From Methanobacteriota archaeon (lineage in GTDB: Archaea > Thermoplasmatota > Thermoplasmata > Thermoplasmatales > Aciduliprofundaceae), in assembly GCA_013154005.1 (NCBI GenBank), contig JAADDK010000134.1:1-33247 (forward strand): a stretch of 33,247 nt of DNA, written 5' to 3'. The number at the start of each line of letters is the position of its first letter. Position 1 is the first letter of the stretch. The translations under genes and the position numbers were made by a program. Shown piece after piece: positions 1 through 33,247 of this stretch. The notes beneath the pieces were generated by a model that had not been told where the DNA came from, did not search any database, and saw only the letters and a program-made list of their open reading frames with translations.

Positions 1-66
1 TTGGCGGAAAAGGTACTTGGAGTTGAGGAGAACCCACCATGGAAACCGAAAACGCCGCTGCCGTGA
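1..66 (+). CDS. 3' end of a truncated CDS (C-terminus ...LAEKVLGVEENPPWKPKTPLP*)
   Basis: Open frame from base 1 to TGA at 64-66; product not identifiable from 21 residues. Confidence 0.5.
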   Translation: MAEKVLGVEENPPWKPKTPLP

Positions 67-128
67 AATTCGAGACGCTGGCAGTCGTAAAGTTTCCGTG
101 GTTTTTGTAATTGTAAAACTGCTCGCAA

Positions 129-162
129 AACTTAATATAAATTGAGGGCTATATCGCAATAG
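129..162 (+). promoter_or_regulatory. Putative archaeal TATA-box promoter for the DUF373 gene, possibly leaderless
   Basis: AT-rich cttaatataaattg about 25 nt upstream of the GTG start at 162. Confidence 0.4.
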
Positions 163-1298
163 TGAAGACCTTAATTCTCACTGTGGACCGTGACGATGAT
201 CTGGGGCGCAAGGCAAAAGTCAAGGGTCCAGTTATCGGGAGAGAGGGCTGTCTGGATGCCGGAGTCTCGCTGGCGCTGGCAGACCCGGAAGATTCAGATG
301 CTAACGCGATTTTTGCGGCAATTTCCACCTATGACCGGCTCAAGAAAGACGGCAAAGACGTCGAGGTGGCGATTCTCACCGGGCACGAGTCGGTGGGCAT
401 GAAAAGCGACGAAATAATAACCAAGCAGTTTAGCAAGGTCATAGACGAGGTGCAGCCGGACGATATTATATTTGTCAGTGATGGCAGCGAAGATGAGTTT
501 ATAATTCCGATAATAACTTCCCGACGTCCCATAAAGCACCTGAGACGTGTCATAGTCAGACAGTCAAAGAGCATCGAGAGCACGTACTACATCATAATGA
601 AGGCGCTGAAAGACAAGAAAATAATGCGCAGGGTGATGATGCCCATTGCCCTGATATTTTTAGCGTATTCTATGGCCTCAATAATAATATTTCTGATTCG
701 CCTGTCCAATCCTTCGTGGAATCTCATAGACCCCGGCACGTTTGCATGGACAATAATCACGCTCACTCTGGGCCTGTACTTTCTGGAACGTGCATATGGA
801 ATTGGTGATAGATTACGCGGCAGCATTCGCCTTGCGAAAGAGGCCATGCTCGATGCCAAAGTCACCGTGGTGGGCGATACACTTGCCGCGTTGATTATTC
901 TGGCGGGATTGAATTTCGGTTATGAGGCCGCTCAGAGCAGCACAAATTTAGTGACTCAGTTCATGCTGTTTTTGCATACGTTTATTCTCTGGTTCGTGTT
1001 TGCAGTGATGGTCAGAGAGGGTGGCAAGACCTTCGACATCTGGATTCATCGCGGTGAGTACAACAAGCGTTTCTGGATCGGGCTTCTCTCCACACTTTCA
1101 CTGGGCATAATCATCTATGCACTGCTCGATTACATACTGCTTCTGATGAACGCAATAAGCAGCACTTCTCTTATCCCAATATCCATGATGGTGGCAACAG
1201 GCCTCATTATATCTTTTATCGCCGCCATGCTGCACAGAAAGATGCGAGGCGTGAACGATGGAGATTCAGGAATGGATGAGCCTGTACCGGAAGATTGA
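162..1298 (+). CDS. DUF373 family membrane protein
   Basis: MKTLILTVDRDDDLGRKAKVKGPVIGREG... N-terminal domain typical of DUF373, followed by multiple TM helices; GTG start. Confidence 0.85.
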   Translation: MKTLILTVDRDDDLGRKAKVKGPVIGREGCLDAGVSLALADPEDSDANAIFAAISTYDRLKKDGKDVEVAILTGHESVGMKSDEIITKQFSKVIDEVQPDDIIFVSDGSEDEFIIPIITSRRPIKHLRRVIVRQSKSIESTYYIIMKALKDKKIMRRVMMPIALIFLAYSMASIIIFLIRLSNPSWNLIDPGTFAWTIITLTLGLYFLERAYGIGDRLRGSIRLAKEAMLDAKVTVVGDTLAALIILAGLNFGYEAAQSSTNLVTQFMLFLHTFILWFVFAVMVREGGKTFDIWIHRGEYNKRFWIGLLSTLSLGIIIYALLDYILLLMNAISSTSLIPISMMVATGLIISFIAAMLHRKMRGVNDGDSGMDEPVPED

Positions 1299-1914
1299 AT
1301 CGGATTTTCAATATCCGCGTGAAAATGAGTACCTTGCCCGGGACACGCTTTCACGTATAATCGGTGAGCGGGTGCTTTCAAAAGAAGATATTGCGCGGTA
1401 TATCGGGAAAAAGGTGTACGTGGCCGGCAATGCATCCTCTCTCGAGACAGAGTGGGCACTCATTGATAGGGACTGCACTGTGATTGCCGCCGATGATGCG
1501 GCGGTTTTTCTCTATGACAGGGGTATACTTCCGGACCTCGTGATGACGGACCTCGATGGTGATGTTCAAAAGCTTATGGAAATACCGGCAATATTTGGAA
1601 TACACGCACATGGTGATAATGTTTCTCGATTGCATTTTGCCGAAGATTTCGATACGGTATTTGGCACCACGCAGGTTGAGCCCGCATGGAACGTTTACAA
1701 TTTTGGCGGCTTCACAGATGGCGACCGTGCGGTATTTCTCGCAGCGCATTTTGGAGCTGAGGTGCATCTTGTGGGCTTTGATTTTGACGCTCCTCGTGTG
1801 GTTGCGGGCAAAGACCCGGAGATTAAAAGAAAAAAGCTGCGCTGGGCAAAGTATCTTATCGATTATTTGCGGGCGCACGGCGCTTCAATTGTATGGGAAA
1901 AATTAAAATCTTAG
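1258..1914 (+). CDS. mptE: MptE-like 6-hydroxymethyl-7,8-dihydropterin pyrophosphokinase family protein (DUF115)
   Basis: VAGNASSLETEW...VIAADDAA...LPDLVMTDLDGD...IHAHGDN...FGGFTDGDRAVFLA...VGFDFDAP matches the archaeal MptE/DUF115 pattern. Confidence 0.82.
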   Translation: MEIQEWMSLYRKIESDFQYPRENEYLARDTLSRIIGERVLSKEDIARYIGKKVYVAGNASSLETEWALIDRDCTVIAADDAAVFLYDRGILPDLVMTDLDGDVQKLMEIPAIFGIHAHGDNVSRLHFAEDFDTVFGTTQVEPAWNVYNFGGFTDGDRAVFLAAHFGAEVHLVGFDFDAPRVVAGKDPEIKRKKLRWAKYLIDYLRAHGASIVWEKLKS

Positions 1915-1933
1915 TGCAGGATACACACGCTGA

Positions 1934-2362
1934 ATGGAAACGATTTTGAGTCCACAGCTTGCCACGATTCTCAGTGCCTTGCTTGTTATATACATAGGTA
2001 TAGTTGTTGAAAAGTACTATGTTTCCTGGTCGAGCGTTTACACAAACACTTTGAGTTTCATAATTCTTCTGGGCACGATAGCCATGAGCGGTACGGTATT
2101 TCTTTTGCTTCTCGCTTACACCTTGCTTGGGTACGTGGCGGTCAAGATGCACTGGAAACGGCTTTTTCCGCTGTTTGGGTGCAAGACCTACGGCTCTCTG
2201 GTTCTGGTGCTCGTCCTCGGTTCAGAAGGATTCATATTCGGTCTTTACAGCGTGCTCTCTGTGTTGATTTCATGGCTCGTCGTGGCATTGGTCGTGCACA
2301 TTATCGGATATGAGTATGTTAAATATTCAAGGAGGAAAAAGAGATGGTCCGCAAGACGTTAA
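1934..2362 (+). CDS. Small polytopic membrane protein of unknown function
   Basis: 142 aa ORF with about 4 hydrophobic helices and a basic C-terminus, between and overlapping well-supported genes. Confidence 0.65.
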   Translation: METILSPQLATILSALLVIYIGIVVEKYYVSWSSVYTNTLSFIILLGTIAMSGTVFLLLLAYTLLGYVAVKMHWKRLFPLFGCKTYGSLVLVLVLGSEGFIFGLYSVLSVLISWLVVALVVHIIGYEYVKYSRRKKRWSARR

Positions 2363-2580
2363 ACGAATACAAATGGCGTCCGGACACGGATTTCTCAAAG
2401 ATAGTGGTGTACTACATTGATCGCCTGAACCCGAGAGGATATGCCGTGCTCAGAGGCGATGATATTGTGGATATGGGCGATAAATTCATATTCACCCGTG
2501 ATGGTATGATTCCGTATCACCGGGTCATAAAAATAGAGTATGATGGAAAGATTATTTGGCAGAGAGCTCGGAGGGCGTAG
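2344..2580 (+). CDS. DUF504 (UPF0248) family protein
   Basis: YVVYYIDRLNPRGY-like region (IVVYYIDRLNPRGYAVLRGDDIVDMGDKFIFTRDGMIPYHRVIKIEYDGKIIWQR); SD aaggagg upstream. Confidence 0.85.
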   Translation: MVRKTLNEYKWRPDTDFSKIVVYYIDRLNPRGYAVLRGDDIVDMGDKFIFTRDGMIPYHRVIKIEYDGKIIWQRARRA

Positions 2581-3130
2581 CGTAGAACATGTATGCAAAC
2601 ACGAACGCTGAGAACGTGCCCACGAGCATTCCCGTAATTATTCTGGTCAGATTTGTGCTTTCATACGATGTTATCAGCTGTATCCCGCCGTCAAGAGCCA
2701 TAGGTATGAGTATCAAAAAATAAAGCAAGAAACCCATTCTGACCCTGAAATACGCGGCAAGAAACAGCCCGAACGCCAGTCCAAGAAATATGCCGGTGCA
2801 TCTCGCGCAATACGGCATCTGGTTGCCATTGATGAAGAATGAGCGGTCTGCGTGCTGGTGGCACATGTAATCTCCCGATATGTAGACTGCGTGAAACACC
2901 GGGTTATGAATATGCGCGTTTATGTATGGCGTGTTGTCCGGAATGCTCACCTTTCCGTTGTTTCCCAGGTATATGGAGTTTGGAGGCATCAGCGCCGGAG
3001 AGATAAAAAGCAGCACAACCCAGATAAACGCAAGTATGAATGGTATATATGCCAGAATGTTCTGTTTTTCTTTACGATGCAGTTCAAGCGTCAAACTTTC
3101 CAATAACTGTGCCTTCGAAATCTTCATCAT
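2552..3130 (-). CDS. DUF2085 family membrane protein
   Basis: CHQHADRSFFINGNQMPYCARCTGIFLGLAFG signature of DUF2085 plus TM helices. Confidence 0.85.
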   Translation of the reverse strand: MMKISKAQLLESLTLELHRKEKQNILAYIPFILAFIWVVLLFISPALMPPNSIYLGNNGKVSIPDNTPYINAHIHNPVFHAVYISGDYMCHQHADRSFFINGNQMPYCARCTGIFLGLAFGLFLAAYFRVRMGFLLYFLILIPMALDGGIQLITSYESTNLTRIITGMLVGTFSAFVFAYMFYATPSELSAK

Positions 3131-3752
3131 TAATCACCTTCCGCACATTTTCGAGGTCTTTGCTAACAATGTAAAGTGCTATATTACTGCGTTCTGCGAT
3201 TTTTATGGCAAGCAGGTCCAGCGGTATGTTGAGTCCCGCGTCCATTTTCTCGCTGAAAAACAGAGATTTTGCCTCATCATAGCTCATTTGCGGTACGAGC
3301 TTTGCATCGCTGAACTTTCTGGGGTCTCTGTCATATATTCCACCCACCGAGGTCATGTTTATCACTTTTTTCTCGCCCAGTTTCTCTGCCAGAAGCAGGG
3401 ACACGCCGTCGGTGGTGTGCCCGGGCTCGGTGCCGCCCATAACCACGTTTTTGTAAGTTCTTCCCGCGAAGATTGCCTCGCTTATGGTTTCTGGAATCTC
3501 GGGATATGTGTCTTCCGTGATCAGCAATTTTGCGTTTAGGCGTGTGGCCATGATACCTATCTCGTCCAGAGTGTATTCGTTCATCTGCAGGGTGCGTGCA
3601 TAATTTATGTAATTTCTGGCCAGTTCGCCACCTCCTACCACGACGTACAGAGGCACATGACAGGTGCGCATAAAATTCCGGAACTTTTTCACATAATCAA
3701 TATCAACTCCGTTTCTGGAAACAATCGAGCCGCCCAGTGATATAACCACCAT
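3084..3752 (-). CDS. pyrH: Archaeal UMP kinase
   Basis: MVVISLGGSIV...VVGGGELARNYIN...GGTEPGHTTDGVSLLLAE...TSVGGIYDRDPRKFSDAK: amino acid kinase family, archaeal PyrH. Start chosen at the internal Met (3752) of the 3773 ORF. Confidence 0.92.
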   Translation of the reverse strand: MVVISLGGSIVSRNGVDIDYVKKFRNFMRTCHVPLYVVVGGGELARNYINYARTLQMNEYTLDEIGIMATRLNAKLLITEDTYPEIPETISEAIFAGRTYKNVVMGGTEPGHTTDGVSLLLAEKLGEKKVINMTSVGGIYDRDPRKFSDAKLVPQMSYDEAKSLFFSEKMDAGLNIPLDLLAIKIAERSNIALYIVSKDLENVRKVINDEDFEGTVIGKFDA

Positions 3753-3803
3753 ACTAAATGGGATAGTTAGCATCTATTAAAAATTTTGGAAAAAATGAAG
3801 AAA

Positions 3804-4610
3804 TTAGTTGCGCATATGCACGTCCAGCTGCGGAAACGGTATCTCGATTCCCTCTTTGCGGTACGCGTCGTATATGGCCTTCGTTATCTCGCCCTTTACG
3901 GTCCAGTAGTCTTCCGTCTTGCTCCATGGGCGTAGTTGCAGATTTATAGAAGAATCTGCCAGTTCTGTTATCGCCACTGCCGGCTCTGGCTCTTTTACCA
4001 CGAGCTTATGACTTTTCATAATATCCATGGCTATCTTCACCGCTTTATCGATGTCCGTGCCGTACGCCACTCCCACATTCACGTCCACTCTTCGAAGGTC
4101 CATTTTTGTGTAATTCACCATCGGACTGCCCCATATGAGCTTATTGGGTATGCTGATGTACGTGTTGTCCGGGGTGAGGAACTGTGTGGCCATTATGCCT
4201 ATGCCCACAACCTTTCCTGTATAGCCCTGAGTGCTCACCACGTCGCCCTTATCGAACGGACGGGTTAGCGCAATCCAGAACCCGCTGGCGAGGTTGGTTA
4301 TTGTGTCCTGCATGCCAAAGCCCAGAATCAAGCCTATGATGGCGGATAATCCCAGCACTATGGCGCTCACGTCGTAGCCCAGCTCGGGTAAGGCGATTAA
4401 GAGCACGACTATGTAAAGCAGCACAGTCAGAAGCCGAACAAGAAATTCCACCAGAATCACGGGCAATGACGTCTTTTTCAGACTTTTTCTGAATATGGAC
4501 ATTGCTATTTTTACCACGATAATGCCGACGATTAGCACTATTGCAAACTCCAGAATTTGCATTATTGAAACCCCTATGTATGGTAGAGGCGTTTCAAGGT
4601 TTATTGCCAT
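3804..4610 (-). CDS. mscS: Small-conductance mechanosensitive channel (MscS family)
   Basis: IGLILGFGMQDTITNLASGFWIALTRPFDKGDVV...YTGKVVGIGIMATQFLTPDNTYISIPN: MscS pore and beta-domain motifs. Confidence 0.93.
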   Translation of the reverse strand: MAINLETPLPYIGVSIMQILEFAIVLIVGIIVVKIAMSIFRKSLKKTSLPVILVEFLVRLLTVLLYIVVLLIALPELGYDVSAIVLGLSAIIGLILGFGMQDTITNLASGFWIALTRPFDKGDVVSTQGYTGKVVGIGIMATQFLTPDNTYISIPNKLIWGSPMVNYTKMDLRRVDVNVGVAYGTDIDKAVKIAMDIMKSHKLVVKEPEPAVAITELADSSINLQLRPWSKTEDYWTVKGEITKAIYDAYRKEGIEIPFPQLDVHMRN

Positions 4611-4673
4611 ATATTATCACCACCTATCGAACGATAATATCTTACTTAAACTTTCGTGCAAAAAAAGAAAAAA

Positions 4674-5984
4674 TTACTGGGTGGCGCGGGTTATGCCCAC
4701 GTCGCTTATTCTTATGTACGGTGTGAACACGGGAATCTCGCATTCCCACCAGTGAATCTGCTCTGGCGCGTTGCCTATTGCAGATATGTTTTCCAACATG
4801 CGCTGTACGTTATCACTTATCCGTATGTTTTTAAGTGCGCCTTTAATCTCTCCGTTCTCTATCAAAAATATGCCGTCGCGGGGTATTGTGGAGAAATCTC
4901 CAGCCACGTAGTTCTGGAACCTTGTGTACCAGATATTGGTTATGTAAATTGCCCTGCTCACATCGAAAATTTCATCTTTTTTGTAATCGCCCGGCTCAAC
5001 GTAGAGGTTCCAGGGGCCGGGGGAGACTATGCCCGCGTTTGCAGTGTTTTCCATATTGTATTTCTTTGCGTAGCTGTGGTTGAGCAGGTACGTTTTGAGC
5101 ACTCCATTCTCGATGATGGCGGTGTTTCTGGTGGCCACTCCCTCTGCATCGAATTTTCTCGTGCCGTAGCCGTTGGGCAGGTTGCCGATGTCCCTGAACG
5201 TGAAGTTCTCTGTTGCCACCTTCTGTCCTATCTTGCCCATCAGAAAGCTGAACCCTGCCTCCACCGCCATGGCCGAGGTGAATCTGCCCATCATTGAGAG
5301 AAGATTTCCTATTGCCAGCGGGTCGAAAATCACCTCGTATTTTCCCGGCTCACCCAGTACGGGGTCAGATACTGCCTTCGCAATCTCTCCAGCCTTCTCG
5401 CCCGCCTTCTCCGGGTTGAATTTGCTGAGCACTCTCGCGGAGGAGGTGGCATGGCCGCTGGACAGGGGGTCTTTAAATGCGCGTATGCTAATCTCTATAC
5501 CCGTGCCCTGGTCCATTGCCTCGGCGCCGTTGCTGGTGCTGAGATATATTTTGTTGTGGTCCGTGTACAGCACGCCGGCCACACGCTCGAGCCCGGTGGC
5601 ATCGATTCCCGCCTTTGCCAGCTCTGCAGGGTCTGCATTCAGAATCTTCGGGTCATAGGTTTCGGGTATATCCGGATACTGAGAATCTGGTTCTGCGAGC
5701 CCGTAATAATCTTCCTTTGGGCTCATGCCCTTGATGACCTTGTTCAGTGATTCCAAAATTCTGGTTATTGTTGCCTCGTCGTACACGGAGAGCTCTGTGC
5801 CCGCGATTCTTTTGTCCTTTTCCACGAATATTTCCGTGCTCTTGGAGAGCCATTTTTTTGAGATGGAGATGTCTCCATTTGCGAATCGAACCTGCGTTCT
5901 CTCAGATTCTCTGGAAAGTATGGCAACGTCTCCAAACCCCATCTTTTTTGCAATTTTCATAATTTTATCATTTTGCTCGAACAT
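4674..5984 (-). CDS. pmbA: TldE/PmbA family metalloprotease-like protein
   Basis: Homologous in layout to TldD; GNLPNGYGTRKFDAEGVATRNTAIIENGVLKTYLLNHSYAKKYN. Start at internal Met 5984 with a gaggtg SD. Confidence 0.88.
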   Translation of the reverse strand: MFEQNDKIMKIAKKMGFGDVAILSRESERTQVRFANGDISISKKWLSKSTEIFVEKDKRIAGTELSVYDEATITRILESLNKVIKGMSPKEDYYGLAEPDSQYPDIPETYDPKILNADPAELAKAGIDATGLERVAGVLYTDHNKIYLSTSNGAEAMDQGTGIEISIRAFKDPLSSGHATSSARVLSKFNPEKAGEKAGEIAKAVSDPVLGEPGKYEVIFDPLAIGNLLSMMGRFTSAMAVEAGFSFLMGKIGQKVATENFTFRDIGNLPNGYGTRKFDAEGVATRNTAIIENGVLKTYLLNHSYAKKYNMENTANAGIVSPGPWNLYVEPGDYKKDEIFDVSRAIYITNIWYTRFQNYVAGDFSTIPRDGIFLIENGEIKGALKNIRISDNVQRMLENISAIGNAPEQIHWWECEIPVFTPYIRISDVGITRATQ

Positions 5985-5989
5985 GTTTT

Positions 5990-7408
5990 TCACCTCCTCA
6001 GCGTGATGTCTCTGAGTCGTGCATATGCACCGCCCATCCACACCGGTACACCCTGCATCGGCTCACCTTTTCCGCACGTGCCGGGATAGAATTCCACTTC
6101 TCGAGACACAGCGTCCACACTGCTCCACAGTGCGCGGGTTGTGATTTCGATTATGGGCTTGACGACGGGGTGCTTAATCTCGCCGTTCTCAATGAGATAC
6201 GCTTCTCTGCCCACGTATCTCTGCTGGTATCTGCGGTCATCTATATTCCATTCGTTGAAACTTTTTATGAATACGCCCCTTTTCACGTCTTCGATGAGCT
6301 CTTCAAAGCTGTGCTCTCCCGGAGCAAGATATGTGTTTGCCATTCTCACTATGGGCTCTCTGTCGTAGTTGAATGCACGGGCGGCGGCGTTGGAGTGCGT
6401 GCCGAGAATATATGCGTACTCTCGGTTTGTCAGAAACTCGTTGATTATGCCGTCCTTGATGAGATATCGGGGCCTGGCTTTCACGCCCTCATCATCATAA
6501 AGATAAAATCCGTAGCTTCCCGGTATGGTGGGGTCTTCCACCACGTTTACCACATCGCTGCCAATTCTCTCACCGAGCATGTCGGGGGTTACGAAGCTCT
6601 CACCCGCCTGCGCGGCTTCACGGCCGAATATGCGGTCCGACTCATATGGATGTCCAACACTTTCGTGAACTGCGATTCCCGAGACCTCGGGGGCGATTAC
6701 AATGTCCAGTTTTCCCTCCGGCGAGGGTTTGCCTTCCCTGAGCATTTTTTGAAGGATACGCACGTCCGCCTCTGCGCGGGCCCATGGCTCATCTGCCTCT
6801 ATGTATTCCAGCCCGCCGGTAAACGCGCTTTCCACAAACGGTGCCTGTGCAGTTTTTCCGTCTTCCAGCACAACCAGATTGTACATTATTACCACTCTGG
6901 GAATCGTGCTATCTATCCATGCGCCTTCGGTGTTGGCAAAGATGCGATGTTCCAGCAGTTCGTTATAAATGAGGTATCGCATAGGAACGTTTATTCCTGT
7001 GTCCTTAACTCTATCTTCTATGAGCTTGAGATACTCGGTTTTTTCCTCGATGCTCATATCCAAAAAGCTTTTTTTCATTATAACCTCGTATCTGGCCCTC
7101 TGAAACCGTTCTTCGCTGAACCGTATTTTATTTTTTCGCACTTTTGCGGACATTTTTGCCAGCTTGAGTGCCTCGGTAAGCGCGTTCGTTATCGACTCTT
7201 TAGTGAGTGTGTTTGTGGAAGCAAAACCCATTGCGCCGTCCACCAGCACCCTTATTCCCATACCTTCATCATTGGCAATCTGCACACCTTCCGTCATTCC
7301 GTTTTTGAAAGGTATGCCGGTGCCCGTGGTCTTCTGGTACCGTGCTTCGCAGTGCTCTGCACCTGCTTCAAGCGCTTTATCCATGACAAGTTCTATAAGC
7401 TCTTCCAT
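5990..7408 (-). CDS. tldD: TldD family metalloprotease
   Basis: VIAPEVSGIAVHESVGHPYESDRIFGREAAQAGESF contains the HExxxH TldD metal motif; paired with PmbA. Confidence 0.93.
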   Translation of the reverse strand: MEELIELVMDKALEAGAEHCEARYQKTTGTGIPFKNGMTEGVQIANDEGMGIRVLVDGAMGFASTNTLTKESITNALTEALKLAKMSAKVRKNKIRFSEERFQRARYEVIMKKSFLDMSIEEKTEYLKLIEDRVKDTGINVPMRYLIYNELLEHRIFANTEGAWIDSTIPRVVIMYNLVVLEDGKTAQAPFVESAFTGGLEYIEADEPWARAEADVRILQKMLREGKPSPEGKLDIVIAPEVSGIAVHESVGHPYESDRIFGREAAQAGESFVTPDMLGERIGSDVVNVVEDPTIPGSYGFYLYDDEGVKARPRYLIKDGIINEFLTNREYAYILGTHSNAAARAFNYDREPIVRMANTYLAPGEHSFEELIEDVKRGVFIKSFNEWNIDDRRYQQRYVGREAYLIENGEIKHPVVKPIIEITTRALWSSVDAVSREVEFYPGTCGKGEPMQGVPVWMGGAYARLRDITLRR

Positions 7409-7664
7409 ACTGTCACCTCTTTTGCATCAATATGCATATATCTTATTTAACGCTTTCTTAATTAATATATAATTTATAAAATTTTTCTTTCAGAAGGGTA
7501 TTTTTGAGAGGGTCATTGGTTGGCCACCTGTGTGTAAATGGCTAGCAATAAATTGAGGTTTCGGGTTGAAAGCGTATGATGAATTTGAAAGCATATTCCG
7601 AAAAATAAACGTTTTGAAGGAGGTAATAAGATGAGGGAAATGACGAACCCCGAACATGAATTAG

Positions 7665-7737
7665 CAGCCCCGGGGAGATTCGAACTCCCGTCGCGGGATC
7701 CAAAGTCCCACATGCTTGACCGCTACACCACGGGGCT
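7665..7737 (-). tRNA. tRNA-Gln (anticodon UUG)
   Basis: Reverse complement AGCCCCG-TG-GTGT-AGCGGTCAA-GCAT-G-TGGGA-CTTTGGA-TCCCG-CGAC-GGGAG-TTCGAAT-CTCCC-CGGGGCT-G folds as a complete 73-nt cloverleaf; loop CTTTGGA gives anticodon TTG; CCA not encoded. Confidence 0.96.
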
Positions 7738-7851
7738 TCGTTTCACTTCGCCCGGGGTGAGTTCGCACAGAAGAGCTCACTACACCACGGGGCTTCGTTT
7801 TCCTTCGGCCGGGGTGAGCTCACACCTGCGTGTTCGCTACACCACGGGGCT
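7738..7851 (-). repeat. Two tandem 57-nt units, each carrying the first 15 nt of tRNA-Gln (AGCCCCGTGGTGTAG), immediately 5' of the tRNA
   Basis: ctacaccacggggct occurs at 7723-7737 (tRNA), 7780-7794 and 7837-7851, exactly 57 nt apart. Intervening segments are alignable without gaps (tcgtttcacttcgcccggggtgag... / tcgttttccttcggccggggtgag...). Confidence 0.9.
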
Positions 7852-7972
7852 ATGGAAGGTGATGGGATTGAACCCAGTATTTGCCTCTATGACGGCAGGC
7901 ATGGAAATGAATGAATTGATATATAATTCTTTCACAGCCAAGTTTTTATGGCATCAGTGCTTTTCGCCACGC

Positions 7973-8410
7973 ATGAACGTTCCGGCCGTGGTGCAGATTA
8001 CGCTGGCTCCGTTGCTCTTGGTATCTTCAACCGGACTGCTCATTTTAGGGCTGGGAAACAGAATGGGCAGGGTCATTGACCGGCTCCGTGAATTTTCCAG
8101 AGAGATAAGAAGCGGAGGCATCGATGAAGAGCGTAGAAAGGTGATAATGTGCCAGAAAGGAGTGCTTCTACGGCGTGCCCGACTATGCAGAAATGCAATG
8201 CTGCATTTTCATCTGACTATATTATTTGCGGCGCTTTCCTCTATATTCATGTTTTTCTCATCTTTGCACAGCGTGTTCGATTATCTCGTGCTTGGCACTT
8301 TCGTGGTATCACTTATGACTCTGCTTATAGGTGCGATATTCGCCGCGCTGGAAATCTCGCTCTCGTATTCTGCGATTCTGCGCGAAGCGAAGGTGTACCT
8401 TAGAGAATGA
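7973..8410 (+). CDS. DUF2721 family membrane protein
   Basis: MNVPAVVQITLAPLLLVSSTGLLILGLGNRMGRVIDRLREF... with C-terminal TM helices. Conserved part begins about 7973; the ORF remains open upstream to 7631 across the antisense tRNA. Confidence 0.8.
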   Translation: MNVPAVVQITLAPLLLVSSTGLLILGLGNRMGRVIDRLREFSREIRSGGIDEERRKVIMCQKGVLLRRARLCRNAMLHFHLTILFAALSSIFMFFSSLHSVFDYLVLGTFVVSLMTLLIGAIFAALEISLSYSAILREAKVYLRE

Positions 8411-8438
8411 TTTTATATTCTGTTTTTATTCACCATTT

Positions 8439-8684
8439 ATGTGGTTTGTTCTGTTTGCAACGGCCAATCCGGAAGAATATGGGGACCTGCTTCATATTCT
8501 GGAGCACACGCGCCTTCCTGAGGGTGTAAAGGTGCATCGCAAATTGAAAATTTTTGGCAAGCCGGACGTGGTCGTGGTGTTTGAAGCACGTGATGAGCAG
8601 AGTGCGGAGGAGTTTGTAAAGCAGTTCGGGCGAGTAAGTGATGTGCGTACGCATCTTGCAATCAATGTGGGGGGATATGAGTGA
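8439..8684 (+). CDS. Small (81 aa) protein, possible ferredoxin-like/RAM-like fold, unknown function
   Basis: MWFVLFATANPEEYGDLLHILEHTRLPEGVKVHRKLKIFGKPDVVVVFEARDEQSAEEFVKQFGRVSDVRTHLAI; ATGA-type overlap region with the YjbQ gene. Confidence 0.7.
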   Translation: MWFVLFATANPEEYGDLLHILEHTRLPEGVKVHRKLKIFGKPDVVVVFEARDEQSAEEFVKQFGRVSDVRTHLAINVGGYE

Positions 8685-9100
8685 AGGTTCATACTTCTGA
8701 GATATCTCTGGATACCGCCGGAGAGGTTGATGTGCAGGATATAACAGATGAGGTGCAGAGAATTGTTGATGAGTCAGGAATAGAAAACGGCATCGCGGTG
8801 ATTTTTTGCGTGGGCTCCACATGCGCCATAAGTACCATTGAATACGAGCCGGGATTGAAAAAAGACCTGCCAGAAGCGCTTGAGCGGCTGTTTCCAAAGG
8901 GAATAAGATATCATCATGAAGATACATGGCACGATGGAAACGGACATTCGCATGTGCGGGCAACGTTCTTAAAGCCAGAGCTCACCGTGCCCGTGGTGAA
9001 CGGAAAACTGACTCTGGGAACATGGCAACAGATTATATTCATTGAGCTTGATGTCCGTCGGCGCCATCGCCGGGTGGTGGTTCAGGTTTTGGGCTTGTAA
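8681..9100 (+). CDS. YjbQ/UPF0047 family protein
   Basis: GIAVIFCVGSTCAISTIEYEPGL...YHHEDTWHDGNGHSHVRATFLKPELTVPVVNGKLTLGTWQQIIFIELDVRRRHRRVVVQVLG: classic UPF0047 motifs; GTG start. Confidence 0.93.
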   Translation: MKVHTSEISLDTAGEVDVQDITDEVQRIVDESGIENGIAVIFCVGSTCAISTIEYEPGLKKDLPEALERLFPKGIRYHHEDTWHDGNGHSHVRATFLKPELTVPVVNGKLTLGTWQQIIFIELDVRRRHRRVVVQVLGL

Positions 9101-9630
9101 ATTTTTCTTCTTATTTCCTTGATTTTCCTGTCAGGAATGTTCAGTAAAAGAAGTATATCCTTCAGAGATCTGAGGTCATTCCAGTCCATGTCTCTCTTAA
9201 CTTTTTCCAAATCTGACAGTGATATTTCATCTATATAATTTACCAGGTCTTTCAGATAGTTATCATCATCCACTCTGTATCCGATATCTTCCAGTGCATG
9301 TTTTATCTCTTTCGTTTTTTTCTCTCTGTACCTTTTGGTAAATGCACTTCTTTCAAAAGATTCGGGAGCAAGAAATATTGTTCGCACCGTTCTTCCGTAT
9401 AATTTCTCAGGTACTTTTCGAACTTTTCTCTCTCCTGTAACTTTCACCAGGCCGGCCTCTTCTAATTTTTTCACATGTCTGAATATGGTGGACACATTTT
9501 TGTTAAGTATTGATGCCATTTCCGATATTGTCATGTCGCGAAATCTCAGAAGCCTCAATATCTTTGTTCTGGTATCTTCTACAATGATTTTAATCATATC
9601 GGGGTCATCCACAATTTCAATTTCTTTCAT
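9082..9630 (-). CDS. Winged helix-turn-helix (ArsR-like) transcriptional regulator
   Basis: DTRTKILRLLRFRDMTISEMASILNKNVSTIFRHVKKLEEAGLVKVTGERKVRKVPEKLYGRT; start at MKEIEIV (9630), alternative 9675. Confidence 0.85.
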   Translation of the reverse strand: MKEIEIVDDPDMIKIIVEDTRTKILRLLRFRDMTISEMASILNKNVSTIFRHVKKLEEAGLVKVTGERKVRKVPEKLYGRTVRTIFLAPESFERSAFTKRYREKKTKEIKHALEDIGYRVDDDNYLKDLVNYIDEISLSDLEKVKRDMDWNDLRSLKDILLLLNIPDRKIKEIRRKIYKPKT

Positions 9631-9689
9631 TAAATGGATAAATATTCTCTTAGAATTTATAGTTTTTCCCTGCATTCCGTGCCGTTTCC

Positions 9690-9730
9690 GAATTCTTTAT
9701 ATATCTAATGCCATTACTCTCCAAAACCAG
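9690..9730 (+). promoter_or_regulatory. Putative TATA box of the ribosomal protein operon
   Basis: ttctttatatatctaatg at 9691-9708, about 150 nt upstream of the L3 ATG, implying a leader of roughly 125 nt. Confidence 0.5.
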
Positions 9731-9791
9731 AGTTAGCCAGACATCAAAGGCTATCCCGTAAAATCTAAAAAATGCTGAGGGAAGCCTGTGC

Positions 9792-9833
9792 CTGGGGTCA
9801 CCGTGTTCTGGCCCCGGAAAAAAGATGTCACGG
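9792..9833 (+). promoter_or_regulatory. Candidate structured leader (stem-loop / H-type pseudoknot) upstream of L3
   Basis: CTGGGGTCA (9792-9800) pairs with TGGCCCCGG (9809-9817), 9 bp including two G-U. Loop CCGTG (9801-9805) is complementary to CACGG (9829-9833); A-rich connector; SD gaggtg at 9842-9847. Confidence 0.45.
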
Positions 9834-9853
9834 CTGCTTGCGAGGTGAACAAA

Positions 9854-10852
9854 ATGGGAAGTGCACATCATCCTAGACGTGGCTCTATGGCGTATTATCC
9901 GAGAAAGCGAGCTAAAAGTGTCGTGCCGAGAATAAGGAGCTGGCCCGAGATAGAGGACGGTCCGCGGCTCCAGGGATTCGCAGGGTACAAAGCAGGAATG
10001 ACTCACGTTTTCACTGTCGACTGGAGAAAGAAAACCACCACTGCCGGCCAGGAGATATGGACTCCTGTGACTGTTATTGAGGTTCCTCCTATGAAAGTTG
10101 CCGCGGTGCGGTTCTACATTCGTGACGAATACGGTCTTAAAACCTGCGGAGAAGTATGGGCAGAGAACCTCGATGAGGAGCTGAAGCGCAGGCTCAATAT
10201 GCCCAAAAAGGGCTATGGAAAGGTTCCTGAGGAATATGATGAGGTCAGGGTCATAGCATACACACAGCCAAAGCTGGTGAGTGGTGTGCCCAAAAAGGCT
10301 CCGGATATAATGGAAATTCGTGTTGGTGGCGGCACTGTGGAGCAGAGGAAGGATTATGCTCTGGGGCTGCTGGGTAAAGAGATTAAATTTTCAGACTTCA
10401 AAACTCCCGGTAAATTTGTGGATGTAATTGGAATTACAAAAGGTAAAGGATTCCAGGGGCATATTAAGAGATTTGGTGTGAAGTTGCTTGATCATAAAAA
10501 TAGCAAACACAGGAGAATGATAGGTACTCTGGGGCCTTGGCATCCAGATTGGGTGCGTTATACTGTGCCGCAGGCGGGCCAGATGGGATTTCATCAGAGA
10601 ACTGAGTATAATAAAAGAATAGTTAAATATGTGGACTTTGGTGAGGATAACAAACTTCAGATGGAGATTACGCCCAAGGGCGGATTTCCTCATTATGGAG
10701 AGGTGCGCAATCCTTATGTTTTAATTCATGGTTCTGTGCCCGGTACTGCCAAGAGATTGGTTAGGTTCCGTGACCCGGTAAGACAGGTTCTTGAGGATGT
10801 TGATGATATTGAGGTGACTTATGTTTCCACGGAATCCAAGCAGGGGGTGTGA
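9854..10852 (+). CDS. rpl3: Large ribosomal subunit protein L3 (uL3)
   Basis: MGSAHHPRRGSMAYYPRKRAKSVVPRIRSWPE...GYKAGMTHVF; start at 9854 with SD gaggtg. Confidence 0.98.
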   Translation: MGSAHHPRRGSMAYYPRKRAKSVVPRIRSWPEIEDGPRLQGFAGYKAGMTHVFTVDWRKKTTTAGQEIWTPVTVIEVPPMKVAAVRFYIRDEYGLKTCGEVWAENLDEELKRRLNMPKKGYGKVPEEYDEVRVIAYTQPKLVSGVPKKAPDIMEIRVGGGTVEQRKDYALGLLGKEIKFSDFKTPGKFVDVIGITKGKGFQGHIKRFGVKLLDHKNSKHRRMIGTLGPWHPDWVRYTVPQAGQMGFHQRTEYNKRIVKYVDFGEDNKLQMEITPKGGFPHYGEVRNPYVLIHGSVPGTAKRLVRFRDPVRQVLEDVDDIEVTYVSTESKQGV

Positions 10853-10855
10853 TAG

Positions 10856-11617
10856 ATGAAGGTCAATGTGTACACACTTAAAGGTGGAATAAAATCGCAG
10901 ATTGATTTGCCCAGATACTTTGAATATCCGTACAGGCCAGATTTGATAAAGATGGCAGTTCGCATATTCCAGCTTAACAGGGTTCAGCCCCATGGTATAA
11001 AAGAGCGTGCAGGCATGAAAGTTGCAGAGTCGTGGGGTCCGGGACATGGGATTTCAAAGATGGTGCCCAGGGTGGGTTCCAGTTCCCGTGGTGCTAACAT
11101 TCCTAATACTCGTGGTGGTCGTGCGGGGCATCCCCCAACCACTCAGAAAGTGTGGAAAAGAAGCATGAACAAAAAGATGCGGCGTCTTGCAAAGTACAGT
11201 GCTTTGAGTATGACAGCTCGTAGAGATATGGTGCTTGCCCGCGGTCACAGAGTGGAGGGAGAACTCACGCTTCCCGTGGTTGTTGAGGATTCTCTTGAAG
11301 AGGTGTCTCGGGTTAAAGATGCAATAGATGTACTGAAAAATCTCGGTCTTTACGGCGATATAGAGCGGGCCAGTGTGAAGAGGGTGCGTGGCGGCCGTGG
11401 TAAGATGCGTGGTCGTAGATATAAACGGAAGAAGAGCGTTCTTCTGGTAGTTAAAAACAAAGAAAATGTGGTAAAGGGCTTTGGGAATCTTCCGGGTGTG
11501 GATATCGTCACTCCCCGTGAACTCAATGCGGAGGTGCTTGCTCCGGGCACGCACGCAGGGCGCCTCGCGATATTCACAGAGGGAGCTATTGAGGAAATAA
11601 GGGGGTGGAATGAATGA
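10856..11617 (+). CDS. rpl4: Large ribosomal subunit protein L4 (uL4)
   Basis: ESWGPGHGISKMVPRVGSSSRGANIPNTRGGRAGHPPTTQKVWKRSMNKKMRRLAKYSALS. Confidence 0.98.
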   Translation: MKVNVYTLKGGIKSQIDLPRYFEYPYRPDLIKMAVRIFQLNRVQPHGIKERAGMKVAESWGPGHGISKMVPRVGSSSRGANIPNTRGGRAGHPPTTQKVWKRSMNKKMRRLAKYSALSMTARRDMVLARGHRVEGELTLPVVVEDSLEEVSRVKDAIDVLKNLGLYGDIERASVKRVRGGRGKMRGRRYKRKKSVLLVVKNKENVVKGFGNLPGVDIVTPRELNAEVLAPGTHAGRLAIFTEGAIEEIRGWNE

Positions 11618-11877
11618 CTTTCCATCCAAATGAGGTGCTTTTAAAGCCGTATGTGACGGAAAAAACGTTGCTTATGATAGAGAAAGAGAATAAGTTGACA
11701 TTTATAGTGGTGAAAAGTGCCACCAAGGCACAGGTTCGACAGGCAATGGAAAAGCTGTTCAATGTGAAGGTGGACAAGGTGAATTTCGTAATCAGTAAGT
11801 ATGGTAAAAAGGCGATAATAAAGCTGAAGAAAGAATACAGCGCCGAAGAACTCGGCGTGAGGCTGGGTATATTCTGA
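11614..11877 (+). CDS. rpl23: Large ribosomal subunit protein L23 (uL23)
   Basis: LKPYVTEKTLLMIEKENKLTFIVVKSATKAQVRQAMEKLFNVKVDKVNFVISKYGKKAIIKL. Confidence 0.97.
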   Translation: MTFHPNEVLLKPYVTEKTLLMIEKENKLTFIVVKSATKAQVRQAMEKLFNVKVDKVNFVISKYGKKAIIKLKKEYSAEELGVRLGIF

Positions 11878-11887
11878 GGTGGTTAAG

Positions 11888-12592
11888 ATGGGAAAGAGAA
11901 TAATACCTCAGAGGCGCGGTCGCGGTTCTTCGCGGTACAGGGCCCCCAGTCACAGATATGCTGGACGTCCCAGAATTCCGCGAGTTGAGTCTGCAAAAGG
12001 TTATGTGCGGAGGATATTCCATGACCCTGGCCATACTGCGCCGCTTGCCGAAGTGGTTCTTGAAAACGGAGAGAAGTTTTTGATGCTTGCACATCTGGGT
12101 ATGTATGAAGGTGAAGAGATTGAGATAGGCAATGGAGCCAAAGTTGTGCAGGGTAATGTGCTTCCGCTGGGCTCCATTCCTGAAGGTGTGCCAATCTACA
12201 ATATCGAGAAAAATTATGGTGATGGTGGCAAGTTTGTGAGGAGCGGTGGCGCCTCCGCACAGGTGGTCACACATGGCGAAAAAACCACCATACAGATGCC
12301 CTCTGGAGAGTTCAAATCTTTTGACCCGCGCTGCCGGGCAGTGATTGGTGTGATTGCCGGGGGTGGCAGACACGAGAAGCCCATGCTTAAGGCAGGAAAA
12401 GTTTATCATGCATGGAGTTCTAAAGCCAGAAAGCATGTGCAGGTTCGCGGTGTGGCAATGAACGCTGTGAATCATCCGCATGGTGGTGGCAATCATCAGC
12501 ATGTGGGCGGGCCAAGCACGGTTTCAAGACATGCTCCACCGGGTAGAAAGGTTGGACGACTGTCTCCCAAGAAGAAAAAGAAGAAGAGGTGA
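11888..12592 (+). CDS. rpl2: Large ribosomal subunit protein L2 (uL2)
   Basis: MGKRIIPQRRGRGSSRYRAPSHRY...NAVNHPHGGGNHQHVGGPSTVSRHAPPGRKVG. Confidence 0.98.
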   Translation: MGKRIIPQRRGRGSSRYRAPSHRYAGRPRIPRVESAKGYVRRIFHDPGHTAPLAEVVLENGEKFLMLAHLGMYEGEEIEIGNGAKVVQGNVLPLGSIPEGVPIYNIEKNYGDGGKFVRSGGASAQVVTHGEKTTIQMPSGEFKSFDPRCRAVIGVIAGGGRHEKPMLKAGKVYHAWSSKARKHVQVRGVAMNAVNHPHGGGNHQHVGGPSTVSRHAPPGRKVGRLSPKKKKKKR

Positions 12593-12597
12593 ATTAG

Positions 12598-13059
12598 ATG
12601 GCTAAAAAACTCATTACCAATGCAAAAGCTGCGAGGCGTAAGAGGAGGAAGAGGCAGAAAGTGGCCATGGGCCGGGTTAAAGAGTTCTCCTATCGCGGCT
12701 ATTCACTTGAAGAGTTGCAGAAAATGAGCTTCGAAGAGTTTGCGAAGGTGCTTCCTGCCCGTGGGCGCAGAACACTGCTCAGGGGCTGGGATGAAGAGCG
12801 TATGAAAGTGGTAAGAAAGATAATGCAGTCTGATGGTTCCAAGCCTGTAAGAACACATAGACGTGACATAATAATTCTCCCACATTTTGTGGGAAAGCGA
12901 GTGGCAGTCCATAATGGCCGGGAGTTTGTGGATATTGAAATTAAGCCAGAGATGATAGGGCATTATCTTGGCGAGTTCGCACTTACAAGAAAGGAAGTTA
13001 AGCATAGTGGACCAGGTGTTGGTGCGACGCGCAGCTCCAAGTTCGTGCCGCTGAAGTGA
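12598..13059 (+). CDS. rps19: Small ribosomal subunit protein S19 (uS19)
   Basis: [72 protein letters not shown]. Confidence 0.98.
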
Positions 13060-13068
13060 GGTGATTAA

Positions 13069-13515
13069 ATGCCATACAGCATAAAGGTTGAGGGAGATAA
13101 ATACGCAAAGGCTTACGGCAAAAATCTGCCCATATCGTTGAAAGATTCGGTGAATCTGTGCCGGGCACTGAAGGGTATGAATCTGGAGGCAGCCAAAGAC
13201 TACCTTGAAGAGGTCATAAAAAAGAAGCGGGCAGTACCTTACTTCCGCTATCTGGATTCTGTATCTCACAGGCGTGGTCTCGGGCCGGGTAAATATCCGG
13301 TGAAGGAGGCAAAGTACATACTCAAAGTACTCGAGAACGCAGAAGCCAACGCTGAGAATAAAGAACTGGATACGGATAATCTGTACATAATGCACATTGC
13401 GGCCCACAAGGGTGAAATTTACAAGCGTTATATGCCTCGTGCAATGGGGCGTTCTACCGAGATAAGAAAGGAGCATGTTCACATTGAAGTGATCCTTGAG
13501 GAGAAGGAGGAATAA
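13069..13515 (+). CDS. rpl22: Large ribosomal subunit protein L22 (uL22)
   Basis: DKYAKAYGKNLPISLKDSVNLCRALKGMNLEAAKDYLEEVI...VPYFRYLDSVSHRRGLGPGKYPVKEAKYILKVLENAEANAENK. Confidence 0.98.
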   Translation: MPYSIKVEGDKYAKAYGKNLPISLKDSVNLCRALKGMNLEAAKDYLEEVIKKKRAVPYFRYLDSVSHRRGLGPGKYPVKEAKYILKVLENAEANAENKELDTDNLYIMHIAAHKGEIYKRYMPRAMGRSTEIRKEHVHIEVILEEKEE

Positions 13516-13517
13516 GT

Positions 13518-14222
13518 ATGGATGAGCGTGTATTCATAAAGGAAAATCTCAGACGTGTGCTGATAAAAGAGTTCGTAATGAAAGAGGTGCGCAACGCAGG
13601 ATTTGGGGGACTAAACATTCAACGTACTCCGCTTGGCACCAGAATTGTGCTGGAGGTGGAACGTCCCGGGCTGGTTATAGGCCGCAGGGGTTCCAAGATA
13701 AAGGAGCTCACTCAGGTGCTTCAGGAGAAATTTGGAGTGGAGAATCCAATGATTGAGGTGAAAGAGAGTGAGAATCCGTATCTCAACAGTCAGATTATGG
13801 CTGAGAAGCTCGCCTCTGCGCTTGAGCGTGGGTGGCATTTCCGCCGTGCGGGGCATTCCACACTGCGCCGCATAATGGAAAATGGTGCAAAGGGTGCGCA
13901 GATTATAATATCTGGTAAGCTAACGGGAGACCGATCCAGAACTGAGAAATTTACGAAGGGAACGGTCAAATACTGCGGTAACACATCTGAGATGGTTGAC
14001 TTTGGATATGCGGTTGCCAAGACGAAGGCGGGTGTTATTGGGGTAACAGTGAAGATAATGCCCCCTGATGCGCGGCTTCCAGATGAGATTAGGATAATAG
14101 GCTTTCCTGAAGAGCGAGATGAGGAGAATAAAGAAGAAGAGGTGAATGAGAATGCCGAAGGAGCTGAAAGCGAAGCAGATACGGGAAATGACGCTGGAAG
14201 AGAGGAAACAGAAGCTCAGTGA
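13518..14222 (+). CDS. rps3: Small ribosomal subunit protein S3 (uS3) with acidic C-terminal tail
   Basis: KH domain RPGLVIGRRGSKIKELTQVLQEKFGVENPMIEV...GAKGAQIIISGKLTGDRSRTEKFTKG; tail EERDEENKEEEVNENAEGAESEADTGNDAGREETEAQ. Confidence 0.98.
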   Translation: MDERVFIKENLRRVLIKEFVMKEVRNAGFGGLNIQRTPLGTRIVLEVERPGLVIGRRGSKIKELTQVLQEKFGVENPMIEVKESENPYLNSQIMAEKLASALERGWHFRRAGHSTLRRIMENGAKGAQIIISGKLTGDRSRTEKFTKGTVKYCGNTSEMVDFGYAVAKTKAGVIGVTVKIMPPDARLPDEIRIIGFPEERDEENKEEEVNENAEGAESEADTGNDAGREETEAQ

Positions 14223-14358
14223 ACTGCGCGAAGAGCTTATGCACGAGATGGGAATCAGCGCCATGGGAGGTGCACCTCCTAGCCCCGGCAAGATTCGAAG
14301 TCTGAAGAGGCAGATTGCCCGTATACTGACCGTGATGAACGAAGAAGGTGCCCAGTAA
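14152..14358 (+). CDS. rpl29: Large ribosomal subunit protein L29 (uL29)
   Basis: MPKELKAKQIREMTLEERKQKLSELREELMHEMG...GKIRSLKRQIARILTVMNE; SD GAGGTG at 14139-14144 is 7 nt from the ATG at 14152 (alternative ATG 14146 is too close). Confidence 0.95.
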   Translation: MPKELKAKQIREMTLEERKQKLSELREELMHEMGISAMGGAPPSPGKIRSLKRQIARILTVMNEEGAQ

Positions 14359-14642
14359 TGAGGACTGTTTGGAATCTGGAGATGCATGAACTAATCGGAC
14401 TCGAATGTGAGGTTGCGGATTCCACAAACCCTCTACAAAAGGGTATATCTGGCATAATAGTTGATGAGACGTATCATACTCTGGTAATTCGCACGCATAA
14501 GGGAGATAAGCGGATTCAGAAGCGTGGTGCAAAATTCAAGATAAAGGTGGATGACCGAACAAAAATGGTGTATGGGAGCAAGATAGAGTACAGGCCGCAT
14601 GAAAGAACCAAAAAATTGGTGTGGAGGCGAAAAAGATGGTAA
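14358..14642 (+). CDS. rnp1: Ribonuclease P protein component 1 (Rpp29/Pop4)
   Basis: LIGLECEVADSTNPLQKGISGIIVDETYHTLVIRTHKGDKRIQKRGAKFKIK in the expected L29-S17 interval. Confidence 0.95.
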   Translation: MRTVWNLEMHELIGLECEVADSTNPLQKGISGIIVDETYHTLVIRTHKGDKRIQKRGAKFKIKVDDRTKMVYGSKIEYRPHERTKKLVWRRKRW

Positions 14643-14965
14643 GAGATATTGGTGTTGATGTTAAACCGCCGGAAAACGAGTGCGAAGACCCTAACTGCCC
14701 CTGGCACGGGTATGTAAAGGTGCGCGGGCAGATCATCGAGGGTGTTGTAATCTCAGATAAGATGGATAAAACCATAGTTGTTGAAAGGGAATATTTGAGA
14801 TACGATAAGAAATATGAGCGATATGAAAAAAGAAGAAGCAGGTATCACGTTCACAACCCGCCATGCATTGATGCAAAGGTGGGTGATAGGGTACGGTTCA
14901 TGGAATGCAGGCCGCTGGCAAAAAGTGTCAGCTTTGTGGTCATAGAGAAGATGGAGAAGAGGTGA
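14636..14965 (+). CDS. rps17: Small ribosomal subunit protein S17 (uS17)
   Basis: CEDPNCPWHGYVKVRGQIIEGVVISDKMDKTIVVEREYLRYDKKYERYEKRRSRYHVHNPPCIDAKVGDRVRFMECRPLAK; start MVRDIG after SD ggagg. Confidence 0.97.
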   Translation: MVRDIGVDVKPPENECEDPNCPWHGYVKVRGQIIEGVVISDKMDKTIVVEREYLRYDKKYERYEKRRSRYHVHNPPCIDAKVGDRVRFMECRPLAKSVSFVVIEKMEKR

Positions 14966-14971
14966 GCGTAA

Positions 14972-15370
14972 ATGAAGGGTCTCGCAGGTAAACAGAGTCG
15001 GGGATTGCCAACCGGTGCACAGCTCGTGTGTGCGGATAATACCGGAGCAAAGGTAGTGGAAATTATTCAGGTACTCAACTTCCATACGACTCACAGACAG
15101 TATCCCGTGGCGGGTGTTGGGGATATGGTGATAGTAAGCGTGAAAAAAGGTTCACCGGACATGAGAAAAAAGGTGTTTCCAGCAGTGATTGTGCGTCAGC
15201 GAAAACCATTCCGAAGGGCAGATGGTACCGTGGTGCAGTTTGAAGATAACGCATGTGTGATAACCACCAAGACTGGTGAGACCAAGGGTAGCGAAATAAA
15301 GGGTCCTGTGGCAAGAGAGGCAGCAGAGCGCTGGCCCCGAATCTCTGCCATTGCAAGCATCATAGTGTGA
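14972..15370 (+). CDS. rpl14: Large ribosomal subunit protein L14 (uL14)
   Basis: [24 protein letters not shown]...[34 protein letters not shown]-like sequence. Confidence 0.98.
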
Positions 15371-15380
15371 GGTGATATTT

Positions 15381-15869
15381 ATGGTGTCATATCAACCCAG
15401 AAAACAAAGGAAAATGATATATAACGCACCAAAACACAGGCGTCAGAAGATGATGAAATCCCATCTCAGTGAGGGGCTTTACGAGAAATACGGGATGAGA
15501 AATCTTGTGGTGCATAAGGGAGATATAGTTCGCGTTATGCGGGGTAAATATCGAGGTCATGAAGGTAAGGTTGTAGAGGTAAATCTAAAAAATATGAAGA
15601 TAGCTGTGGAAGGTGTGACCGTTCGTAGGACGGATAATAAAAGTGTGCAGCTCTGGCTTGACCCCTCCAATGTTGAGATACTCAAACTGGATTTGAGTGA
15701 TCCCAAGAGAAAAGATAAGATACATCGCATTGCCGAGGCACGGCGCGGTGAGATTATCGAAGAAGAGGAAATGGAAGTCGAGGAAGAAGAGGAAGAGGAG
15801 GCTGAAGAATCAGAACACGAAGAGGAAGAGGTTGAAGTTCAGGAAGAAGAGGTGAGCGATGATGAGTAA
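15381..15869 (+). CDS. rpl24: Large ribosomal subunit protein L24 (uL24) with long acidic C-terminus
   Basis: VHKGDIVRVMRGKYRGHEGKVVEVNLKNMKIAVEGVTVRRTDNKSVQLWLDPSNVEILKLDL; tail IIEEEEMEVEEEEEEEAEESEHEEEEVEVQEEEVSDDE. Confidence 0.97.
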   Translation: MVSYQPRKQRKMIYNAPKHRRQKMMKSHLSEGLYEKYGMRNLVVHKGDIVRVMRGKYRGHEGKVVEVNLKNMKIAVEGVTVRRTDNKSVQLWLDPSNVEILKLDLSDPKRKDKIHRIAEARRGEIIEEEEMEVEEEEEEEAEESEHEEEEVEVQEEEVSDDE

Positions 15870-16566
15870 TCATTTGAAGAGACTTGCTGCTCCGAGAATG
15901 TGGAAGATTCCACGTAAGCGATATACATTTGCTCCGAAGCCATCTCCGGGTCCCCATAGTGCAGAGTCTTCAATAGCTCTGCTTATTGCTTTGAGGGATG
16001 TGCTTCATGTGGGTGATAATCGGAGAGAAGTGAAAAAAATTCTTGCATCGAGGGCAGTGAAGGTGGACGGAAGAGTGATAACTGATCTTAAGTTTCCTGT
16101 GGGCTTTATGGATGTTGTCACGGTGGGTGACAAGAATTACAGAGCCATGTACGATGTTCGTGGCAATTTGCGTCTGGTGGAAATTCCAGAGGACCATGCA
16201 GAGTGGAAGCTGGTGCGTATAGAAAATAAGACTGTGGTGAAAGGTGGAAAAATAGCTCTGAATCTGCATGATGGGAGAAATATCCTGCTGGATGAGAACA
16301 AATACAAAACAGGAGATGTTCTTAAAATAAAGGTTCCCACTCAGGAGATAATAGGGCATTACTCACTCCAGGAGGGCAGTGTGGCGATAATAACCGGAGG
16401 TTCACATCGTGGGCAGGTGGCACATATTAAAGAATACAGAGTTACCCGTAATCCCACTGAGAACATTGTGCTCTTTGAGGAGGGATTTGAGACTGTAAAA
16501 CGCAATGTGTTTGTTGTGGGTGTGGGTAAACCTGAGGTGACGATTCCAGAGGTGAGTGCTCTATGA
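15859..16566 (+). CDS. rps4e: Small ribosomal subunit protein S4e (eS4)
   Basis: NHLKRLAAPRMWKIPRKRYTFAPKPSPGPHSAESSIALLIALRDVLHVGDNRREVKKIL...IITGGSHRGQVAHIKEY. Confidence 0.98.
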   Translation: MMSNHLKRLAAPRMWKIPRKRYTFAPKPSPGPHSAESSIALLIALRDVLHVGDNRREVKKILASRAVKVDGRVITDLKFPVGFMDVVTVGDKNYRAMYDVRGNLRLVEIPEDHAEWKLVRIENKTVVKGGKIALNLHDGRNILLDENKYKTGDVLKIKVPTQEIIGHYSLQEGSVAIITGGSHRGQVAHIKEYRVTRNPTENIVLFEEGFETVKRNVFVVGVGKPEVTIPEVSAL

Positions 16567-17087
16567 CCGAAGAGAATCCAATGAGGGAGATACTTATAGA
16601 CAAAGTTGTGATTAACATCGGTGTAGGCGAAGGTGGCGAAAAACTACGTAAAGCTGAGAAAGTTATTGAGATACTCACTGGAGAAAAGCCGGTGCATCGA
16701 CGCTCTCGAAAAACTATCCGAGATTTCAATATTCGTAAAGGGCTTCCCATAGGCGTTATGGTCACGCTAAGAGGCAAGAAGGCTGAGGATTTCCTTCGCA
16801 GGGCCCTGTGGGTTCGTGATTTCAAGGTTCCCAACTACTCGTTTGATGCGCAGGGTAATCTGAATTTCGGGCTCTCTGATTATACGGAGTTTGAGGGTGT
16901 GAAATACGACCCGGATATTGGTATATTTGGTATGGATATCAGTGTGGTGTTTAAGAGGCGTGGTTACAGGGTGGCCAGAAGACGCCTGAGACCTGCAAAG
17001 GTATCTCATAAACATCGGGTTAAAAGAGAGGAAGCTATGAACTACATGCGCGAGAAATTCAATCTCAATATTCTGGAGGTGGAATAA
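16563..17087 (+). CDS. rpl5: Large ribosomal subunit protein L5 (uL5)
   Basis: [65 protein letters not shown]. Confidence 0.98.
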
Positions 17088-17248
17088 TGGTCCGTGTTGT
17101 ACTCAGGCCCAAAAAGAAGTTTGGAAGAAGCGAAGGTTGCGTGAGATGCGGTAGAAAGAGAGGAATAATTAGGAGATATGGTCTCAGGCTCTGCAGGCAG
17201 TGCTTTAGGGAAGTGGCCTATGAGCTGGGATTCAGAAAGTATTCGTGA
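17087..17248 (+). CDS. rps14: Small ribosomal subunit protein S14 (uS14), zinc-binding form; not in supplied ORF track
   Basis: Translated by hand: [53 protein letters not shown] (53 aa); CxxC...CxxC; SD ggaggtgg upstream. Confidence 0.97.
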
Positions 17249-17259
17249 GGTGATGAAAA

Positions 17260-17649
17260 ATGCAGAATGATCCCCTGAGTGATGCGCTTTCAAAGATAAA
17301 TAATGCCGCCATGGCGGGCAGGAGGGAAATTGCTATACGTCCCGCGTCAAAACTCATAGGCAGAATACTGAAGATAATGGAAGAGCACGGCTATATAGAA
17401 GAATTTGAGTATGTGGAGGATGGTCGTGGCGGGATGTTCAAGATACGGATAAGTGCCACAATTAATAAATGCGGCGCTATTAAGCCCCGATTCTCTGTAA
17501 AGCGGGACCAGATGGAAAAATTTGAATCAAGATATCTACCGGCACAGGATTTCGGAATACTGATTGTAACCACGAATAGAGGAGTGATGACTCATACCGA
17601 AGCGAAGAAAATGGGTATGGGTGGTAAGCTTCTCGCATATATCTACTGA
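17260..17649 (+). CDS. rps8: Small ribosomal subunit protein S8 (uS8)
   Basis: [48 protein letters not shown]...[32 protein letters not shown]. Confidence 0.98.
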
Positions 17650-17659
17650 GGTGATATGA

Positions 17660-18196
17660 ATGCCAGTTGCAAGTGATGTGAAACACGAAATCGAGCTCCC
17701 GGAGGGTGTTACGGCCACGTACTCTGATTACGTGCTTCGTGTGAAAGGACCTCGGGGAGAGATGAAGAGGGAATTCAAGCATGATCGTATTCAGTTGAAA
17801 GTGGAAAATGGTAAGATAGTTGTGTATGGTGCTCTTCCAACCAAAAAGGATTATGCCCTTGCAGGGACATGGCGGGCTCATGTGAATAATATGATAAAGG
17901 GCGTAACCGAGGGATTCGAGTACCATTTAAAGATTCTATATGCCCACTTTCCGATGAAGGTGACTGTCAAGGGAGACACGGTGGTTATTGAGAACTTCCT
18001 GGGCGAGCGTGCTCCGCGCTATGCAAAGATCTTCGGCGATGCCAAAGTGGAAGTAAAGGGAGATATGGTAATCGTGAAAAGTATAAACAAAGAACATGCG
18101 GGGCAGACTGCTGCAAATATAGAAAAAGCTACCAGAATAAAGGATAGAGACCCTCGTGTATTCCAGGATGGAATATACATAGTTAAAAAGGGGTGA
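17660..18196 (+). CDS. rpl6: Large ribosomal subunit protein L6 (uL6)
   Basis: VKGPRGEMKREFKHDRIQLKVENGKIVVYG...GTWRAHVNNMIKGVTEGFEYHLKILYAHFPMKVTVKGDTVVIENFLGERAPR. Confidence 0.98.
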   Translation: MPVASDVKHEIELPEGVTATYSDYVLRVKGPRGEMKREFKHDRIQLKVENGKIVVYGALPTKKDYALAGTWRAHVNNMIKGVTEGFEYHLKILYAHFPMKVTVKGDTVVIENFLGERAPRYAKIFGDAKVEVKGDMVIVKSINKEHAGQTAANIEKATRIKDRDPRVFQDGIYIVKKG

Positions 18197-18201
18197 ATTA
18201 A

Positions 18202-18621
18202 ATGAAACTCAAACCCAAACTCACAGATGAAGAAAAACGGCTCTTGCGCATAAGAAATGCGATGAATGTTCGGCGTCCCAAGTTCCGAAGACAGGAGTGG
18301 TTCCGATATAAGCGGCTTGGTGATGCCTGGCGTAAGCCTACTGGAAAGCATTCCAAATTGAGGAAGCATAAAGGGTACAGACCTCCTGTGGTGGATTCTG
18401 GATACAGAAACCCGCGCAAGGTTCGTGGTTTGCACCCCTCCGGATTTAAGGAGGTTCTGGTGCACAATCCCACCGAACTTGATCGTGTGAATCCTGAGCG
18501 TGAAGCTGTAAGAATTGCCAGTAAGGTGGGTATGAAAAAGAGAGTTGCCATTGAAAAGAAAGCAAAGGAACTCGGGATTCGCGTGCTGAATCCTCAGCTT
18601 ACCAAGGGAGGTGAGGAATGA
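18202..18621 (+). CDS. rpl32e: Large ribosomal subunit protein L32e (eL32)
   Basis: [65 protein letters not shown]. Confidence 0.98.
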
Positions 18622-19073
18622 TGGACGTTAAGTTTCAGAGACGCCTTGCAGCGGAGATATTTAAATGTGGCGAAGAGCGTGTATGGCTTGATCCAAATGC
18701 TTTGGATGAGATAAAAGAGGCGGTCACTCGAGAAGATGTCCGAATGCTCATCAGACGCGGGCTTATAAAGAAGAAGCAGGTGAAGGGTACCTCACGTGTT
18801 CGTGCAAATTATATAAAAGCTCAGAAAGAGAAAGGAAGGCGTAAGGGTCATGGCTCTCGGAAAGGTAAAAAATATGCAAGGTATCCGAGAAAGCAGAGGT
18901 GGATGAAGAATATTCGGTCCATACGCAGAACCCTTCGAGAGTTAAGAGATGAGGGCAAAATTGACAGGCACACCTATCGCAGATTCTACATGCTTGCAAA
19001 AGGTGGAACGTTCAAAAATAAGAATCACCTTCTGATGCATATGAAGTCAGAGGGATATATTAAGGAGGAATAA
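18618..19073 (+). CDS. rpl19e: Large ribosomal subunit protein L19e (eL19)
   Basis: [83 protein letters not shown]. Confidence 0.98.
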
Positions 19074-19075
19074 AT

Positions 19076-19573
19076 ATGGCACATAATGCTATTTACAGAG
19101 TAAAGATGAGAAGGCGCAGAGAGGGAAAAACGGACTATAGAAAGCGCCTTACTCTGTTAAAATCCGGTATGACCCGTGCGGTGATACGGCGTACAAACAC
19201 GCGTATGATTGTGCAGTTTGTCGATTACCGTGAAGATGGGGACCATGTTATCCTCACTGTGACCTCTGATGTGCTAAAGAACTATGGCTGGAATAGGTCA
19301 TTTAAGAGCATACCTGCGGCGTATCTGGCGGGATATCTCGCAGGTAAGAAGGCCATAGAGAAAGGTATTGAAGAAGCGGTTCTGGATATTGGTAGACATT
19401 ATGCACATAACGGCTCCCGTATATTTGCAGCACTGAAGGGTATACTGGATGCTGGTGTGTACGTGCCGCATGGAGAAGGGATATTCCCTGATGAGGATAG
19501 GATATCCGGTAAGCATATCAGTGAGGAAGTTGAAAAACTGTTCAATGAAGTCAAATCTAAGATGGAGGTATAA
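19076..19573 (+). CDS. rpl18: Large ribosomal subunit protein L18 (uL18)
   Basis: [66 protein letters not shown]. Confidence 0.98.
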
Positions 19574-19575
19574 AT

Positions 19576-20229
19576 ATGGACTGGGAACCTAAAACCAAGT
19601 TGGGCAAGCTTGTTGCCGAGGGAAAGATAACCACAATGTCCCAGGCTTTGAGAAGCAATCTGCCTCTTAGAGAGGCGGAGATTGTGGATGCTCTTCTTCC
19701 TGACATTCAGGAAGAGGTTATAGATGTTAGGATGGTTCAGAGAATGACGGATAGTGGCAGAAGAACCAAGTTCTCGGTTGTGGTGGCTGTTGGTAATGGT
19801 GATGGTTTCGTGGGAATAGGTACTGCCAAGGCAAGAGAGACAGGAGTGGCTATTCGTAAAGCAATAGTTTATGCAAAATTAAATCTGATAGAGATAAAAC
19901 GTGGCTGTGGATCGTGGGAATGCGGATGTGGCATGCCGCATTCTGTGCCATTTAAAGTTACTGGTAAATCTGGTTCGGTGGAGGTCACACTTAAACCTGC
20001 ACCCAAAGGTGTGGGTCTGGCGGTTGGAGATGTCGCTAAGACTATTTTGAAACTTGCAGGTATAAAGGATGTGTGGGGCTTCACCACCGGTCATACAAAA
20101 ACCACGGTGAATTACGCGATGGCGACCTTCGATGCATTGCGCCAGACGACTATATTTAGGGTTAATTCAAGATTGATTATGCCCATTTACAAGGGAGGTG
20201 TAGATGATGTTCGCGGTAATCAGAGTTAG
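19576..20229 (+). CDS. rps5: Small ribosomal subunit protein S5 (uS5)
   Basis: [103 protein letters not shown]. Confidence 0.98.
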
Positions 20230-20683
20230 AGGCAGAACAGGAGTGAGGAGAGATATAGAAGATACGCTCAAGATGTTGAATCTCACCCGGATAAACCACT
20301 GTGCGCTTGTTCCGGATACTCCCGCATATCGAGGAATGCTTCAAAAGGTACGGGATTACGTTACCTGGGGTGAGATTTCAGCGGAGGTTGCTGAGAAGCT
20401 TATTAGATCCCGTGGCAGATTGTATGGAGATAAACCTATCACCGATGAATATATCAAGGATAGCATGGGTTATGATGATATTGCTGCATATGCGAAGGCC
20501 CTTGTGGAAGGTAAGACCCTGTACAAAGACATACCTAACGTAAAGCCGGTGTTTCGGTTACATCCCCCGCTCAAAGGCTGGGAGAACACCAAGCGCCATT
20601 ACTCTGTTGGTGGCTCTCTGGGGTACAGAGGTGAGAAAATAAACGAGCTTATACTGAAAATGCTGGGTCCAGGAGGTGAGTGA
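20204..20683 (+). CDS. rpl30: Large ribosomal subunit protein L30 (uL30)
   Basis: [58 protein letters not shown]...[39 protein letters not shown]. Confidence 0.98.
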
Positions 20684-20684
20684 A

Positions 20685-21110
20685 TTGGCAAAACGTAAAT
20701 CGAGAAAGATGAGAGGTTCAAATACATACGGACATGGTATCAAAGGTCGCCGTGGTAAAGGAAGGAAGGGAGGTAAGGGTCTGCCCGGCATAGGCAAGCA
20801 TCACTGGAGCTACGCACTTAAACACCCCGAGTATCTGTGGGGTAATCATGGATTCACATCGCATCACCCTAAAGAGGAAATTCGTGAGATTAATGTGGGA
20901 ACACTTAGTGAAAACATTGAGTATCTTGCAGAAAATAAGCTGGCGCTGTACGACGGAGATAAGTATGAAATTAATCTGGAGATTCTGGGCATAAACAAGC
21001 TACTGGGCTCCGGAAGAGTGGACAAGAAAATTGTGGTAAAGGTTAAACACGCCAGTAAAATTGCGGTGGACAAAATCAAGGAGGCAGGTGGTGAAGTAGT
21101 CAATGCCTGA
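20685..21110 (+). CDS. rpl15: Large ribosomal subunit protein L15 (uL15); TTG start likely
   Basis: LAKRKSRKMRGSNTYGHGIKGRRGKGRKGGKGLPGIGKHHWSYALKHPEYLWGNHGFTSHH; SD ggaggtg 7 nt before TTG at 20685. Confidence 0.95.
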   Translation: MAKRKSRKMRGSNTYGHGIKGRRGKGRKGGKGLPGIGKHHWSYALKHPEYLWGNHGFTSHHPKEEIREINVGTLSENIEYLAENKLALYDGDKYEINLEILGINKLLGSGRVDKKIVVKVKHASKIAVDKIKEAGGEVVNA

Positions 21111-22905
21111 GGAAGAGATTCCCAGGAAAAAGGGCGTGGCATTGCCCATAGCAATTGGCTGGTTTATCTTTGCTTATCTTTATTTCTCAGTAGTGGAATG
21201 GAAATTACTTGGATTCATGGATTTCATCAATAAGATAATTGTTGGTCGGTGGCTTGATTTCCTGATATTTTCGCTGTGGAGTGTTCCTCTTTTCTATCTG
21301 GGCTATCTTCTACTTTCATATAACGGTGATAAGAGCAAGCTTTACGGTCTCAAACCTGTGGTTAATTATCTTCCCATTGTAAAGAAACCAAAGGGCCACG
21401 TGCATTTCAAGCAGAAATTACTGTGGACAGTATCCGTGCTGCTCATATACTTTGGCTTGACAAATATTTATCTATATGGTGTGGACCAGCAGAAGGTTGT
21501 TGATCTGTTTGCATCTTTCCGGGCCATAATGGCAGGTGCTTCAGGTTCACTGGTGCACCTTGGTATCGGTCCGATAGTTACGGCGAGTATCATAATGCAG
21601 CTGTTTGTGGGCGCAAAAATATTCAACATTGATTTGACAGATGAAGAAGATAAAGCGATGTATCAGTCCACTCAGAAATTGCTGGTCATAATTATGATAT
21701 TTGTGGAAGCTATTCCACAGGTATTTGGGTATCTGCAACCTTCCAATACTTTTGTGTCGGGTTTGAACGCGTTTGCACCAGGTTACGGAGATTTCCTGGC
21801 AAAGTTGATAATAGTAATACAGTTATTCTTCGGTTCTTACATAGTCTTCCTTATGGATGAACTTGTTAGCAAATGGGGCATTGGTTCAGGTATATCTCTG
21901 TTTATTGCTGCAGGAGTATCTGAGGCGATCTTCACAGGTACCGTGAACTGGATTCCTTCGCGTATGAACGAGCCGGTGAGCATTCTTAACCCGCCGAGCG
22001 GTTGTATTCCAAAAACTATATATATATTGCAGCATTCAACGGCCGCGCAGATCTTCGGTGGGGGTATTGAGAGAATATTATTTGCTCCGCCGAATCCAGT
22101 TATTGCGCTCATTGGTACGACCATCATATTCTTCCTTGTGGCTTACGCTCAGAGCATAAAGATAGAGCTTCCGCTGGCTCACGAGCGCGCCAGAGGTGCG
22201 AGAGGTCGCTATCCTATAAAACTGATGTACTCATCTAATATTCCTGTGATATTGACATCTGCGCTGCTTGCCAACGTGGCAATGTGGTCAATGCTGTTTT
22301 GGTCCAATCCCACGCTCAGCAAGATTCCGGTCCTCGGACATAACCCGCTAATAGGGCAGTATCCCACGCCTCAGCAGGCAGAAATGTGGGGTATACGCAC
22401 TACTACGCCCATAGGCGGTATTGCGTACTATCTGAACCGGGTGCGGGGATTATCGTACTGGCTCTTACCTTTGATGAATCCTCAACAATATTATCAGGTG
22501 TTTACGTATCAGACCTACTGGCAGCTGGTGATTCATGTAATTGTATTTGTAACGTTTATGATTGGCATGAGCGTTGTATTTGCCAAATTCTGGATAGAAA
22601 CGGCAAACATGAACGCTCATGCGGTGGCGCAGCAGATTCAGAAGAGTGGAATGCAGATTCCCGGATTCAGGCGCAGCCCCGCGGTGCTCGAAAAGATTCT
22701 AAACAAGTACATACCCGCAGTTACGATACTCAGCGGAGCTCTGGTCGGTGCCCTTGCGGCGTTTGCCGACCTTATCGGTACGGTGGGTAATACGTCCGGT
22801 ACAGGCGTGCTGCTGACTGTGGGTATCCTGATTCAGCTCTACGAAGCCATGGGCAAAGAGCAGTTGATGGAGATGCATCCTGTAATAAGGCAGTTCTTCG
22901 AGTGA
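21103..22905 (+). CDS. secY: Preprotein translocase subunit SecY (Sec61 alpha homologue)
   Basis: FASFRAIMAGASGSLVHLGIGPIVTASIIMQLFVGAKI...SKWGIGSGISLFIAAGV...LPLAHERARGARGRYPIKLMYSSNIPVILTSALLAN. Confidence 0.98.
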   Translation: MPEEEIPRKKGVALPIAIGWFIFAYLYFSVVEWKLLGFMDFINKIIVGRWLDFLIFSLWSVPLFYLGYLLLSYNGDKSKLYGLKPVVNYLPIVKKPKGHVHFKQKLLWTVSVLLIYFGLTNIYLYGVDQQKVVDLFASFRAIMAGASGSLVHLGIGPIVTASIIMQLFVGAKIFNIDLTDEEDKAMYQSTQKLLVIIMIFVEAIPQVFGYLQPSNTFVSGLNAFAPGYGDFLAKLIIVIQLFFGSYIVFLMDELVSKWGIGSGISLFIAAGVSEAIFTGTVNWIPSRMNEPVSILNPPSGCIPKTIYILQHSTAAQIFGGGIERILFAPPNPVIALIGTTIIFFLVAYAQSIKIELPLAHERARGARGRYPIKLMYSSNIPVILTSALLANVAMWSMLFWSNPTLSKIPVLGHNPLIGQYPTPQQAEMWGIRTTTPIGGIAYYLNRVRGLSYWLLPLMNPQQYYQVFTYQTYWQLVIHVIVFVTFMIGMSVVFAKFWIETANMNAHAVAQQIQKSGMQIPGFRRSPAVLEKILNKYIPAVTILSGALVGALAAFADLIGTVGNTSGTGVLLTVGILIQLYEAMGKEQLMEMHPVIRQFFE

Positions 22906-22910
22906 TAGAT

Positions 22911-23456
22911 ATGAGGGTGGTGGTGGCAGGAGTTCCCGGAGCAGGCAAAACGAGTATAATGAAAGAAGTGGCCATGAAGACCAGCCATAGAATTGTTAAC
23001 TATGGCACGGTCATGCTTGAGCAGGCGCTGGCAAAAAATGTGGTCAGCGATAGGGACGAGATACGGAAACTCCCCATCACTCTCCAGAAAGAACTGCAGC
23101 GCGATGCAGCAAAGAAGATAGGTGCTATGAGTGACGTAATCGTGGACACGCATCTCACCATAAAAACTCCATCTGGCTACTTTCCCGGGCTTCCCGTATG
23201 GGTGCTGGAAGAGCTCAAACCTGATCTGATAGTGGTCGTTGAAGCGGGGGCTCATGAGATAATGCGCCGTCGCAAAGAAGACCGCACTCGAAAGAGGGAC
23301 TTCGAGAGCTACGAAGAGATTGAAGAGCATCTGAAAGCGAATCGCATGGTGGCGTTTGCGTGCTCTGTGCTCACCGGTGCTCCAGTGATGGTATTGCAGA
23401 ACCATGATGGAATGCTTGAGCAGGCAGTCGAGAAGTTTATGGAGGCATTTAAATGA
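22911..23456 (+). CDS. adkA: Archaeal-type adenylate kinase
   Basis: MRVVVAGVPGAGKTSIMKEVAMKT...VNYGTVM...DEIRKLPITLQKELQRDAAKKI...VDTHLTIKTPSGYFPGLPVWVLEELKPD. Confidence 0.95.
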   Translation: MRVVVAGVPGAGKTSIMKEVAMKTSHRIVNYGTVMLEQALAKNVVSDRDEIRKLPITLQKELQRDAAKKIGAMSDVIVDTHLTIKTPSGYFPGLPVWVLEELKPDLIVVVEAGAHEIMRRRKEDRTRKRDFESYEEIEEHLKANRMVAFACSVLTGAPVMVLQNHDGMLEQAVEKFMEAFK

Positions 23457-24145
23457 ATGATGTGCAGAAACCCCAGGCAACGCAGCAGTCTTCAGCGTCA
23501 AGCATGTACATGCTGTTTATGCTGTTAATGATGATGATAATGTTCATTCCTGAGTTAAGAACAGCTCTGGGCAATGCGGCAGGAATAATATTCACACCTT
23601 TATTCTCTTTTGGGGGTAAGTATCCAATTTACACGATTCTCTCCACAGGTGTGGTTTTGACGCTAATCAATGTCTGGGCCCGACACTACTTTGCCGACTG
23701 GATTCAGGTAGCAAAAGTGCAGGCGAAGATGAAAGCGTTCAATAAAGTTTACAGGGAAGCGGTGATGAAACAGGATACTGCAAAGCTGGAAAAATTGAAG
23801 GAATTGCAGGCTCAGTATATGAATGAGAGCATGAGCTCGCAGTCAAAGATGATGAAATCCACGATGATTACGCTTCTTATTGTAATAGCCATATTCACGT
23901 GGCTCTGGACCTTTATGCAGTACATCGCGATATACACGTACATGGCCGTACCATGGAACTTTGCGGTGGACATGAACTCATCGTTTATTTTTCCCTCTTG
24001 GCTCTGGATGTACTCCGCTGTGACAATGCCTCTTGCCTGGGTGGTGCAGTACATATTCAAGTACTTTGAGTTTACCAAGAAACTTAAGGAGTACGATGAA
24101 AGTGGAAAGCTTGTGGAAGAGCAGCTGGAGCGCGAGGAGGAATGA
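23453..24145 (+). CDS. DUF106 family membrane protein (EMC3/TMCO1, YidC-like insertase superfamily)
   Basis: Position between adk and cmk; about 4 TM helices; coiled-coil VQAKMKAFNKVYREAVMKQDTAKLEKLKELQAQYMNESMSSQSKMMKSTMIT. Confidence 0.9.
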   Translation: MNDVQKPQATQQSSASSMYMLFMLLMMMIMFIPELRTALGNAAGIIFTPLFSFGGKYPIYTILSTGVVLTLINVWARHYFADWIQVAKVQAKMKAFNKVYREAVMKQDTAKLEKLKELQAQYMNESMSSQSKMMKSTMITLLIVIAIFTWLWTFMQYIAIYTYMAVPWNFAVDMNSSFIFPSWLWMYSAVTMPLAWVVQYIFKYFEFTKKLKEYDESGKLVEEQLEREEE

Positions 24146-24666
24146 GGTTCACAATAAGCGGCCCTCCAGGAAGTGGTAAGACAACGGTGGCAAAGCTTTT
24201 ATCCTCTAAACTGAACTATCCGCTCATCTCCGGTGGTATGATTTTCCGGCAGATGGCCAAGGAGATGGGCATGGACCTTGTGGAATTCAGCAGGTACGCG
24301 GAGGAGCACCCCGAAGTGGATTACAGAATAGATGAGGAGCTGGTGCGAAGAGCGAAGGAACTGGACAACGTTGTGGTGGACAGTCGCCTTGCGGGCTGGA
24401 TGCTTTATCGTAATGGTGTGCCCGCGTTTAAGATATACATTGATGCACCAGAGCACGTGCGTGCTGAGCGCATACAGAAAAGAGATGGCGGCGAGTTTCA
24501 GGAAGTACTGAACGCCATGCTTGCCCGGCAGGAGAGTGAGATAAAGCGATACATCGAACTCTACGGTGTGGATTACACGGATACCAGCGTGTACGACCTT
24601 GTGCTCGACTCTGCAAATATGACGCCCGAGGAGATAGTTAGCAAGATTCTGGAGGCGCTGCAATGA
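24142..24666 (+). CDS. cmk: Cytidylate kinase (archaeal type)
   Basis: MRFTISGPPGSGKTTVAKLLSSKLNYPLISGGMIFRQMAKEMGMDLVEFSRYAEEHPEVDYRIDEELVRRAKE...VDSRLAGWM. Confidence 0.95.
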   Translation: MRFTISGPPGSGKTTVAKLLSSKLNYPLISGGMIFRQMAKEMGMDLVEFSRYAEEHPEVDYRIDEELVRRAKELDNVVVDSRLAGWMLYRNGVPAFKIYIDAPEHVRAERIQKRDGGEFQEVLNAMLARQESEIKRYIELYGVDYTDTSVYDLVLDSANMTPEEIVSKILEALQ

Positions 24667-25502
24667 GTGTGGAGGCGCTTCTCAATTTTGGAGTGGTTAT
24701 CATCGATAAGCCAAAAGGCCCAACGAGTCATCAGGTAAGCGCGTGGGTGCGGAAAATTCTGAACGTGAATCGCACTGGCCATGCGGGCACGCTGGACCCG
24801 AAAGTTACCGGAGTTTTGCCGGTGGCGCTGAATCGAGCCACGAAACTGATTAATTATCTGCATTATTTGCCGAAAGAGTACGTGAGCGTGATGCGCCTGC
24901 ACGGCGAGGTTGATGACGCATCACTTCATCGCGTTTTTGAAGAGTTTCAGGGTGAAATTTATCAGATTCCGCCAGTGCGCAGTGCGGTGGCTCGACGATT
25001 AAGAAAGAGAACGGTGCATTCTCTAAAGTTCATAGAGCGGGAGGATAAGCTGGTGCTGTTCAGGGCAAAGGTGCAGTCGGGCACGTATATCCGTTCACTG
25101 TGCCGCGATATGGGCGATGCTCTGTGTGTGGGTGCTCAGATGGAAGACCTGAGAAGGGTGGCAACGGCTCAATTTACGGAAGAAGATGCGGTTTCTCTCA
25201 CTGATCTGTTAGATGCATATGTGTTCTGGAAAGAAGACGGTGACGACTCGCTTCTGAAACAGTACATCAAGCCGGGAGACAGTATCGTCTCGTTTCTTCC
25301 GAGAATAGTCGTATGGGACTCTGCGCTGAAAAATCTGGCAAACGGCTCACCGCTTTACAGGCCGGGTGTGGCGGAGATGCCCGAGCTTCAAAAAGGCGAA
25401 CTTTGCACGGTGTACACGCGCAGCGGACAGTTTATCTCGGTATCGCGGTTTGTGGGCGATGACGAGGTGGTGGCCGTGCCCGAGCGGGTCATAGTTGAGT
25501 GA
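24663..25502 (+). CDS. cbf5: RNA-guided pseudouridine synthase Cbf5 (TruB family with PUA domain)
   Basis: VVIIDKPKGPTSHQVSAWVRKIL...RTGHAGTLDPKVTGVLPVALNRATKL...GTYIRSLCRDMGDALCVGAQMEDLRR; C-terminal PUA. Confidence 0.95.
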   Translation: MSVEALLNFGVVIIDKPKGPTSHQVSAWVRKILNVNRTGHAGTLDPKVTGVLPVALNRATKLINYLHYLPKEYVSVMRLHGEVDDASLHRVFEEFQGEIYQIPPVRSAVARRLRKRTVHSLKFIEREDKLVLFRAKVQSGTYIRSLCRDMGDALCVGAQMEDLRRVATAQFTEEDAVSLTDLLDAYVFWKEDGDDSLLKQYIKPGDSIVSFLPRIVVWDSALKNLANGSPLYRPGVAEMPELQKGELCTVYTRSGQFISVSRFVGDDEVVAVPERVIVE

Positions 25503-25535
25503 AACGTTTATTTTCTTTGCGGGCATGTCCCACGC

Positions 25536-26738
25536 ATGGACGTAATGAAAGTTATTGACGAAATGGAAAGCGAAATAGTGAAGTTCATGGTTGATATGAT
25601 CCGCATAAACGCGGTTAACCCCGTGTCTGGCGGTCCCGGCGAGGAAAAGCGTGCCGAATTTTTGGAGCGAGCGTTGCACGAAATCTGCGATGAGGTCAAG
25701 CGCTACGACACTGTTGATGAGAATGGAATAAAGCGTCCGAATCTGGTAGGCATAATCTTTGGCGAGGACCGCTCTCGCACGCTGTGGATTCTGTCCCATA
25801 TGGATACCGTGCCTGAAGGCGATTTATCGCTCTGGAGCCATGACCCGTACGACCCGGTGGTGAAGGACGGTAAAATTTACGGGCGCGGCACGCTGGACGA
25901 CGGGCAGGGCATAGTGAGCTCATATTTTGCCGCCAAGGCGATTCTCAAAGCCGGACTGCGCCCAAAGATAAATCTCGGCTTGGTGTTTGTGGCTGACGAG
26001 GAGGCGGGAAGTCGCTACGGTGTGCATTATCTGATGGACAAGGACCTGTTCATGAAAGATGACCTTGTGGTGGTGCCCGATGCCGGCAACTCCGACGGCT
26101 CGTTCGTGGAGATTGCGGAGAAAGGCGCGCTGTGGCTGAAGATAACAACGCTGGGCAAGCAGAGCCATGCCAGCCGCCCGGATAAAGGGTTGAATGCGCA
26201 CCGCATTGCGATGAAATTCGCGCTTCGGGTGGACGAGTATCTGCACGATAAGTATTCATCTACCAATACGCTGTTTGAGCCGCCGGTATCCACATTTGAG
26301 ATAACGAAAAAGGAGAAAAACGTGGATAATGTGAATACCGTTCCGGGTACTGATGTATTCTACTTTGATTTTCGCATACTGCCAGAGCACAGAGTGGAAG
26401 AAGTGCTTGAAGACGTAAAGCGCATTGCGGAGGAGATGAGCAAAGAAACCGGTGCGGATATTAAGGTTGAAGTGGTGCAGCGTGGAGAGCCGTCTGCCAC
26501 ACCGGAAGACAGCGAAATAGTTAAAAAATTAGTCCGGGCATTGAAGGAGCTGCGTGGCATTGAGCCCATAATTGGTGGCATAGGCGGCGGCACAGTTGCG
26601 GCAGCATTCAGAAAGATAGGCATACCCGCGGTGGTATGGATGACCGCCGACGATGTGGAGCATCAGCCCGACGAGTACTGCCGCATTGAAAATCTCGTCA
26701 ATGATGCGAAAGTGTTTGCGTATCTTGCACTGCATTGA
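25536..26738 (+). CDS. M20 family metallopeptidase (ArgE/DapE/CPG2-like)
   Basis: WILSHMDTVPEGDLSLWSHDPYDPVVKDGKIYGRGTLDDGQGIVSSYFAAKA...VFVADEEAGSRYGVHYL...VWMTADDVEHQPDEYCRIENL. Confidence 0.93.
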   Translation: MDVMKVIDEMESEIVKFMVDMIRINAVNPVSGGPGEEKRAEFLERALHEICDEVKRYDTVDENGIKRPNLVGIIFGEDRSRTLWILSHMDTVPEGDLSLWSHDPYDPVVKDGKIYGRGTLDDGQGIVSSYFAAKAILKAGLRPKINLGLVFVADEEAGSRYGVHYLMDKDLFMKDDLVVVPDAGNSDGSFVEIAEKGALWLKITTLGKQSHASRPDKGLNAHRIAMKFALRVDEYLHDKYSSTNTLFEPPVSTFEITKKEKNVDNVNTVPGTDVFYFDFRILPEHRVEEVLEDVKRIAEEMSKETGADIKVEVVQRGEPSATPEDSEIVKKLVRALKELRGIEPIIGGIGGGTVAAAFRKIGIPAVVWMTADDVEHQPDEYCRIENLVNDAKVFAYLALH

Positions 26739-27690
26739 GATAATGCTCTGCGCCCACGCGCGGAATCATGGCCATCAGCACCGCCTGAGCGTTGAACTCG
26801 TCGCGAGAAATCAGGCCGTTGCTCAGGTACCCGATGGCACCCATCTTTTTCTTTATTTCCGATATGCCAGTGAGCTGTTCCATTGCCACGCCCACCTCCA
26901 TACCATCTTTTACCATCTCTATCACTCTGGGCGGATACACGAATCCGCCCGTGTGCCCGAACGTTGTGCGCCCGTAATAATCCAGAATCACGCAGTACGC
27001 TCTGTCCAGATATTCTTTCATAACATCGTCCCAGAACAGCCCAGCCTCTATGCCCACACTGTAATCTTCGTTTTCCATCGCTCGCTGTGCTCGATTTAAT
27101 GCGCCCTGCACGGTTTCTTCTTCGAATGGCTGGGGCGGCACACCACTATCCACGCTCTTTGGTATGAACTCCATATCAAGTTTAAACACGCGCTCAAACA
27201 CACTGCGCACAGCATTTATTTTTGAGGGATTTTGAGAACCCACTGCCACTCTGAGCGGCTTCAATCTTTTTCCTTCTTCGTCAATCAATCCCGCGCGTAT
27301 TCTTCTCGATGAAATGGGCAGCAGGTCCTGCGCCAGGTATATTGGAATGGTGATGATTTTCATGGGCTTCATATTTCTTTTCTCTCTTTCCCGGTTAATC
27401 AGCTCGGCATTTACCCGGGTCTCTTCGGATACCACAATTGCATCAAAATCTTCCGTGAGCGTGGGCCCGTACAGGTCGTGAATTTTCACAATGCGAAACT
27501 TCTTTCCGAATCTTTCGGCGAATTTGCGCACTTCCTCGCTTCGCGTAGCAAAATCTTTTTGCACACCTTCTTTGAAATTATCCGCAGTTATGCCGATGGT
27601 GATGCTCTCTCCGATTTCAAACGCTTTTTCGAGCAGCGCCCTGTGCCCTCTGTGCATGTACTCGAACGTGCCGCCCAGAACCACTTTCAT
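26698..27690 (-). CDS. coaD: Fusion: archaeal phosphopantetheine adenylyltransferase + DUF84 inosine/xanthosine triphosphatase
   Basis: N-term VVLGGTFEYMHRGHRALLEKAFEIGESITIGIT (nucleotidyltransferase, TFEYMHRGH); C-term LRVAVGSQNPSKINAVRSVFERVF...VDSGVPPQPFEEETVQGALNRAQRAM...DYSVGIEAGL (DUF84). Confidence 0.92.
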   Translation of the reverse strand: MKVVLGGTFEYMHRGHRALLEKAFEIGESITIGITADNFKEGVQKDFATRSEEVRKFAERFGKKFRIVKIHDLYGPTLTEDFDAIVVSEETRVNAELINREREKRNMKPMKIITIPIYLAQDLLPISSRRIRAGLIDEEGKRLKPLRVAVGSQNPSKINAVRSVFERVFKLDMEFIPKSVDSGVPPQPFEEETVQGALNRAQRAMENEDYSVGIEAGLFWDDVMKEYLDRAYCVILDYYGRTTFGHTGGFVYPPRVIEMVKDGMEVGVAMEQLTGISEIKKKMGAIGYLSNGLISRDEFNAQAVLMAMIPRVGAEHYLNAVQDTQTLSHH

Positions 27691-27748
27691 GTGCTCACCT
27701 CAAACGCGGCGGACAGGTGCTTTAGAGTATAAAAAATCATCGTTTTTC

Positions 27749-27762
27749 GCCCCCCGCGGGGC
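27749..27762 (-). other. Perfect GC hairpin between the DUF2116 stop and coaD promoter region
   Basis: gccccccgcggggc: 5-bp GCCCC/GGGGC stem with 4-nt loop; T-rich run follows on the minus strand. Confidence 0.35.
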
Positions 27763-27808
27763 TGTATGGCTAAAATGGAGAATACGAAAGCACGTTGAAT
27801 CCGCGCCA

Positions 27809-28069
27809 CTATAGCCCGCCCATGCTTGCCATCAGTATTATTATGAGAATCACAAGGAAAATCATCCAGATGTACATATTCATTTTTTTTCTGCGCAGAA
27901 GGGTATTCCATTCATCTTCGCATTTTTTAGAGCAGAACTGCTTGTCTGGCGGTATGGCTATTCCGCAGTTCATGCAGTGCCGGTGCGGCACAATATCTTT
28001 TTTTGATTTGAGGCGGTTTATTTCCACTCTCAATGACTCCACTTCATTTTTAAGGTTATCATCTACCAT
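27809..28069 (-). CDS. Zn-ribbon (DUF2116-like) small membrane protein
   Basis: HRHCMNCGIAIPPDKQFCSKKCEDEWNTLLRRKK followed by a C-terminal TM MYIWMIFLVILIIILMASMGG; N-terminal coiled coil. Confidence 0.85.
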   Translation of the reverse strand: MVDDNLKNEVESLRVEINRLKSKKDIVPHRHCMNCGIAIPPDKQFCSKKCEDEWNTLLRRKKMNMYIWMIFLVILIIILMASMGGL

Positions 28070-28139
28070 ATCTGTGCATGGCTCACCAGATTTATAGTTT
28101 ATGCGACAGTTTTTTATTTATGAATGATGTGTGTGAAAC

Positions 28140-29363
28140 ATGGATGTTTTGAAAACTGTGCCTGCTGCAGGGGCCGAAGAGATGAAACTGCTTAACGCTC
28201 TGGATTTGGTGCTTCTCGCTCTCAGAGGAGATCATGTCATTATAAATTCATTAAGCTTCGACTCGATGTTATATGTAAAACATAATGAGTTCGACATTCC
28301 AAAAAAGCTCCATGTGGTTGGTGCGGGCAAGGCGGCGTGCCCCATGGCGGTTGGCCTTATTCATCTCTTGGGCTCGCGAATTGCGGGAGGCATCATAAAC
28401 ACCAATTACTGCGAGTACGGCCCGATTAACGGAATACGGGTAAATTTAACCGCGCACCCCGTACCCGACGCGCATACGGTAGAAGCGTCCCGGCGTGTGG
28501 TTCGGTATATTGAATCTTTGGATGAGCACGATTTCGTGGTATTTCTGATATCGGGAGGTGCATCTTCCCTGTTAGAAGTGCCGCGCATTCCCCTTGACAG
28601 GTACGTGCGCATTCTCCGCGCTTTGCTTTTGCGGGGTGCGAATATTGAGGAGATTAACCGGGTTCGCATCTTTCTGTCTTCCGTGAAAGGGGGCAAGCTG
28701 CTGGGACGGTTTCGGGGCAGATGTGTTTCACTAATCATATCCGACGTGATGGGTGCTCCATCTCTCGTTGGCTCCGGGCTCACGTATTCGATGCACGTGG
28801 AGCGTGGTGAAGTGCTGAGCATATTCAAAAAGTACGGTGTTAACGAGGATATTCCCTCTGATGATTCTGCACCGAGGGGCACATGCGAGAATTTCGTGCT
28901 TGCCGATAACGCATTTGCGAGAAAACTGCTTGCCTCGCAGCTCTCTGCCACGCTGGTGGAAGAGCCCATGGTGGGAGACGTGCGCGAGGTTGCAGAACGC
29001 ATTTTATCGTACTCTGCTCCGGGCATATATGTTTTTGGGGGTGAGCCCACCGTGAACGTGGGCGCGGCGCAGGGTAAGGGTGGTCGAAATCAGGAGCTGG
29101 CCCTGAGAGTGGCCATGGGTATCGAGGGCACAGATACGGTCTTTGTGTCCCTCGGCACTGACGGCGTGGACGGACCCACCGATGCGGCCGGCGCGATGGT
29201 AAACGGAGACACGGCGAAAAAACTAAGAGACGCAGGCATAGATTTAGAGGAGGTATTGAAAATGCATGACTCTTACACTGCGCTTGGCCGGGTGGGTGCC
29301 CGAATACATACGGGATACACGGGTACGAATGTTGCTGATTTGATGATTTTGCGTAAAATTTGA
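28140..29363 (+). CDS. Glycerate 2-kinase (GckA/DUF4147, MOFRL family)
   Basis: VVGAGKAACPMAVGLI...VFLISGGASSLLEVP...EINRVRIFLSSVKGGKLLGRF...ISDVMGAPSLVGSGLT...FGGEPTVNV...GKGGRNQELALRVA...SLGTDGVDGPTDAAGA. Confidence 0.94.
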   Translation: MDVLKTVPAAGAEEMKLLNALDLVLLALRGDHVIINSLSFDSMLYVKHNEFDIPKKLHVVGAGKAACPMAVGLIHLLGSRIAGGIINTNYCEYGPINGIRVNLTAHPVPDAHTVEASRRVVRYIESLDEHDFVVFLISGGASSLLEVPRIPLDRYVRILRALLLRGANIEEINRVRIFLSSVKGGKLLGRFRGRCVSLIISDVMGAPSLVGSGLTYSMHVERGEVLSIFKKYGVNEDIPSDDSAPRGTCENFVLADNAFARKLLASQLSATLVEEPMVGDVREVAERILSYSAPGIYVFGGEPTVNVGAAQGKGGRNQELALRVAMGIEGTDTVFVSLGTDGVDGPTDAAGAMVNGDTAKKLRDAGIDLEEVLKMHDSYTALGRVGARIHTGYTGTNVADLMILRKI

Positions 29364-29421
29364 GCTGAACATGGCATGAATTGCCGAAACCTTAAAATAT
29401 GGATAACTCAATTATTAGGGT

Positions 29422-30612
29422 ATGAAAGAGTACACCGAGTACATTCTGGGACTGGATGTGGCAGCAGTTATTTCCACGATTATAATTTTCCTGTTTGGTA
29501 ACCTGCAGGCGCAATCTGCGTTTATGCTGGCCACGCAGCTTATATTTGTGCTTTCCACGCTTGCGCTAGCGCTCACGTTTCTGTACTATGTGCAGGTGGG
29601 CTCCAATAACCAGCTTCTGATTCCTGGACTGGTGATATTCGGTATAGGCGCGGCGATAACGTTTTTCAGCTGGTTTATTGGGGGCCTGGTGGCTCTGGCG
29701 GCGCTGTTGCTTTTGCTGATGATTAAAAATATCGATGCAAAAGAGAGGATGGGATTGTTTATCACATACGGCGGTTTTGCAATTCTTGCAGTGATGCCAC
29801 CTGTAGCAGCGCTTTTATCTTTGAGTTTCGGCATGTCTGATATCATACTCATCATTGTGGGGCTTGCACTGATCATTGTTGGCATAATATTCACTTTAAA
29901 AGTTCGCAAGTCTGTGGAAGTCATAAATATAGGCTTTATATTTCTCACGCTGGCGTTTCTTTTCATAGCTCCCGCCCATGAGCTGCTGGGCATACACGCC
30001 AATGGGGGATACGGTGTGTATGACGAATCCATAGTGTTCTCTGCCACGGTGACGTTTTTCATATTTTTCTCAAATCTTGTGCTGTATCTCTGGCATGAGA
30101 AGAATGTGCTTCGAGATATTGAGCTGGGTTACAAGTTTCTCAAGAAAGGCAAATATTCGGAGGCTTATGCACATTTTCAGAAAGCGTATAAGGATTTTCC
30201 AGATGATGAGCGTGTTCTAAATGGACTTGGTCTATCACTTATGAAGATGGGTAAATATAACGAAAGTGAAGAGTATCTTCGCAAGCTTACGCGGCTGTAC
30301 GCGGGAAATAACACGTATCTTACCAATCTTGGAAATCTGTATTTCCGCAGCGGGCGCATAGATAAAGCCATCGAGACGTATCAGAAGGTGCTTGAGCGAG
30401 AGCCTAATTTTTACAATGCCCTTAATAATCTTGCCCGGTGCTATATGGAGAAGGGTGATTATGAAAAAGCGCGTGAATATCTGGAAAAGGCCATTGCGGT
30501 GGACCAGGATAAGAAGGCTGCAAAGGTAAACTATTATTTCCTTCTCACCGCGCTGGGTATGGGCGATGAAGCTAAAAGATATAAAGCTGAAATTGGTGGG
30601 TTGGTAGAATGA
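29422..30612 (+). CDS. Polytopic membrane protein with C-terminal TPR domain
   Basis: About 7-8 hydrophobic helices, then four TPR-like repeats (KGKYSEAYAHFQKAYKDFPDDERVLNGLGLSLMKMGKYNESEEYLRKL...NLGNLYFRSGRIDKAIETYQKVLEREPNFYNALNNLARCYMEKGDYEKAREYLEKAI). Confidence 0.9.
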   Translation: MKEYTEYILGLDVAAVISTIIIFLFGNLQAQSAFMLATQLIFVLSTLALALTFLYYVQVGSNNQLLIPGLVIFGIGAAITFFSWFIGGLVALAALLLLLMIKNIDAKERMGLFITYGGFAILAVMPPVAALLSLSFGMSDIILIIVGLALIIVGIIFTLKVRKSVEVINIGFIFLTLAFLFIAPAHELLGIHANGGYGVYDESIVFSATVTFFIFFSNLVLYLWHEKNVLRDIELGYKFLKKGKYSEAYAHFQKAYKDFPDDERVLNGLGLSLMKMGKYNESEEYLRKLTRLYAGNNTYLTNLGNLYFRSGRIDKAIETYQKVLEREPNFYNALNNLARCYMEKGDYEKAREYLEKAIAVDQDKKAAKVNYYFLLTALGMGDEAKRYKAEIGGLVE

Positions 30613-33247
30613 TTGATGAATACACAAAACTCCCGTATATCGGTAAAAAACGAGCAAAAAAATTGCAGAGCCACGGCATTGGCTTAGAGGACATAGCCAA
30701 GATGGACGAGCTTACATTGAAAAAGCATATCCCCAGAATCTCCACCTCAAAGTTGAAGGTAATTATCGCGACAGCCCGTGATATTGTGGGGCGTATGTAC
30801 GATATGGAGAAGAAGCTGGATATTGACAGACACAAGGCAAAACTTCTCGCGCTGGCCGGCTATGATGTAGCAAAGGTGGCAAAGGCTCGAAAGAAAGACT
30901 TAATGAAGCTGTTGGATGTGGATGAAAAAGAAGCATTCAGAATAATATTCAAAGCGGCACTTGGTACGGGCGCCAGAAGGCCAGAGGTTAAAGTAAAAAA
31001 AGAGGAAATAGACCGTTCTGGTATACTCTCCAAAGAGGGATTTGTTAATGGATTTGGGAGTGGCTGGGGTGACCTGAAAGTAGAAAGCAAGGTTCATTTT
31101 CATGTGGTTCCGTTTCTTATAGTGGCTGTGCTGATAACTGCGGGCATAGGGATTTCTTTATTTTTTATGAACCCGGGTCTTACCATAGATGGAAATCTCA
31201 GTGACTGGAACTCTGTTGCGGGGTATCACTATGGCAATTTCACATACAAATATAAACTGATTGGGAACACTCTGTATTTTATGATACAGAAAGATAATAT
31301 ATTTTCTACAGATGAGAGTTTTTATGTTGCCGTTGATGATGGGCATGGCGGTTACTGGATGGATGGCATACAGGCACATTATGTTGCAGAGTTTTACGGT
31401 TGGAACAGAACCCTGAGGGGCGCGCATCTCTGGAAATATTCATCAGGGAAACAGCTCTGGAATTTTACGGAGTGCTCGGGAATGCAATATGCAGTGGGTG
31501 ACAGTGGTATAGAGGGAGAGTTAAATCATATATCCTCAAATTCCCGCGTAGTTTTTGTTGAAGAGATACACAGCAATGTGGTTCTAAAAACACCTCCTCT
31601 CTCTGTGGCCGAATCTACGGTACAGGTGGTGGAAAGTACGCCATACGATGTGCTTACCAATGGTTCTGAAATATTAAAAATAAACGTAACGGCTCCTGGG
31701 ACTTTCACTCTGAGTGCTATCACTCTGGATATAAGCGGGGCAAATATGACCAATGGATATGTAACGGTAAATGGAGACCGGTACTCAGGTGTGTTTTCTG
31801 GGGCTCCTGTATTCAAAATCAATGAGAAAATAAAGAATGCTATAGTGTGTGTTTATGGCAATTTTTCTGGAGCTCCAGCAAGCGTGGTAAGTGTCAGGGC
31901 AAAACTCACGGCGAATGGAGTTACTTTTTCATATGTTTACACAGGTGCAAAAATGTACCTGTACAAATCTCCTGAGACTGTGAAAATTGATGGGGCATTT
32001 GGGGACTGGGCTCATCAAAATATTATACCCGATATTATCGGTGACGTTTACGATGCAAATATTGATCTCGTAAATTACTCTCATACATCTGGCTTTAGAG
32101 ATGTTTTCATGCAGGTGCGCGGTGAATTTATGGGCGGTACAGATATTCCATTTATTAGAGAATGGCATTGGAAAGATAGCGACCATGATGGCGTGCCTGA
32201 CAAATTTGATCCATACCCTCATGATTTCAATAATGACGGTATTCCAGACAATGAGAGTTATGTGATAGTGGATGGTAAAAAGTTGCCGGATGTGGACGGC
32301 GATGGCATCCCTGATTATCCATACGGTCCGGATATGTGGCTCAATACCACCATCCCGTCTGATTTTCCAAAGCCATATGCGGGCAGACATGTGAGTGTTT
32401 ATATTGGCCCGCCGCCACCCGTAAAGCCCAAAAGCGGTAATGATACAGCGGAGATTTACTTTGGTGGCAATAATGGGGGGGCGCATCTCTACTGGGTTCC
32501 GTTTCCTGTACAATATAAAATAACCATATCTGGAAGGGATGGGTTGTTCAATGCTTCAGAATATGAATTTGAGTCTGGAAACTGGATTTTCAAGGGATAT
32601 ATCAAAAATATAGCAGCAGGATATCATCGGGTTGAGCTGGCAACAGGTTTGAATATTCCTGCGGGAAGAATGTGGATTACCATATTCAACTGGAACCATG
32701 AGCGTGATATGCCATCGGTGGTGAAGCGTGCAACGAGAAGCACAACGGAAACAAATGTTTTTTATTTTCACGCAGATGTCAATGGAAATCCTGGGAATAT
32801 GAACTGGACCATGGGTAGTACAAGTAAGGAAGTATACATTCCTAATAATTTGGGGAACAAAGGATGGGCAACCTGGAAATATGAAACCGCCTTAACGGAG
32901 CAGTATAACGTTTTAAGTGCTGTGGTGGGAATATATGTTGATATTAATAACACATTTATAAGTAGTAGTAGAAGAAACATAGATTACCTGTATGTGAATC
33001 TCACTGCAGTTAATGGTGTAAATTCGATATTGGTGGCAAATAATACTACGCGAATTACCCAGAACACATATTCATCATCGGGAATGTATCCGTATGTGTT
33101 GAATCCCGTAAATCCCACTGTACCAGAAGGGTATTATCTGGAACTCAATATCACTTTTACCAATACAAATGGACTTGACTCTCTTGGGGTGGAATATAAC
33201 TCGTCTTCTTATCCTTCCAATTTAACAATTACCACAAATACCACCAT
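30609..33247 (+). CDS. Large HhH-TM-surface protein, 3'-truncated by the window end (at least 879 codons); not in supplied ORF track
   Basis: Hand translation from ATG 30609 (ATGA overlap with the TPR gene) shows no stop to 33247. HhH-like MIDEYTKLPYIGKKRAKKLQSHGIGLEDIAKMDELTLKKHI; TM at about 31104-31169; two IDGxxxDW segments; D-x-[ND]-x-D-G-[IV]-P-D repeats; about 20 N-x-S/T sequons. Confidence 0.93.
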   Translation, partial: MIDEYTKLPYIGKKRAKKLQSHGIGLEDIAKMDELTLKKHIPRISTSKLKVIIATARDIVGRMYDMEKKLDIDRHKAKLLALAGYDVAKVAKARKKDLMKLLDVDEKEAFRIIFKAALGTGARRPEVKVKKEEIDRSGILSKEGFVNGFGSGWGDLKVESKVHFHVVPFLIVAVLITAGIGISLFFMNPGLTIDGNLSDWNSVAGYHYGNFTYKYKLIGNTLYFMIQKDNIFSTDESFYVAVDDGHGGYWMDGIQAHYVAEFYGWNRTLRGAHLWKYSSGKQLWNFTECSGMQYAVGDSGIEGELNHISSNSRVVFVEEIHSNVVLKTPPLSVAESTVQVVESTPYDVLTNGSEILKINVTAPGTFTLSAITLDISGANMTNGYVTVNGDRYSGVFSGAPVFKINEKIKNAIVCVYGNFSGAPASVVSVRAKLTANGVTFSYVYTGAKMYLYKSPETVKIDGAFGDWAHQNIIPDIIGDVYDANIDLVNYSHTSGFRDVFMQVRGEFMGGTDIPFIREWHWKDSDHDGVPDKFDPYPHDFNNDGIPDNESYVIVDGKKLPDVDGDGIPDYPYGPDMWLNTTIPSDFPKPYAGRHVSVYIGPPPPVKPKSGNDTAEIYFGGNNGGAHLYWVPFPVQYKITISGRDGLFNASEYEFESGNWIFKGYIKNIAAGYHRVELATGLNIPAGRMWITIFNWNHERDMPSVVKRATRSTTETNVFYFHADVNGNPGNMNWTMGSTSKEVYIPNNLGNKGWATWKYETALTEQYNVLSAVVGIYVDINNTFISSSRRNIDYLYVNLTAVNGVNSILVANNTTRITQNTYSSSGMYPYVLNPVNPTVPEGYYLELNITFTNTNGLDSLGVEYNSSSYPSNLTITTNTT

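Follow-up and report, generated by a model that had tools for sequence, protein, structure and literature searches.

What are the two short tandem units that stand directly upstream of a tRNA-Gln gene in this DNA, each opening with the beginning of that tRNA, and how might they have come to be there? The window, that is, the whole 33,247-nt stretch analyzed, comes from a DHVE2/Aciduliprofundum-type archaeon and carries on its minus strand an intact tRNA-Gln with anticodon TTG (7664/5-7737; ARAGORN; Rfam RF00005, 59 bits). Read directly from the sequence, the order on that strand is AAATAC (7882-7877), unit 2 (7795-7851), unit 1 (7738-7794) and the tRNA. Each 57-nt unit opens with an exact copy of the first 15 nt of the tRNA, AGCCCCGTGGTGTAG, which is the sole 15-mer present three times in the window; in this respect the original prediction of two tandem units was right to the base. 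It was also correct that the units align without gaps beyond the 15-mer while having diverged: 30 of these 42 positions are identical (45/57 over the full unit), and the similarity between the units was reached by none of 100,000 random shuffles. In unit 2 the copy is followed by a hairpin set between two GA steps (the GA-hairpin; core at 7820-7835, minus strand, GA-ACAC-GCAG-GTGT-GA), an arm complementary to the copy, and the tail GAAGGAAAACGA. Unit 1 has the same layout, with its core at 7763-7778 (minus strand, GA-GCTC-TTCT-GTGC-GA), the tail GAAGTGAAACGA, and an inner stem that has partly decayed and contains one U-U mismatch. Since the units are flanked by a TldD/PmbA gene on the left (5990-7408, minus strand) and a DUF2721 gene on the right (from about 7973, plus strand), both lie in non-coding DNA. 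An open frame on the plus strand (7631-8410) crosses the tRNA and both units in antisense, each 57-nt unit counting 19 codons, and continues into DUF2721; given this frame, an annotation pipeline could wrongly stretch DUF2721 over the tRNA and the units. Between AAATAC and unit 2, just 5′ of the latter, lies a palindrome that resembles a T-arm in its sequence, GGGTTCAATCCC (7875-7864, minus strand), possibly a further tRNA remnant.

Folded singly, six units adopt one common rod, with z-scores of -2.9 to -5.1 in five of them and -1.9 in unit 2. The supported fold, CCCG-T-GGTG-T-AGY-GA-stem-loop-stem-GA-RCT-CACC-C-CGGG, consists of a stem formed by the tRNA end (CCCG and GGTG facing CACC and CGGG, with a mismatch between them), a one-base bulge (T), three pairs (AGY with RCT), an invariant tandem G-A/G-A, and a capped stem of 4-5 bp. 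Across nine Gln units, 93% of the cells are paired and three pairs have changed on both sides (1/500 shuffles). Across 19 cores from all contexts, 93% are paired, 7 of the 12 pairs have changed on both sides, and the score is reached by 0 of 500 shuffles. Both sets of shuffles treat the sequences as unrelated, and the core alignment pools contexts presumed to be homologous. Neither GA step varies in any of these cores. In one relative (G010) the unit has drifted away from the tRNA and its arms are still complementary, so it seems to be the fold itself, and not identity with the tRNA, that is preserved. Such preserved structure suggests selection on something. Rfam searches returned no match except tRNA, which eliminates known RNA families, and a kink-turn or a box C/D or H/ACA RNA is excluded by the one-base bulge three pairs from the tandem GA, where no 3-nt bulge is found. 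A similar tandem-GA helix in 23S rRNA was removed by hand from the copies. The hairpin GTGAG...CTCAC, which had been singled out in unit 1, is an alternative helix that did not hold up as a conserved fold, since it shows no compensatory change. Bulge-helix-bulge-like pairing likewise lacks covariation, and we consider it extremely unlikely that the units form a bulge-helix-bulge processing site or an intron-like precursor, making this a disrupted or permuted tRNA. Several relatives do have introns in tRNA-Gln, and in some units one can draw a TGAGC/GCTCA helix flanked by bulges, but this helix is without compensatory change and broken in several units, and the downstream tRNA is complete without splicing.

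Looking for the unit in this genome and in relatives, as the original prediction had advised, brought further copies to light. The second tRNA-Gln of the same genome (G000; anticodon CTG, contig C74) is preceded by one unit, and four relatives carry units at tRNA-Gln: G003 and G013 at both genes, G004 at TTG only, and G010 in a diverged form with compensated arms. In three species both tRNA-Gln genes bear units. Among some 28 other tRNAs inspected in this genome, none has an upstream copy of its own 5′ end, so that a general tRNA feature is ruled out, and most other family members have no units at tRNA-Gln. A tree of ribosomal proteins places G003 and G004, both same-genus relatives, as sisters; it joins G000 to G002 and G007 (support 81/90) and G013 to three unit-less species; since the carriers are thus scattered, presence is patchy. 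At the CTG gene, which has a conserved promoter (CTCATATACC..TTTATTT), the space from promoter to tRNA at orthologous sites is exactly filled by a unit in G000 and G003 and empty in G002, G004 and G007, and in G003 the direct repeat ATAGCCCCGTGGTGTAGTG flanks the unit. Across relatives, the TTG gene shows the same layout with respect to its TATA-like box. Alignment with their TTAAATAC favors AAATAC, which precedes unit 2 by about 31 nt, as the candidate TATA box over the AT-rich stretch at 7918-7928 proposed earlier. Because a unit begins at the point that is the tRNA start in relatives without units, the Gln units are, judging from sequence, probably transcribed as a 5′ leader of the tRNA, and the earlier idea of transcription through the units is therefore plausible. 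At three loci in unit-less relatives (L033, L040, L045), stretches of about 15-26 nt that start with GGCCCCG lie just 5′ of tRNA-Gln and are perhaps unit remnants. The tRNA-Gln introns of several relatives (L037, L038, L039, L050, L054) measure about 48-53 nt and are of two unrelated types, GGAACC.. and GAAGCCCC..; unlike these genes, the window’s own tRNA-Gln is intron-free.

These comparisons bear on the possibility that the units are a functional leader RNA, co-transcribed with tRNA-Gln, whose GA-hairpin serves as a binding site for a protein or RNase P and sets the supply of tRNA-Gln (and tRNA-Gly). The coincidence of the unit start with the inferred transcription start in several relatives would fit such a role, as would the occupation of both tRNA-Gln genes in three species and the compensatory changes that keep the fold even in the G010 unit, which no longer matches its tRNA exactly. 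However, units are missing at one or both genes in close relatives. This absence had been named in advance as counting against the earlier interpretation, and to that extent it was found.

The distribution of the hairpin beyond tRNA-Gln weighs further on this question. A covariance model (R1) trained on the nine Gln units alone gave 68.2 bits for unit 2 and 69.8 bits for unit 1, both of which are in its training set. Within the order, its matches beyond tRNA-Gln were confined to the family, and the 99 remaining genomes gave none. Units lie upstream of tRNA-Gly(GCC) in G003, G004, G010 and G014, and each begins with that tRNA’s own 5′ end. In the genome of the window, tRNA-Ser(TGA) and tRNA-Ser(CGA) have units past their 3′ ends, on the opposite strand, which start with the reversed tRNA 3′ end, and G003 and G005 have additional tRNA-Ser 3′ ends whose T-loop contains the GA-hairpin. 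At six loci (L169, L173, L180, L186, L187, L199), an orphan tRNA-Ser 3′ end has a double hairpin in its T-loop; such copies are repeated both in single genomes and from one genome to another, and they lie 30 to 1400 nt downstream from tRNA-Ser(GGA). In G016, a GA-hairpin lies 35 nt inside the end of an element that we take, from its layout, to be IS481-like. This decayed element (L133, G016:C196, 1155-1860) has the ends TGTGGAGTACGGAAATTATT and CCGTACTCTACA and a 15-bp target duplication, CCAGTCTAAATACTG; its left end carries the GA-hairpin together with a GCCCTC..GAGGGC hairpin at 35 nt, and a related end occurs in G142 (L248).

A pattern search blind to tRNA genes revealed many hairpins of the form GAGCATC-loop-GATGCGAG, which in several genomes clearly outnumbered the reversed-pattern control, for instance 15 against 0 in G009 and 11 against 1 in G012; dispersed copies fitting the strict pattern were absent from G000 and G013, both of which have Gln units. 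A second hairpin, GCCC..GGGC, frequently comes after the GA-hairpin. Among 56 distinct copies, 32 are at most 300 nt from a tRNA gene, as against about 2% expected, although the copies are not independent and the tail probability serves only as an indication. Around tRNA genes at L214-L225 (G009) and L163-L191, the intergenic DNA forms long mosaics of short structured modules; the modules include GA-hairpins, GCCC..GGGC hairpins, TTCTTTGGGGTAAAC and GGGAACCCGCTGGTGGTTCCC, and some resemble the tRNA-Gln introns of relatives. Outside the family, five genomes of the same class matched. Among these cases are a tRNA-Ser 3′ unit in G119, a GA-hairpin at an IS481-like end in G142 (where a related frame matches transposase-type helix-turn-helix families only), a double hairpin with no tRNA nearby in G176, and, in G158 (L249, C58, about 1490-1600), two hairpins in the D-arm of a partial tRNA-Ala(TGC) copy, comprising its 5′ 38 nt, upstream of an intact tRNA-Ala. 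The R1 match in G120 was false, being tRNA-Gln itself. The pattern CCCGTGGTGTAGYGA..GARCT, sought in named genomes, occurred in two DHVE2 records and in 12 bacterial matches, the latter taken as chance. The element is thus spread through the Aciduliprofundum/DHVE2 family and, more thinly, through other families of the class.

Copies near tRNA genes are mostly downstream: 27 of the 32 dispersed copies lie on the tRNA 3′ side, 13 in the same orientation as the tRNA and 14 in the opposite one. As for the earlier idea that the units might compete for RNase P, the opposite-strand placement at tRNA-Ser speaks against a pre-tRNA role that all copies would share as RNA, and more broadly the independence of orientation from tRNA transcription, there and in the dispersed copies, argues for a repeat at the DNA level and not for a shared role in tRNA processing. 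In light of this, we regard the functional leader RNA as rather unlikely.

The same distribution bears on a simpler account, in which tRNA-Gln was duplicated in tandem and the copies degenerated, losing the middle part of the tRNA, without the action of any mobile element. The exact 5′ 15 nt agree with it, and unit 1 can be aligned in its 3′ part to the T-arm and acceptor end of the tRNA (P 0.006). In a test of similarity beyond the 15-mer, though, this was the only significant result, the other five of the six units failing to align significantly, and the hairpin core does not derive from the tRNA and appears again at IS481-like ends and elsewhere without such a tRNA. Duplication as the whole explanation is therefore insufficient and, in our view, unlikely. 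The original description of shortened tRNA-like modules without an anticodon arm captures the shape fairly, and the suggestion of relics of repeated recombination or integration at the tRNA end comes close to the picture that the relatives present. It had also been held that a match to an unrelated dispersed repeat would tell against that reading; the hairpin does belong to a dispersed repeat, one that is itself tRNA-associated.

The explanation we favor, with a probability of roughly 60%, is that the units are copies of a non-coding, structured mobile hairpin repeat inserted in partial duplicates of tRNA ends, the tRNA itself staying intact. We count sequence, fold, covariation, dispersal, tRNA association and the filled and empty sites as the observations behind it. 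The core of the element is Y-GA-stem-loop-stem-GA-R with the invariant tandem G-A/G-A. In its tRNA-gene copies the element lies within a partial duplicate of the 5′ end (tRNA-Gln, -Gly, -Ala) or of the reversed 3′ end (tRNA-Ser), the neighboring tRNA is whole, and the copied end forms the outer stem of the fold. Insertion may have taken place in the D-arm or T-arm region of a tRNA, duplicating an end of 14-19 bp, as the direct repeat at the G003 site would suggest. Later tandem copying, which could have produced the two units at the window’s tRNA-Gln, or loss might then have proceeded via the direct repeats, and the Gln units would be transcribed as a 5′ leader and cut off by RNase P. The element is probably selfish or neutral. 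A counterpoint is that the arm opposite the tRNA copy changes from tRNA to tRNA, matching each; complementarity to whichever end is copied is unexpected for a fixed mobile sequence. The matching arm may stem from copying of a whole tRNA, from template switching or from later selection.

What might move such a hairpin repeat? No reverse transcriptase was found in 18 genomes, and a Y1 transposase was found in two of the 18, neither with Gln units, so that both are dismissed as the mover, as is a REP element mobilized by a RAYT. A MITE of the IS481-like element is also excluded, since by inspection the terminal inverted repeat of the G016 element is absent from the tRNA units and only the sub-terminal hairpin is common. 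The ends of tRNA genes are classic integration sites, and the units could be scars of site-specific integration, by a tyrosine integrase or a casposase, that duplicated the tRNA end. Direct repeats of similar length fit this account, and the casposon of A. boonei resides at a tRNA-Pro 3′ end, the site preferred by its casposase (PMC6614799). Yet the inserts are structured and only 35-44 nt long, and the tRNA-Gln 5′ end lacks the geometry of the casposase target, in which TCAAATC precedes the duplicated segment by 8 bp. Cas1 was not found in the unit-bearing genomes G000, G004 and G010, which are incomplete. With neither Cas1 in these incomplete genomes nor the target motif at the site, a casposon product finds no support, and integration scars as a class appear very unlikely.

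A more far-reaching version of the mobile-repeat explanation, which we offer tentatively and regard as rather unlikely, holds that hairpins mobile at the level of RNA or single-stranded DNA occur class-wide, are recognized by their tandem G-A and enter tRNA D- or T-loops, duplicating the tRNA end. This would be an undescribed route of transposition, one that gives rise to archaeal tRNA genes that are split, contain introns or carry leaders. In the literature covered, in which subscription papers were mostly not included, we found no earlier description of the GA-hairpin element in archaea, and it seems to represent a so far undescribed family of archaeal hairpin repeats attached to tRNA genes across families of one class. 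It could provide a concrete route by which archaeal tRNA genes gain fragments, leaders and perhaps interruptions, and a culturable host (Aciduliprofundum), together with exactly filled and empty tRNA sites, would make the mechanism testable.

Hairpin repeats of this kind are best known from mitochondria, where their way of moving is an open question. The GA-hairpin shares with double-hairpin and palindromic repeats its occurrence as one or two adjacent hairpins, its dispersed copies (G009, G012) and its exactly filled and empty orthologous sites; the likeness is one of behavior. Double-hairpin or repetitive hairpin-forming elements occur in fungal, algal and sponge mitochondria, often beside tRNA genes, and they too are short, single or double, dispersed, non-coding and patchy between relatives (PMC2800124). 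Unlike them, the GA-hairpin is archaeal, has an invariant tandem G-A in its stem, and builds its outer stem from a copy of a tRNA end, which differs according to the tRNA. Yeast mitochondrial palindromic GC clusters, of about 42 nt, similarly show a putative target duplication, proliferation, merging and shuffling, but their target duplication is 2 nt (AG), whereas the GA-hairpin is accompanied by a 14-19 nt copy of the tRNA end (PMC4478555). Prokaryotic REP elements and MITEs are likewise short non-coding hairpin repeats in intergenic DNA; the GA-hairpin differs in its strong tRNA association, in the lack of a Y1 (RAYT-type) transposase in most genomes, and in that no terminal inverted repeats were found. 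The A. boonei casposon comes from the same archaeal family, targets a tRNA end and duplicates a target segment, but it is large, encodes Cas1, and uses the tRNA-Pro 3′ end with the TCAAATC motif (PMC6614799). Finally, a mobile element has been proposed to scatter tRNA fragments in Caldiarchaeum, leaving a tRNA 5′ fragment beside or away from the intact tRNA (PMC3293823). That element is 1.8 kb long and carries a recombinase, whereas the GA-hairpin measures a few dozen nucleotides; the proposal nevertheless provides a precedent for the tRNA-fragment side of the units described here.
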